Origin: Serpentinimonas maccroryi
GTDB lineage: Bacteria > Pseudomonadota > Gammaproteobacteria > Burkholderiales > Burkholderiaceae_C
Assembly: GCF_000828915.1 (NCBI RefSeq)
Contig: NZ_AP014569.1
Location: 1,798,001 to 1,862,000 of the forward strand
Length of the DNA: 64,000 bases
Reading direction: 5' to 3'
This document shows, piece by piece, positions 1 to 64,000 of this stretch. Every line of letters begins with the position of its first letter. The stretch's first letter is position 1. The position numbers and the translations under genes were made by a program. The notes under the pieces are model-generated. The model worked only from the letters and a program-made list of their open reading frames with translations. It had not been told where the DNA came from and did not search any database.

Positions 1-521
1 GCGCCTTTGCGCGCGACGCCGCTGCCGCCGGCGTCGATGGCGTGCTGATCGTCGATTACCCGCCCGAGGAATGCCAAGCCTTTGCCGCCGCCCTGAAGGC
101 GCAGGGGCTGGACCTGATCTTTTTGCTCGCCCCCACCAGCAGCGAGGCACGCATGGCCGAAGTCGGGCGCGTGGCCAGCGGCTACGTCTATTACGTGTCG
201 CTCAAGGGCGTGACCGGGGCCGGGCACCTCGACACCGCCGCCGTAGAGGCGATGCTGCCGCGCATCCGCCGGCACGTGCACTTGCCCATAGGCGTGGGCT
301 TTGGTATCCGAGACGCCGCCAGCGCCTGCGCCGTGGGCCGCAGCGCCGACGCCGTGGTGATCGGCACCCGGCTGATCCAGTTGCTCGACAGCGCGCCCCC
401 CGAACAGGCCGGGGCTGTGGCCCGCGCCTTCATGGCCGAGTTGCGGCAGGCGCTCGACGGGCTCGAGGGCGGCGGCGCTGGCGGCCCTGTCACGCTTGCG
501 CCGGCGGGCAATCGGGGATAA
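1..521 (+). CDS. trpA: Tryptophan synthase alpha chain, 3' part
   Basis: The reading frame is open from base 3, so the 5' part of the gene lies outside the window. The visible part includes the VDYPPEE region, the LLAPTSS phosphate-side segment, the GVTGAG loop and the GFGIRD and ADAVVIGT segments typical of the TIM-barrel alpha subunit. The alpha subunit cleaves indole-3-glycerol phosphate to indole and passes the indole to TrpB. The gene is followed 41 bases later by accD, the usual trpB-trpA-accD order of betaproteobacteria, so the two are probably co-transcribed. The C-terminal tail (GGGAGG then [11 protein letters not shown]) is low-complexity. Confidence 0.96.
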
Positions 522-562
522 TCAGCGCCGTCGTAGCCCCCAGATCAGCAAGGAAAACCCGC

Positions 563-1441
563 ATGTCCTGGCTCGAAAAACTGCTCCCGCCCAAAATCAA
601 GCGCGCCGACCCGGCCGAGCGCCGCAGCATGCCCGAGGGGCTGTGGCTCAAGTGCCCCAGCTGCGAGGCCGTGCTCTACAAAAGCGACCTCGAGAAAAAC
701 CTCAACGTCTGCCCACACTGCGCGCACCACCACCGCATCGGGGCGCGGGCGCGCCTCAACGCCTTTTTGGATGCCCAAGGCCGCTACGAAATCGGGCAAG
801 AGGTGCTGCCCGTCGATGCGCTCAAGTTCAAGGACAGCCGCAAATACCCCGAGCGACTCAAAGAAGCACTCGAGGCCACCGGCGAGACCGACGCCCTGAT
901 CGTCATCGGCGGCGCGGTGCAGGGGCTAGATCTGGTGGCGGCGTGTTTCGAGTTTGACTTCATGGGCGGCTCGATGGGCTCGGTGGTGGGCGAGCGCTTC
1001 GTGCGCGGTGTCGAGACGGCGATCGAGCAAAAAGTGCCCTTCGTCTGCTTTACCGCCACCGGCGGCGCGCGCATGCAAGAGGGGCTGCTCAGCCTCATGC
1101 AGATGGCCAAGACCAACGCCGCCCTGACGCGGCTGGCCAAAAAGGGCCTGCCCTACCTCAGCGTGCTCACCGACCCGACCATGGGCGGCGTCAGCGCCGG
1201 CTTCGCCTTTGTCGGCGACGTGGTGATCGCCGAGCCCAAGGCGCTGATCGGCTTTGCCGGCCCGCGGGTGATCGAAAGCACGGTGCGCGTCAAGCTGCCC
1301 GAGGGCTTTCAGCGCGCCGAGTTTTTGCTCAACAAAGGGGCGCTGGACCTGATCTGCGACCGGCGCGAGCTGCGCTCCACGGTAGCCAACCTGCTGGCCA
1401 TGCTGCAGCGCCAGAGCGCGGATGCGGTGCAGGCGGGTTGA
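563..1441 (+). CDS. accD: Acetyl-CoA carboxylase carboxyltransferase subunit beta
   Basis: This 292-residue protein begins [14 protein letters not shown], as AccD normally does, preceded by an AAGGA Shine-Dalgarno about 8 bases upstream. The open frame extends upstream over trpA, but that part is out-of-frame shadow. The N-terminal zinc ribbon is intact (Cys31, Cys34, Cys50, Cys53). The crotonase-like core has the [10 protein letters not shown] and TGGARMQEG motifs that form the carboxybiotin/acetyl-CoA site. With AccA it transfers CO2 from biotinyl-BCCP to acetyl-CoA, the first step of fatty acid synthesis. It ends about 90 bases before the convergent nagZ stop, with only a weak 5-bp hairpin between. 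Confidence 0.97.
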
Positions 1442-1533
1442 ACCCAGCGGTCGGCTTCAGAGGCCGATAGGCTATTGAGCGTATTTGATGTGGCGCGCAT
1501 AGGAGCCGCCGGCAAGACGCAATGATCCTGCCC

Positions 1534-2616
1534 TTAAGGCAACAGACTGAGTGCCTGCATGTAGCGCGGGCTCACCATCAGCTCGTCCCACAGCGGCGCG
1601 GGCGCAGCGGGCAGCAGCTCGAGGCGGCGCTGCTCGCTCAGGGCGCTGGGCTGCCAGTGGCCTTCGATCTGGGCGCGGCTCAGGCCGTCGATGAGTTCGT
1701 CGATCGGCGCGCCGTCGTCCACCACGCTCTGGTTGCACAGCAGCACCAAGTCGCAGCCGGCGTGCAGCGCGGCCAGCGCGGCCTCGGTGCTGCCGATCTC
1801 GCGCCCGTCGAGGCGGCGCGCCCCGGCCATGCTCAGGTCGTCGCTGAACACGGCGCCGCCAAAACCCAGCTGCTGGCGCAAAATGCCCTCGATCCAGCGC
1901 GCTGAGAATCCGGCCGGGCGCGCATCCACCTGGCTATAGACCACGTGCGCGGGCATGACGGCGTCCAGGCTGGCTTGCAACCAGCCGTAGGGGGCGGCGT
2001 CGGCCACCAGGATGGCCTCGAGGCTGCGCTCATCCACGGGAATCTCGTGGTGCGAATCGGCTGCCACATAGCCGTGGCCAGGAAAGTGCTTGCCGCAGTT
2101 GCGCATGCCCGCTTGCAGCAGGCCGTGCATGAGCGCCTGAGCCAGCACGCTGACCACGCGCGCATCGGCGCCCAAGGCGCGGTCGCCGATCACGGCGCTG
2201 CCGCCGTGGTCGAGGTCCAGCACCGGGGTGAAGCTCAGATCGACGCCGCAGGCACGCAGTTCGGCCGCCAGCACGTAGCCGCAAGCGGTGGCGGCGCGGC
2301 AGGCGGAGAGCGCGGCGGCGCCGGGTGGTTGCGCCACTTCACCCAGCCACATCTGGCCCAGCGCGCGCATGGGAGGCAGGTGCGTAAAGCCGTCGCTGCG
2401 AAAGCGTTGCACGCGCCCGCCTTCGTGGTCGACGCAGATCAGCAGGTCGGGGCGCACTTTTTTGATCTGCCGGCACAGCTTGGCGAGTTGGGCGCGGTTC
2501 TCCCAGTTGCGGCCAAACAGAATCACGCCGCCCACCAGTGGGTGTGCAAGGCGCTGGCGCTCGGTTTTGTTCAGCCGGGTACCGGCGACGTCGATGATCA
2601 GGGGGGCGTGTTGCAT
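1534..2616 (-). CDS. nagZ: Beta-N-acetylhexosaminidase, glycoside hydrolase family 3
   Basis: This cytoplasmic enzyme of about 360 residues removes N-acetylglucosamine from anhydromuropeptides during peptidoglycan recycling. The frame shows the family hallmarks: [10 protein letters not shown] near residue 62, the KHFPGHG motif at 176-182 followed by DSH, and the nucleophile loop SDDLSM at 258-263. I chose the ATG at 2616 because the protein then starts [12 protein letters not shown] as in homologues; the longer upstream frame runs through acpS and is not conserved sequence. The start overlaps the acpS stop by 19 bases, so translation of the two is probably coupled. It is the last gene of the long minus-strand series. 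Confidence 0.95.
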
Positions 2617-3008
2617 GGGTTGTGCTCCACCACCACGAAGCTGGTGGCATAGTCGGTTTCGTCGCTTAAAGTCACGTGGGCGCGCAGGGCGCGCGCCGCA
2701 AACCAGTCGTTGAGGGCGCCTTGCAGCTGCACACTGGGCTGGCCGCTGGGCAGGTTCAAGATTTCGCAATCGCGCCAGCGCATGGGGAGGTGCAGCCCTA
2801 GGCCGATGGCTTTGCTAAAGGCTTCTTTGGCGCTAAAGCGCGTGGCCAAGTAGCGCAGGCCGCGCTCGGGGCTGCGCGCGCTGCGCTGTTGCCAAACGGC
2901 CAGCTCGTGCGGTCCGAGCACGCGCTGGGCAAAGCGCGGCCCGTGGCGTGCCAGCGCGGCGCCGATGCGCCGGATGTCGCAGACGTCGGTGCCGATGCCG
3001 TAGATCAT
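2598..3008 (-). CDS. acpS: Holo-[acyl-carrier-protein] synthase
   Basis: This 136-residue protein starts [15 protein letters not shown]. The magnesium ligands of AcpS are present, Asp8 and Glu62, the latter in the [12 protein letters not shown] motif. The enzyme moves 4'-phosphopantetheine from CoA to the serine of apo-ACP, here the acpP product encoded in the same minus-strand series at 16342-16581. The start overlaps the pdxJ stop by 4 bases (ATGA), and the 3' end overlaps nagZ by 19 bases. The pdxJ-acpS pair is a very common proteobacterial arrangement. Confidence 0.96.
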
Positions 3009-3862
3009 GGCCGGGGGGTGGCCGGGGTGGCCTGGGCGGCCTGGGCGGCTGGGCTGGCCGCGGCCTCATCGATGCAGCGCAGGTAGTCGCACACCGTGGC
3101 GCTGTAGCCGAGCTCGAGCGCATCGGCGATCAGGGCGTGGCCGATCGAGACTTCGCGCACGCCGGGCACCTGGCGCAAAAAATCGCTCAGGTTGGCGCGG
3201 TTCAGGTCGTGCCCAGCGTTCACTTCCAGCCCGGCAGCCTGCGCGGCTTGGGCGGCGGCGGCGTAGCGCTGCAGCTGCGCCTGCAGCGCGGTGCTAGCCT
3301 TGCCATCGAGCGGGCAGTCAGCGGCTGAGTGCGCCGCCGCATAGGGCTCGGTGTAGAGCTCGACCCGGTCGGCCCCGAGGGCGCGGGCGGCCGCCATCTG
3401 CCCGGGCTCGGCGTCCATGAACAGGCTCACGCGCGCGCCCAGCGCCTGCGCCTGCGCGATCACCGGGCGCAGCCGCTCGGCATCGGTCGGCAGGCTCCAG
3501 CCGTGGTCGCTGGTGTACTGGCCCACGCTGTCGGGCACGAAGGTGAGTTGGTGCAGCGGCAGGCCGCGTGCGCGCAACTCGCGCGCCACCTCGAGCAGGT
3601 TGTGAAAAGGGTTGCCCTCGATGTTGTACTCGCGCTGCGGCCAGCCTTGCAGCAGTTCGGCGAGCTCGAACACATCGTGGCGGCGGATGTGGCGCTCGTC
3701 GGGCCGCGGGTGCACGGTGATGCCGTGCGCCCCGGCTTGCAGGCAGGCCTGCGCGGCACGCAGCACGCTCGGGATGCCTAGGTGCCGGCTGTTGCGCAGC
3801 AGCGCTACCTTGTTCAGGTTGACCGACAAGGCGCAAGGCGGGGGGCTGGCAGCAGGGCGCAT
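3005..3862 (-). CDS. pdxJ: Pyridoxine 5'-phosphate synthase
   Basis: The 285-residue TIM-barrel protein condenses 1-deoxyxylulose 5-phosphate with 3-amino-2-oxopropyl phosphate to give pyridoxine 5'-phosphate. Recognisable blocks are [56 protein letters not shown] and [12 protein letters not shown]. The start at 3862 ([17 protein letters not shown]) avoids a non-conserved upstream extension. The C-terminal 20 or so residues are an Ala/Pro/Thr-rich tail beyond the usual end. The gene overlaps acpS by ATGA. A separate PLP gene, pdxH, lies at 21918-22550. Confidence 0.96.
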
Positions 3863-3994
3863 GGGGCAATCGGCAATAAAGGGATGAGGAATGAAAAAAT
3901 GCGCAGCGGCTCTAGCCCTCAGCGGCACCAAGGCCGCACCGCACGGACTGAACACAGATTTGCTGTGGGGTTTTGGCAAGGCATCGTGCAGGGC

Positions 3995-4918
3995 TCATCC
4001 GGGCAGCGCCACCCGGTGGCCCGCCAAGCGCTGCACCTGCTGCGCCCAGCGCCGGGTCTGGAACTCGCGCACCCCGCTATGGTAGTGCAAGGCGGCGCGC
4101 AACTGGCGCCGCAAGGCCCCGCTGCGGTCTTGCTGGCACAAGGGCAGCAGCGCCGGCCACACCGCGCCTGTCTGCAAGGCCGCGTGCAGCGCCAGCCAAT
4201 AGTCTGCGCTGCACGATGCGGTAGCGAAATCGGCACCGGCGGCAGCAGCGGGGGCATTGAGGGAAGCACGGCCCTCCTCCTGCACCCGCCCCTGCACCCG
4301 TTCCTGCATCTGCTCTTGCGCCAACACCCCATCCAGCCCCTCGTGCTGCCCGCCATCCGGCGCCGCCACCTCGTGCAAGCCGCCCTGCGCCTGCAATTGG
4401 TAGCGCCGCTCGGGCTGCAGCGGTTGCAGGCTGGCGCTGTCGTGGTCTAGGGCCGGCAACCAGCCCAGCTCACCCAGCAGCAGCAGCTCGAAAGCGCGCA
4501 GCACCCCGGCCTGCGGCGCGCCGGCGGCCAGCAGGGCCAGCGCCTGCGCGTAGTGGTCGAACAGCGCCGGGTGCGGGTCTTCGCGCGCCAGCAGCTTGAG
4601 CAGCAGCTCGTTGAGGTAGTAGCCCGCCAGCAAGGCCTCGCCGGGGGGCAGCAGCTGCCCGCCCGGCCAGTGCGCAGCCTTGAGGGTGCGCACCTCGGTC
4701 GCGCCGCCCCAGCTCAGGCGCAGCGGCCACAGCGCCAGCAGCACCGAGCGAAACTGCGAAGTCGGGCGCTTCACGCCCTTGGCCACCAGCGCCACGCGGC
4801 CGTGGTGGCGGCTGAACACCTCGAGGATCAGGCTCGACTCGCTCCAGTCGTGGCGGTGCAGCACAAAGGCCGGTTCCTCGTGCACCCGGCTGGCCTTGGC
4901 CGCTGCCGCGCGCGCCAT
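3995..4918 (-). CDS. recO: DNA repair protein RecO
   Basis: RecO works with RecF and RecR to load RecA on gapped DNA. The N-terminal OB-fold is clear (AFVLHRHDWSESSLILEVFSR, VALVAKGVKRPTSQF), followed by the helical region (AGYYLNELLLKLLAREDPHP). At 307 residues it is longer than the usual 230-260. The excess is a Gln/Glu/Arg-rich and then Ala-rich insertion at roughly residues 205-250, part of which is encoded by an imperfect 12-bp tandem repeat. I did not see the zinc cysteines found in some RecO proteins. The start MARAAAAKASRVHEE at 4918 is 8 bases downstream of the era stop. Confidence 0.93.
   Translation of the reverse strand: MARAAAAKASRVHEEPAFVLHRHDWSESSLILEVFSRHHGRVALVAKGVKRPTSQFRSVLLALWPLRLSWGGATEVRTLKAAHWPGGQLLPPGEALLAGYYLNELLLKLLAREDPHPALFDHYAQALALLAAGAPQAGVLRAFELLLLGELGWLPALDHDSASLQPLQPERRYQLQAQGGLHEVAAPDGGQHEGLDGVLAQEQMQERVQGRVQEEGRASLNAPAAAAGADFATASCSADYWLALHAALQTGAVWPALLPLCQQDRSGALRRQLRAALHYHSGVREFQTRRWAQQVQRLAGHRVALPG
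4279..4314. repeat. Imperfect 12-bp tandem repeat (3 units) inside recO
   Basis: Three head-to-tail 12-base units run from 4279 to 4314 (plus strand), two starting CCTGCACCCG and the third CCTGCATCTG. The unit length is a multiple of three, so copy changes keep the recO frame and add or remove four residues of the Gln/Glu/Arg-rich insertion. Confidence 0.75.
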
Positions 4919-4926
4919 GGCGGCGC

Positions 4927-6081
4927 TCACTCGTAGCCGAAGGAGCGCACGCGGGCCTCGTTGTCGGCCCAGCCCGAACGCACCTTGACCCACAGCTGCA
5001 AAAACACCTTGCAGTCCCAGAGTTTTTCCAGCTCTTGGCGCGCTTCGCTGCCGATGCGCTTGAGCTTTTCGCCGCCCTCGCCGATCACCATGCCCTTGTG
5101 CCCCTCGCGCTCGACCACGATGGTGGCGGCGATGCGGCGCAGCGTGCCCTCTTGCTCGAACTGGTCGATCAGCACCGTGCTGGTGTAGGGCAGTTCGTCA
5201 CCGGTGAGCCTAAAGAGCTTTTCGCGCACCATTTCGGCCGCCATGAAGCGCTCGCTGCGGTCGGTCAGGGCGTCGGCTTCGTGCAGCCAGTCTTGCTGCG
5301 GCAGGTATTTTTCTACGATCGCCAGCAGGCGCTGCACGTCGCGCGTGCTCTTGGCCGACATCGGCACGTATTCGGCAAAGGGGTGGCGCTGCTGCATCTG
5401 CAACAGCCACGGCGCCAAGTCGGCGCGGTTGGCCACGGCATCGAGCTTGTTGGCCAGCAGCAGCGTGGGCACCTGCGGCGGCAGCAGCGCCAGCACCTGC
5501 GCATCGGCGGGCCCAAAGCGCCCGGCCTCGAGCACGAACACGATCAGATCGACGTCGGCCACGGTACCGAGCACGGTTTTATTGAGGCTGCGGTTGAGCG
5601 CGTTGCTGTGCCGGGTCTGGAAGCCTGGCGTGTCAACGAACACAAACTGGCTCGCCCCTTGCGTGAGCACGCCGGTGATGCGGTGGCGCGTGGTCTGCGC
5701 TTTGGCTGATGTGATGCTCACTTTTTGCCCGACCAGCGCGTTGAGCAGCGTCGATTTGCCCACATTGGGCCGCCCGACGATGGCCACCAGCCCGCAGCGG
5801 CGCGGCGCCTCCACACCCGCGCTGGCACCCGGTGCGATGGCGTCTGCCGCTGCGTCTGCCAATCCCTCTGCCGCAGCGCCAGCCACACCCTCCGCAGCCA
5901 CACCGCCCGGAACCAGCGGCTGATTGGCAAGAGCGGCAGCCGGGTCTGGGGCCGCTGCGGCCTTGGGCAGCTTGCCCAAAGCCTGCGCCAACATGGCCTC
6001 GAGTTCTGCGGCGCTCTGGGACTCGGCAGCGGTGGCTGGGGCTGAATCTGGCGTGGAGGCTGGGGGCTTGCTGGGTTTCAT
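4927..6081 (-). CDS. era: GTPase Era with a long N-terminal extension
   Basis: Era binds the 3' end of 16S rRNA and is needed for 30S maturation. The GTPase motifs are G1 [10 protein letters not shown]3 DTPGF and G4 NKLD, and the C-terminal KH domain has [15 protein letters not shown]. With the ATG at 6081 the protein is 384 residues, about 80 longer than usual. The extra N-terminus (about residues 1-95) is Ala/Pro/Gly-rich and looks disordered. A GTG codon just before [13 protein letters not shown] would give a normal-length Era, so the true start is uncertain. The ATG at 6081 overlaps the rnc stop by ATGA, which favours the long form. The rnc-era-recO order is widespread. Confidence 0.94.
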
Positions 6082-6815
6082 GGCCTGGTGTTTTGGAGTT
6101 GTTGCAGCAGCTGCGCGGCAGCGGCCTGCTCGGCGGCGCGGCGCGAGCTGCCCTGGCCGCGCGCGCTCTGGCCGGTCTCGTTGATCTGGCACTGCACCTC
6201 GAAGGTCTGCAGGTGCGCTTGGCCGCGCGTCGCCGCCACGGTGTAGAGCGGCAGCTGCATTTTGCGCCCCTGCAACCACTCTTGCAGGGCGGTTTTGGCG
6301 TCTTTGCCGTGCGCGCCTTGGCCCGGACGCAGGTCGATGCCCGCATACAAGCGGCGGACCAGCGCCTCGGCAGCGGCAAAGCCGGCGTCGAGGTACACAG
6401 CACCCAGCAGCGCCTCGAGCGCATCGGCCAAAATCGAGGCCCGCTGGCGGCCACCAGAGCGCGCCTCGCCCTCGCCCAGGCGCAGCAGCTCGGGCAAGCC
6501 CAGCGCCAGCGCCAGCCGGTGCAGCGTGTCTTGCTTGACCAGGTTGGCGCGGGTGCGCGAGAGCTCGCCCTCGTTGTGGCTGTCCAGGTGTTGGTAGAGC
6601 AAGGTGGTGACGGCCAAGCTGAGCACCGAGTCGCCCAGCAGCTCGAGGCGCTCGTTGTGTTCGGCGGAAAAGCTGCGGTGCGTGAGGGCGCGCAGCAGCA
6701 AGGCGGGGTGGGTGAAGCGGTGCCCGATGCGCTCTTGCAGCGCCAGCAGCGCCGCCGGGGCAGCTTGGGCAGCTGGGGGCGCTGGGGCCGCCGTGCCCGT
6801 GTCGCTGGCGGGCAT
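6078..6815 (-). CDS. rnc: Ribonuclease III
   Basis: The 245-residue enzyme cleaves double-stranded RNA in rRNA precursors and some mRNAs. The catalytic signature [15 protein letters not shown] and the second acidic cluster [15 protein letters not shown] are intact. The C-terminal dsRNA-binding domain runs from about residue 170 to 240 ([12 protein letters not shown], ending [16 protein letters not shown]). The first 20 residues are Ala/Pro-rich and precede the conserved start of the domain. The start codon shares one base with the stop of the DUF4845 gene (TGATG), and the stop overlaps era by ATGA, so the three are translationally coupled. Confidence 0.97.
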
Positions 6816-7159
6816 CAGTGGCTGCTTCCCCGGTATTTGAGCACCAGGTAAGCTGGCCCAAACAGGGGGATTTCTTCGTCGTAGGCGAACTCCACCAGCA
6901 GGCGGTCGTTGGCGCGCGTGATGACCAGATCGGCGCCCGTGACGGCGTCGAAATAGCCCACCGTGCGCGTGCGCTCAAAGGCCGTTCGCACCTCCGCCGG
7001 AGTTTGCCCGGCAAGCGCGGCTTGCTGCACGGCGCGCTGAATCGACTGGTATTCGATCACCGTGGGCACCACCCGCGCGGCCAGAACCCCCAGCGCCGCC
7101 ACCACCACACCGATCAAGACAATACCCAGAAAACTAACCCCACGCTGATGACGCTTCAT
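6815..7159 (-). CDS. DUF4845 family small membrane-anchored protein
   Basis: This 114-residue protein has one N-terminal hydrophobic helix (about residues 8-28, [22 protein letters not shown]) preceded by a basic start (MKRHQR), so it is probably anchored in the inner membrane. The soluble part is periplasmic ([20 protein letters not shown]). The sequence and the position between lepB and rnc match the DUF4845 family of beta- and gammaproteobacteria. The N-terminus resembles a pilin-like type IV leader ([10 protein letters not shown]), but there is no clear peptidase site. Function is unknown; the position suggests a link with lepB. It shares one base with the rnc start. Confidence 0.8.
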
Positions 7160-7216
7160 GAGCCGACTCCGTTGCCATGCAAAAGGTGCATCTTAATCAA
7201 TCGCCGCGCGCCGGGT

Positions 7217-8196
7217 TCACTCAAAGCCCCCGATGCGGCTCAAATCGCCAAAATTCATCCAAACGAAAAAGGCTTTGCCCACGATATTGGCCTCGGGCAC
7301 AAAGCCCCAGAAGCGCGAATCGAGCGAGTTGTCGCGGTTGTCGCCGAGCACAAAAAAGTACCCGGCTGGCACGGTGCAGGTCACGCCTTCGATGGTGTAG
7401 CGGCACAGCTCGCGGTGCGGGAAATCGCCCACAGCGGGGATGAAGGCCGGGCGGTCGGCGTCGTTGAGGGTGCGAAAGCGGCGCTCGCCCAGGGTCTCGG
7501 CGTACTGCTGCGAGTAGCGCATCGATTCTGGGTCGTAGAACTGCGGCAGCGCCTCGCGCGGCACCTCGACGCCGTTGATCGACAAGCGCTTGTCGAGGAA
7601 GGCCACTTCGTCGCCGGGCACGGCCACCACGCGCTTGATGTAGTCTAGGTTGGGCTGCGGCGGGAAGCGAAACACCATCACGTCGCCGCGCGCGGGGGGG
7701 TTGTTGGGCAGGATTTTGGTGTGGATCACCGGCAGGCGCACGCCATAGTGGAATTTGTTGACCAAGATCAGGTCGCCCACGTGCAGCGTGGGCAGCATCG
7801 AGCCCGAGGGGATTTTGAACGGCTCAAACAAAAACGAGCGCAGCAAAAAGACGATCAAAATCACCGGAAACAGCCCGGCGGTCCAATCCAGCCACCACGG
7901 CTGCAACAGGAGTTTGTGCCGCGCCGCCTCCACATCGACGTTATCGCCCTTGATTCCCAGCCGCTCAAACTCGGCCATGCGGCGCTGGTGTTCGGCCTCG
8001 AAGCGCTGCGCGGCGGCGCGGCGCTGGGGCAAAAAATGCCAGCGCTCGGCCACCCAATAAACCCCGGTCACCGCCGTGGCCAGCAGCAGCAGCAGCGAAA
8101 AATTGCCCTGCACCAGCCCCAGGTACCAGGCCAGCCCGTAGCCACCAAAGGCCGCCAGCACCACCCCGGTGAGGGCGGCCATGCTCGATTCCCGGC

Positions 8197-8200
<4 letters not shown>
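7217..8200 (-). CDS. lepB: Signal peptidase I
   Basis: The 327-residue membrane protease removes signal peptides from exported preproteins. Two N-terminal membrane segments ([20 protein letters not shown] and [19 protein letters not shown]) come before the cytoplasmic loop, and a third hydrophobic segment, [18 protein letters not shown], leads to the catalytic domain. The serine (IPSGSMLPT), the lysine ([11 protein letters not shown]) and box E ([11 protein letters not shown]) are present. The ATG at 8200 overlaps the lepA stop by ATGA; an ATG at 8182 is an alternative. The lepA-lepB pairing is conserved in proteobacteria. Confidence 0.96.
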
Positions 8201-10008
<1,808 letters not shown>

Positions 10009-10092
10009 GAAAGGGGCAAACAAAACGGGCGCGCACTGGCTGGCGCGCCCGAGGCCTGCTGCAAAAGGGGCAGGTCAACCCGCCATTTTACG

Positions 10093-11664
10093 TTACGGGC
10101 GGATGATGGCGTATTGGGTCCAGTCGCCGCGGCGCACCAGCACGTGCACGGGGCGGTTCTGGGGCACGGCAGCGGCAGCGGCCTCGAACTCGCGCACGCT
10201 GGCCACCGGGCGGTTGCCAACGGCCAAAATCACGTCCTCGGCTTGCAGGCCGGCCCGAGCCGCCGCGCCGCTGGCCGCCGCCACCCAGACCCCGCCGTCG
10301 ATGCGCAGGCTGCGCCGCTCGGCCGCCGTGGCCTCGCGCAAGTTCAGGCCCAGGCGCTGCGCCGCCGGGGTGGCTGTAGGTGGCTCGGCGTCGCGCTCGC
10401 CGGCGCGGGCGGTGCGTTCGTCCTCAAAGGCCGCCACGGTCACGGTCAGGGTGCGCTCGGCCCCTTGGCGCCACACCCGCACCGGCACCCGGGAGCCGGG
10501 CGCGGTGCCGGCCACGATGCGCGGCAGGTCGGTCGAGCGTTCTACCGCTTTGCCATCGAAACTCAAAATCACGTCGCCGGGCTCGATACCACCGCGAGCC
10601 GCCGGCGAGTTGTTTTCCACGCCCCGGATCAAGGCCCCGGTGGCGCGCTGCAGGCGCAGCGCTTCGGCCGTCTCGCGGTCCACGGCGGCGATCGCTACGC
10701 CGATGCGCCCGCGCGTGACGCGGCCGGTGGCGCGCAGCTGGTCGGCAACCACCATCGCTTCGTCGATCGGAATGGCAAAGGAGATGCCCTGAAAGCCGCC
10801 CGAGCGGCTGTAGATCATGCTGTTGATGCCCACCACCTCGCCACGCATGTTGATCAGGGGGCCGCCCGAGTTGCCGGGGTTGATGGCCACGTCGGTCTGG
10901 ATGAAGGGCAGGAACTCGCCTGTTTCGCGCTGCTTGGCGCTGACAATGCCGGCGGTGACGGTGTTTTCAAGCCCAAAGGGCGAACCGATGGCCATGACCC
11001 ACTCGCCCACGCGCAGCCGCGTCACGTCGCCGATGCGCACCGTGGGCAGCCGGGTGGCCTCGATTTTGACCACCGCCACGTCGGTGCGCCGGTCGGACCC
11101 GACCACGCGGGCGGTGAATTCGCGCTCGTCGTTGAGCGTCACCACGACCTCGCTGGCGCCCTCGACCACGTGCGCGTTGGTGAGGATGAAGCCGTCGGGC
11201 GTGAGGATGAAGCCCGAACCGACGCCACGCGGGCGCTCGATCTCGGGCCCGTCTTGCGGGCCTTGGGGGCCGCGCGGTGACATGCCGGGGGGCAGCGGGA
11301 TGCCAAAGCGGCGAAAGAACTCCTGCATTTGGTCTTCGGGCGAGCCGCCGCGGCGCACGCGCTCCACGGTGCGGATGTTGACCACCGCCGGCCCGACCAG
11401 ATCGACCAGCACCGTGAAATCGGGCAGGCCGCGCACCTCCACCGGGGGGGCACTGGCTGGGACCACGGTAGCTGCGCTGCGTGCGGGCACGGCCTGCGCC
11501 ATGGCACCCAAGGGCAGCGGGCCGCTTGAGGTGCCGGAGGCAACGGGCGTGCCAGGCTGCGCCTCCACCGTCTGTGACTGCGCCAGCCACAACACGGCCA
11601 CCAAACCGAGTGCAGCCGCGCTGGCTGCCAAGTAACGCCGGGTGCTTTGGGTAAGGATCTTCAT
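10093..11664 (-). CDS. degP: Periplasmic serine protease of the DegP/MucD (Do) family
   Basis: This 523-residue protein has a basic N-terminus and a hydrophobic segment (YLAASAAALGLVAVLWLA), so it is exported or membrane-anchored. The trypsin-like triad is visible: His in ILTNAHVVEGA, Asp in RRTDVAVVKI, Ser in NPGNSGGPL. Two PDZ domains follow (GRIGVAIAAVD onward, and LGLNLREATAAERR onward). It degrades or refolds misfolded envelope proteins. It sits directly downstream of rpoE-rseA-rseB, as MucD does after algU-mucA-mucB, so it is presumably part of the sigma-E response. The ATG at 11664 is preceded by a GGAG about 11 bases away. Confidence 0.95.
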   Translation of the reverse strand: MKILTQSTRRYLAASAAALGLVAVLWLAQSQTVEAQPGTPVASGTSSGPLPLGAMAQAVPARSAATVVPASAPPVEVRGLPDFTVLVDLVGPAVVNIRTVERVRRGGSPEDQMQEFFRRFGIPLPPGMSPRGPQGPQDGPEIERPRGVGSGFILTPDGFILTNAHVVEGASEVVVTLNDEREFTARVVGSDRRTDVAVVKIEATRLPTVRIGDVTRLRVGEWVMAIGSPFGLENTVTAGIVSAKQRETGEFLPFIQTDVAINPGNSGGPLINMRGEVVGINSMIYSRSGGFQGISFAIPIDEAMVVADQLRATGRVTRGRIGVAIAAVDRETAEALRLQRATGALIRGVENNSPAARGGIEPGDVILSFDGKAVERSTDLPRIVAGTAPGSRVPVRVWRQGAERTLTVTVAAFEDERTARAGERDAEPPTATPAAQRLGLNLREATAAERRSLRIDGGVWVAAASGAAARAGLQAEDVILAVGNRPVASVREFEAAAAAVPQNRPVHVLVRRGDWTQYAIIRP

Positions 11665-11768
11665 GGTAGGGGGTACTCCGTCGGTCAGGGCTGGTTCATT
11701 TTGCCCCAGATGCGGCAAATCGCGGTGCAGCGCCTAAGAATGGGGGTGCCACAGCGGATATTCAAGCC

Positions 11769-12839
11769 TCAGCGCAGCCGCTCGAGCGCTTGGATGTGCA
11801 ACAACAGCGTCTCGGGCGGCACCTCGCCCATCGCAGTCACCCAATGATCGCCCACACGGCGCGTCAACGAATGGGTGGCGCCTTCAGCCTGCACCGACTC
11901 GCGCGTGTGCCGCTGCGGGTTGAAGGTTTCAATGAACAGCGACACCGACGCCAAGCCGTCCGAAAAAACCCACTGGGCAATCGGGGCGGCGTTCGGATCC
12001 TGTCGCAGATTGAATACCATGGGTTGAAAACCGGGCACATCGTGGCGCATGCGCCAGCGCTGATCGAGTGCCGTGCTGGGGCGTTGCACCGAATGCACGA
12101 TGCGGTAGCCGTTGGTCTGCTCAAACTGGCGCGCCAACAGCTCAAGGCGCACAGGGGCATCGAGCTGCAGCTCGGTAAACGCCACCTGCTCCAGCACGCG
12201 CCCTTGGGGGCTGCGGGTTTGCATTTTGAGCATCAAGCCGGTGCGCTGCTCAGACCAGACGCGGTAGCCAAAGCGCAGCCCGTCGGCGGCGACAAAGTCC
12301 ACCACCGTGGCCTCCAGCCCCGCTACGCGCTCGCTGCCGACCACGCGCACGCTGTAAAACGAGTCGATGCGCGGGTTGGTCGGGCGCAGCCAATCGGGGA
12401 ACTGGCGCAGGGCGTCGCGCCGGTCTTTGTGCACCAGCTTTTGGACCGGGAAAAAAATCGCCACTTCGTCGTTGCGCCGCATGGTGATGCGCGGCGCACC
12501 AGTCAAGGCCTCGATGCGCTCCAGCTGCTGGCGCCCATCGCACACGTGCCAGATTTTGGAAGAGGCGATTTCGGTGCCGTTGGAAAACACAAAGGTGCCC
12601 GTGTACGAGCGGTTGCGCGTGGCCATGTGCAGGCGCTCGAGCCAGTGCAGAACCGACTGCTGCTGCGCGGCGTTGCCCGGACTGGCACTGCTGGCGGGGG
12701 CGTTGGCTTGGGGTGCAGCCGCTGTGGGCGCCGCGCTCTGCGCGTACACCGCAGATGCACCCAGAGCCAGCCACAAAGCAACGGTCCGACGTGCAAACCC
12801 TGTTGCCCTTGAGTCCGAAGCGCGTTGCGTATTCATCAA
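11769..12839 (-). CDS. rseB: Sigma-E regulatory protein RseB/MucB
   Basis: The 356-residue periplasmic protein binds the anti-sigma factor RseA and shields it from DegS, releasing it when it senses mislocalised lipopolysaccharide or porins. A signal peptide is visible (basic start, VALWLALGASAVYAQ), followed by an Ala/Pro/Ser-rich linker and the two-domain RseB fold (LHWLERLHMATRNRSYTGTFV; GYRIVHSVQRP; QPMVFNLRQDP; HTRESVQAEGATHSLTRRVGDHWVTAMGEVPPETL). The start overlaps the rseA stop by ATGA. Cleavage after AVYA is likely. Confidence 0.93.
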   Translation of the reverse strand: MMNTQRASDSRATGFARRTVALWLALGASAVYAQSAAPTAAAPQANAPASSASPGNAAQQQSVLHWLERLHMATRNRSYTGTFVFSNGTEIASSKIWHVCDGRQQLERIEALTGAPRITMRRNDEVAIFFPVQKLVHKDRRDALRQFPDWLRPTNPRIDSFYSVRVVGSERVAGLEATVVDFVAADGLRFGYRVWSEQRTGLMLKMQTRSPQGRVLEQVAFTELQLDAPVRLELLARQFEQTNGYRIVHSVQRPSTALDQRWRMRHDVPGFQPMVFNLRQDPNAAPIAQWVFSDGLASVSLFIETFNPQRHTRESVQAEGATHSLTRRVGDHWVTAMGEVPPETLLLHIQALERLR

Positions 12840-13732
12840 TTAGCGGGCCGATCGTAGGTGGCGTTGCGCATGAAGCCCACCGGCACGTGCAAGGCGTTGA
12901 GGCTGCCGTGGTGGCGGTGCGCCGCCATCAGGGCCTCGAACTGCGGGTCGCGCCAGACCAAACCGTGGGCCGTGGCCACGGTCTGCAAGTCAGCGGGCTG
13001 CGCGGCCGCATCGGGCGCGGCGGCCACCAACGGGGCCGGGGATTGCGCCCATTGCTGGCCGGCGTCTGGGGTGGCGGCACCGGGCAGCAACGACCACGAC
13101 AGGGCAGCCACCGCCGCCACCGAGGCCAATCCGGACACCATTTTCCAGCGAAACACGGCGTCGTTGGCGGCGTGCTGGGCGGTAGGCAGCGGCACAGCGG
13201 GTTGCTGCGCGCGGGGTTGCTCGGGCTGGATGGGCGCTTGGGGCTGCGGGCTCGTTTCGGGTTGCACGTGTGCTGCGGGCTGCTGGGGCGCCGCCGCAAT
13301 CGGGTTCCAGGCGGGGGCCGGCTCGGCGGCTAGGCGCGCCAACACGGCATTGGCAAAGTCTGGGCTGGCGGGCGGGTGCGCCGGCTCACCGCGCAGCGCC
13401 TCGCCGATCCAGTGGTGCAGCGACCAGTCGGCACACAGGTCGGCGTCGAGAGCGGCATCGAGCTCGGCATCAAGAGCGGTATCGAGATCAGAACCGCGCT
13501 CAGCGCCCAGTACGGGCCGCTGGCGCCCCGGCGTGGCGAGGGCCCGGGCCACGCGCTCGGGCGGGCACTCGCCGTCCACCAAGGCCGACAACCATTCGCG
13601 CGCGGTTGCTGGGTCGGCATCTGGCGCCGCCGCGTTTGCGGCGCCAGAGCCCGTCGGGCCAGCTGGGTTGAGCGCGTCGGCTTGGGCGGGGTGCTCGGCC
13701 TTGTGGGCGTTGGAGCGGGGCATGGTCTGCAT
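12836..13732 (-). CDS. rseA: Anti-sigma-E factor RseA
   Basis: This 298-residue single-pass membrane protein fits RseA: an N-terminal cytoplasmic sigma-binding domain (REWLSALVDGECPPE, LHHWIGEALRG, SPDFANAVLARLAAEPAPAWNP), a Pro/Gln-rich linker, one membrane helix (about residues 203-220, GLASVAAVAALSWSLLP) and a periplasmic tail with the RseB-facing region (QFEALMAAHRHHGSLNA). It holds RpoE inactive until regulated proteolysis. Residues about 80-96 are an acidic Asp/Ala/Leu repeat encoded by a 12-bp tandem repeat, longer than in typical RseA. The protein is longer than the E. coli one because of this repeat and the Pro-rich linker. Confidence 0.9.
   Translation of the reverse strand: MQTMPRSNAHKAEHPAQADALNPAGPTGSGAANAAAPDADPATAREWLSALVDGECPPERVARALATPGRQRPVLGAERGSDLDTALDAELDAALDADLCADWSLHHWIGEALRGEPAHPPASPDFANAVLARLAAEPAPAWNPIAAAPQQPAAHVQPETSPQPQAPIQPEQPRAQQPAVPLPTAQHAANDAVFRWKMVSGLASVAAVAALSWSLLPGAATPDAGQQWAQSPAPLVAAAPDAAAQPADLQTVATAHGLVWRDPQFEALMAAHRHHGSLNALHVPVGFMRNATYDRPAN
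13445..13492. repeat. Imperfect 12-bp tandem repeat (4 units) inside rseA
   Basis: Four head-to-tail 12-base units lie at 13445-13456, 13457-13468, 13469-13480 and 13481-13492; the plus-strand pattern is ATCGAGAGCGGC with one to a few changes each. The unit is in frame and encodes the acidic LDAE/LDAA repeats in the RseA cytoplasmic domain, so copy changes would alter length without a frameshift. Confidence 0.75.
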
Positions 13733-13765
13733 GGTACTGCGCTTTCACATTCAGGGTTGGCCGCT

Positions 13766-14398
13766 TCACCAGCGCTTGCCCGACTGGCGTTCCAGCATGG
13801 GCTTGATGCGCGCCGAAATGGCTTCGCGGGCGCGGAAAATGCGCGAGCGCACCGTGCCGATGGGGCAGTCCAGCGCTTGCGCAATTTCCTCGTAGCTGAG
13901 GCCTTCGATCTCGCGCAGGGCAATGGCCTGCCCCAATTCTTTGGGCAGCGCCTCCATCGCGTCGTTCACGGCTTGGGCGATTTCTTTGCTCGCCAGCAAC
14001 GACTCGGGCGTTTCGGCATCGGCTACTTGCCCATTTAGTTCGAGTTCTGGTGCGGAAGTTTCATCGTCTTCGTTGCGCATCAGCGAACTCATCAGCACCA
14101 CCGGGTCGCGCTTGAGCTCCATGAGCTGTTTTTTGGCGGTGTTGACCGCGATCCGATACAGCCAGGTGTAAAACTGGGCCTCGCCGCGAAACTGGCCCAG
14201 CGCCCGGTAGGCACGGATAAAGGTCTCTTGCGCGATGTCCTGCACCAAGTCGGAGTCGCGCACCATGCGCCCGATCAGGCGCTCGACGCGGCGCTGGTAT
14301 TTGACCACCAGCAAACCGTAGGCGCGTTGATCCCCGGCCAGCGTGCGCTGCACCAGCAACAAATCGGCGTTAACGGGGAGGGATTCGAGTTCGGTCAT
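13766..14398 (-). CDS. rpoE: RNA polymerase sigma factor RpoE (ECF family)
   Basis: The 210-residue extracytoplasmic-function sigma factor has region 2 (DQRAYGLLVVKYQRRVERLI, DIAQETFIRAYRALGQFRG, FYTWLYRIAVNTAKK) and region 4 (LPKELGQAIALREIEGLSYEEIAQAL, GTVRSRIFRAREAI). The start MTELESLPVNADLLL at 14398 gives the normal length; the longer frame upstream is not conserved. It is followed 33 bases later by its anti-sigma factor gene rseA and then rseB and degP, the classical envelope-stress operon, which is normally autoregulated. I could not point to a convincing sigma-E promoter upstream. Confidence 0.97.
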   Translation of the reverse strand: MTELESLPVNADLLLVQRTLAGDQRAYGLLVVKYQRRVERLIGRMVRDSDLVQDIAQETFIRAYRALGQFRGEAQFYTWLYRIAVNTAKKQLMELKRDPVVLMSSLMRNEDDETSAPELELNGQVADAETPESLLASKEIAQAVNDAMEALPKELGQAIALREIEGLSYEEIAQALDCPIGTVRSRIFRAREAISARIKPMLERQSGKRW

Positions 14399-14503
14399 GG
14401 TGATCGGTGAGGGCGAGTCAATATACCCGATCGCTGCTCTGGTTTGGCCCCAAGGTGCGCGCAAGCGCTGGCGCATTTGTAAGTTTGTGCAGCACTCGGC
14501 CTC

Positions 14504-14980
14504 TCAGGGTTGGCGCTGATGGTGCACAGCGGCGCGAAGTGCCTGCCATTGCCCCGGGTTTTGGCTGCGCTCGAGCCAGACCCAGCCGCGCAGGCCGCTG
14601 GCGCTGTGCCAATGCAACAGCAGCAGGCCCTGCAGATCGAGCACGCAGCGCAACTCGGTCAGCTCGAGGCCACGCCGCCACGCGGGGCTAAACCAGCGCC
14701 ACTGTCCGCGCGCACCGGGGCTGCGGTTACGCGCACCGGGCGGCACGGGCTCCCACACCAGCTCGCCTTGCACCGGCTGGCGCAAGCGCCACAGGCACCA
14801 AGCCAGCAGCGCGACACCCACAGCCAAGCTGACCCACCAGGCCGGTGGCGCCACGTGCGCGGGGGCCAGCGTCAGCCAAAGCAACAAACCCGCAGCCCAC
14901 GCCAGCGCCAGCCCAGCCAGCGCCGCGTATTCGGCCTTGGGCGCCCCGGCGGGGTAAGAGACCGCTGGCGGGCCTTGCAT
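14504..14980 (-). CDS. Hypothetical protein with two membrane segments
   Basis: I do not recognise this 158-residue protein with confidence. It has two hydrophobic helices (about residues 19-40, LAGLALAWAAGLLLWLTLAP, and 47-64, WVSLAVGVALLAWCLWRL), followed by a soluble region rich in Trp and Arg (WRWFSPAWRRGLELTEL, LDLQGLLLLHWHSASG, VWLERSQNPGQWQALRAAVH). This topology, two helices near the N-terminus and then a short beta-rich tail ending in a WxxLRxAV segment, resembles the YgfX/CptA family of small inner-membrane proteins. It lies between fabF and rpoE on the same strand, a position often held by such a protein in betaproteobacteria. Confidence 0.6.
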   Translation of the reverse strand: MQGPPAVSYPAGAPKAEYAALAGLALAWAAGLLLWLTLAPAHVAPPAWWVSLAVGVALLAWCLWRLRQPVQGELVWEPVPPGARNRSPGARGQWRWFSPAWRRGLELTELRCVLDLQGLLLLHWHSASGLRGWVWLERSQNPGQWQALRAAVHHQRQP

Positions 14981-15089
14981 GGCGGGGGTGCTTATGAAGG
15001 ACGCGGTGGTCGATGAATCGGCGGCAAATGGGGATGCCGCCGCCTACACCAGACGACGCCGCATCAGGCCAAGCACGAACGAAAGCCCA

Positions 15090-16334
<1,245 letters not shown>

Positions 16335-16341
16335 AGGCAAC

Positions 16342-16646
<305 letters not shown>

Positions 16647-16719
16647 ACAACGGGGTGCGGCCACGCAATGCGCTGGGTCTAGGGGGCCGATGTTAGCGCA
16701 AGTGGGCAGCGGGGCCAAA

Positions 16720-17526
16720 TCAGGGCATCAGCATGCCGCCGTTGACGTGCAGCTCCTGCCCGGTGATGTAGCCCGCCTGTGCACTGGCCAAGAAGGCCAC
16801 GGCCTGCGCCACGTCGGCCGGTTTGCCCAAGTGCCCGAGCGGAATCTGGCCCAGCAGCGCCTGCTGCTGCGCCTCGCTCAGGGCGGCGGTCATGTCGGTT
16901 TCAATGAAGCCCGGCGCCACGCAGTTGACCGTGATCTGGCGGCCGCCGAGCTCACGCGCCAGCGCGCGCGTCAGGCCCGCAACACCGGCCTTGGACGCGG
17001 CGTAGTTGGCCTGCCCGGCGTTGCCGCTGGCCCCGACCACGCTGGTGATGTTGACGATGCGGCCCCAGCGCTGCTTCATCATCGGGCGGATGACGGCGCG
17101 GCACAGGCGAAACACCGCCTTGAGGTTGGTGTCGAGCACCGCGTCCCAGTCTTCGTCCTTGAGGCGCATGGCGAGCGTGTCGCGCGTGATGCCGGCGTTG
17201 TTGACCAGCACGTGCAGGGCACCGTGTTCTTTGACGATGGCATCGATCAGGGCCTCGGCGGCGGCGGCGTCGTTGACGTCGAGCCGCACGCCGCGGCAAC
17301 CGGGGTGCGCCGCCAGCGTTTGGCTGATTTTGGCGGCGCCGTCGTCGCTGGTGGCGCTGCCGATGACGCGGTAACCGCGCCGCGCCAACTCGAGCGCAAT
17401 CGCCGCGCCGATGCCGCGCGTGGCCCCGGTGACGAGGGCGACTTGGGCGCTGCTGTGGCTGTTGGCGGTGCTCGGCGCGGCCGCTGGCACGGAGGCGGAG
17501 GGGGGGCTGTTGGTGGTTTCGCTCAT
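16720..17526 (-). CDS. fabG: 3-oxoacyl-[acyl-carrier-protein] reductase
   Basis: This 268-residue SDR enzyme reduces 3-ketoacyl-ACP with NADPH. It has the nucleotide motif VTGATRGIG, the NNAG motif (VLVNNAGITRD) and the catalytic Ser-Tyr-Lys (NITSVVGASGNAGQANYAASKAG). The C-terminus YITGQELHVNGGMLMP is typical. The first 25 or so residues are a Ser/Pro/Ala-rich extension before AQVALVTGATRG; a downstream start would shorten it, but no good ATG is closer to the domain. It lies between fabD and acpP in the fab cluster. Confidence 0.97.
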   Translation of the reverse strand: MSETTNSPPSASVPAAAPSTANSHSSAQVALVTGATRGIGAAIALELARRGYRVIGSATSDDGAAKISQTLAAHPGCRGVRLDVNDAAAAEALIDAIVKEHGALHVLVNNAGITRDTLAMRLKDEDWDAVLDTNLKAVFRLCRAVIRPMMKQRWGRIVNITSVVGASGNAGQANYAASKAGVAGLTRALARELGGRQITVNCVAPGFIETDMTAALSEAQQQALLGQIPLGHLGKPADVAQAVAFLASAQAGYITGQELHVNGGMLMP

Positions 17527-17605
17527 GGGTTGTGTCGCTGCATGGGTGTGGGTGCGCGCGCTGGGCTCGGGCGCGCCGTCATGCCCGCTTGGCCCTTCAA
17601 ACTAT

Positions 17606-18556
17606 TTAGCCCAATTGGGCGCGCAACGCCGCCAGTGTAGCCGGGTCGTAGAGTGCGGCGCTGGCCAGTTCGGGGTCGATGCGCTTGACCAGCCCGGCCA
17701 GCACCTTGCCGGGGCCGCATTCGACCACCGTGCGCACGCCGCGCGCCTTGAGCGCCTGCACGCACTCGACCCAGCGCACCGGCCCAAAAGCCTGGCGGTA
17801 CAGGGCGTCGCGGATGCGCTCGGGGGCGGTCTCGCAGGCCACGTCGATGTTGTTGAGCACCGGGATTTGCGGCGGCAAAAACGCCGTCTGCTCCAGCGCC
17901 ACGCGCAGGCGCTCGGCCGCCGGGCGCATCAGGCTGGAATGGAACGGGGCCGACACCGGCAAGGGCAGCGCGCGCTTGGCGCCGCTGGTCTTGAGCAACT
18001 CGCAGGCGCGCTCCACCGCCGCCTTGCTGCCGGCAATCACGGTTTGCGCCGGGTCGTTGAAGTTGACCGCCTGCACCACCTCGGCGCTGCCTTGGCCAAA
18101 GCTGGCTTGGGCCTGCTCGCAGCCGGCGCGCACCTGTTCGGCGCCCAAGCCCAAGATGGCGGCCATGGCGCCGGCGCCCACCGGCACCGCGTCTTGCATG
18201 GCTTGAGCGCGCAGCCGCACCAGCGGCGCCGCCTGGGCCAGCGTGAGCACCCCGGCGGCCACCAGCGCCGCATACTCGCCCAGCGAATGGCCGGCGAGCG
18301 CCACCGGCGCCGCGCCACCCTCGGCGCGCCAGATGCGCCACGCCGCCACGCCGGCCACCAGCATCACCGGCTGGGTGTTGGTGGTCAGGGCCAGCGCCTC
18401 TTTGGGGCCGTGCTGGATGAGTTGCCCCACGTCCTCGCCCAAGGCCGCGCTGGCCTCTTGCAGGGTATCGGCCAGCACCGGGTGCGCCCCCCAAGCGTCG
18501 AGCATGCCCACCGACTGCGAGCCTTGGCCGGGGAAAACGAAAGCAAAATCAGACAT
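17606..18556 (-). CDS. fabD: Malonyl-CoA:ACP transacylase
   Basis: The 316-residue enzyme loads malonyl groups onto ACP. The start MSDFAFVFPGQGSQSVGML at 18556 is family-typical; upstream frame is shadow. The nucleophile Ser is in GHSLGEYAALVAAG, the catalytic His in APFHSSLMRPA, and the conserved NFNDPAQTVIAG and GPGKVLAGL blocks are present. It lies 79 bases upstream of fabG and 115 bases downstream of fabH. Confidence 0.98.
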   Translation of the reverse strand: MSDFAFVFPGQGSQSVGMLDAWGAHPVLADTLQEASAALGEDVGQLIQHGPKEALALTTNTQPVMLVAGVAAWRIWRAEGGAAPVALAGHSLGEYAALVAAGVLTLAQAAPLVRLRAQAMQDAVPVGAGAMAAILGLGAEQVRAGCEQAQASFGQGSAEVVQAVNFNDPAQTVIAGSKAAVERACELLKTSGAKRALPLPVSAPFHSSLMRPAAERLRVALEQTAFLPPQIPVLNNIDVACETAPERIRDALYRQAFGPVRWVECVQALKARGVRTVVECGPGKVLAGLVKRIDPELASAALYDPATLAALRAQLG

Positions 18557-18671
18557 ATCTAGCGCTCCTTGCGGGCCCAGTTGGGCTGTCAATGGGTCTG
18601 GAATGGGGGCTGTGGGTGAGCCGTCGATGGGGGGCGAAATCCGTCGGGCATTGGTGGGCAAGCCATGGCCC

Positions 18672-19691
18672 CTACAGGCGCAACAACACCGCGCCCCAGG
18701 TGAAGCCACCGCCCACCCCTTCGAGCAGCAGCAACTGCCCCGGGCGCACCCGGCCCGAGCGCACCCCGTCATCCAGCGCCAGCGGGATCGAGGCGGCCGA
18801 GGTGTTGCCGTGCTCGTGCACGGTCACAATCACCTTGTCCATGCCCAGCTTGAGCTTGCGCGCCGTGCCCTGCATGATGCGGATGTTGGCCTGGTGCGGG
18901 ATCAGCCAATCGACCGCGCTGGCCTCGATCCCGGCCTTGGCCAGCACGGCGCGGGCGGCCTCCTCCAGCACCCCGACAGCAAGCTTGAACACCGCCTGCC
19001 CGTCCATGCGCAGCAGCGGCGTGCCGCGCACTTGGCCGCCGGCCACGCTGCCGGGCACGCACAAAATGCCGCTGTGGCGGCCGTCGGCGTGCAGATCGCT
19101 GGCCAGCAGCGCCGGCCCGCTGCCGTCGTGGGTGCAGGCCTCGAGCAGCACCGCCCCGGCGCCGTCGCCAAACAGCACGCAGGTGCCGCGGTCGTTGAAA
19201 TCGAGCAGGCGCGAGAACACCTCGGCCCCCACCACCAGCGCGCAGCGGGCGCTGCCGGTGCGGATGAGCGCGTCGGCCACCGTGAGCGCGTAGATGAAGC
19301 CGCTGCACACCGCCTGCACATCAAAGGCCGCCCCGCCCGCGGCGCCCGCCAAGCCTTGGGCCTGCGCGTGCTCGCTGAGCTTGCGCTGCAAGATCGTGGC
19401 GGTGGACGGAAACACCATGTCGGGCGTGGAAGTGGCGACGACGATCAGGTCCACATCCGCCACCTGGCGGCCCGCCGCCTGCAGCGCCTGCAAACAGGCT
19501 TGCAGCGCCAGATCGCTGGCCTCGCTGCCCTCATCGACAAAATGCCGGGCCCGGATGCCGGTGCGCTCGACGATCCATTCGTCGCTGGTTTCGATGCCGC
19601 GCGCGGCCAGTTCGGCCACCAAATCGGCGTTGCTCAAACGCCTGGGCGGCAGGTAGCTGCCGGTGCCGGTGATGCGGGTGTAGCGGATCAT
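18672..19691 (-). CDS. fabH: 3-oxoacyl-[acyl-carrier-protein] synthase III
   Basis: This 339-residue enzyme starts chain synthesis by condensing acetyl-CoA with malonyl-ACP. The triad is visible: Cys in [12 protein letters not shown], His in [11 protein letters not shown], Asn in [14 protein letters not shown]. The start is [19 protein letters not shown] and the C-terminus [13 protein letters not shown] is complete. The protein is slightly longer than E. coli FabH, with a short insertion after the [10 protein letters not shown] segment, as in other Burkholderiales. plsX lies 44 bases upstream. Confidence 0.98.
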
Positions 19692-19735
19692 GGGCTGTGC
19701 AAGGTTGCTTGGGGGCCAGTGGGCGTAACCGGGCC

Positions 19736-20809
19736 TTATGCCGGACTGCCTAGACTTGCAGGACTAGGCGGCGCCAGCGGCGCGGCGGCAGCGATGCGCT
19801 CTTGCACCCGCTGCAGCAGTTGTTTGTCGGCGGCCTCGTAGGCGCGCCGCAGGGCCTGCTCGAACGCCATGGCGTCGGCCGAGCCGTGGCTTTTGAACAC
19901 CAGCCCGCGCAGGCCCAGCAAGGCCGCGCCGTTGTAGCGCCGGTGATCGACCCGTTCTTTGAAGGAGGACAACACCGGCCACGCCAGCGCAGCGGCCAGC
20001 TGGCTGTACCAGCTGCGCGAGAATTCTTCGCGCACGAAACCGCCGATCATGCTCGCCAGCCCCTCGCTGGCCTTGAGCACCACGTTGCCCACGAAACCGT
20101 CGCAGACCACGATATCGACCGTGCCCTTGAACAGGTCGTTGCCTTCGACGTTGCCGTAAAAATTGAGGTCGCCGTGTTCGGCGGCACGGCGCAGCAGCAC
20201 GCCGGCTTGCTTGATGACCTCGTTGCCCTTGATGACTTCTTCGCCGATATTGAGCAGCCCCACCGTGGGCGAGGCCTTGCCGCTGGCCGCCACCAGCGAC
20301 GAACCCATGAGGGCAAATTGCAGCAGGTGTTCGGCGCTGCAATCCACGTTGGCGCCCAAGTCGAGCACGGTGGTGGCCGTGCCTTTGGCGTTGGGCATCT
20401 GCGAGGCGATCGCCGGGCGGTCGATGCCGTCGAGGGTTTTGAGCAGGTAGCGCGCAATCGCCATCAGGGCGCCGGTGTTGCCCGCCGAAACCGCCACCTG
20501 CGCCGCCCCGCTCTTGACCTGTTCGATGGCCACGCGCATGGAGGAATCGCGCTTGCGCCGCAGCGCCACCTCGACCGGGTCGTCCATGGCCACCACCTCG
20601 GAGGCGGGCACCACGGTGCAGCGGCTGGCGTCGAGCGCCGCCGGCAGCTGCGCCAAGGCTTGCGGCTGGCCGACCAGCAGCAAACGGGCTTGGGGGTGGC
20701 GCGCCAGAAACGCCGCACACCCCGCCAAGGTGGTGGCGGGGCCGTGGTCGCCCCCCATGCAATCGACCGCCAGCGTGATCACGATCGGCTGCCCCTTAGG
20801 CACGTGCAT
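19736..20809 (-). CDS. plsX: Phosphate acyltransferase PlsX
   Basis: The peripheral membrane enzyme makes acyl-phosphate from acyl-ACP, the first step of the PlsX/PlsY route to phosphatidic acid. Visible blocks are [67 protein letters not shown]. With the ATG at 20809 it is 357 residues. A GTG nine codons in ([10 protein letters not shown] start) fits the family start better, so the exact start is open. It follows rpmF by 133 bases, the conserved rpmF-plsX-fabH order. Confidence 0.97.
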
Positions 20810-20942
20810 GCCGATAAAGCCCAGCCCAATCCCAGCGCTGGACTGCGCTCAGGCACTGGCTCGAGCGCGTGGGCCGACGCGGACAAGTGCGCAGGCGAGT
20901 ACGCCGGGAAACGCGCAAGGACACCGGCAGGCGCAAGCCGGA

Positions 20943-21125
20943 TCAAGCCTCGGACTTGTTCTTGAGCACCTGCCGGCCGCGGTAAAAACCGTTGGGGCTG
21001 ACGTGGTGGCGCAGGTGCACCTCGCCCGTGGTGGGCTCGATCGCCATGCCCGGCACATTCAGGGCGTTGTGCGAGCGGTGCATACCGCGCTTGGAAGGCG
21101 ATTTTTTGTTTTGCTGAACGGCCAT
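20943..21125 (-). CDS. rpmF: 50S ribosomal protein L32
   Basis: The 60-residue basic protein starts [20 protein letters not shown] at 21125 and ends [13 protein letters not shown] strong AGGAG Shine-Dalgarno lies about 6 bases upstream. It is the non-zinc form, with no CxxC pairs (the H-rich segment [12 protein letters not shown] is in their place). The yceD gene lies upstream (133 bases) and plsX downstream; the yceD-rpmF-plsX order is nearly universal in proteobacteria. Confidence 0.97.
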
Positions 21126-21258
21126 GATCGGCTCCTGGAAAAAAGTGGGTGGACCTAGGAGCCCGCCCGATTTTGCGACGATGCACAGCGTTTGCGACCC
21201 TAGGCAGCTGCAGCCATTGCCTGCAGTCACCCTAGTCACCCGCGTGCGTAACCCTGCA

Positions 21259-21843
21259 TTATAACGCCGAGTCTGCGCTGGGTTTGCGCTGCGCCAGCAC
21301 CTTAAATGGGTTTGGCTGCGGCGGCTCTTCTGCTGGCGCGGCGGTGGCATCGGCGTAGCCCGGCAGCGCGCTGGGGCAGGCCGCGTGCATGGGCACCAGC
21401 GGCAGGGCCAGCAGCAGCTCGTCCTCGATCAGCCCGACCAAATCAAAACGCGGCTGCCAGACCAGCAGGTCTTCGGCGCTGGCGTCATCTTCAGCCAGGG
21501 CGCTGGCCTCGTCGGCCACGAAGCGAAACCAGCGCTCGTCTTGCAGCGGCTCTAGGTAGGGCTCGAGGCAGCGCTGGCAGCGCAGCGGCACCTGGGCGCT
21601 CCAGCGCAGCTGCAGCCACAACTGGCGCGGCGCGCTGCGCCCCGCAGCCGGCGCGGCCGCCGGGCTGGTGCGCCACTGGGCCAGCGCCTGCCACATGAGC
21701 GGCACCAGCGGGCTGGGCCAAACCGGCGCGTCGGCGCTCCAGCGCGGCAGAGCGGCCAGCGCCAGCTCGCCCTGCAGCGGCTGCGCGCTGTCGGCCAGGG
21801 CGCGCAGATCGAGGGCTTGGGGCCGGGGAACGGGTTGAGTCAT
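21259..21843 (-). CDS. yceD: YceD family (DUF177) protein
   Basis: This 194-residue acidic protein belongs to the DUF177/YceD family by its [14 protein letters not shown] block (with the conserved Cys-x-x-Cys), the following [26 protein letters not shown] segment and its position just before rpmF. In plants and bacteria the family is linked to 23S rRNA accumulation; in this organism the role is inferred. The start [19 protein letters not shown] lies 74 bases from the divergent pdxH start. The C-terminus [17 protein letters not shown] is typical of proteobacterial YceD. Confidence 0.92.
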
Positions 21844-21917
21844 GGGGCTGAAGGCTGGGGACTGCTGCGCAAGTGCCCGATTTTAAGTGGCCGTTTGCCG
21901 TGCCATACTTGCGCTCC

Positions 21918-22550
21918 ATGAACATCGCCGACTTGCGCAAAAGCTACGAACGCGCCGCCCTGAGCGAGGACGACTCGCACCCCGACCCGCTGCAGCAGTT
22001 TGGCCGCTGGTTCGAGGAAGCCCTGAACAGCGAACTGCCCGAGCCCAACGCCATGACGCTGGCCACCGTGGGCAGCGACTTGCGCCCGAGCACGCGCGTG
22101 GTGCTGATCAAGGGCTACGACGCCGCTGGCTTGGTGTGGTACACCAACTACGACAGCCGCAAAGGACTAGAACTGGCCGGCAACCCGTGGGCGGCGCTGC
22201 AGTTTCACTGGACCGAGCTCGAGCGCGTGGTGCGCATCGAGGGCCGGGTGGAGCGCGTCAGCGCGGCCGAGAGCGACGCCTACTTCCAGACTCGGCCGCT
22301 GGAGCACCGCATCGGCGCCTGGGCCAGCGCGCAAAGCCGCGTGCTTTCCAGCCGCGCCGCGTTGGTGGCGCAAGCGCTCAAGGTCGGGGCCCAGTTTGTG
22401 CTGCAACCGCCGCGCCCGCCGCACTGGGGCGGCTACCGGCTGCGGCCAGACCGCTGGGAGTTCTGGCAGGGCCGCCCGAACCGCCTGCACGACCGGCTGC
22501 GCTACCGCCTCGAGGGCACCGCCTGGGTGCGCGAGCGCCTGTATCCCTGA
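21918..22550 (+). CDS. pdxH: Pyridoxamine 5'-phosphate oxidase
   Basis: The 210-residue FMN enzyme oxidises pyridoxine or pyridoxamine 5'-phosphate to PLP. The start [19 protein letters not shown] at 21918 is family-like; the frame extends 15 codons upstream without conservation. Recognisable parts are [27 protein letters not shown] (FMN binding), [24 protein letters not shown], and the C-terminal signature [26 protein letters not shown]. It is transcribed divergently from yceD across 74 bases and converges on folK. Confidence 0.98.
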
Positions 22551-22635
22551 GGGGCCAGACCGCCCAGCGCGCGGCTGGCCTAGAGCCGGATAGCCGCCAA
22601 GCCGCTTTGCTGCGCCTCACTGGCGCCAAAAGGCC

Positions 22636-23130
22636 CTACCCCAGCCTTTCGATGCGCTGCCCCGCCACCCGCTCCAGCGCGGCGGCGCTGACGCGCTCGG
22701 GCGCGATCTCGGCCAGCGGCCACAACACGAAGGCGCGCTCGTGCAAGCGCGGATGCGGCAGGGTGAGCCGTGCCGACTCGATGCGCGCCGCGCCGTATGC
22801 CAGCAGATCGAGGTCGAGCGTGCGCGGCGCGTTGCGGTAGGGGCGCGCGCGGCCGGCAGCCTGCTCGAGCGCTTGCAGCTCCTGCAGCAAGTCGGGGGCG
22901 CTCAGGTGCGTGTGCAATTCGGCCACGGCGTTGATGAAGTCGGCCCCTTCGGCCTGCCACGGCGCGCTGCGGTACAGGCTCGAGGCCCGCAGCAGCTGCG
23001 TGCGCGGCAAGCGCCCCAGCGCCTCGATGGCGGCCAGCACGCTGGCGCGGGCATCGCCCAGGTTGGCACCCAAGCCCACCCAGGCCGACACCGGGGGGCG
23101 CGCGGCGGTGGTGTGCATGGTGTTGATCAT
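22636..23130 (-). CDS. folK: 2-amino-4-hydroxy-6-hydroxymethyldihydropteridine pyrophosphokinase
   Basis: The roughly 164-residue HPPK transfers pyrophosphate from ATP to hydroxymethyl-dihydropterin in folate synthesis. Motifs are WVGLGANLGD, SSLYRSAPW, FINAVAEL, and the signature RPYRNAPRTLDLDLLAYG followed by LPHPRLHERAFVLWPLAEIAP. I chose the ATG at 23130; 23118 is equally possible and a TTG at 23202 is less likely. It follows pcnB, the common pcnB-folK pair. Other pterin genes (a FolM-like SDR and folB) are at 57201-58501. Confidence 0.95.
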   Translation of the reverse strand: MINTMHTTAARPPVSAWVGLGANLGDARASVLAAIEALGRLPRTQLLRASSLYRSAPWQAEGADFINAVAELHTHLSAPDLLQELQALEQAAGRARPYRNAPRTLDLDLLAYGAARIESARLTLPHPRLHERAFVLWPLAEIAPERVSAAALERVAGQRIERLG

Positions 23131-23238
23131 GGCGCGTGGGCGGGCATGGAGGGTCTGCGCTGCCGAGCGGAGGTTGATCGACGATTGAGCGGAGGCTAAC
23201 AAGCAGGGACTGAGCAGGCGCTGGGCGGCAGCGGCGCT

Positions 23239-24917
<1,679 letters not shown>

Positions 24918-24921
<4 letters not shown>

Positions 24922-25595
24922 GCCGGTGCGGTATCAAATAGGTCGAGAATAGGCCAGCCGCGTTGTTGCGCCAGCGCGCGCAAGCCAGCCGAAGGGTTGG
25001 TGGCCACCGGCACGTCGGCTTTTTCGAGCAAGGGCAGGTCGTTGAGGGAGTCGGAATAAAACGTGGTGTGCACCTGGCCCCAGCCCAAGCCGCGCGCGGC
25101 CAGCCATTGCTCTAGGCGCTGCACCTTGCCTTCGCGAAACGAGGGCGTGCCCGCGATCTCGCCACTGTACCAGCCATCGGGGCCGCGCGCCAGTTCGACC
25201 GCCAGCAGTTCGTCGATGCCGAACGCGTGCGCGATCGGGCGCGTGACGAACTCGTTGGTGGCGGTGATGATGAGCAGCGCGTCGCCGGCGCGGCGGTGGC
25301 GCTCGATCAGCTCGAATGCGGCGGGCCGCAGCTGCGGCGTGATCACTTCGCGCATGTATTGTTGGTGCGCGGCGGCGGCGGCCTGCGCACCGCGCTCGCG
25401 CACGGCGGCGGTGCTGAAGCGCACGTAGTCGTGAATGTCGAGCGCGCCGGCTTGGTACTGGGCAAAAAATTCGTCGTTGCGGCGCGTGAAGGTTTCGGCG
25501 TCGGTCCAGCCGATGCGGGTGGTGAACTGGCCCCAGGCGTGGTCAGAGTCCAGTGGCAGCAAGGTGTGGTCGAGGTCAAATAGGGCCAGCTTCAT
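24918..25595 (-). CDS. HAD-superfamily phosphatase, subfamily IB (SerB-like)
   Basis: This 225-residue protein has the HAD motifs: motif I FDLDHTLLPLDSD (nucleophile Asp8, general acid Asp10), motif II LLIITATN, a motif III Lys in FREGKVQRL, and motif IV YSDSLNDLPLL. It is closest to the HAD-IB group that includes phosphoserine phosphatase-like enzymes and histidinol-phosphatase-like proteins. The substrate cannot be read from the sequence. It lies between hda and pcnB on the same strand and overlaps pcnB by ATGA, a conserved Burkholderiales order. Confidence 0.9.
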
Positions 25596-25658
25596 GGGAG
25601 GGGGCGTTGGTGGTGGGCTTGCGAATGGGTGCTTGAATATGGGGCTGGGTTGGGCCGC

Positions 25659-26354
25659 TCATGCGTGCTCATCGAGCATGGCCTTGAGCAAGGGGATGCT
25701 CAGCGGCCGCTGGGTGCGCAGGGCGTAGCCGTCGAGCCGCTCGAGCAGCGCCATCAGGCTTCCGAGCTCGCGCGCAAAGCGGTTGAGCATGAAATCGAGC
25801 AGCTCGTCGGGCACCAAGAGCCCGCGCACGCTGGCGGCTTGGCGCAGCACGCGGCGGCGCTCGGCGTCGCTCAACACCGGCAATTGGAACACATGGCCCC
25901 ACGCCAGCCGGGTGCGCAGGTCGGGGCGCAGCTCGAGGTCAGCCGGCGGCCGGTCGGCGGCGGCCAGCACCCAGCGCGCGCGGCCGTCGGCGGGCGTGAG
26001 CGCGTTGATGCACCAGTTGAAGGCCAGCGCCTGCTGCGCGCTGCCGTAGTGCTGGCAGTCGTCGAGCAGCACGGCGCTCCAGCTCTCATCAAAATCGGGC
26101 AGCACCTGGGAGCTGGCGTCGAGCCAGCCCACCGCCAACCCCTGCTGCTGCAGCGCCAGCCGCACCGCGTGCAGCAGGTGCGTTTTGCCGGTGCCGGGCG
26201 CGCCCCAAATAAAAGTGGGCACGGTGGCGCGCTGCGGCTGCGCCAGCAGCTGACGCAGGTGCGCCAAGGCCGGCTGCTCGGTGTCGAGGTCGGTGAGGAA
26301 ATTGTCGAGCGCGGGTGGCGCGGCCAGCCCCAAATCGAGCACCAGTTGCTGCAT
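25659..26354 (-). CDS. hda: DnaA regulatory inactivator Hda
   Basis: The 231-residue DnaA-like AAA+ protein promotes hydrolysis of DnaA-bound ATP together with the beta clamp. It begins MQQLVLDLGLAAPPALDNF; the QQLVLDL segment is the clamp-binding motif. Walker A is FIWGAPGTGKTHLLHA, Walker B LLDDCQHYG, sensor I WVLAAADRPP, the arginine-finger region RPDLRTRLAWG. There is no DNA-binding domain IV, as expected for Hda. The next gene upstream, an AI-2E family permease, ends 6 bases away, so they are in one operon. Confidence 0.95.
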   Translation of the reverse strand: MQQLVLDLGLAAPPALDNFLTDLDTEQPALAHLRQLLAQPQRATVPTFIWGAPGTGKTHLLHAVRLALQQQGLAVGWLDASSQVLPDFDESWSAVLLDDCQHYGSAQQALAFNWCINALTPADGRARWVLAAADRPPADLELRPDLRTRLAWGHVFQLPVLSDAERRRVLRQAASVRGLLVPDELLDFMLNRFARELGSLMALLERLDGYALRTQRPLSIPLLKAMLDEHA

Positions 26355-26360
26355 CGTGGC

Positions 26361-27530
26361 TCAGGTGGGCGGGTTCCCGGGGGCGTGCGCAACGGGCGGG
26401 GTCGCCAAGGCCGGCCCTGTGGCGGGGGCGGCATCAGCGAAAGCGGCAGGCGCAGGCACCCGCTCCATGCCGTCGGTGTAGAGCGCGCTGCTTTGGTACA
26501 GCGCCTGCAAGCGGCGCAGCGCCACCACCAGCACCGCGCTCACCGGCAGCGCGATCAGCACCCCGATAAAACCAAACAGGTGCCCAAAGGCCATCAGGGC
26601 AAAAATCACGGCGATCGGGTGCATACCGATGCGCCCGCCCAGCAGGCGCGGCGTCAGGAACATGCTCTCTAGGGTCTGACCCAGCATAAAGACGGCGCCC
26701 ACCAGCAACACCCCCCACAGATCACCAAACTGCAGCAGCGCTGCCAGCAGGCCCAGCACCATCCCGACGCCAAAGCCGAGGAAGGGCACGAACATCGCCA
26801 AGCCGGTAAAGACACCTATGGGCAGCGCCAGATCGAGCCCGACCAGCATCAGGCCGACGGTAAAAAACACCGCCATGCTGCTCATGACCAGCAGTTGGCC
26901 GCGCAGGTACTGCCCCAGCACCTGGTCGGTCTCGTCCAGAAAACGCTGCGTCGGGGCGCGCCAGCGCGGTGGCACCAGCAGCTTGGTGTTTTCAACCAGC
27001 CAGTCCCAGTCCAGCAACAGGTAATAGGCGGCAATCGGGGTGAGCACCAGAAAACCCAGCGCCGCCAGCAAGACGCTGCCGCCGATGCGCAACGACGACA
27101 ACAGGTACTCGATCCACTGCCCCTCCTCGCCGCTGATGAGCCGCTGCAGCAGCTCGCGCACCATCGCCACGTCGATCTGCGCGTTCAGCCCAAAACGCGC
27201 GGCCAAAGGGCCGATCCAAGCGTTGAAATTTTCCAGCAGCAGCGGAATCTGGTCGCGCAGCAGCGGCACCTGGTGCGTGATCACGGGCACGATCAGCAGC
27301 ATCACCGCCAGCAGCACCAGCAGCAGCAACGTGAGCGCCAGCCCGGCCCCGACCCAGCGCGGCACCCCGCGCCCATGCAGGCGCTCCACCGCCGGGTGCA
27401 GGGCGTAGGCCAGCACCGCCGCGACCAAAAAGGGCATCAGCACCGGGGCCAGCAGATCCAGCAGCAGCCACGCCACCACGGCCAAGCTGAGCCAGGCGAG
27501 CACGCGCAACTGCGCAGGGGTGAGCAACAT
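26361..27530 (-). CDS. AI-2E family transporter (PerM-like)
   Basis: This integral membrane protein of about 389 residues has the AI-2E/UPF0118 layout: two N-terminal helices (LAWLSLAVVAWLLLDLLAPVLMPFLVAAVLAYAL), a third (LTLLLLVLLAVMLLIVPVI), a soluble middle region and a C-terminal hydrophobic half with the family block LVPPRWRAPTQRFLDETDQVLGQYLRGQLLVM and PFLGFGVG. Members export AI-2 in a few species, but most have unknown substrates, so transport of AI-2 is not implied. The ATG at 27530 is chosen; a GTG at 27575 is possible. It is divergent from purM. Confidence 0.88.
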   Translation of the reverse strand: MLLTPAQLRVLAWLSLAVVAWLLLDLLAPVLMPFLVAAVLAYALHPAVERLHGRGVPRWVGAGLALTLLLLVLLAVMLLIVPVITHQVPLLRDQIPLLLENFNAWIGPLAARFGLNAQIDVAMVRELLQRLISGEEGQWIEYLLSSLRIGGSVLLAALGFLVLTPIAAYYLLLDWDWLVENTKLLVPPRWRAPTQRFLDETDQVLGQYLRGQLLVMSSMAVFFTVGLMLVGLDLALPIGVFTGLAMFVPFLGFGVGMVLGLLAALLQFGDLWGVLLVGAVFMLGQTLESMFLTPRLLGGRIGMHPIAVIFALMAFGHLFGFIGVLIALPVSAVLVVALRRLQALYQSSALYTDGMERVPAPAAFADAAPATGPALATPPVAHAPGNPPT

Positions 27531-27596
27531 CGGAGGGGCAGACAAGGTGGGAAGGCAGGCCGGTAAAATCAACACATTCTATAGTGCCCACATCAC

Positions 27597-28649
27597 ATGA
27601 CCACGACACCCCTCTCCTACAAAGACGCCGGCGTTGACATCGAGGCCGGCGACGCGCTGGTCGAGCGCATCAAGCCCTTGGCCAAAAAAACCCTGCGCGA
27701 AGGCGTGCTGGCGGGCATCGGCGGCTTTGGCGCGCTGTTTGAAGTGCCCAAGCGCTACCGCGAACCGGTGCTGGTCTCGGGCACCGACGGCGTGGGCACC
27801 AAGCTCAAGCTGGCCTTCGAGTGGCAGCTGCACGACACGGTGGGCATCGACCTCGTGGCCATGAGCGTCAACGACGTGCTGGTGCAAGGCGCCGAGCCGC
27901 TGTTTTTCCTCGACTACTTTGCCTGCGGCAAGCTGGATGTCGATACCGCGGCGGCGGTGGTGGGCGGCATCGCGCGCGGCTGCGAACTGGCGGGCTGCGC
28001 CCTGATCGGCGGTGAGACCGCCGAAATGCCGGGCATGTACCCGGCGGGCGAGTACGATCTGGCCGGTTTTTGCGTCGGGGCGGTGGAAAAAGCGCGCATC
28101 CTCACCGGACAGACCGTGGCCAGCGGCGACGCGGTGCTGGGCCTGGCCTCCAGCGGCGTGCACTCGAATGGCTTTTCGCTGCTGCGCAAGTGCCTCGAGC
28201 GCGAGGCCTCCAAGCTGCCCGCCACCCTCGACGGCCAGCCGCTGCGCCAAGCCATCATGGCGCCCACGCGCATCTACGTGCGCAGCGTGTTGCAGGCGCT
28301 GGCGCAGCACCCCTTCGATGCGCCAGCGGGCGGCATCAAGGCGCTGGCGCACATCACCGGCGGCGGTTTGCTGGAAAACATTCCGCGCGTGCTGCCCGAT
28401 CACTTGGCAGCCGAACTGGTGTCGGGCAGCTGGCCGCAGAGCGAGCTCTTTGCCTGGCTGCAGCGCAGCGCCGGCATCGACGATTTCGAGATGAACCGCA
28501 CCTTCAACAACGGCATCGGCATGGTGCTGGTGGTCGATGCCGCCGCCGCCGACGCGGTGGCCGCCACCTTGCGCGCCCAAGGTGAAACGGTGTACGCCAT
28601 CGGCCAGATCGCGGCGCGCGGCACCGGGGCGGCGGTGCGGGTGGGCTAA
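27597..28649 (+). CDS. purM: Phosphoribosylformylglycinamidine cyclo-ligase
   Basis: This 350-residue AIR synthetase carries out the fifth step of purine synthesis. It has the [19 protein letters not shown] start, [14 protein letters not shown], the [19 protein letters not shown] block, [26 protein letters not shown] and [15 protein letters not shown]. The gene starts 66 bases from the divergent permease start. A TATAGT sequence at 27580-27585 could be a -10 box, but no matching -35 is seen and the leader would be very short. It converges with murJ. Confidence 0.98.
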
Positions 28650-28687
28650 CCCCAAACCGCAGCAAACCGCAGCGGCGCGGCTCCCGG

Positions 28688-30253
28688 CTACATCCGCACC
28701 AGCCGCTTGAGCTTCACCCCAGCCAGCAGCAGGGTGCCAAAATAGACCAGCGCCGCGCCCACCATCAGCCCGAGCATGGCCAGCAGGCGTTGCCACACCA
28801 CCACATCCTCGTGCAGCCAGTCAAACTGGCTGCTGCCCCACAGCAAAAACAGCGCCAGCAGCGCGCTGGCGGCCAGCACCTGCAGCGCCAGCACCAGCCA
28901 GCCCGGCTGCGGTTGGTAGGAACCGCGGCGCAGCAGCCCGATCAGCAGCCAGCCGGCGTTGATCAGGGCCCCCAGCCCGATGGCCAGCGCCAGCCCGGCG
29001 TGCGCCATGGTGGGCACCAGCAGCAGGTTGAACACCTGCGTCAGCACCAGCACCACGATGGCGATGCGCACCGGGGTTTTGATGTCTTGCTTGGCGTAAA
29101 AGGCCGGGGCCAGAATCTTGATCGCAATCAGCCCCACCAGCCCCACGCCGTAGCCCATCAGGGCCAGCGCGGTCTGGCGCACATCAAAGGCCGTAAAGGC
29201 GCCGTAATGAAACAGCACCGCCACCAGCGGCACGGCGATGGTCAGCAGCGCCACCGCGCTGGGCACGGCCAGCACCAGCACCAGCCGCAGGCCCCAGTCG
29301 AGCATCTGGCTGTAGCGCGTCGGGTCGGCGGCGGCGCTGGCGGCCGCCAGTTGCGGCAGCAGCACCACGCCCAGCGCCACCCCCAGCAGCGCGGTCGGGA
29401 ACTCCATCAGCCGGTCGGCAAAGGTGAGCCAGCTCACGCTGCCGGTGGCCAGGTGCGAAGCGATCTGGGTGTTGATGAGCAGCGAAATCTGCGCCACGCT
29501 CACCCCCAGCAGCGCTGGCAGCATGAGCGTGAGGATGCGCTGCGTGCCCGGGTGCTGCCAGGCCGCGCGCACCTTGGACCAGCGCAGTGCCACGCGCGGC
29601 AGCAGCCCCAGGCGCTTGAGGGCTGCCAGCTGCACCGCCAGCTGCAAGGTGCCGCCGAGCAACACGCCACCGGCCAGCGCCATGATCGGCTCGATGCCCA
29701 TCGATTCAAACCACGGCGCGCCCCAAGCCGCCGCTAGGATCAGCCCGACATTGAGCAGCACCGGCGTGGCCGCCGGCACGGCAAAGCGCTTCCAGGTGTT
29801 GAGCACCCCGGCCGCCAGCGCCACCAGCGACATGAAGCCGATGTAGGGGAACATCCAGCGCGTCAGCGCCACCGTCACGTCAAAGGTGTAGGGGTCGCGC
29901 GCCAGCCCGGAGGCCATGGCCCACACCAGCAGCGGTGCCGCCAGCACGCCCACGATGCAAGTCAGCGTCAGCGCCCAAGCCAGCACCGTGGCCACGCGGT
30001 CGATCAGGTCTTTGGTGGCCTCATCGCCCTCTTGCGCGCGGGTGGCGGCCAGCACCGGCACAAACGCCTGGCTGAAGGCGCCTTCGGCAAACAGGCGCCG
30101 CAGCAGGTTGGGAATGCGAAAGGCGACGTTGAAAGCGTCGGTCATGGCGCTCACGCCAAAGGTGGCGGCGATGAGCAGATCGCGCACCAAACCGCTGATG
30201 CGCGACAGCAGGGTGAGCAGCGAGACGACTGAGGCGGATTTAAAGAGCGACAC
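28688..30253 (-). CDS. murJ: Lipid II flippase MurJ
   Basis: The 521-residue polytopic protein has about 14 hydrophobic segments and the MviN/MurJ start MSLFKSASVVSLLTLLSRISGLVRD, including the conserved RISGLVRD arginines. Later blocks are FRIPNLLRRLFAEGAFSQAFVP and FYAKQDIKTPVRIA. It flips lipid II across the inner membrane for peptidoglycan synthesis. It lies on the minus strand, convergent with purM (38 bases) and divergent from the PHP gene. In many betaproteobacteria it sits near rpsT; that gene is not here. Confidence 0.97.
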   Translation of the reverse strand: MSLFKSASVVSLLTLLSRISGLVRDLLIAATFGVSAMTDAFNVAFRIPNLLRRLFAEGAFSQAFVPVLAATRAQEGDEATKDLIDRVATVLAWALTLTCIVGVLAAPLLVWAMASGLARDPYTFDVTVALTRWMFPYIGFMSLVALAAGVLNTWKRFAVPAATPVLLNVGLILAAAWGAPWFESMGIEPIMALAGGVLLGGTLQLAVQLAALKRLGLLPRVALRWSKVRAAWQHPGTQRILTLMLPALLGVSVAQISLLINTQIASHLATGSVSWLTFADRLMEFPTALLGVALGVVLLPQLAAASAAADPTRYSQMLDWGLRLVLVLAVPSAVALLTIAVPLVAVLFHYGAFTAFDVRQTALALMGYGVGLVGLIAIKILAPAFYAKQDIKTPVRIAIVVLVLTQVFNLLLVPTMAHAGLALAIGLGALINAGWLLIGLLRRGSYQPQPGWLVLALQVLAASALLALFLLWGSSQFDWLHEDVVVWQRLLAMLGLMVGAALVYFGTLLLAGVKLKRLVRM

Positions 30254-30292
30254 AGCGCGAGTGTAGCCTTGGCACTAGAATGAATTGCTCCC

Positions 30293-30350
30293 ACGATCGC
30301 TGCGCTCGCCACCCCTCGAGGGGATGCGCGGGTGACTACGGGCGGTCGGG
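30293..30350. repeat. REP-like GC-rich palindromic element between murJ and the PHP gene
   Basis: Between the divergent starts lies a GC-rich stretch with a perfect 12-bp palindrome, CCCCTCGAGGGG (30312-30323), flanked by GCTCCCACGATCGCTGCGCT on the left and GGGCGGTC on the right. The order of blocks (CCCACG, GCGCTCG, CCCC-CGAGGGG, GGGCGG) matches in reverse orientation the element inside icmF (47746-47862). This layout is that of the dispersed REP-like repeats I associate with Comamonadaceae genomes. Confidence 0.55.
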
Positions 30351-30360
30351 CGCTTATAAA

Positions 30361-31224
30361 ATGATTCTTATGCCGATTTTCAACGCCGACCTGCACTGCC
30401 ACTCCACCGTTTCCGACGGCACCCTCACGCCCGAGGTGCTGGCGGCGCGCGCCAAAGCCAACGGGGTCGAGCTCTGGGCCCTGACCGACCACGACGAAGT
30501 GAGCGGCCAGCAGCGCGCCATCGACGCCGCGCGCGCCTTGGCGCTGCCCTACCTCACCGGCACCGAGATCTCGGTCAGCTTTTTCGAGCTCACGGTGCAC
30601 ATCGTCGGGCTCGGTTTTGACCACACCCACCCGGCACTGCTGCAGGGCCTGGAGCGCACGCGCAGCGGCCGCAGCGAGCGCGCACTAGAAATGGCGCAGC
30701 AGTTGCGCCTGGTCGGCATCCCCGGTGTCTTCGAGGGGGCGCTCAAATACGTCAGCAACCCGGAGCTGATTTCGCGCGCCCATTTTGCGCGCTACCTGGT
30801 CGAGGCCGGGGTGTGCAAAGACGTGCAAGAGGTGTTTCGCAAATACCTCACCGACGGCAAACCCGGCTTCGTGCCACACCGCTGGGCCAGCTTGGGCGAC
30901 GCGGTGCGCTGGATCGTCGAGGCCGGCGGCGTGGCGGTGATCGCGCACCCGGCGCGCTACAACCACCCCAACGCCACCCAAGAGTACGCGCTGTTCAGCG
31001 AATTCAAGGCCCATGGCGGGCAAGCGGTGGAGGTGCTCACCGGCAGCCACAGCAGCGCCGAAGCGGCCCAGTACGCCGAGATGGCGCTCGAGTTTGGCCT
31101 TGCGGCCTCGCGCGGCTCCGACTTTCACAGCCCCGGCGAGAGCCACTGCGAGCTCGGCGCCCTGCCCACGCTCGACGCGCGCTTGCAGCCGGTGTGGGAT
31201 TTGCTGGCACACCGTGTCCACTGA
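30361..31224 (+). CDS. PHP-domain phosphoesterase (RNase AM / 3',5'-nucleoside bisphosphate phosphatase type)
   Basis: The 287-residue protein has the PHP metal motifs: DLHCHSTVSDG (residues about 10-20), LTDHDEV, TGTEIS, the later His in IAHPARYNHP and the C-terminal GSDFHSPGE. It matches the YciV/TrpH family, which removes the 3' phosphate of pAp-like nucleotides and trims 5S and 23S rRNA 5' ends in E. coli (RNase AM). The start is either ATG 30361 or ATG 30370; no clear Shine-Dalgarno separates them. As in E. coli, it is near a yciO gene. It overlaps the next gene by 11 bases. Confidence 0.9.
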   Translation: MILMPIFNADLHCHSTVSDGTLTPEVLAARAKANGVELWALTDHDEVSGQQRAIDAARALALPYLTGTEISVSFFELTVHIVGLGFDHTHPALLQGLERTRSGRSERALEMAQQLRLVGIPGVFEGALKYVSNPELISRAHFARYLVEAGVCKDVQEVFRKYLTDGKPGFVPHRWASLGDAVRWIVEAGGVAVIAHPARYNHPNATQEYALFSEFKAHGGQAVEVLTGSHSSAEAAQYAEMALEFGLAASRGSDFHSPGESHCELGALPTLDARLQPVWDLLAHRVH

Positions 31225-32107
31225 AGCCGCGCGCTTGGTGCAGCCACGCGCGCTGCTGGGCATTGCCTTTGTGGTGCTGGCGGTGGCCTGCTTTGCGGCG
31301 CTGGATGCCACCGTCAAGCTGCTGGGTGCCAGCATCTCGGTGCTCATGGTGGTGTGGTTTCGCTACACCTTTCAGGCGCTGGTCATGGCCGCGGTGGTGC
31401 TGCCCACGCGCGGCTGGCGTTCGCTGGCCACGCGCCAGCCGCTGCTGCACGCGCTGCGCGGGCTGCTGCTGCTGGCGGTGAGCACGCTGAGCTTTGTCAG
31501 CGTGCAGCACATGCCGCTGGGCGAGTTCACCGCCATGATCATGCTCACGCCGCTGGTGGTGACGCTGCTGGCGGCCGTGTTTTTGCGCGAAGCCGTGAGC
31601 CGCCTGCGCTGGCTGCTGGTCTGGGGCGGGTTTGCTGGGGCCTTGCTCATCATCCAGCCCACCGGGGCCGCGTTGGGCTGGTTTGTGCTGGTGCCGCTGC
31701 TCATGGTGCTGCTGTACGCCGCGTTCCAGATTTTGACCAGCCGCATGGCGCGCAGCGAAGACGCCATGACCATGCACTGCTACACCGGCTGGACCGGGGC
31801 CGCGCTGATGACGCTGGCCCTGCCCTGGGTCTGGCAGACCATCCCCGACTTGCGCACGCTGGCGCTGCTGTGCCTGGCGGGGCTGTGCGGCACCGTGGGG
31901 CATTTTTTGTTCATCCAGGCTTTTGCGCGCGCGCCGGCCTCTACCCTAGCCCCCTACATGTATCTGCAAGTGGGCTTTGCGCTGCTGCTGGGCTGGCTGC
32001 TGTTTGGCCACCTGCCGGGGCTGTGGGCCTGGGTGGGCATGGGTCTGATCGTGCTCTGCGGCGCCACCTTGGTCTGGCTCACGGCGCGCCAACCCAAAAT
32101 CGACTGA
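31214..32107 (+). CDS. EamA/DMT family transporter
   Basis: The frame is open far upstream over the PHP gene, but the plausible start is the GTG at 31214 (VSTEAARLVQPRALLGIAF), giving 297 residues with ten hydrophobic segments in two five-helix halves, the usual EamA layout. Segments include LLGIAFVVLAVACFAALDATVKLLG, FTAMIMLTPLVVTLLAAVFL, FVLVPLLMVLLYAAFQILTSRMA and FALLLGWLLFGHLPGLWAWVGM. Substrate is unknown; relatives include drug/metabolite exporters and RhaT/RarD-like proteins. The 11-base overlap with the PHP gene suggests coupled translation. Confidence 0.85.
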   Translation: MSTEAARLVQPRALLGIAFVVLAVACFAALDATVKLLGASISVLMVVWFRYTFQALVMAAVVLPTRGWRSLATRQPLLHALRGLLLLAVSTLSFVSVQHMPLGEFTAMIMLTPLVVTLLAAVFLREAVSRLRWLLVWGGFAGALLIIQPTGAALGWFVLVPLLMVLLYAAFQILTSRMARSEDAMTMHCYTGWTGAALMTLALPWVWQTIPDLRTLALLCLAGLCGTVGHFLFIQAFARAPASTLAPYMYLQVGFALLLGWLLFGHLPGLWAWVGMGLIVLCGATLVWLTARQPKID

Positions 32108-32123
32108 TTTTTACCCTGTACGC

Positions 32124-32759
32124 ATGTCGCAGTATTTTCAACTCCACCCCGACAATCCGCAGCCGCGCCTGCTCAAGCAAGCGGTGCAGGCGCTGCACCA
32201 GGGCGGCGTGCTGGCGCTGCCCACCGACTCCAGCTACGCGCTGGTCTGCCACCTCGACGACAAAGACGCGGTCGAGCGCCTGCGCCGCATCCGCGGCGTC
32301 GATGCCAAGCACCCGCTCACGCTGCTGTGCCGCGACCTGTCTGAGCTGGCCAGCTACGCACGCGTGAGCAACGCCCAGTTTCGCCTGCTCAAACTCGGCA
32401 CCCCCGGCCCCTACACCTTCGTGCTCGAGGCCAGCAAAGAGGTGCCGCGGCGCCTGAGCCACCCGGCGCGCAAAACCATCGGGCTGCGCGTGCCGGCGCA
32501 CAAGGTGCTGCAAGCGCTGCTGGAACTGCACGGCGCGCCGCTGCTGGGCACCACCCTGATCGAGCCCGGCGCCAGCGAGCCCCTGAACGATGCGAACGAA
32601 ATCCGCCAGCGCCTCGAGCACAGCCTGGCCGCCGTGATCGACGCCGGCGCCTGTGCGCTGGAGCCCACCACCGTGCTCGACCTCACGCCCATGGCCCAGG
32701 GCGAGGCGCCGCAGCTGCTGCGCCAGGGCCAAGGCAGCTTGGCCGCGCTCGGGTTGTAA
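32124..32759 (+). CDS. yciO: YciO/Sua5/YrdC family protein
   Basis: This 211-residue protein has the Sua5/YrdC fold: GGVLALPTDSSYALVC, the KHPLTLLC nucleotide region, the PGPYTFVLEASKEVPRRL block and IGLRVPAH. The segment DSSYALVC, with Ser in place of the TsaC threonine (PTETVYGL), and the lack of a C-terminal extension point to the YciO branch rather than TsaC. TsaC makes threonylcarbamoyl-AMP for tRNA t6A; YciO proteins have weak or different activity, so the role is uncertain. The gene follows the EamA gene by 16 bases and precedes an M50 protease. Confidence 0.88.
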   Translation: MSQYFQLHPDNPQPRLLKQAVQALHQGGVLALPTDSSYALVCHLDDKDAVERLRRIRGVDAKHPLTLLCRDLSELASYARVSNAQFRLLKLGTPGPYTFVLEASKEVPRRLSHPARKTIGLRVPAHKVLQALLELHGAPLLGTTLIEPGASEPLNDANEIRQRLEHSLAAVIDAGACALEPTTVLDLTPMAQGEAPQLLRQGQGSLAALGL

Positions 32760-32811
32760 GCCCCACCGAGCCCATACGCCGCACCGCTGCACTGCTGAGA
32801 CAATACACCCC

Positions 32812-33480
32812 ATGGACATCGCCGCCCTGCTGCAAACCATCGCCGTCTTTGCGCTGCCGGTGTTGTTTGCCATCACCATCCACGAGGCCGCGCACGGCTA
32901 CGCGGCGCGCTACTTTGGCGACCCCACGGCCTGGATGCTGGGGCGCATCACGCTCAACCCGGCCAAGCACATCGACCCGCTGGGCACCATCGCGCTGCCG
33001 CTGCTGCTGCTGTTTGCCACCAGCGGCGCTTTTTTGTTTGGCTACGCCAAGCCGGTGCCGGTGAATGCCGCGCGCCTGCGCCGCCCCAAAACCGATATGG
33101 TCTGGGTGGCGCTGGCCGGCCCGGCCTCCAACGTGGTGCAGGCGCTGCTGTGGGTGATCTTTGGCTACCTGCTGCTGGCGCTGGGCATCCACGAGCCGTT
33201 TTTGCTCGAAATGTCGCAAGCCGGGCTGCTGGTCAATCTGGTGCTGTTTGTGCTCAACATGCTGCCGCTGCCGCCGCTGGATGGCGGGCGCATCTTGGTC
33301 GGGCTGCTGCCCGCGCAACCGGCGCAAGCCGTCGCGCGCATCGAACCCTTTGGCTTCATCATCGTGCTGGTGCTGCTGTTCACCGGTTTGCTGGGCACCT
33401 ACTGGCTGCGCCCGCTGATGGCGCTTTCGGCCGACCTGATCCAAACCGTGCTCACGCCGCTGCGCTGGCTGCTGCTGTAG
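32812..33480 (+). CDS. Site-2 protease (M50) family membrane metalloprotease
   Basis: The 222-residue membrane protein has the zinc motif HEAAH (His24, Glu25, His28) in the first transmembrane helix and the third ligand region NMLPLPPLDGGRILVG in a later one. This is the short SpoIVFB/Rip-like M50 form with about five to six helices and no PDZ or CBS domain. Members cut transmembrane segments of regulators; the target here is unknown. The ATG at 32812 avoids an upstream shadow. The gene lies between yciO and trpS, a typical Burkholderiales order (33480 to 33509). Confidence 0.93.
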   Translation: MDIAALLQTIAVFALPVLFAITIHEAAHGYAARYFGDPTAWMLGRITLNPAKHIDPLGTIALPLLLLFATSGAFLFGYAKPVPVNAARLRRPKTDMVWVALAGPASNVVQALLWVIFGYLLLALGIHEPFLLEMSQAGLLVNLVLFVLNMLPLPPLDGGRILVGLLPAQPAQAVARIEPFGFIIVLVLLFTGLLGTYWLRPLMALSADLIQTVLTPLRWLLL

Positions 33481-33508
33481 ATTTATCCCCTTTTTGGTCG
33501 AACCCTTC

Positions 33509-34915
33509 ATGCAAACCTTGCGCGTTCTCACCGGCATCAAGCCTTCGGGCACCCCGCACTTGGGCAATTATGTGGGCGCCATCCGGCCGGCGCTGCGCTC
33601 GAGCGCGCTGGGCAGCGTCGATGCCTTTTATTTTCTGGCCGACTACCACGCCCTCATCTCCACCCACGAACCCGAGCGCGTGCAGCGCTCGACGCTCGAA
33701 ATCGCCGCCACCTGGCTGGCCTGCGGCCTCGACCCGCAGCGCGTCACGTTTTACCGCCAGTCCGACATTCCCGAAACCACCGAGCTCACCTGGTTGCTCA
33801 CCTGCGTCTGCGGCAAAGGGCTGCTCAACCGCGCCCACGCCTACAAGGCGGCGCTGGACAAAAATGCCGCCAGCGGCGCTGAGCCCGACGAGGGCGTGAG
33901 CGCCGGCTTGTTCATGTACCCGGTGCTGATGGCCGCCGACATCCTGCTCTTTAACGCGCACCAAGTGCCGGTGGGGCGCGACCAGGTGCAGCACATCGAA
34001 ATGGCGCGCGACCTCGCTTCCAGCTTCAACCACCTCTACGGCCCGCACTTCACCCTGCCCGAGGCCGTGGTCGAGGCCCAAGTGGCCACCCTGCCCGGGC
34101 TCGATGGGCGCAAGATGAGCAAGAGCTACGACAACACCATCCCGCTGTTTGCGCCGCCCGAGCAGCTCAAAAAACTGATCTTCGGCATCGTCACCGACTC
34201 GCTGGCGCCGGGCCAGCCCAAGCAGACCGAGGGCTCGGCGCTGTTCCAGATTTACCAGGCCTTTGCCAGCGCCGACGAAAGCGCCGCGCTGGCGCGCGCC
34301 TATGCACAGGGCATAGGCTGGGCCGAAGCCAAACAGCTGCTGTACGAGCGCATCGAGGCCGAAATCGCGCCGCTGCGCGCGCGCTACCTCGAGCTCATGG
34401 CGCGCCCGCACGAGGTGGAAGCGCTGCTGCAAGCCGGCGCCGCCAAGGCGCGGCGCAGCGCCACGCCCTTTGTCCAGCGCCTGCGCCATGCGGTGGGGTT
34501 GCGGCCGCTGGTGGGGGGTGCTGCGTTGGGCTCGGTTGCCAGAGCCGGGTCGGGTACTGCCGCGGCGGGGGATGATGGTGCGGCGGCAGCCTTGGCTGGT
34601 GGCGGCCTAGCGGCCCCCGCAGCAGCCAACGCCCCTGCCGCCAAAGCCGCCCTGCCCACCTTCAAGCAGTACCGCGAACCCGACGGCCGCTTTGCCTTCA
34701 AGCTCACCGATGCACGCGGCCAGCTGCTGCTGAAAAGCCTGGGCTTTGCCACCCCGCAAGAAGCGGCGCAAGCCATCGCCCGCCTCAAAGCCGCCGGCTA
34801 CAGCGCCTGCCCCGAACTGCACCCGCTGTTGCAACTGGGTGCGCAGCATGCCGATGCGGATGCGGGTGCGCCCCAAGCCGACGCCGCCTTGGCAGCGCTG
34901 CGGACAGCCGGTTAG
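33509..34915 (+). CDS. trpS: Tryptophan-tRNA ligase with a C-terminal extra domain
   Basis: The 468-residue class I synthetase has the HIGH-like motif TPHLGNYVG near residue 18, and KMSKS (DGRKMSKSYDN). The start MQTLRVLTGIKPSGTPHLGN is at 33509. A standard TrpS ends around residue 335. Here an Ala/Gly-rich linker (about 340-380) is followed by a second module of about 50 residues (FKQYREPDGRFAFKL, LLKSLGFATPQEAAQAIARL) that looks like a DUF1508/YegP-type beta-alpha repeat. The fusion is found in Burkholderiales to my knowledge; its function is not known. tRNA-Ser starts 126 bases downstream. Confidence 0.95.
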   Translation: MQTLRVLTGIKPSGTPHLGNYVGAIRPALRSSALGSVDAFYFLADYHALISTHEPERVQRSTLEIAATWLACGLDPQRVTFYRQSDIPETTELTWLLTCVCGKGLLNRAHAYKAALDKNAASGAEPDEGVSAGLFMYPVLMAADILLFNAHQVPVGRDQVQHIEMARDLASSFNHLYGPHFTLPEAVVEAQVATLPGLDGRKMSKSYDNTIPLFAPPEQLKKLIFGIVTDSLAPGQPKQTEGSALFQIYQAFASADESAALARAYAQGIGWAEAKQLLYERIEAEIAPLRARYLELMARPHEVEALLQAGAAKARRSATPFVQRLRHAVGLRPLVGGAALGSVARAGSGTAAAGDDGAAAALAGGGLAAPAAANAPAAKAALPTFKQYREPDGRFAFKLTDARGQLLLKSLGFATPQEAAQAIARLKAAGYSACPELHPLLQLGAQHADADAGAPQADAALAALRTAG

Positions 34916-35011
34916 CGCGCAGCACCCCAGACCCTCTAGGCTTTTGTGAGAGTCTCTAGCGGCCCCGGTAGTAGTCCGCCGGCTCGCCATGGCCCTGCGA
35001 GGGTCGGTTTT

Positions 35012-35034
35012 GAGCCTGCTACAATTGCAGGCTC
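35012..35034 (+). promoter_or_regulatory. Promoter region of tRNA-Ser with an inverted repeat around the -10 box
   Basis: A TACAAT sequence (35020-35025) fits a -10 box, giving a start about 10 bases before the tRNA. It sits in the 7-base loop of a perfect 8-bp inverted repeat, GAGCCTGC (35012-35019) and GCAGGCTC (35027-35034). The -35 region is not recognisable. A GC-rich discriminator follows, as in growth-rate-regulated stable RNA promoters. Confidence 0.45.
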
Positions 35035-35041
35035 GACACGC

Positions 35042-35132
35042 GGAGAGATGGCAGAGTGGTCGAATGCGCCGGACTCGAAATCCGGTATACGGTTGTACCG
35101 TATCGAGGGTTCGAATCCCTCTCTCTCCGCCA
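35042..35132 (+). tRNA. tRNA-Ser, anticodon CGA
   Basis: The 91-base gene folds as a class II tRNA with an encoded CCA. The acceptor stem pairs GGAGAGA (35042-35048) with TCTCTCC (35122-35128), then discriminator G and CCA to 35132. The anticodon stem CCGGA/TCCGG encloses the loop CTCGAAA with anticodon CGA (35076-35078), reading UCG codons. A long variable arm with TACGG/CCGTA pairing is typical of serine tRNAs. The T arm GAGGGTTCGAATCCCTC is standard. The gene is followed by a terminator and then the accessory methylase cassette. Confidence 0.97.
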
Positions 35133-35177
35133 CAACCAACCCTTCAAACCTGCTCAGCCAGCCTAGAAGGCGTACAG

Positions 35178-35202
35178 AGCCCCGCAGCACGCGGGGCTTT
35201 TT
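35178..35202 (+). terminator. Rho-independent terminator after tRNA-Ser
   Basis: A 7-bp GC stem, GCCCCGC (35179-35185) with GCGGGGC (35191-35197), plus an A-T pair outside it, has a 5-base loop (AGCAC) and is followed by TTTTTG. It ends about 50 bases after the tRNA and would stop the tRNA-Ser transcript before the accessory region. Between it and 35382 (about 180 bases) I see no gene. Confidence 0.85.
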
Positions 35203-35382
35203 GCTATGGGCTCCTGACTGACCCCATGGCCACCCACCCTCGAAACTCGTCTCAAACCCCGTTTCGTCTCAGAACCTCCTGACTTTTCTCAGGGCGGTAC
35301 GGCGCTAGGGGTCTAGAGACCGGTGAGGCCTTCCGTGTGGAATCGCACCAGTCGCCGATGGAGAACCCGCTGACGACCCCGC

Positions 35383-38106
35383 TCAGATCCCATCCGCGGC
35401 ACGGGTCAGCGCGAGGTCATAGAGAGTGAGCAGCTTCTCGTCCTCTTGTAGCGTATCCTCAGGCAGCTTGTTGGCGATGCCGATGATGGTCTTGTAGTCC
35501 TTGGCGGCCCAGGCAGCGCGGAAACCAGCACGCAGGACCTCCAAACGCGACTCCTTAATCTTGCGACCTGTGAAGGTCTTGTATGTTTCAAATTCTTTAA
35601 GTAGCGATTTTTCCCGCTTTTTTTCAAGATCCTGCGCCTTGTTGAAGTCTGGTACATACCAACGGTTCTTCGCCTTATGCAGCAACGATGGATTTGACTT
35701 ATCAAGCCCGCGCATATCTTTGAAAATACTTGAAAGATAGATATGGATTGGCGATGGACATTCGCCGAAGCCATCAAACTCAATAAAGTTATCCTCAAGA
35801 AGACGCTGAAGCTCTGGTTTTGATTCGTGCTTTTTCCAGCCTGCACCGAGTTGCGCCGTAAATTCTGGATATATCTCTTGATAGGTTGAAGGGTTTGATT
35901 TAAGGAAGTTAGTCAGCCATTCAATCGCGCTTCTTTCATCAGAGACAAAAAGCTCCATTTGTGGAGCCGTAGAAACAGACGCACGCCTCTTGTCATACTC
36001 CTTTGCTTGATCTGGCAAAAAAATCATGCCATCTCTCTCTAGAAATTTCTCAACAAGTCCCGCACGGAACTCCTGATGTGACAAAGGAACATATACGTTT
36101 TGCCTAATAAACCACCCGACCATCCGATCAAATAAAACCCGTGGATCTCTTTCTGAGATGTAATTAATAAGGCCGTCGCGCTCCTTAATTATCGGTATAT
36201 GCTTGAGGTGCTCTTTTACAAAATCCCAAACAGACTGGCTGATTTGTGAATTGAGGACACAGCTTCTGATCAGCGACTCTATTGGCTTATATGCAGTAAT
36301 GGCCAAGTCTTTGTTCACAGCTGCAGCCTTATGATCCTGATGGAGTGTTGTCTGTATCTTGTCAAGCAATGCAACATTGGCCACAATTAGGCCAGACTTT
36401 TCAAGGGCGTGCTGTATGGCATGCCAAACGGTGTTGGATGAATTATGGAACTCGACGACGATATAACGACCCGGCTTCAAAACACGTGCATATTCAGAAA
36501 AGACAAGAGTCAATAAATGAGTGTATTCTTGAATTCTCTTTTTTTGCACCGAGTTGGTTATGGCCTCAGCCTGGTTGTTGGTTTTAATTCCAAGCCACCA
36601 TTCGTAGAGAATGTTCTGCTCAGAATAGTTAATATTCCCCCCGAATGGGGGGTCTGTAAAGATAAAATCTATACTTGCATCTGGTATTTGCGCAAGGTTT
36701 GTTGCGCTTTGGTTTGATACGATCGACCTGGTCTTTGGCCATGATGAGTGCACTTTTTGCAAACTCTCAAGCACCTGAAGCATTTTTCTCCCAATGTTTG
36801 TTTCGGTTTGCAATGTTGGAACGTATAACGTGTTGGACAACGGACCAATAGGGGAGCCATTAGGGCGCCGCTTGTCAATATAGAACCGATTGCGGCGAGT
36901 GGCATTATTTTCCATAATCGTCAACGCGCAAAATAAAGCAGCCCGCCTTAACTGCGCATCCTTGATGCCTGCTATTCTGGCCAAGGAATAATAGTTTCGC
37001 CTTGTATAGAAGTGATGAATGTGGGTGATCCCCCAGTATTCGGGTAAGTTGTTCCTTTCATGGGTCATGTGCGTATATTCTAGTTTGGCCGGAACCAGAG
37101 AAACCACCCGGCTGCCAACTTCCTCATAGTGCCTGACGTCTAGCTCAGTAGGTTTTGTGCGGATTGCACGATTTCCTACCTTTTTTGAAATCAACACCAT
37201 GGATGTCTTGGCAAGACGGGTTGTGTCGTTGATCCATGGATCAAATACGGCCTCAAAGCTCTTTTTGGCCGACTCCGATTTGATGATTGCGCCGCAATGA
37301 GGACAAGGATACTCACTTAAAATGCACGGTTTTTTGGTATCAATAATGACGTCATACAACAAAAAACTGCCACCGCAGTTTGCGCATTCGCCCCAGTCCG
37401 AAAATACTGCGTAATCAAAGTGATCTACCGCATTTCCGCTCTTGAATGTATATAGCGGAAGAATCTCTTTTTTGATGAATTCGCCTAGAACACCGCTGAC
37501 CCCACTAGACAAATGCTCATCAAGGGGGGAGTTCATTATTGATGCTATGAATGCTGCCGCTGGCGACAGATCCACCAGAATCGCTCGGCGCGCGCCTTTT
37601 TCGTAAACAGAAAATCTGTCAGTTAAGTCTCTGCCAGGGTTTGCGCAGTTTGCCGCTGCCACACCTGTCATGCCTGTGCCGCAGAATGCATCCAGAACCA
37701 GATCGCCGGGTTTTGTGTAATGGAGCAAGTAGTTCTGAATGGCCTTTGGCGGGACTTTGGTATGGTAAGACGGAACTGCATACAGCGGATCATTCTTGCC
37801 CTCAACGACATCCAAAGAGAATGGCGTGACATCGTATTTCGATGCTTCAATTATTGGCTTGCCATAAAACTCAATAAAATCTTTTATGAATGGGTTCGGG
37901 CAGGCGGTGTAATACGGGGGGTCTGATAGAGCCAGTATGGCCTCATCTGATCCTACTGGGAATCCTTCTATTCCCCTAAATGTCGGGTCTTTTAGTCTCT
38001 CAGCCAGAATCTCGAGATAAAAGTCCCTTCTTGCTTCTTCGCTGGGGAATTTTTTTCCTAGGCATTCAATCGATCCAATGGTTTTTTCATTAAAAATTTC
38101 AGTCAC
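35383..38106 (-). CDS. DNA methyltransferase with two DPP motifs and a zinc ribbon
   Basis: This 907-residue protein is a class I (N6-adenine or N4-cytosine) DNA methyltransferase by its motifs. The order is SDPPYYTACPNPF at 61-73 (motif IV-like), the SAM-binding LDAFCGTGMTGVAA at 138-151, a zinc ribbon (Cys241, Cys244, Cys268, Cys271), and a second motif IV, TDPPFGGNINYSE, at about 484-496 followed by YARVLKPGRYIVVEFHN. It continues about 350 residues as a possible target-recognition or helical domain. The start is GTG 38106, overlapping the upstream stop (GTGA) with a GGGAG Shine-Dalgarno. Most of the gene is AT-rich, but the last 190 or so bases are GC-rich. It is presumably the modification enzyme of the three-gene cassette. 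Target sequence and base are unknown. Confidence 0.88.
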   Translation of the reverse strand: MTEIFNEKTIGSIECLGKKFPSEEARRDFYLEILAERLKDPTFRGIEGFPVGSDEAILALSDPPYYTACPNPFIKDFIEFYGKPIIEASKYDVTPFSLDVVEGKNDPLYAVPSYHTKVPPKAIQNYLLHYTKPGDLVLDAFCGTGMTGVAAANCANPGRDLTDRFSVYEKGARRAILVDLSPAAAFIASIMNSPLDEHLSSGVSGVLGEFIKKEILPLYTFKSGNAVDHFDYAVFSDWGECANCGGSFLLYDVIIDTKKPCILSEYPCPHCGAIIKSESAKKSFEAVFDPWINDTTRLAKTSMVLISKKVGNRAIRTKPTELDVRHYEEVGSRVVSLVPAKLEYTHMTHERNNLPEYWGITHIHHFYTRRNYYSLARIAGIKDAQLRRAALFCALTIMENNATRRNRFYIDKRRPNGSPIGPLSNTLYVPTLQTETNIGRKMLQVLESLQKVHSSWPKTRSIVSNQSATNLAQIPDASIDFIFTDPPFGGNINYSEQNILYEWWLGIKTNNQAEAITNSVQKKRIQEYTHLLTLVFSEYARVLKPGRYIVVEFHNSSNTVWHAIQHALEKSGLIVANVALLDKIQTTLHQDHKAAAVNKDLAITAYKPIESLIRSCVLNSQISQSVWDFVKEHLKHIPIIKERDGLINYISERDPRVLFDRMVGWFIRQNVYVPLSHQEFRAGLVEKFLERDGMIFLPDQAKEYDKRRASVSTAPQMELFVSDERSAIEWLTNFLKSNPSTYQEIYPEFTAQLGAGWKKHESKPELQRLLEDNFIEFDGFGECPSPIHIYLSSIFKDMRGLDKSNPSLLHKAKNRWYVPDFNKAQDLEKKREKSLLKEFETYKTFTGRKIKESRLEVLRAGFRAAWAAKDYKTIIGIANKLPEDTLQEDEKLLTLYDLALTRAADGI

Positions 38107-38843
38107 TCCTTCGCTCCCAACCGCTGAAGCCAGGAAATATCATCAAATGAAGCATAACTTACGATTGGAATAACGTGAGCTGGCTTGTTGAAAATATTGG
38201 CTGTGGGTGACGCCATTATTTCACCTCTGGTTATGCAGCCGAGGATTGCCACTGCTCCTGTTGAGGAATCCACGCCGATTTGAATTAACAGCTCCGGATA
38301 TGAAAGTACACGCAATGACTCGCCGTCCAGCATTTTTGCTGGATAGTAAGAGGTTCCACGCCGAATAATATCAAGGTATGAACGTTTGGCTGCAGTCTTG
38401 ATTCCTACACTTTTTCTGTTTATGGTGAGGTCTTGCCTAAATTCGCTTTTGGAGGCCACCACGACAGGCGCACCAGAAAACTTGATTTGCTTAGATTGCA
38501 GATATTTTGATAGAGCCATCTCGCCGGCTTGGCCTATTGAATGCGCAAGTTGGCTTGGTAGCCCGGAGTGCCGATATTTCCATCCCATCACTTTTTCATT
38601 GAACCACGTTCTAACGGTTCCGACGGCGAAGGCATATTTGAGCTCAGCCAACGTGAGCTCAATCGTCAGTCCGTGTGGAGAAATCAAATCATGCTTGTAT
38701 GAAATGTCTTCTTTCTGCTGCCTAGAAAGCCATGCTTCAGCCTCTGCAGTTAACTTTTGGAGGTTGATGGGCACTCGGTTTTGTCTGCATTTTTCCTCGA
38801 TCACAGGAAATTCGCTGAGCAGTTTGGTGATTGCTGTTTCCAT
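38103..38843 (-). CDS. Small protein with a PD-(D/E)XK-like nuclease signature
   Basis: I do not recognise a named family for this 246-residue protein. Residues about 112-175 look like a restriction-endonuclease fold: a helix with Glu (SIGQAGEMALSKYLQ), then FRQDLTINRKSVGIKTA, where Asp and the GIK lysine sit where PD-(D/E)XK enzymes have D and (E/Q)xK; here Gly replaces the usual Glu. The following PELLIQIGVDSSTGAVAILGCITRGEI resembles the strand-helix segment after the core of many such nucleases. It starts 14 bases after the ATPase stop with an AGGA site and overlaps the methylase by GTGA. The frame extends upstream inside the ATPase gene, but that is not coding. Most likely the effector of the cassette; the activity is an inference. 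Confidence 0.7.
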   Translation of the reverse strand: METAITKLLSEFPVIEEKCRQNRVPINLQKLTAEAEAWLSRQQKEDISYKHDLISPHGLTIELTLAELKYAFAVGTVRTWFNEKVMGWKYRHSGLPSQLAHSIGQAGEMALSKYLQSKQIKFSGAPVVVASKSEFRQDLTINRKSVGIKTAAKRSYLDIIRRGTSYYPAKMLDGESLRVLSYPELLIQIGVDSSTGAVAILGCITRGEIMASPTANIFNKPAHVIPIVSYASFDDISWLQRLGAKE

Positions 38844-38857
38844 TTCAGTCCTGACCT

Positions 38858-41800
38858 TTACTCGATGATGATGCGAAGCTTGATGGAGTCTTTTCCTTTG
38901 CAGAGATTGTTCATTAAAACATCGAAGCGCATGCGCAAATCGTCCGGCGTGGCCGGCAAACCACCCTGCAGCAGTGCCTGCTTGATTTCGTCGCCCTTGA
39001 CCTCGATCTTCTCCAACCCCGACAGCGCCTTCTGTGCGGCGTTGGCGAACTCGCTGGTCATCGGGGCCGGCAGCTGGCGCGAAGCCAGGAAGGCGTCGAT
39101 CAGCTTCTTGGATGCGGGCGGCATCAGGCGCAGGCTCTCCTGCGTGAACGGATCTTCTAGGCACTCCAGCAGGATCTGCTGCCAGTTGGCTAGCAACTGG
39201 TCCAAGTCGTTGTCGAGCTTGTGCAGGCGGTTGGCGGCAGGGATCAGCTCCAACGGCTCGGCAGACGGGCGGAACTGGCAGTGCGGGCATACCGCCGCGG
39301 TCATCAGCGTGGGCTCAGCCAGCGAGAAACAACTCTTCAGGCCGTTCAGCGACTCCTCGAAGGCGGTGAGCTGGCTGGTGGGCAGTAGCGACACGCCGGC
39401 CAGCAGGCGCAGCGCCAGCAGGCGGTCGTCGCGGCGCAGCGCGTTGCGGGTCTTGTCTTCGGCCACGCCCAGCCGCGCCTTGCTGTGGCTGGCGATGTAG
39501 GCGCTGATGTAGCCCTTCTTGAGCTGGTTGAGTATCTGCCGGCCATTACCCAAAATCAGGGCCGCGTGCTCGGTGGTGCGGTCTTGGCTGATCTGCTCGC
39601 AAATGGCCTTGCGGGCGGTCTCGGCCTGCTTCACCCAAGGGTGCTCGGCGGGCAACACCATCTCGCCCTGCAAGAGGTAGGACGCCGTGCTGCCCAGTTC
39701 CACCACCAGTTCGAGCAGACGCTCGACGGCGGCCAGGATCTCCAAATTCTTCTTCTGGCCGTACAGATCTTCCTGGGTGACGCGCAGATTCTTGAACTTA
39801 CCGACGGTGTTGTAGGGCGTGAGCGACTCGGCGAACTTCTTCAGCGCATCGAGCCGGGCGTACCAGTCTTTGGCTTGTTCTTCGTGCAGCAGATTCTGGC
39901 CCCAGAAGCCGAGCTTGCCTTGCTGCAGGTCGGATCCGGCCTTGAGCACGCGCGGCACCAGCGCGCTGACTGTCTGCTGCAGTTTGATGACCGGCTCCGT
40001 GTCCCCTTGGTTGGCTTTCTGAGCCAAGCCGGACGGCAGGCCAAACAACTCGAACAAGGCGCGCAGCACCGCGAGGTTGATCTCCTTGGACGCCTCGACG
40101 TGCTTGAACTGTTTCAGCTCTTCGATAGAGCGTTCGGCCAGTTGCGCCAGCTTGCTGGAATCGATCTTGTCGCCGTTGATCGACAGCACGATGTCGCCGG
40201 AGTAGACGAGGCTGCCCAGCACGGTGAGCAGCAGATCGGGTTCCAGCCGGCACTTGCTTGGCGCGAAATATTCAAGGTCAGACGTGCCCGACAGCAGCTC
40301 GCTGCGGTTGAGCACTTGGCCATGGCCCTTGGCCTTGAGGCGGTTGAGCACTTCCTGCGCGTAGCGGGACTTGGCCGGATCGACGCGGTCGCCATCGAGC
40401 AATTCCAGCGCATCGAGCACGGCGAGCGCATCTTTGGTGCGCGTGCCGCCAGCCAGCAACCTAAGCGCGTTGCCCACCAGTTGCTTGCGGTTGGCCTCGG
40501 TGACCGGCACCGTGAAGGTGGGGTATTCGGGCGCGATACAGGCAAAGTGCTGGCTCAGCACCAAGCCTGAGACGGTGTTGACCACGTCGCGAAAGTGGCG
40601 GCGTTCGTCCGCACCCAGCCGCGCCCGGTCGCGCGGCGACACGCCTTTGACCCACTCTTGTAGGTTCTTTTTCTTGCCTTGGTAGGTGACCTCAAAGGCG
40701 GTCAGCTGCTTTTCTTGCAGCCACTTGCTCATGGCGCGCAGGAAGTCCTGTGCCTTGGAGAGGTAGATGGCCTTGGCGCCGCCGCTGGCGGTGGAGGCCA
40801 GATCGAGTGCCGCCGCGTAGGATGACAGGTGCCGCTTGAGCTCGTCGTCCAGCCCGGTGAGGCGCAAGAACACCTCGTTTGGCAGGTTGTTGTCATCGAA
40901 CCTGCGTTTGGTGAACGGCTGGATAAAGTAAATGTAGAAGTCGCGCTCGGGCTGGGACGTGGGGCGATCGTTCGGCGCGCCGAAGAACAGGTAGCCGATG
41001 CGCTCGACACGCCGCTCCTGCCACTCGAGCGGGTACTGCCAGATCTGAAAGCCGGGGTAACGCAGGTCGTCGCTGCACTCCATCAGCGCCTTGACGGCGC
41101 TGTAGTAAGCGCGGCCCAACGCATCGGGCGCAAGGGCTTGGGCGCGTTGTTCAATCTGCGCGTCGTAGTCGATGTCCTTCTTGAGGTCGAGGTAGTACTG
41201 CTCGCCGGTGTTGCCGCCATGCGGCGCCTTGGTGATGAACTGGCCATTGACGGTCTTGATCACTTCGCGCATCACGGTCTGAACCATCGACAACAGGTTC
41301 TCGGCCGGATCGCCCGGCATGTCTTCCACGCTTGGTTGGAACAGGCACAGGGCGTCGCGCAGCTCGGCAGCGGTGGGGCCAATGGGCACGTGGATGTCGC
41401 CGCCCGTGGTCAGGCGGTGTACGGCCAGCGCGTTGATGACGCGCAGCGCCATGGCCTTGTAGGCTGGGCGCGTGAAGGCCTGCTGCACGCGTGACTCCAG
41501 CACTTCTGACACGCGCATCACTTCTTTGATGCTGGGGTCGGCGCGCAAGACCGAGTTGGCCTTGATGGTGTTCCAGAAGCTCTCGTAGCTGATGAACAGC
41601 GGCTGGTCGGCGGACACTTCCTGGTCGAGGATGGCCAGCATGGCGGCCTCGATGGTCTTGAGCGCGCCACGCTTCTCGGTGAATTGGATCTGCTCGAAGG
41701 TCTTAAGGTAATCCGGGTGCACCGGGAACAAGCGCACGTATTCGTCCATGCGCTCGTTCATGGAGCCGTAGAACTTGGCGAACGGTGTGAGGTATGCGCG

Positions 41801-42622
41801 GATCTTGTGCTGCTGGTCGGTCGTCTTCTTAAGCAGACGCGCAGAGACGACGAAGCTGAGGTCCTGGCGGTCGATGAAAATCTGCGTGTAGCGCTCGTTG
41901 ACGCGGTGCATGCTGTCGGCCACATGCTGGAAGCGCGCGCCGTCGAAGATGGCTTCCTGTACACCGGCCACGAAGCGGAACTTCAGGTGCTTGGTGACTT
42001 CGCCGATCTGCCGCAGGATGGCCAGATCCTGCACCAGCTCTTGGTCGCGACGGGACTGCAGGTACTCCAGGAACTCGTCGACCACCAGCAACACACCCTG
42101 GTCCGGGAATTTTTCGCCAAACGCGGCCATCATCTCCTCGAAGGAGTGCTTGTTGTTGAGCTCCTTGTCGGCGGTCGGGAAGGTGTAGTCAACGCCGATT
42201 TTTTCCAGGAAACGCTCAAGCTGCAGGGTGATGATCTGCCGCAGCGGCATCTGCAGCCCGCCCACCTCGATGCGCAGCACCTTGAAGCGCCCAGCGATAG
42301 GAGCCACCGCCTCGGCCACCTTGGGGTGGCGGATCATCGGCGCGTAGGCCGCATCCTCGGCCACCAGGGACAGCACCGACATCAAGTGCGACTTACCGGT
42401 GCCGTAGTTGCCGACGATCAGCACGCCCTTGTGATCGACGGAATCGTCGAAACTGAGTTGGGGCACCATGAGCTTGGAGATCCGCTCTGCCATGTCGTCG
42501 GAGATGACGTAGGTCGCGACGAGCTTCTTGGCCTCGTCAGGGCGTCCGGCATCGAGCAGCTGAATGACTGACTCGATCTGCTCGAACTGGATCAGATCTC
42601 TGTATTTCATGTTCTGGGCCAT
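38858..42622 (-). CDS. Large P-loop ATPase, BrxC/PglY-like (DUF6079 type)
   Basis: This 1254-residue protein has an N-terminal AAA-like ATPase: Walker A GNYGTGKSH (71-79) in the context HKGVLIVGNYGTGKSHLMSV, and Walker B GVLLVVDEFLEYL (176-188). The N-terminus (MKYRDLIQFEQIESVIQL, then ISDDMAERISKLMVPQL) is that of the DUF6079 family as I recall it, related to BrxC of BREX and PglY of Pgl systems. The rest is largely helical, with one CPHC near residue 1100 but no nuclease or helicase motif that I can see. A GGGAG site lies about 8 bases before the ATG at 42622. It is the first gene of the cassette and probably a motor or scaffold coordinating the nuclease-like and methylase proteins on DNA. 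Base composition is GC-rich except for the last 75 or so bases. Confidence 0.85.
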   Translation of the reverse strand: MAQNMKYRDLIQFEQIESVIQLLDAGRPDEAKKLVATYVISDDMAERISKLMVPQLSFDDSVDHKGVLIVGNYGTGKSHLMSVLSLVAEDAAYAPMIRHPKVAEAVAPIAGRFKVLRIEVGGLQMPLRQIITLQLERFLEKIGVDYTFPTADKELNNKHSFEEMMAAFGEKFPDQGVLLVVDEFLEYLQSRRDQELVQDLAILRQIGEVTKHLKFRFVAGVQEAIFDGARFQHVADSMHRVNERYTQIFIDRQDLSFVVSARLLKKTTDQQHKIRAYLTPFAKFYGSMNERMDEYVRLFPVHPDYLKTFEQIQFTEKRGALKTIEAAMLAILDQEVSADQPLFISYESFWNTIKANSVLRADPSIKEVMRVSEVLESRVQQAFTRPAYKAMALRVINALAVHRLTTGGDIHVPIGPTAAELRDALCLFQPSVEDMPGDPAENLLSMVQTVMREVIKTVNGQFITKAPHGGNTGEQYYLDLKKDIDYDAQIEQRAQALAPDALGRAYYSAVKALMECSDDLRYPGFQIWQYPLEWQERRVERIGYLFFGAPNDRPTSQPERDFYIYFIQPFTKRRFDDNNLPNEVFLRLTGLDDELKRHLSSYAAALDLASTASGGAKAIYLSKAQDFLRAMSKWLQEKQLTAFEVTYQGKKKNLQEWVKGVSPRDRARLGADERRHFRDVVNTVSGLVLSQHFACIAPEYPTFTVPVTEANRKQLVGNALRLLAGGTRTKDALAVLDALELLDGDRVDPAKSRYAQEVLNRLKAKGHGQVLNRSELLSGTSDLEYFAPSKCRLEPDLLLTVLGSLVYSGDIVLSINGDKIDSSKLAQLAERSIEELKQFKHVEASKEINLAVLRALFELFGLPSGLAQKANQGDTEPVIKLQQTVSALVPRVLKAGSDLQQGKLGFWGQNLLHEEQAKDWYARLDALKKFAESLTPYNTVGKFKNLRVTQEDLYGQKKNLEILAAVERLLELVVELGSTASYLLQGEMVLPAEHPWVKQAETARKAICEQISQDRTTEHAALILGNGRQILNQLKKGYISAYIASHSKARLGVAEDKTRNALRRDDRLLALRLLAGVSLLPTSQLTAFEESLNGLKSCFSLAEPTLMTAAVCPHCQFRPSAEPLELIPAANRLHKLDNDLDQLLANWQQILLECLEDPFTQESLRLMPPASKKLIDAFLASRQLPAPMTSEFANAAQKALSGLEKIEVKGDEIKQALLQGGLPATPDDLRMRFDVLMNNLCKGKDSIKLRIIIE

Positions 42623-42754
42623 AGGGCTCCCTCTTCCCCATTCTCTTTTTATCAGGTAGTCGGCGACTTGGCCCGATCGTTGTGATTCCGCTGGTGCCTA
42701 GACTTGATGCCATCGACATTGCCGTGGGGGTGTAACAGGCGAAAGGATAGTGCA

Positions 42755-42789
42755 AATCTTTCAAGCCTTGAATGAAGGATTGAAAGATT
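42755..42789. repeat. 10-bp inverted repeat upstream of the ATPase cassette
   Basis: AATCTTTCAA (42755-42764) and TTGAAAGATT (42780-42789) are perfect inverted arms with a 15-base spacer. The arms lie 133-167 bases upstream of the ATPase ATG. An operator for a regulator, or a hairpin, are both possible. Their AT content stands out in this GC-rich segment. Confidence 0.7.
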
Positions 42790-42804
42790 GTCGGCGGCCG
42801 CAAG

Positions 42805-42818
42805 GTGCGCTAGCGCAC
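42805..42818. repeat. 14-bp perfect palindrome
   Basis: GTGCGCTAGCGCAC is a perfect palindrome 15 bases beyond the inverted repeat at 42755-42789. It may be an operator or part of a REP-like element; nothing else in the sequence assigns it. Confidence 0.5.
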
Positions 42819-42955
42819 AGACGCGCGGGCAGCCCGGCTTTACATTGAGCGCAATGGCACCGGATGCGAACCCGGCCCGCCATGCGGAGCAGCCCTAGGG
42901 TAACTGAACCGCCGCGTTGCCCTAGCCCTCCATTGCTCCCTCCAAAAGGTATTTC

Positions 42956-43189
42956 ATGAACACGAACCCGCTCCTCGTTCCCCGTGGCTTGGCCACGGCC
43001 ATCGCACTGACCTTGGTCATAGGCCTGAGCGCCTGCGCCGGCATGTCGCGCCAAGACCAAAACACCGCCATCGGCGCGGGCGTGGGGGCCGTCGGTGGCG
43101 CCGTGCTCACCGGCGGCGGCACGCTCGGTACCTTGGGGGGCGCCGCCATCGGCGGTGTGATCGGCAGCCAAGTCGAACCCAGAAAATAA
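42956..43189 (+). CDS. OsmB-like lipoprotein with a glycine zipper
   Basis: The 77-residue protein starts with a lipoprotein signal peptide (hydrophobic LATAIALTLVIGLSACAG; lipobox LSAC, acylated Cys27). The mature part is a glycine-zipper repeat (AIGAGVGAVGGAVLTGGG then LGTLGGAAIGGVIGSQVEP), as in OsmB and Rick_17kDa-type outer membrane lipoproteins. The AAAAGG site 7 bases before the ATG is good. OsmB-type proteins are induced by osmotic or stationary-phase stress; regulation here is inferred only from family. The next small gene lies 57 bases downstream. Confidence 0.9.
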   Translation: MNTNPLLVPRGLATAIALTLVIGLSACAGMSRQDQNTAIGAGVGAVGGAVLTGGGTLGTLGGAAIGGVIGSQVEPRK

Positions 43190-43246
43190 ACGGCCGCGCG
43201 CCAGCATCACCCCGCACAACCAAAAACCCCCAACCAAGGCCTCACC

Positions 43247-43396
43247 ATGCTCTACACCATTGCGCTCGTGCTGCTCATCCTCTGGCTGCTGGGCATGGTC
43301 ACATCGACCGTGCTGGGCGGTCTCATCCACGTCTTGCTGGTGATCGCCTTGGTGGTGGTGCTGCTGCGCGTGATCAGCGGACGCCGCCCGCTCTGA
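43247..43396 (+). CDS. Lmo0937-like small hydrophobic peptide
   Basis: This 49-residue peptide (MLYTIALVLLILWLLGM at the start, VLLRVISGRRPL at the end) has two predicted membrane helices separated by a short VTSTVLGG turn. The pattern MLxTIAxxLxxLWLLG, then GGxIHxLLVIAxVxxLxRxI is that of the Lmo0937 family of stress-associated small membrane proteins. It lies between the OsmB-like gene and the histidine kinase, a pairing common among stress-gene clusters. Function is unknown. Confidence 0.85.
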   Translation: MLYTIALVLLILWLLGMVTSTVLGGLIHVLLVIALVVVLLRVISGRRPL

Positions 43397-43436
43397 CGCC
43401 ATCCGTCCACGGGGCGGCCAACACCAGCACACCACG

Positions 43437-45119
43437 ATGCCACAGACCCCGGGGTGGACCCCCAAGCGCCGCCAACGCAACGCGCTGCTCAAGGCCGGCG
43501 CGCTGCAGAACGCCATTCTCACCAGCGCCAATTTTTCGATCATCGCGACCGACGAAAAGGGCATCATCCAGCTCTTCAACGTGGGGGCCGAGCGCATGCT
43601 GGGCTACCGCGCCGTCGAGGTGGTCAACCGGGTGCGCCCGAGCGACATGCACGACCCGCAAGAAGTGCGGGTGCGTGCCATGGCGCTCAGCTTGGAGCTC
43701 GACACACCGATCGCGCCGGGCTTCGAGGCGCTGGCCTTCAAGGCCTCGCGCGGCATCGAAGACGTCTACGAGCTTACCTACATCTGCAAAGACGGCAGCC
43801 GCTTCCCGGCGATCGTCTCCATCACCGCGCTGCGCGACGACTACGGCGATCTGATTGGCTACCTGCTGATCGGCTCCGACAACTCGGTGCGCAAGCGCGG
43901 CGAGCTGCAGCTCAACGAGGCCATGGCCGCGGCCGAGCAGGCCAACCGCGCCAAGACCGATTTCATCTCCAGCATGAGCCACGAGCTGCGCACACCGCTC
44001 AACGCCATCCTCGGTTTTGCGCAGCTGCTCGAATCGGGCACGCCCCTGCCCACGCCGACTCAAAAGCGCAGCATCGAGCAGATCCTCAAAGCCGGCTGGT
44101 ACCTGCTCGAGCTGATCAACGAAATCCTGGACCTCGCGCTCATCGAGAGCGGCAAGCTCACGCTGTCGGGCGAGCCGGTGTCGCTGACCGAGGTGCTGGC
44201 CGAATGCCGGGCCATGGTGGAGCCGCAGGCGCAGCAGCGCGGCATCGGCATGGTCTTTGCCCGGCTGGAGCAGCCGCGCTGCGTGAAGGCCGACCGCACG
44301 CGGCTCAAGCAGGTGCTCATCAACCTGTTGTTCAACGCCATCAAATACAACCAGCCGGGCGGCCACGTGACGGTGGAGTGCACGCTCGCCACACCCGAGA
44401 CGATCCGCATCAGCGTGCGCGACACCGGCCCGGGGCTCTCGGCCGCGCAGCAGGCGCAGCTGTTCCAGCCGTTCAACCGGCTCGGGCAGGAGAACGGTGA
44501 CGTAGAGGGCACCGGCATCGGCCTGGTGGTGACGCAGCGCCTGGTGCACCTGATGGGTGGCCAGATCGGTGTGGACAGCACACCCGGCGTGGGCAGCGTG
44601 TTCTGGGTTCAGATGGCGCTCACCGCCGCACCGTTGCGCGCCCCCACAGACGGCGACACCCCCCGCGCCGACCCGCTGCGCCCCGATGCACCGCAGGCCC
44701 CCCCCCTGCACACCCTGTTGTACGTCGAAGACAACCCAGCCAACTTGGAGTTGGTGGAGCTGATCATTGGCCGGCGCGCCGACCTGCGCTTGCTCGGCGC
44801 GGCCGACGCCAGCTTGGGCATCGAGTTCGCCCGCGTCTACCAGCCCGCGGTGATCCTGATGGACATCAACCTGCCCGGTATCAGCGGGATCGAGGCCATG
44901 AAAATCTTGCGCGCCGACCCGAGCACGGCGCACATCCCGATCATCGCGCTGAGCGCCAATGCCGTGCCGCGCGACATCCAGCGCGCCCTGGATGCGGGCT
45001 TCTTCAACTACCTCACCAAACCGATCAAGGTCAACCAGCTCATGGACGCGCTGGAGGCGGCCTTGGCCTGCTCGCCATCCAGCAGCGGCGACCCGGCCAC
45101 CCTACAGGAACCCGCATGA
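43437..45119 (+). CDS. Hybrid histidine kinase (PAS-HisKA-HATPase-REC)
   Basis: The 560-residue protein has no transmembrane segments, so it is a cytoplasmic sensor. In order: a PAS/PAC domain (about 20-150, SANFSIIATDEKGIIQLFN, then KDGSRFPAIVSITALRD), a HisKA domain with phospho-acceptor His182 in FISSMSHELRTPLNA, a HATPase domain (N box NLLFNAIKY, G1 DTGPGLS, G2 GTGIGL), and a receiver domain with Asp476 in VILMDINLPG and Lys in LTKPI. The PAS ligand is unknown. The stop overlaps the start of the next response regulator gene by ATGA, so the two form a pair. No good Shine-Dalgarno is visible before the ATG. Confidence 0.95.
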   Translation: MPQTPGWTPKRRQRNALLKAGALQNAILTSANFSIIATDEKGIIQLFNVGAERMLGYRAVEVVNRVRPSDMHDPQEVRVRAMALSLELDTPIAPGFEALAFKASRGIEDVYELTYICKDGSRFPAIVSITALRDDYGDLIGYLLIGSDNSVRKRGELQLNEAMAAAEQANRAKTDFISSMSHELRTPLNAILGFAQLLESGTPLPTPTQKRSIEQILKAGWYLLELINEILDLALIESGKLTLSGEPVSLTEVLAECRAMVEPQAQQRGIGMVFARLEQPRCVKADRTRLKQVLINLLFNAIKYNQPGGHVTVECTLATPETIRISVRDTGPGLSAAQQAQLFQPFNRLGQENGDVEGTGIGLVVTQRLVHLMGGQIGVDSTPGVGSVFWVQMALTAAPLRAPTDGDTPRADPLRPDAPQAPPLHTLLYVEDNPANLELVELIIGRRADLRLLGAADASLGIEFARVYQPAVILMDINLPGISGIEAMKILRADPSTAHIPIIALSANAVPRDIQRALDAGFFNYLTKPIKVNQLMDALEAALACSPSSSGDPATLQEPA

Positions 45120-45949
45120 CCCTCAGCCCACAAGACATGCTCGACGCGCGCATCCTGATCGTGGACGACCAGCCCGCCAACGTGGCGCTGCTCCATGAGC
45201 TGCTGCACGGCGTGGGCTACAGCCAGGTGTTCAGCACCATGGACCCCACGGCCGTGGCCGCGCTGCACCGCGAGGCGCCGTTCGACCTGATCCTGCTGGA
45301 CCTGCAGATGCCCGGCATGGACGGCTTCCAAGTGATGGAGGCGCTGAAGGCGGGCACCGCCGAGGGCGACTACCTCTCGGTGCTGGTGATCACCGCACAG
45401 CCGGGCCACAAGCTGCGCGCCCTGCAAGCTGGGGCCAAAGACTTCGTGAGCAAGCCCTTCGACTTGGTCGAGGTGCAGACGCGCATCCGCAACCTGATCG
45501 AAGTGCGCCTGCTGCACCGCCAACTGGCGCAACACAACCTGGTCTTGGAGCAACGGGTGCAGCAGCGCACCGCCGAACTGCTCGAGAGCGAAGCGCGCTA
45601 CCGTGCCCTGACCGAGCTCGCCACCGACTGGCACTGGGAGCAAGACGGCGAGGGCCGTTTCACCCAAGTATCCGGCCCGGTGCTGGAGATGCTGGGACTG
45701 CAAGACTCGGTGTTGGCCGACGGTGCGTCACCGACGGCCAGCGCCGGCTGGAACGAGGCCGAGCGCCAAAAGCTGCTGGACCGCATCGCCGCCCGCAGCC
45801 CCTTCCTAGACATGGTGCTCAACCAGTCGCTGCCCGACGGCACCACCCGCCAGTACCGCGTGAGCGGCACGCCGGTGTTCGACACCCGCTGCACCCTCAC
45901 CGGCTACCGGGGTTTCGGCGTCGAGGTGCTCACGCTGCCGAAGGTCTGA
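45116..45949 (+). CDS. Response regulator with a C-terminal PAS domain
   Basis: The 277-residue protein has an N-terminal receiver domain with the acidic pair in ILIVDDQPANV, phospho-acceptor Asp62 (LILLDLQMPGMDG) and Lys in VSKPFDLVEV. A coiled-coil-like linker (LLHRQLAQHNLVLEQRVQQR) leads to a PAS domain (YRALTELATDWHWEQDGEGRF). There is no DNA-binding, GGDEF, EAL or kinase domain, so the output is presumably by protein contact. This arrangement resembles the front half of REC-PAS-GGDEF proteins; the gene may be a trimmed form. It overlaps the hybrid kinase by ATGA. Confidence 0.93.
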   Translation: MTLSPQDMLDARILIVDDQPANVALLHELLHGVGYSQVFSTMDPTAVAALHREAPFDLILLDLQMPGMDGFQVMEALKAGTAEGDYLSVLVITAQPGHKLRALQAGAKDFVSKPFDLVEVQTRIRNLIEVRLLHRQLAQHNLVLEQRVQQRTAELLESEARYRALTELATDWHWEQDGEGRFTQVSGPVLEMLGLQDSVLADGASPTASAGWNEAERQKLLDRIAARSPFLDMVLNQSLPDGTTRQYRVSGTPVFDTRCTLTGYRGFGVEVLTLPKV

Positions 45950-46048
45950 GGGGCTGATGGCTTGATCGCGGTGCATACTGCGCCTGCAGACCAAAAAGCC
46001 GCACCTTGGCGCCCCGGGCTTGAACCCCCCTATCGAGAGCACAGACAC

Positions 46049-46768
46049 ATGGGCATCCCTCCCGACCAAGCGGCCAACCAGTTGCTCGCCTCCATGCCCA
46101 TGCCCGAATGGCAGCGCATTGGCCCGCTGCTGGAGGTGGTCGATCTGCCGCTGGGCCGGGTGCTGTACGAATCGGGCAGCAAGATGGGGCACGTGTACTT
46201 CCCCATCGATGCCATCGTTTCGCTGCTGTACGTAATGGAAAACGGCGCCTCGGCCGAGATCGCGGTGGTGGGCAACGAAGGCCTGGTCGGCATCGCGCTG
46301 TTCATGGGCGGTGAAACCACACCCAGCCGCGCCGTGGTTCAAAGCGCTGGCAAGGGCTACCGTCTGCGCGCGGCCGACATCAAGGATGAATTCAACCGCG
46401 CCGGCCCGGTGCTGCACCTGCTGCTGCGCTACACCCAGGCGCTCATCACCCAGATGACGCAGACGGCGGCGTGCAACCGCCACCATGCGCTCGACCAGCA
46501 GCTCTGCCGCTGGCTGCTGCTGAGCTTGGACCGTCTGAGCGGCAACGAACTGGTGATGACGCACGAGCTCATTGCCAACATGCTGGGCGTGCGCCGCGAA
46601 GGCGTGACCGAAGCGGCGCTGAAGCTGCAGCGGCTTGGCATGATCCGCTACGCCCGCGGGCACATCACGGTGCTGGACCGAAAAGCGCTCGAAGGCCGCG
46701 TCTGCGAATGCTACGCCGTGGTCAAAAAAGAATACGAGCGCCTGCTGCCACCACGCCCAGCGGCTTGA
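46049..46768 (+). CDS. Crp/Fnr family transcriptional regulator
   Basis: The 239-residue protein has a cyclic-nucleotide-binding-like domain (about residues 20-125; PLLEVVDLPLGRVLYESGSKMGHVYFPIDAIVSLL) and a C-terminal winged helix (about 150-215; HALDQQLCRWLLLSLDRL, MTHELIANMLGVRREGVTEAALKLQRLGMIRYARG). The cAMP-contact residues of CRP are not clearly kept and there is no FNR-type cysteine cluster, so the signal is unknown. The start MGIPPDQAANQLL at 46049 fits; upstream frame is not conserved. It lies 99 bases after the response regulator and may act downstream of it. Confidence 0.92.
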   Translation: MGIPPDQAANQLLASMPMPEWQRIGPLLEVVDLPLGRVLYESGSKMGHVYFPIDAIVSLLYVMENGASAEIAVVGNEGLVGIALFMGGETTPSRAVVQSAGKGYRLRAADIKDEFNRAGPVLHLLLRYTQALITQMTQTAACNRHHALDQQLCRWLLLSLDRLSGNELVMTHELIANMLGVRREGVTEAALKLQRLGMIRYARGHITVLDRKALEGRVCECYAVVKKEYERLLPPRPAA

Positions 46769-46824
46769 GCGCGTGATCAGACTACGCGCTGACGCGCCTT
46801 GGGGGGCTGGCGCGATGACTCCCT

Positions 46825-46848
46825 ATTGACGTTTACGTAAACGTCAAT
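46825..46848. promoter_or_regulatory. 24-bp perfect palindrome upstream of icmF, probable operator
   Basis: The half-site ATTGACGTTTAC (46825-46836) is followed directly by its exact inverse complement (46837-46848), so the element is a perfect palindrome centred on ACGT. It lies 102 bases before the icmF ATG in a 182-base gap after the Crp gene. ACGT-centred palindromes of this kind are described for regulators of branched-chain amino acid and acyl-CoA breakdown such as LiuR, which fits icmF, but no such regulator gene is in the window. Confidence 0.7.
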
Positions 46849-46950
46849 TAAAGTGCGCGGATCGACAATCGCCTGTCACAACCCACCAGAGCCCAGCAGC
46901 CGTGCCGCCCTGCCCGCACGGCCACGCGGCCACACCGGAGACCGCCGCCC

Positions 46951-49900
46951 ATGACCGACCTGCACGCCGATTTCAAAGCCTTGGCCGAGTACCGCCCGCG
47001 CCACAAGGTGCGTTTTGTCACCGCCGCCAGCCTGTTCGACGGCCACGACGCGGCCATCAACATCATGCGCCGCCTGCTGCAGAGCATGGGCGCCGAGGTC
47101 ATCCACCTGGGGCACAACCGCTCGGTCGAGGAGGTGGTGACGGCCGCCCTGCAAGAGGACGTGCAGGGCATCGCCATCAGCTCGTATCAGGGCGGGCATG
47201 TGGAGTATTTTCAGTACATGGTCGATCTGCTGCGCCAGCGCGGCGGCGCGCACGTGCAGGTGTTCGGCGGCGGCGGCGGCGTGATCGTGCCGGGTGAAAT
47301 CCGCACCCTGATGGACTACGGCGTGGCGCGCATCTTCAGCCCCGAAGACGGCCAGCGCATGGGCCTAGCGGGCATGATCGGCGAGATGCTGATGCGCTGC
47401 GACCTCGACCTCACGCCCTACGCGCCGCAGACGCCGGCAGCGATCGAGGGCCACAGCGATGCCGCCTGGCGCGCGCTGGCGCAGCTGATCACGGCGCTGG
47501 AAAACGGCGCCGCCCCGGCCGCGCTGGTGCAGCAGTTGCACGCGGGCGCCCAAGGCCGCCGGGTGCCGGTGCTGGGCATCACCGGCACCGGTGGTGCGGG
47601 CAAATCGTCGCTCACCGACGAGCTCATCCGCCGCCTGCGCCTAGACCAAGACGACGCGCTGCGCGTGGCCGTGATCAGCATCGACCCCTCGCGGCGCAAG
47701 AGCGGCGGCGCGCTGCTGGGCGACCGCATTCGCATGAATGCCATTGGCGAATGGGGCACCACCCGAGACAAGGCCACCGAGCCAGCGCCGGGCCGCCCCA
47801 AGCTGGCGAGCGCCCCCTCGGGGGGCAGCGACGGCGCGCCAGCGCCAAGCGTGGGGGCTCGAATCTTCATGCGTTCCCTCGCCACGCGCGACTTTGGCAG
47901 CGAAATCAGCGCCGCCCTGCCCGATGTGCTGGCGGCGTGCAAGGTGGCGGGCTTTGACCTGATCGTCGTCGAGACTTCGGGCATCGGCCAGGGCGACGCC
48001 GCCATCGTGCCGCTGGTGGATGTGCCGCTGTACGTGATGACGCCCGAGTTTGGCGCCGCCAGCCAGCTCGAAAAAATCGACATGCTCGACTTTGCCGAGT
48101 TCGTCGCCATCAACAAGTTCGACCGCAAAGGCGCGCTCGACGCGCTGCGCGACGTCTGCAAACAGGTGCAGCGCAACCGCCAAGCCTGGAACCAGAGCCC
48201 GGAGCAGATGCCGGTCTTTGGTACCACCGCCAGCCGCTTCAACGACGACGGCGTGAGCGCCCTCTACCAGGCGCTCAAACCGCGGCTGGCGGCGCTGGGC
48301 CTGGCGCTGGATGCGCAAGGCAGCCGCCTGCCCCCGGTGGCGGTGCGCCACAGCTCCAACCAGACGCCGGTGCTGCCGCCGGCGCGCAACCGCTACCTGG
48401 CCGAAATCGCCACCACGGTGCGCGGCTACAAGCAGCAGGCGCGCGCGCAGGCGCGGCTGGCGCGCGAGATCCAGCAACTGCGCGCCGCCAGCGCCATGCT
48501 GCGCGCCGACGCCGCCCGCTGCCCGAACGAAGCCGCTGCGGCAGACGATGCCGCCCAAGCCGCCGCTGCGGCTGCGCTTAGCCTGGCCGAGCAGCGCGAG
48601 CAGCGCCTAGACCCGGCGGCGCGCAAGCTGCTGGCGCAGTGGCCGGCGATGCAGCAGGCCTACGCCGGCGACGAGTACGTGGTGAAAATCCGCGACCGCG
48701 AAATCCGCACCGCGCTGGTGCACACCACGCTCTCGGGCAGCAAAATCCGCAAAGTGGTGCTGCCGCGCTACGCAGACGAGGGCGAAATCCTGCAATGGCT
48801 GCTGCTCGACAACGTGCCCGGCAGCTTCCCCTACACCGCCGGCGTATTCGCCTTCAAGCGCGAAAACGAAGACCCGACGCGCATGTTCGCCGGCGAGGGC
48901 GACGCCTTTCGCACCAACCGGCGCTTCAAGCTGCTCTCGTCCGGCATGGAGGCCAAGCGGCTGTCCACGGCTTTCGACTCGGTCACGCTCTACGGCGCCA
49001 ACCCCGACCCACGGCCCGACATCTACGGCAAAGTGGGCAACAGCGGCGTGAGCATCGCCACGCTCGACGACCTGAAAGTGCTCTACAGCGGCTTCGAGCT
49101 GTGCAGCCCCAGCACCAGTGTGTCGATGACCATCAACGGCCCGGCGCCCACCATTTTGGCGATGTTCATGAACACCGCCATCGACCAGCAGCTCGATAAG
49201 TTCAAAGCCGACAACGGCCGCGAGCCCACCGACACCGAAGCCGCCAAAATCCGCGCTTGGGTGCTGGCCAACGTGCGCGGCACGGTGCAGGCCGACATCC
49301 TCAAAGAGGACCAAGGCCAGAACACCTGCATCTTCAGCACCGAGTTCAGCCTGAAAGTGATGGGCGACATCGCCGCATGGTTCGTGCACCACGACGTGCG
49401 CAACTTTTATTCGGTGAGCATCAGCGGCTACCACATCGCCGAGGCCGGCGCCAACCCCATCAGCCAACTGGCCTTTACGCTCTCCAACGGCTTTACTTTC
49501 GTCGAAGCCTACTTGGCGCGCGGCATGCACATCGACGACTTTGCGCCCAACCTGTCGTTCTTTTTCAGCAACGGCATGGACCCGGAATACACCGTGCTCG
49601 GCCGGGTGGCGCGGCGCATCTGGGCCGTGGCCATGCGCGACAAATACGGCGCCAACGAGCGCAGCCAAAAGCTCAAATACCACGTACAGACCAGCGGCCG
49701 CAGCCTGCACGCGCAAGAGATCGCCTTCAACGACATCCGCACCACGCTGCAAGCGCTGATCGCCGTCTATGACAACTGCAACAGCCTGCACACCAACGCC
49801 TACGACGAGGCCATCACCACGCCGACCGAAGAATCGGTGCGCCGCGCCATGGCGATCCAACTGGTCATCAACCGCGAGTGGGGCCTAGCGAAAAACGAAA

Positions 49901-50376
49901 ACCCGAACCAAGGCGCTTTCATCATCGACGAACTCACCGAACTGGTGGAAGAAGCGGTGCTGGCCGAGTTTGAGCGCATCAGCGAGCGCGGCGGCGTGCT
50001 GGGCGCGATGGAGACCGGCTACCAGCGCGGGCGCATCCAAGACGAGTCGATGCACTACGAGCAGCTCAAGCACAGCGGCGCCTACCCGATCATCGGCGTC
50101 AACACCTTTCGCAACCCACACGGCGACCCGGTGCCGGCGCAGATCGAGCTGGCGCGCTCATCCGAGGCCGAAAAACAGTCGCAACTGCAGCGCCTGCAGG
50201 CCTTCCACGAGCGCCACGCGGCTGCGGCCCCGGCCATGCTCAAGCGCTTGCAGCAGGCGGTGATCGAAGAGCGCAACGTCTTTGAGGTGCTGATGGAGGC
50301 CGTGCGCTGCTGCTCGCTGGGGCAGATCACGCAGGCGCTGTTCGAAGTCGGGGGGCAGTACCGGCGCAGTATGTGA
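46951..50376 (+). CDS. icmF: Fused isobutyryl-CoA mutase IcmF
   Basis: The 1141-residue protein fuses three parts: a B12-binding domain (about 15-150; base-off motif [20 protein letters not shown]), a MeaB-type G-protein chaperone (about 205-470; P-loop [27 protein letters not shown]), and the large mutase domain ([19 protein letters not shown] to GGQYRRSM). It interconverts isobutyryl-CoA and n-butyryl-CoA. Residues about 266-304 in the G-domain (between MNAI and IFMRSLATR) are an insertion of some 36 residues relative to other betaproteobacterial IcmF that I recall, coinciding with a REP-like repeat. A perfect palindrome lies upstream. Confidence 0.96.
47746..47862. repeat. REP-like element inserted in frame in icmF
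   Basis: About 117 bases encode a stretch absent from typical IcmF. The core reads GGGCCGCCCCAAGC, GCGAGCGCCCCCTCGGGGGG, CAGCG, GCGCCAGCGCCAAGCGTGGG, that is, two GC-rich blocks around a CCCCCTCGGGGGG near-palindrome. Its layout matches, in inverse orientation, the intergenic element at 30293-30350. The length is a multiple of three and contains no stop in the icmF frame. Confidence 0.7.
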
Positions 50377-50394
50377 ACCTTTGGCTGCCGCGCT

Positions 50395-51009
50395 TCAGTC
50401 CAGCGGCCAGACCACGCCGTTGTCGTTCAAGATCGCGTCCAGCGGCCAGTCGTGCGGCTCGGGTTCGAGCTCGGGCAAAAACCCGTGCGTGTACGCCAGC
50501 CCCACGGTGTAGGGGCGGGGCTGCAGTTGCGCCAGCGTGCGGTCATAAAAACCGCCGCCGTAGCCCAGCCGGTAGCCGCCCGGCCCGTAGCCCACGCAGG
50601 GCACGAACAGCAGCGTGGGCGTGATGCGCTCGGTGCCGCAGGGTTTGGGGATGTCGTAGGCGTCGGGCTCCATCGGGCAGCCCGGGTACCAGCGGTGAAA
50701 GCTCAGGGTTTTGCTGGCCTTGTCGATCACCGGCAGGCCGATTTTGCGTTCGCGGCTGGCGCCCAGCGCGTCGGCCTCGCGCCCGGCCTCCTGCCAGCGA
50801 AACAGCGCCGGCAGCGGGTCGAACTCGCCCTTGATCGGCCAGTAGGCGCCGATGGCGCTGTCGGGCCGATCCACCAGCCAGACCCGCAGCACGCGCTGCA
50901 GCGCGTCGTTGCGCGCCAGCCGGTCGCCCAGGCGCAGGCGCTGCTCGATCAGGCGCTGGCGCCACTGGGCTTTGCGCGCCATCTGGTCAGGCGGGCGGTT
51001 GTTGTTCAT
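50395..51009 (-). CDS. 5-formyltetrahydrofolate cyclo-ligase
   Basis: The roughly 204-residue ATP-dependent enzyme converts 5-formyl-THF to 5,10-methenyl-THF. Motifs are IGAYWPIKGEFDPLP, KIGLPVID, TLSFHRW, and the signature PCVGYGPGGYRLGYGGGFYDRTL. The ATG at 51009 lies just 9 bases from the divergent slt ATG; MARKAQWRQRL at 50982 is a plausible alternative start that would leave more promoter space. It converges with icmF, with 18 bases between the stops. Confidence 0.94.
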   Translation of the reverse strand: MNNNRPPDQMARKAQWRQRLIEQRLRLGDRLARNDALQRVLRVWLVDRPDSAIGAYWPIKGEFDPLPALFRWQEAGREADALGASRERKIGLPVIDKASKTLSFHRWYPGCPMEPDAYDIPKPCGTERITPTLLFVPCVGYGPGGYRLGYGGGFYDRTLAQLQPRPYTVGLAYTHGFLPELEPEPHDWPLDAILNDNGVVWPLD

Positions 51010-51018
51010 AATCGGCCT

Positions 51019-53139
51019 ATGTTCAGATTGTTCGTTGCTCAACCCAAGGCGTCGCTGCGCCCGTTCGCACCCACCCAGCCCAGGCGGCGGCTGCGCTGGT
51101 TTGCCACCCTGCTGGCGTGCATCTTACTGCCTGCCGCGGTGGCGGCCAACCCCAGCGCAGCGACCTTGAGCGCGCCAGCCGCAGCCGCGGCACCTGCGCC
51201 CCTGAGCCGGGCCGAGCAAGCGCTGCTCGAGATGGAGCAGGCCTTCGAGCGCCGCAACCACGCGCGCCTGGCCGCCCTGCTGCCGCAAGTGGCCGGGCAC
51301 CCGCTCGAACCGCTGGCCCAGTACTGGGTGCTGGCGGCGCGCCTCGAGAGCGCCAACCCCGACGAAATCCGCGCCTTTCTGCGCCGCTGGAGCGGCACCT
51401 TTTACGAAAACCGCCTGCGCGCTGACTGGCTGCTGCTGCTCGGGCGCGCGCGCGACTGGAACACCTTCAACCAGGAGTTTGCCGATTTCCGCCTCACCGC
51501 CGACCGCGAAATCCGCTGCTACGCCTTGGTGGCCCAGCGCGAGCGCCCGGCGGCCGAGCGCGCCGCCGCCTTGCCCGCGCTCTGGTTGGCGCAAACCCGG
51601 GCCGACGACGGCTGCGCCCACGCCGCCGAGCGCCTGCTTGCCAGCGGCGACCTGCCCGCAGCCGTGGTCTGGCAGCGCGCGCGCCTAGCCACCGAGGGCA
51701 ATCTGCCCGGCACGGCGGCGCAAGCCGTGGGCCTGATTAACCCGCAGTGGGCGCAGCAGGTGGCGGGCCTCGTCAGCCAGCCACAGCGCTTCATCGACGC
51801 CGCCGGCAGCGCCGAGCGCCTGCCCGCCCCCGAACTGGCCACACTGGCACTCATCCGGCTGGCCATGGAAGACCCCCCAGCCGCCACCGACGCCATGCAC
51901 CAAGCGCGCTGGCGCTTGCACCTGAGCGCCGAAGCGCAGAGCTGGGTCTGGGCCGTGATCGGGCGCCGCCAAGCCCAGCGCCTGAACTCCGAGGCCCACG
52001 CCGCCTTTGGCCACACCCAGCTTGATCTGCTGCACGACTCGCACCTGATCTGGGCCACGCGTGCCGCCTTGCGCGCCGGCGACTGGAACCGGGTACACGA
52101 CGCCATCATGGCCATGGGCAGCGCGCAGCGCGACGAAGCGGTCTGGAGCTACTGGTTGGCGCGCGCCCTGAACGAACGCGCCGCCAGCCTGCCGGCCCGT
52201 CAAGCGGCACAGGCGCAGCAATGGCGCGAACAGGCGCAGCAAATCCAGCGCCGCATCGCCGGCGTGGGCGGTTTTTACGAGCAGTTGGCGCTCGAAGCCC
52301 TGGGCCAGCGCATCAGCACCCCACCCGCCCCCGCCCCCCTGACGGCGGCCGAAATCGCCGCCGCGCGCCAGCACCCGGGTCTGCAGCGCGCCCTGCACGC
52401 CATTGCCATCGGGCTGCGCAACGATGGCGTACGCGAGTGGAACTACCACATCATCGTGCACCGCAGCGGCGGCCTGAGCGAGCGCGAACTGCTAGCCGCC
52501 GCCGACTTCGCCTGCAGCCGCCAAGTCTGGGACCGTTGCATCAACACCAGCGAGCGCACCCGCACCGAGATCGACCACCTGCAGCGCTTCCCGATGCCGT
52601 TTCGCGACCAGGTGTTGGCCCAGTCGCGGGCCATCGGGCTGGATCCGGCCTACGTCTTTGGCCTGATTCGCCAAGAAAGCCGCTTCATCATGGATGCGCG
52701 CTCGCACGTCGGTGCTTCGGGGCTGATGCAGCTCATGCCCGCCACCGCGCGTCTGGTGGCGCGGCGCATCGGGCTGCAAAACTTCACCCAAGATCAGGTC
52801 AACCAGCTCGACGTCAACATCGCCTTGGGTACCGCCTACCTGCAATGGCGCCTAGAGCAGCTCGACGGCTCGCGCGTGCTCGCCGCCGCCGCCTACAACG
52901 CCGGCATTGGGCGCCCGCAGCAGTGGCGCAACGGCCCGGTGCTCGAAGCCGCGATCTGGATCGAAAACATCCCCTTTGCCGAAACCCGCGACTACGTGCA
53001 GCGCGTGCTGGCCAACGGCACCAACTACGCCGCCCTGATCAGCGGCCAACCACAGAGCCTGCGCGCGCACCTGCAGCCGATCGGGCCGCGCGCCACCCCC
53101 GCCGCCAGCGCCCCGGTGCCTTTAGCCCAGCGGCCCTGA
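51019..53139 (+). CDS. slt: Soluble lytic murein transglycosylase
   Basis: The 706-residue periplasmic enzyme cleaves peptidoglycan with formation of 1,6-anhydromuramic acid. A signal peptide is visible after a long basic N-region (RRRLRWFATLLACILLPAAVAA). A large helical superhelix region follows (about residues 60-530), and the C-terminal SLT domain has the catalytic Glu553 in GLIRQESRFIMDARSHVGASG, then GLMQLMPATA and AAYNAGIGR. The domain order matches Slt70. It is divergent from the cyclo-ligase gene. Confidence 0.96.
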   Translation: MFRLFVAQPKASLRPFAPTQPRRRLRWFATLLACILLPAAVAANPSAATLSAPAAAAAPAPLSRAEQALLEMEQAFERRNHARLAALLPQVAGHPLEPLAQYWVLAARLESANPDEIRAFLRRWSGTFYENRLRADWLLLLGRARDWNTFNQEFADFRLTADREIRCYALVAQRERPAAERAAALPALWLAQTRADDGCAHAAERLLASGDLPAAVVWQRARLATEGNLPGTAAQAVGLINPQWAQQVAGLVSQPQRFIDAAGSAERLPAPELATLALIRLAMEDPPAATDAMHQARWRLHLSAEAQSWVWAVIGRRQAQRLNSEAHAAFGHTQLDLLHDSHLIWATRAALRAGDWNRVHDAIMAMGSAQRDEAVWSYWLARALNERAASLPARQAAQAQQWREQAQQIQRRIAGVGGFYEQLALEALGQRISTPPAPAPLTAAEIAAARQHPGLQRALHAIAIGLRNDGVREWNYHIIVHRSGGLSERELLAAADFACSRQVWDRCINTSERTRTEIDHLQRFPMPFRDQVLAQSRAIGLDPAYVFGLIRQESRFIMDARSHVGASGLMQLMPATARLVARRIGLQNFTQDQVNQLDVNIALGTAYLQWRLEQLDGSRVLAAAAYNAGIGRPQQWRNGPVLEAAIWIENIPFAETRDYVQRVLANGTNYAALISGQPQSLRAHLQPIGPRATPAASAPVPLAQRP

Positions 53140-53189
53140 AAACCAAACCCCCTCTTTTCACACCCCCACCTACACTGCATTTGTACCTC

Positions 53190-54137
53190 ATGAAAAACGT
53201 TTTGGTTCTGGGCGGCACCGGCTTTGTCGGCCGCCACCTGTGCGAACACCTCAACCGCGCCGGCATCCGCGCCACCGTGCCCACGCGCCGCCTGAACAAC
53301 GCCCAAGCGGTGCAGATGCTGCCCTTGGTGCAACCGCTAGAGGCCGATGTGCACGATGCGGCCGCGCTGGCGCGGCTGCTGCCTGGCCACGACGCCGTGG
53401 TCAACCTGATCGCGGTGCTGCACGGCAGCCGGGCGCGCTTCGAGCAGGTGCACGTGGAATTGCCGCGCCGGCTCGCCGCCGCCATGCAAGCCAGCGGTGT
53501 GCGCCGCTTGGTGCACGTGAGCGCGCTGGGCGCCAGCGCCAGCGGACCGTCGGAGTACCAGCGCAGCAAAGCCGCCGGCGAGGCCGTGCTGCAAGCCGCC
53601 GGGCTCGAGCTCACCATCCTGCGCCCGAGCGTGATCTTCGGCGCCGAAGACCGCTTCCTCAACCTGTTTGCCTCGCTGCAAAAGCTGTTTCCACTCATGC
53701 CGCTGGCCGGATCGCAGGCGCGGCTGCAGCCGGTCTGGGTGGGTGACGTGGCGCGGGCGCTGCTGCACTGCCTGCTGCACCCCGCCACCAGCGGCCAGAT
53801 CATCGAGTGTGCCGGCCCCGAGACCTTTAGCTTGGCCGACTTGGTGCGCTTGGCGGGCCGGCTGTCGGGCCACCCGCGGCCCGTGCTGCCCCTGCCGCGC
53901 GCACTGGGCTATGCGCAGGCGTTGCTGATGCAGCTGCTGCCCGGTGAGCCGCTGCTCAGCGCCGACAACCTGCGCTCGCTCGAAGTGGACAACGTGGCCA
54001 GCGGCCAACTGCCGGACCTGCGCGCACTGGGCATCGAACCCCAGGCGCTGGAGCCGCTGGCGGCGCGCTACCTCGATCAAGCCGGCCGCGCCGACCCGCT
54101 GCTGGCCCTGCGCAAACACGCTGTCCATCGCAAGTAA
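53190..54137 (+). CDS. NAD(P)-binding reductase, complex I NDUFA9-like
   Basis: The 315-residue protein is an atypical/extended SDR: nucleotide motif VLVLGGTGFVGRHLCEHL, a VVNLIAVLHG block, VHVSALGASASGPSEYQRSKAAGE, and LRPSVIFGAEDRFLNLF. The SALGA, YQRSKAAGE and RPSVIFG combination is that of the NDUFA9-like/complex I-associated subfamily. In bacteria the substrate is unknown. The start at 53190 follows slt by 50 bases; the open frame upstream is shadow of slt. A CsoR-type regulator lies downstream. Confidence 0.9.
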   Translation: MKNVLVLGGTGFVGRHLCEHLNRAGIRATVPTRRLNNAQAVQMLPLVQPLEADVHDAAALARLLPGHDAVVNLIAVLHGSRARFEQVHVELPRRLAAAMQASGVRRLVHVSALGASASGPSEYQRSKAAGEAVLQAAGLELTILRPSVIFGAEDRFLNLFASLQKLFPLMPLAGSQARLQPVWVGDVARALLHCLLHPATSGQIIECAGPETFSLADLVRLAGRLSGHPRPVLPLPRALGYAQALLMQLLPGEPLLSADNLRSLEVDNVASGQLPDLRALGIEPQALEPLAARYLDQAGRADPLLALRKHAVHRK

Positions 54138-54168
54138 CCGGCCACAAGCCACCACCCCCCTACCCACC

Positions 54169-54537
54169 ATGAGCAAGAGCACACCCAAGCCGGCAGCCAA
54201 AGCTGCCACACCAGCGTCCGCCGCACCCTTGAAAAACGCCGCACAAGCACCGGCTGACGCGGCCGCGCCCGAGCCGATCTCGGCGCACCGCGCCCAGCAC
54301 CAGCGCGACGTCAGCAACCGGCTGCGCCGCATCGAAGGCCAAGTGCGCGCCTTGGTGCAGATGATCGAAGACGGCCGCCCCTGCGAAGACATCGCCCAGC
54401 AGATGGCCGCCGCCCGCAAGGCGCTCGACAAGGCCTTTTACCGCATGATGGCCTGCTCGATGATGGAAGCCGCCGCCAGCGCCGACGCCGGCAACGATCT
54501 CGAGCGCTCCACCCGCATCCTCGAAAAATACGCTTGA
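54169..54537 (+). CDS. CsoR/FrmR-family (DUF156) transcriptional repressor
   Basis: The 122-residue protein has an Ala/Pro/Lys-rich N-terminal tail (about 1-40) and the all-helical DUF156 domain (VSNRLRRIEGQVRALVQMIEDG, then EDIAQQMAAARKAL). Cys72 (GRPCEDI) matches the conserved first sensor Cys. By alignment to FrmR, the position of the second key residue (His60) is Ser97, with Cys96 just before it, so the usual Cys-His or Cys-His-Cys set is incomplete. The ligand cannot be assigned. It lies between the NDUFA9-like gene and cca. Confidence 0.88.
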   Translation: MSKSTPKPAAKAATPASAAPLKNAAQAPADAAAPEPISAHRAQHQRDVSNRLRRIEGQVRALVQMIEDGRPCEDIAQQMAAARKALDKAFYRMMACSMMEAAASADAGNDLERSTRILEKYA

Positions 54538-54609
54538 GCGGCTGAGCACGCAGCTGAGCTGCCCCCTCACCTGCCACCGCCAGCACCCGCTGCCACCAGC
54601 CACCTCCCG

Positions 54610-55938
54610 ATGCGCATCTACCTCGTCGGCGGCGCCGTGCGCGACGGCCTGCTCGGCCACTACCACTTAGCCCACCGCCGCCCCGACGGCAGCGTGCACG
54701 CCGACCGCGACTGGGTCGTGGTCGGCGCCACGCCCGAACAGATGCGGGCCCAGGGCTTTCTGCCCGTGGGGCGCGACTTTCCGGTGTTTTTGCACCCGCG
54801 CACACACGAGGAATACGCGTTGGCGCGCACCGAGCGCAAAACCGCGCGCGGCTACCACGGCTTCGATTTTTACGCCGACCCCACGGTGACCATCGAGCAA
54901 GACTTGGGGCGGCGCGACCTGAGCATCAACGCCATGGCGCTGCCCGCTGCGGCGCTCGACCCCGACGGGCGCTTCGACCCGCACAGCCCGGCGCTGATCG
55001 ACCCCTACGGCGGCCGCGCCGACTTGCAAGCCAAGGTGCTGCGCCACGTCACCCACGCCTTTGCCGAAGACCCGGTGCGCCTGTTGCGCATGGCGCGCTT
55101 TGCGGCGCGCTGGAGCGACTTTCAAATTGCCCCCGAAACCCTGAGCCTGATGCAGCAGATGGTGGCGCACGGCGAGGCCGACCACCTGGTGCCCGAGCGC
55201 GTCTGGCAAGAGCTGGCGCGCGGCCTGCAAGAGCCCCGGCCCTCGCGCATGCTGGCGGTGCTGCGCCAGTGCGGCGCGCTGCGCGTGCTGCTGCCCGAAG
55301 TCGATGCGCTCTGGGGCGTGCCGCAGCGCGCCGAGTACCACCCCGAAATCGACACCGGCACGCACCTCGAAATGGTGCTCGACATGGCGGCGCAGCTGGG
55401 CGCCGGGCTGGAGGTGCGCTACGCCTGCCTGTGTCACGATTTGGGCAAGGGCACGACCCCGGCCGAGCTGCTGCCGCGCCACCACGGGCACGAGCAGCGC
55501 AGCGCCCGGCTGGCGCAGGCCATTGGGCAGCGCTGGCGCGTGCCGCGCGACTGCCGCGAACTGGCCGACGTGGTGGCGCGCGAGCACGGCCACATCCACG
55601 CCAGCCTGAACTTAAGCGCCGGGGCCACGCTGCGCTTGCTGCAGCGCTGCGATGCGCTGCGCCGGCCTGAGCGTTTCGAGCAGGTGCTGCTGGCCTGCGA
55701 AGCCGACGCCCGCGGCCGGCTGGGCCACCACGACGCGCCCTACCCGCAAGCACAGCGGCTGCGCCTGGCCCTGCAAGCGGCGCTGGCCGCCGACACCGCC
55801 GGCGTGGCCGCGGCCGTGCAGGCGCAGCCCGGAGCCAACCCGCGCAGCAGCGGCCTGCAGATCGGGCGCGCCATCGAGGCGCTGCGCGAGGCCGCCATCG
55901 CGGCGGCCTTGCCGGCAGCCCCGCAAGCCGATGCTTAG
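54610..55938 (+). CDS. cca: Multifunctional CCA-adding enzyme (tRNA nucleotidyltransferase, HD-domain type)
   Basis: The 442-residue enzyme adds or repairs the tRNA 3' CCA end. The nucleotidyltransferase core starts [16 protein letters not shown], with the catalytic Asp pair in [16 protein letters not shown], then [19 protein letters not shown] and [18 protein letters not shown]. The C-terminal HD domain ([22 protein letters not shown]) is that of the bifunctional phosphohydrolase type. It is slightly longer than E. coli Cca, with an Ala-rich tail. tRNA-Ser in this window already encodes CCA, so here the enzyme would act in repair. Confidence 0.96.
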
Positions 55939-56004
55939 GCCGCTTTACCTGCTTGACCGCTTGGGCCGCTCATCCGCTCCAACCTTCCTAGCCCGCCCCG
56001 CCGC

Positions 56005-57183
56005 TCAAAGCCTGTGCGTCCGATCCCCGGTCAGCAGCCCCGTGGGCAGCCAGTCCGCCGGCAACGTTGCCGGCGCCAGCGCCAGCACCTTGAACAGCTC
56101 ACCCATCTCGTGCTCGTTCACCAGCCGGGCGGCGGCGGCGCGCTCGGCCAGCGGCCAGCCGTCGGCGCCGTCGAGCAGCCCGGCGTTGAGCAAAAACCGG
56201 CCTTGGCTGTTGTAACCCAGCACCTGCAGGCCAGCCTGCTGCGCCGCCACGGCGATGCCGGTGAAGTTCACATGCGCCGTGATGTCTTTGCGGCCCACAT
56301 CGACCAGCGGATCGGCGTCGGCGCGGTGCGCGCGGTGGCACATCAGGGTGCCGCTGCTACGCTGCGGGTGGTAGTACTCGGCCTCGGGGAAGCCGTAATC
56401 GATGAAAAACGCCACCCCGCGCTGCCAGCGCTCGGCCAGTGTAGCGATGAAGGCCTCGGCCTGCGGGTGGATTTCGCACAGGTAGTCGTGTGTGCCGGCG
56501 ATTGCCAGCGGCGGGCGCAAGTCGGTGGCGCGATCGGCCCAGGCAAACGCTGGGGCCACCCCCTCAGCCACCCCTTCCGCCCCCGCCAACACCACCCCAC
56601 GCTCGTACCACACGCCGCCACAGCGCAGCAGCAGCTGCACCGGCATGGCGTCGAGCACCTCGTTGCCCAAAATCACCCCCTGCATCTGCGGCGGCAAGGC
56701 CTCGGCCCAGACCACGCGCGGGGCAAAGTCTGCCAGCCGCTGCTGCTGGCGCCAGCGCAACTCGGCCGACAGCTCGACGAGGGTGTAGCGCGCCAGCGCC
56801 ACCCCATCGGCCTGCAGCTGCTGCAGCACCTGCTGCGCCAGCGCCCCGCTGCCGCCGCCAAACTCCCACACCTCCTGCGTGCCGCTGGCCGCCAGCGCCT
56901 GCGCCACTTGGCGCGCCAAGGTGCGGCCAAAGGCGGGACACAGCTCGGGCGCGGTGACAAAATCGCTGCCGCTGGCGGGCATGGCGCCAAACTTTGGGCT
57001 GGCGCTGGCGTAGTAACCCCAGCCCGGGCTGTACAGCGCCAATGCCATGAAACGGTCAAAGGGCAACCAGCCGCCGGCGTCGGCCAGTGCGGCCACGATG
57101 CGCTCGTGCAATGGCCAAGCCGCTCCGGTAGGGACCGGAGGCAACCCGGAGAGGGTCGATAAAATGGGCGTTTGTCTGTCCAC
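56005..57183 (-). CDS. SAM-dependent methyltransferase of the MidA/NDUFAF7 family
   Basis: This 392-residue protein has the family's N-terminal GGWLPFDRFMALALYSPGWGYY, the SDFVTAPELCPAFGRTLA block, the SAM loop VWEFGGGSGALAQQVL, VILGNEVLDAMPVQLL and the VAFFIDYGFPEAEYYHPQR region with GTLMCHRAHR. The eukaryotic relative NDUFAF7 methylates an arginine of complex I; bacterial targets are unknown. The start is GTG at 57183, only 17 bases from the divergent SDR start at 57201. Interestingly another complex I-related protein (NDUFA9-like) is at 53190. Confidence 0.93.
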   Translation of the reverse strand: MDRQTPILSTLSGLPPVPTGAAWPLHERIVAALADAGGWLPFDRFMALALYSPGWGYYASASPKFGAMPASGSDFVTAPELCPAFGRTLARQVAQALAASGTQEVWEFGGGSGALAQQVLQQLQADGVALARYTLVELSAELRWRQQQRLADFAPRVVWAEALPPQMQGVILGNEVLDAMPVQLLLRCGGVWYERGVVLAGAEGVAEGVAPAFAWADRATDLRPPLAIAGTHDYLCEIHPQAEAFIATLAERWQRGVAFFIDYGFPEAEYYHPQRSSGTLMCHRAHRADADPLVDVGRKDITAHVNFTGIAVAAQQAGLQVLGYNSQGRFLLNAGLLDGADGWPLAERAAAARLVNEHEMGELFKVLALAPATLPADWLPTGLLTGDRTHRL

Positions 57184-57200
57184 AGATCGGATTGTCCCCC

Positions 57201-57992
57201 ATGTCGTCCTCCACCCCCGCCGCTGGTGAAGCGCGCTGCGTGCTCGTCACCGGTGCAGCCAAACGGCTTGGGCGCCGCATCGCGCTCGACTTGGCCGCCG
57301 CCGGCTGGAACTTGGCCCTGCACTACCGCCACTCGGCGCTCGAGGCCGAACAATGCGCCGCCGACTGCCGCCTGCTGGGCGTGCAGGCCGCTGTATTTGG
57401 CGCCGATCTGGCCGACGAAGCGGCCTGCCGTGCCTTGGTGCCGCTGGTGCTGCAGCGCTTTGGCCGCCTCGATGCCGTGGTCAACAACGCCTCGACCTTC
57501 GAGCACGACAGCGCCGCCAGCTTCAGCTACGCCAGCCTAGAGCAGCACCTGCGCAGCAACACGGCGCCGGCGGTGCTGCTGGCGCAGGCCTTGCACCAGC
57601 ACTTAGGCCAGCGCACGCCTACAGCCAGCGCCGCAGGCGTGGTGGTCAACCTGCTCGACCAAAAGCTGTGGAACCTGAACCCGGATTTTTTCAGCTACAC
57701 CCTGTCCAAAGCCGCGCTGCACTGCGCCACCACCATGTTGGCGCTGGCGCTGGCGCCCCTGGTGCGCGTGGTCGGCGTGGCCCCGGGCCTCACGCTCACC
57801 AGCCACCTGCTCGACGAGGCCAAGTTTGCGCAACTGCACCGCCAGTCGCCACTGGGTCGTTCCTCCAGTCCCGAAGACGTGGCCGCCGCAGTGCGCTTTG
57901 CGCTCGACAACCGCTCGGTCACCGGCAGCACGCTGCTGGTCGATGGCGGCCAGCATCTGCAACGCTTCGAGCGCGACTTTTCGCTCATGTAA
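57201..57992 (+). CDS. FolM-like pteridine/dihydromonapterin reductase (SDR)
   Basis: This 263-residue SDR has the glycine motif TGAAKRLGRRIA, in which Arg replaces the second Gly (TGxxxRxG); this is characteristic of the PTR1/FolM branch. The catalytic region LLDQKLWNLNPDFFSYTLSKAAL has the Asp and YxxxK arrangement of pteridine reductases. C-terminal VTGSTLLVDGGQHLQ is standard. It lies just upstream of folB, which also handles pterins. I start it at the ATG 57201. Substrate (dihydromonapterin or dihydrofolate) is an inference. Confidence 0.88.
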   Translation: MSSSTPAAGEARCVLVTGAAKRLGRRIALDLAAAGWNLALHYRHSALEAEQCAADCRLLGVQAAVFGADLADEAACRALVPLVLQRFGRLDAVVNNASTFEHDSAASFSYASLEQHLRSNTAPAVLLAQALHQHLGQRTPTASAAGVVVNLLDQKLWNLNPDFFSYTLSKAALHCATTMLALALAPLVRVVGVAPGLTLTSHLLDEAKFAQLHRQSPLGRSSSPEDVAAAVRFALDNRSVTGSTLLVDGGQHLQRFERDFSLM

Positions 57993-58108
57993 ACCACGCC
58001 CCGCGCAGAGCGGGCCAGCAAGCCACCCTTGTCAACTGCCCCTTGTCAACCGCCCCTTGTTTCCAGCCTCTTTAGCGGCGCCCTTCGAATCGCATTTTTA
58101 ATCCACCC

Positions 58109-58501
58109 ATGACCCCACTCCCGCCCGGCAACGCCCCCGACAGCGGCACCCAAGTCCTGACGCTGACTGGCCTGCGCTTTGCCGCCAACCTTGGGATCCT
58201 CGATCATGAGCGCTGCGCGCCGCAACCCATCCAAGTCGATGCCGAGCTCAACCAAGGGCCGCAGCCGCTGCAGCCGCACGACGATGACATCAGCCATGTG
58301 CTCGACTACCGCAAGGTGCGCCAGATCATCATCGACGAGTGCACCGCCGAGCACGTGAACCTGCTCGAGAGCCTGATCGGCAAGCTGGCCCAGCGCCTGC
58401 TGCGGCTGCCGGGCGTGGTCGGGGTGCGGGTGCGCATCGCCAAGCTCGAAATTTTTGACGACTGCGAAGTCGCCATCCGCATCGAGAGCGGGCAGTGGTG
58501 A
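58109..58501 (+). CDS. folB: Dihydroneopterin aldolase
   Basis: The 130-residue protein has the FolB fold: LTLTGLRFAANLGILDHER, the PIQVDAEL strand, DDDISHVLDYRKVRQIIIDE, HVNLLESLIGKLAQRLL and VGVRVRIAKLEIFDDCEVAIRIE. It cleaves 7,8-dihydroneopterin to 6-hydroxymethyl-dihydropterin, the substrate of the folK product at 22636-23130. It follows the FolM-like SDR by 116 bases and precedes ttcA. Confidence 0.95.
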   Translation: MTPLPPGNAPDSGTQVLTLTGLRFAANLGILDHERCAPQPIQVDAELNQGPQPLQPHDDDISHVLDYRKVRQIIIDECTAEHVNLLESLIGKLAQRLLRLPGVVGVRVRIAKLEIFDDCEVAIRIESGQW

Positions 58502-58657
58502 GCCCGCGCAGCAGCGCGCTGGCGCTTGCAGGCGGACCAATCAAGCAAATTTAGGCAAGTTATCCTCAGCGCATCACATTGCCCAGCCTACACCGTGGCC
58601 ACGTTCGATGCCTTCATGCCACGCATGCATGCCCGACCCAGATTGGAAATCCCTGAC

Positions 58658-59623
<966 letters not shown>

Positions 59624-59646
59624 GCCTCTTAGACCTATCACACCGA

Positions 59647-60624
59647 TTAGGCCACCACGGCTTCGTAGCGCGCCAGCGCGTCGCGCAGCGCCACGTCGAG
59701 CTCGCGCGCGGCAAACTTGGCCACGTAGGCGTCGGCCCCGGCGCTGCGCACATGCTGCTCGTTGGTGTCGCCGGTGAGCGACGAATGGATCACCACCGGC
59801 AGGCCGCGCATAAGCGGGTCTTTTTTGATGTTGCGCGTCAGGGTAAAGCCGTCCATCTCGGGCATTTCGAGGTCGGTGAGCACCAGCGCCACGCGCTCGC
59901 GCAACTCCAGCCCTTGGGCTTGGCATTCGGCGGCGATGGCTTGCAGCCGGTTCCAAGCCTCTTGGCCGGTTTTGGTCATCTCGTAGGGCAATTGCAACGC
60001 CTTGAGCTCTTGCTCGATCATGGCGCGCGCCACAAAGGAATCGTCTGCGGCCAGAATGATCGCACCGGGGCGCAGCTTGAGCGCCGGTCCGCTGGAGTTG
60101 GCCTTGAGGTCGGCTTGGTCGGCAGGCAAAATGCGCTGCAGGATCGACTCCACATCGAGGATTTGCGCCAAGCGGGTGGTGTTTTGGTCGCCGTCCAGGC
60201 GCGCGATGCTGGTGACAAAGCCGCGCGCCATGGCTTCGTCGGCCGACAGGATCTGCTTCCAATCCAAGCGCACGATGTCTTCGACCGCCTCGGCCGCAAA
60301 GGCCTGCGTGGTGCGCGCATACTCGGTCACCAGCATGATGTTCAGGCCGCTCTTGGGCACGCAGCCCACCACCGCCGGCAGGTCGATCACGGGAATCACT
60401 TGGCCGCGCAGGTTCACCACCCCGAGCACGTGTTGCGGCGCGCCGGCCATGGCGGTGACCGCCGGCATGGCAACGATCTCGCGGATTTTGAAGACGTTGA
60501 TGCCAAACAGCTCGGAGCGCTCGGTGCCGGCGGCGTTGCCGAGGCGAAACAGCAGCATCTCGAACTTGTTCGAGCCGGTCAGGTTGGTGCGTTCGTCGAT
60601 CTCTTTTTGGGCCGCTGTGGGCAT
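59647..60624 (-). CDS. cheV: CheV-type chemotaxis coupling protein (CheW-REC)
   Basis: The 325-residue protein joins an N-terminal CheW domain (about 25-165; LFGINVFKIREIVAMPAVTA, GVVNLRGQVIPVIDLPAVVG) to a receiver domain (about 195-320; AIILAADDSFVARAMIEQEL, phospho-acceptor Asp in LVLTDLEMPEMDG, Lys in YVAKFAARELD). It links chemoreceptors to CheA and may act as a phosphate sink or adaptation device. The start MPTAAQKEIDERTNL at 60624 has an AGGAG about 7 bases before. There are no other chemotaxis genes in the window. Confidence 0.94.
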   Translation of the reverse strand: MPTAAQKEIDERTNLTGSNKFEMLLFRLGNAAGTERSELFGINVFKIREIVAMPAVTAMAGAPQHVLGVVNLRGQVIPVIDLPAVVGCVPKSGLNIMLVTEYARTTQAFAAEAVEDIVRLDWKQILSADEAMARGFVTSIARLDGDQNTTRLAQILDVESILQRILPADQADLKANSSGPALKLRPGAIILAADDSFVARAMIEQELKALQLPYEMTKTGQEAWNRLQAIAAECQAQGLELRERVALVLTDLEMPEMDGFTLTRNIKKDPLMRGLPVVIHSSLTGDTNEQHVRSAGADAYVAKFAARELDVALRDALARYEAVVA

Positions 60625-60716
60625 AAACACTCCTCGAAGCGATGGCACCGCGCCATCCTCGTTACCATTCTAGGGCTTGCCGATGAACCGTCGGCTGTTT
60701 TTTAGGGGACACGAGC

Positions 60717-61355
60717 GTGTATTGCACCCGCATTTTGGCGATCCGACACGGCGAGACGGCCTGGAACCGCGACAACCGCATCCAGGGCCAGCTCGACATC
60801 GAGCTCAACATGACCGGTCGCTGGCAGGCCGAGCGCACCGCCGAGGCGCTGCGCGGCGAGCCCCTGGGCGCGGTATACAGCAGCGACCTGTCGCGCGCTG
60901 CCGACACCGCGGCCGCCATCGCCCGCGCCCAAGGCTTGAGCACGCAGCTGCACCTGGGCTTGCGCGAGCGCCACTTTGGCGTCTGCCAAGGCAGCCGCTG
61001 GAGCGAGCTCGAAACCACGCAGCCCGAACTCACCGAGCTCTGGCGGCGCCGCGTGCCCGACTTTGCCCCGCCGGGCGGCGAGTCGCTGCTCGTGCTGCGC
61101 CAGCGCGTATTGCAGGCGCTGGAAGAAGTGGCGGCCGCCCACCTGGGGCAGCAGATCGTGGTCGTCACCCACGGCGGCGTGCTCGACACCTTGTACCGCT
61201 TGGCCACCGGGGTCGATCTGCAGGCACCGCGCACCTGGCAGCTGGGCAACGCCGCCATCAACCGCCTGCTCTGGAGCCCGCAGGGGCTGCGGCTGGTGGG
61301 CTGGTCCGACACCCTGCACCTCGACACCGCACCCAGCGACGAACCGCTGAGCTAA
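60717..61355 (+). CDS. Histidine phosphatase family protein (GpmB-like)
   Basis: The 212-residue protein has the RHG motif (LAIRHGETAWNRDNRIQGQLDIELNM, catalytic His near residue 10), the YSSDLSRAADTA block, LRERHFG and the second His in VVVTHGGVLDTLYRL. This fits the phosphoglycerate-mutase-like phosphatases (GpmB, CobC, PhoE type); the substrate is not predictable. The start is GTG 60717 with AGGGGA about 8 bases upstream. It is divergent from cheV and convergent with ruvB. Confidence 0.9.
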   Translation: MYCTRILAIRHGETAWNRDNRIQGQLDIELNMTGRWQAERTAEALRGEPLGAVYSSDLSRAADTAAAIARAQGLSTQLHLGLRERHFGVCQGSRWSELETTQPELTELWRRRVPDFAPPGGESLLVLRQRVLQALEEVAAAHLGQQIVVVTHGGVLDTLYRLATGVDLQAPRTWQLGNAAINRLLWSPQGLRLVGWSDTLHLDTAPSDEPLS

Positions 61356-61404
61356 AGGACGGAGGGGCGGCAACGCCTGCTGGGGGAGTGCGCAGAGGGC
61401 CCTT

Positions 61405-62466
61405 TTACTCGGCGGCAAACAGGTCATGAGCGGCGCTGGGCGCGGCCAGCCCCAAGTGCCGATAGGCCGCTTGGGTGGCGATGCGACCGCGCGGCGTGCG
61501 CTGCAGGTAGCCTTGCTGGATCAGGTAGGGCTCGATCACGTCCTCGATCGTGCCGGGCTCCTCGCCGATGCTGGCGGCGATGTTGTCCAGCCCCACGGGA
61601 CCGCCGTCGAACTTGTGGATCAGCGCCTCGAGCAGCTTGCGGTCCATCAGGTCAAAGCCGAGTGCATCGACGTCGAGCATGGCCAGCGCGCGCTGCGCCG
61701 CCTCCTCGGTGATGCGGCCATTGCCCTTGACTTCGGCGTAGTCGCGCACCCGGCGCAGCAGCCGGTTGGCGATGCGCGGCGTGCCGCGCGAACGGCGCGC
61801 GATCTCAAAGCCGCCGGCGGCATCCAGCGGCACCTGCAGCAAGCTGGCGCTGCGACGCACGATCAGCTCCAGCTCTTGCGGGGTGTAAAACTCCAGCCGC
61901 GCCACGATGCCAAAGCGATCGCGCAGCGGGTTGGTGAGCATGCCGGCGCGCGTGGTCGCGCCAACCAGCGTAAAGGGCTGCAGATCGAGCTTGATCGAGC
62001 GCGCCGCCGGTCCTTCGCCGATCATGATGTCGATCTGGTAGTCCTCGAGCGCCGGGTAGAGGATTTCTTCCACCACCGGCGACAGACGGTGGATTTCGTC
62101 GATGAACAGCACATCGTTGGGCTCGAGGTTGGTCAGCAAGGCCGCCAGGTCTTTGGGCTTTTCCAGCACCGGGCCGCTGGTTTGGCGCAAGTTGACCCCG
62201 AGCTCGTGCGCGATGATGTGCGATAGCGTGGTTTTGCCCAGGCCCGGCGGGCCAAACAGCAGCACGTGATCCAGCGCCTCGCGCCGTTTTTTGGCCGCGC
62301 CGATGAAGATCTCGAGCTGCTCGCGCGCCTTGGCCTGCCCCACGTACTCGGCCAGACCCTTGGGGCGCAGCGCGCGCTCGAGCGCCTCTTCGCGCGGGCT
62401 CTCGGGCTGCGCCGACACGGTGCGCCGGGGCGCGGCGGGGGCAAAATCGTCGGTCTGGATGGTCAT
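61405..62466 (-). CDS. ruvB: Holliday junction branch migration ATPase RuvB
   Basis: The 353-residue AAA+ motor drives branch migration with RuvA. Motifs: [12 protein letters not shown] near the N-terminus, Walker [15 protein letters not shown], Walker [13 protein letters not shown], sensor [20 protein letters not shown] with arginine finger, and the winged-helix domain ([40 protein letters not shown]). It lies 12 bases after ruvA in the standard ruvA-ruvB operon. ruvC is not in the window. Confidence 0.98.
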
Positions 62467-62478
62467 GTGGGGATTTTC

Positions 62479-63072
62479 TTAGCGCGCCAGCGCCTTGAGC
62501 GCCAGCCGGATGCCTTCGCTCACCCCCACCGCCGGTGGCAGCGCCTTGAGGGCGGCGGCGGCTTCGCGCTCGCTGTAGCCCAGCGCCAGCAGGGCTTGCT
62601 CGATGTCGGCCTGCTCGGCGTTGGCCGGTGCTGCCGCGGCCCCGGCTTGTGTGGCGGGCAGGCCCAGCTCGGACCCGAGCTTGCCGCGCAGCTCGAGCAG
62701 CAAGCGCTCGGCGGTTTTGCTGCCGATGCCCGGCACCTTGAGCAGCCGGCGCGCTTCCTGCGCCGTCACGGCCTGCGCCAGCTCGGCCACGCTCAGGCCC
62801 GACAACAGCGCCAGGGCGGTGCGCGGCCCCACGCCGCTGATTTTGATCAGATGCCTAAAGGCGCTGCGCTCGGCCGCCGTGGCAAAGCCGTACAGCAGTT
62901 GCGCGTCTTCGCGCACCACGTGCTGCGTCAGCAAGGCCACGGGCGCGCCCAAGGCCGGCAGGCCGTAGTAGGTGCTCATCGGCACCTCGACCTCGTAGCC
63001 GACGCCGTGGCAGTCGATCACGATCTGCGGTGGCGTTTTTTCTAGCAGGGTGCCGCTCAATTTGCCTATCAT
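62479..63072 (-). CDS. ruvA: Holliday junction DNA-binding protein RuvA
   Basis: The 197-residue protein starts [20 protein letters not shown] at 63072. Domain I is the OB-fold ([17 protein letters not shown]), domain II contains the tandem HhH motifs ([18 protein letters not shown] and [23 protein letters not shown]), and domain III is the RuvB-binding C-terminal part ([24 protein letters not shown]). The long open frame upstream lies over the phoH-family gene on the other strand and is not coding. The divergent phoH-family start is 30 bases away. Confidence 0.97.
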
Positions 63073-63102
63073 TGGGGTTTTCCTTTTTTGCGGATTATCG
63101 GT

Positions 63103-64000
<898 letters not shown>

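Follow-up and report, generated by a model that had tools for sequence, protein, structure and literature searches.

Three adjacent genes in a 64,000-nucleotide stretch of the Serpentinimonas maccroryi genome (the window) raise the question of whether they make up a defence system in their own right or belong to one already described. A first-pass annotation, made from the letters alone, had seen in them a tight operon of a P-loop ATPase, a protein with a PD-(D/E)XK-like signature and a DNA methylase, related to BREX and Pgl systems but with PglZ, helicase and BrxA absent from the flanks, and had proposed that the set is either a minimal variant or an undescribed system.

The operon itself is as first described, in both coordinates and sequence. 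The genes run on the minus strand from 42622 to 35383 and encode proteins of 1254, 246 and 907 amino acids, all in intact frames, with 14 bases between the ATPase gene and the middle gene and a four-base overlap (GTGA) between the middle gene and the methylase gene. The features of the locus are as follows.

35042..35132, plus strand: tRNA-Ser (cga) gene at the edge of the inserted block, called by ARAGORN
35137..46824, unstranded: 11.7-kb block absent at the same site in two genomes of the same genus, from matches in G370 and G369
35321..35386, minus strand: stub left of the 5' end of brxHII, some 20 codons long and carrying substitutions, immediately behind pglXI, from DNA matches, tblastn and alignments
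35383..38106, minus strand: pglXI (brxXI), N6-adenine-type DNA methyltransferase gene with a four-Cys insert, 907 amino acids, GTG start, intact
35520..38860, edges approximate, unstranded: low-GC module (nuclease gene and most of pglXI) within a high-GC brxC/brxHII frame, from GC steps
38103..38843, minus strand: predicted PD-(D/E)XK-fold nuclease gene of an unnamed family in the brxC–pglXI cargo slot, 246 amino acids
38858..42622, minus strand: brxC, DUF6079 AAA+ ATPase gene, 1254 amino acids, intact
42623..42650, minus strand: the furthest that DNA homology to the 80 BREX-3 loci extends upstream from brxC, from DNA matches and alignment

The locus beside full BREX type 3 loci

The ATPase is matched by the Pfam model DUF6079 (1845.6 bits) and, over residues 5–1254, by the PADLOC BrxC model (1753 bits); it has a Walker A motif (GNYGTGKS) at residue 71 and VVDEF at 180, and it is up to 89% identical to BrxC proteins of BREX-3 loci. 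The methylase is matched by N6_N4_Mtase (65.4 bits) and, over residues 7–904, by the PADLOC PglXI model (1138.6 bits), with DPPY at 62, FCGTG at 141, DPPF at 485 and CxxC pairs at 241 and 268. It also contains the four-Cys TRD insert that PMC12839542 gives as a hallmark of PglXI/BrxXI. Judged by these matches, the ATPase is BrxC and the methylase is PglXI, both of BREX type 3, and the earlier placing of the two proteins near BREX and Pgl systems stands.

We searched genome contigs with an alignment built from five BrxC sequences; at least 312 relatives were confirmed, of which we kept the best 80 (L038–L117), 65–89% identical to the window BrxC; two of these 80 contigs stop before any methylase. 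Among these best 80 of at least 312, brxF precedes brxC in all 77 loci whose contigs extend 650 bases or more on that side, a brxHII match follows pglXI in all 52 with at least 2.5 kb downstream (51 of the matches being convincing), and pglZ follows brxHII in 47 of the 48 with at least 500 bases beyond brxHII. The exception is L091, from Novosphingobium sediminis, where the brxHII match is a weak fragment behind an IS481-like transposase and pglZ was not found within 6 kb. This second broken BREX-3 locus (L091:13761–17616) consists of a shortened pglXI, the transposase and a C-terminal helicase fragment.

In the window, DNA homology continues past the pglXI stop codon into the start of brxHII in comparisons with 15 loci; it reaches 35321–35322 in six of them and goes beyond 35321 in none. 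The stub so defined lies just outside the interval first annotated, which ended at 35383. It matches the L039 BrxHII at 12 of 16 residues (tblastn) and is without a tryptophan that is present in 61 of 62 loci, and the helicase reported as absent is represented by this stub of about 60 bases alone. At the other end, homology crosses the brxC start in 23 of the 80 loci and never passes 42650. Because homology to BREX-3 loci stops at most 28 bases upstream of brxC, brxF is missing; in a search within the window, no BrxF was found near brxC, the best match (E 0.073) lying elsewhere. In the same stretch the best BrxA match has an E value of 1.6, in keeping with the earlier report of its absence.

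The absence of PglZ, first noted for the flanks, extends to the whole source genome. Neither the PF08665 profile nor a type-3 PglZ protein query found a match there; the profile, which alone of the two had positive controls of its own, matched 2 of 14 control genomes. The L039 BrxHII returned only SNF2-type matches in the source genome (28–37%), whereas the L034 BrxHII recovers relatives in the 80 loci at 69–86%, L091 excepted. We accordingly rejected the idea that pglZ and brxHII had moved elsewhere in the genome. Two long open frames of 944 and 1221 residues in that genome (L147 and L148, at C1:252283-253938 and C1:2152444-2153373), with 32–37% similarity to SNF2-type helicases, are possibly other defence genes.

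We therefore class the locus as a derivative of BREX-3 that has been truncated and that includes a member of an unnamed nuclease-like family; it does not count as BREX-3 itself, because tests for several of the defining genes came out negative. The first reading was right about the BREX/Pgl relationship, the nuclease-like protein and the missing PglZ and helicase. As an undescribed system it is not our first choice, since brxC and pglXI recur within full BREX-3 loci and the brxHII stub directly follows pglXI. That reading had been staked on the three genes not occurring elsewhere solely within full BREX-type loci; this is largely where brxC and pglXI do occur, but the nuclease gene is in none of the 80 loci (best 80 of at least 312), it is likewise missing from seven additional stretches taken from six genomes, and a profile of the nuclease found zero matches among the cargo proteins of the 80 loci. 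The exact trio was therefore seen in one genome only, the source genome, across the 80 loci, the seven further stretches and samples of class, family and phylum genomes, and literature searches returned no published description of it.

Apparent module exchange and the insertion site

Base composition divides the cassette. The GC content drops from 61.9% in brxC to 46.6% and 45.9% in the nuclease gene and pglXI, respectively, and it returns to 63% at the pglXI 3' end and the stub; in 200-base steps it is 0.645 upstream, 0.415–0.535 within the module and 0.630 at 35321–35520. Across BREX-3 loci pglXI is generally lower in GC than brxC (median 6.3 points in the 65 loci with a full methylase), but the window difference of 0.160 exceeds the maximum of 0.131 in that set (median 0.063). 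Against loci with a BrxC identity of 84% or more, the window PglXI reaches about 47% identity over residues 1–862 (median, 20 pairs) and 78% over its last 45 residues; in four BREX-3 loci examined along the gene, identity climbs towards the last 100 or so residues. For 518 other locus pairs whose brxC identity is 84% or higher, the median identity is 0.60 for the PglXI body (263 of 518 below 0.60) and 0.80 for the last 45 residues, versus 0.86 for BrxHII and 0.79 for PglZ (pairs with both genes complete).

Divergence is thus much faster in pglXI than in brxC, brxHII and pglZ. These comparisons suggest that pglXI is swapped as a specificity module within a conserved BREX-3 frame, and accessory genes seem to be exchanged likewise. 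The brxC–pglXI gap is longer than 350 bases and filled in 51 of 78 loci, with known defence genes among its contents, and a further cargo slot lies between pglXI and brxHII. The cargo falls into 27 clusters; representatives of 20 were scanned, and 10 of the 20 have a Pfam match, including Schlafen AlbA_2, SIR2_2, HerA, AAA_21, DUF4276 and YhcG. PADLOC matches (6 of 10) include SIR2, HerA, HEC-01A/B, PD-T7-3 and PDC-S02. Recurrent cargo in L038–L117 comprises SIR2 with HerA, HEC-01A/B-like, PD-T7-3-like, Schlafen AlbA_2 and YhcG-type genes, as well as unnamed genes. Auxiliary effectors in BREX loci in general are described in PMC12839542.

The cassette lies in a block that two genomes of the same genus do not have at this site. 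In G370 the matches to window positions 35132 and 46825 are only 82 bases apart, and in G369 those to 35136 and 46917 are about 1.1 kb apart; in both, the empty site lies between tRNA-Ser and a methylmalonyl-CoA mutase gene. A search for a direct repeat linking both ends of the block found none. A 23-base inverted pair (35310–35332 and 43236–43258, 83%) has one arm close to each end of the fragment, in a list with nine other inverted pairs of similar strength. Promoter-like sites (6 versus 4.1 in shuffled sequence) and terminator-like sites (11 versus 9.4) are near expectation. A histidine kinase block at 43402–46749 adjoins the BREX fragment and, in G370, sits 68 kb from tRNA-Ser. The window tRNA-Ser matches L117:8702–8791 (82%), 0.7 kb upstream of brxF, and L081:4546–4636 (74%), 5 kb upstream; these are the 2 of 80 loci with a tRNA gene of the same kind beside BREX-3.

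The middle protein and its apparent ties to PglXI

The middle protein is matched by no Pfam (E ≤1), PADLOC (E ≤0.1) or NCBIfam (E ≤0.1) model. Its family is rare, with 12 homologues found. A PD-(D/E)XK fold is predicted for it, which agrees with the signature first noted, and the protein is a putative nuclease; E108, D138 and K149 are invariant in all 13 members, though the position two before the lysine is an invariant glycine, G147, rather than the acidic residue of (D/E)xK. Pfam searches with the 13 members gave nothing below E 0.085, with TPD touched by 2 of 13 (best E 0.16), and searching PDB sequences with a profile yielded a single uninformative match (E 1.1). No homologue was found in 72,556 plasmid records, 50,697 phage records or two viral-contig scans, and in overlapping samples of 369 class, 399 family and 369 phylum genomes the source genome alone had the gene. 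The archaeal Holliday junction resolvase Hjc and the other proteins compared with it, which we take to be PD-(D/E)XK enzymes, are only about 11% identical to the window protein; they differ from it in its extra N-terminal helical region and in the glycine.

The nuclease gene seems to travel with pglXI, as both are about 46% GC in a frame of about 62% and three other contigs seem to carry both genes. The latter were matched by eye through equal longest-contig sizes (4184, 6046 and 195154 bases), and the count is 3 of 12 nuclease clusters set against 120 of 7993 methylases listed. By the same measure, the pair stays linked at identities as low as 46% and 58%. The 120 BrxC rows listed include no contig equal in size to any of the 12 nuclease contigs. 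The pairing is nevertheless not obligatory: a Nitrosococcus watsonii PglXI (P0040) that is 90% identical to the nuclease-linked P0039 comes from a contig of 3,328,570 bases, and the longest contig of any nuclease cluster found is 195,154 bases. Among 379 genomes of the order, a search with the methylase (E ≤1e-50) matched seven, including the source; the best other near-full-length match is 49% identical.

Present state of the cassette and comparison with known systems

We think it quite probable that the cassette represents the central part of a BREX type 3 locus which, with brxF and pglZ absent and brxHII reduced to a stub, likely no longer works as a complete BREX. It would have begun as an intact brxF–brxC–pglXI–brxHII–pglZ–brxA locus, in which BrxC, BrxF and PglZ are predicted to have enabled PglXI to methylate the host's DNA at its site and to have stopped phage DNA lacking the mark. 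A low-GC module of the nuclease gene and most of pglXI would then have replaced the resident pglXI, changing methylation specificity and adding, between brxC and pglXI, an auxiliary effector that would act as an added cutter. Subsequently, brxF would have gone from one flank, and pglZ, brxA and almost the whole of brxHII from the other, to leave a 7.3-kb fragment beside tRNA-Ser. The gene identities, the stub, the absences, the GC mosaic and the empty site are observed; we infer the order of events, as we do the nuclease activity and the loss of function. In type I BREX, PglX requires BrxB, BrxC and PglZ according to PMC13326643, and BrxF is described as the type-3 homologue of BrxB in PMC12839542, so that by analogy the window fragment, now three intact proteins without partners reported as needed in type I, likely cannot run the BREX cycle. 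The remaining proteins could still methylate or cut DNA. As a counterpoint to a dead fragment, all three frames are intact with their catalytic motifs, while the stub has lost residues kept in its relatives, and thus the trio may have been preserved by something.

The history of BrxC bears on the same point. Its dN/dS has a median of 0.147 in pairs with the window protein (0.103–0.174, 20 pairs) versus 0.078 in 190 other pairs (0.027–0.150), from 20 hand-chosen loci of the 80, with pairs that are non-independent and ranges that overlap; the window values are far below 1. The window BrxC departs from the 42 others at 36 columns invariant among them, in a control where L065 departs at 67 columns and the other 41 at 0–8 and where some of the 42 are one protein from two sources. 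Two metagenomic BrxC proteins known from protein sequence alone (P0136 and P0137), each 97% identical to that of the window, share 27 of the 36 changes, so that this lineage extends beyond the window. All 27 lie outside the first 200 residues, a region with 125 of the 763 invariant columns, indicating that the ATPase core stayed constrained. The pattern is equally compatible with a relaxation of constraint once the partners were gone and with re-adaptation that kept the ATPase core. Elsewhere in the family, a BrxC frame in G199 (L006:1498–5790) is longer than other BrxC proteins by about 200 residues at the N terminus, a possible fusion.

Alternatively, the trio may still work as a restriction-modification derivative of BREX-3, with BrxC helping PglXI to mark the host's DNA while the nuclease takes over from PglZ and BrxHII and cuts unmarked DNA. 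We regard this as unlikely. The intact frames and motifs argue for it, as do the apparent recurrence of the nuclease–PglXI pair and the separate course taken by BrxC around an untouched core, and restriction endonucleases do replace PglZ in BREX-related (BR) types 1 and 2, according to PMC12839542. But the raised dN/dS fits decay equally, the exact trio occurs in no other genome searched, the nuclease has glycine for the acidic residue of (D/E)xK, and type I PglX is described as needing BrxB and PglZ (PMC13326643). Doubtful to a similar degree is a self-sufficient BrxC–nuclease–PglXI system carved from BREX-3, in which the compact nuclease replaced both PglZ and the helicase and BrxC was re-adapted outside its ATPase core.

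It is much less probable that the functional unit is the nuclease–PglXI pair, a type II-like restriction-modification system recombined into a BREX-3 frame with brxC as a passenger. Such a unit would account for the low GC common to the two genes beside a high-GC brxC and for linkage down to the identities given above. Moreover, in the P0008 contig the stretch of 80 codons that precedes the nuclease gene is unlike a brxC end (best 0.42 and 0.46 of positions compatible over six brxC ends, where shuffled sequence gives 0.42 at 95% and 0.50 at maximum and the window, as positive control, 1.0), although brxC may sit further upstream there. Yet the N. watsonii gene speaks against an obligatory pair, and every PglXI gene whose neighbours were inspected sits in a BREX-3 locus. 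An assembly artefact, with the truncation a misjoin, would explain why the arrangement is found in one genome only, but we give it hardly any weight: the assembly, which consists of 2 contigs, has a completeness rating of 100%, the decayed brxHII stub is a biological rather than an assembly signature, and PglZ is found nowhere else in the genome.

Understood as a BREX-3 remainder, an apparently new defence cassette is explained, and the locus suggests how BREX-3 changes, by exchange of pglXI and effector modules inside a brxC ... brxHII–pglZ frame. It also brings to light an unnamed family of nuclease-like proteins associated with one PglXI lineage. Were the trio active, it would rank as a remarkably compact system derived from BREX and offer a direct test of methylation by BrxC and PglXI without PglZ.

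Among known systems, BR types 1 and 2 likewise combine a BrxC-like ATPase, a PglX-like methylase and a restriction-type nuclease without PglZ; as described in PMC12839542, they have a DUF499 ATPase and a helicase to which the nuclease is mostly fused, whereas the window has a DUF6079 ATPase, a separate nuclease and no helicase. We rejected an assignment to BR because Pfam shows DUF6079 and not DUF499 and the helicase gene is absent at the locus. The BREX auxiliary or backup nucleases treated in the same paper are, like the middle gene, stand-alone PD-(D/E)XK genes within BREX operons; the window family differs in having no Pfam, PADLOC or NCBIfam model and in seeming tied to one PglXI lineage. 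From BREX type 3 the window differs in having no brxF, pglZ or brxA, a stub for brxHII, an unnamed nuclease gene between brxC and pglXI, and a PglXI body only about 47% identical (median, 20 pairs) to those of the loci that match its brxC. What it shares with BREX type 3 is a BrxC up to 89% identical, a PglXI of the family with the four-Cys insert, and the gene order, with the brxHII stub in the expected place.
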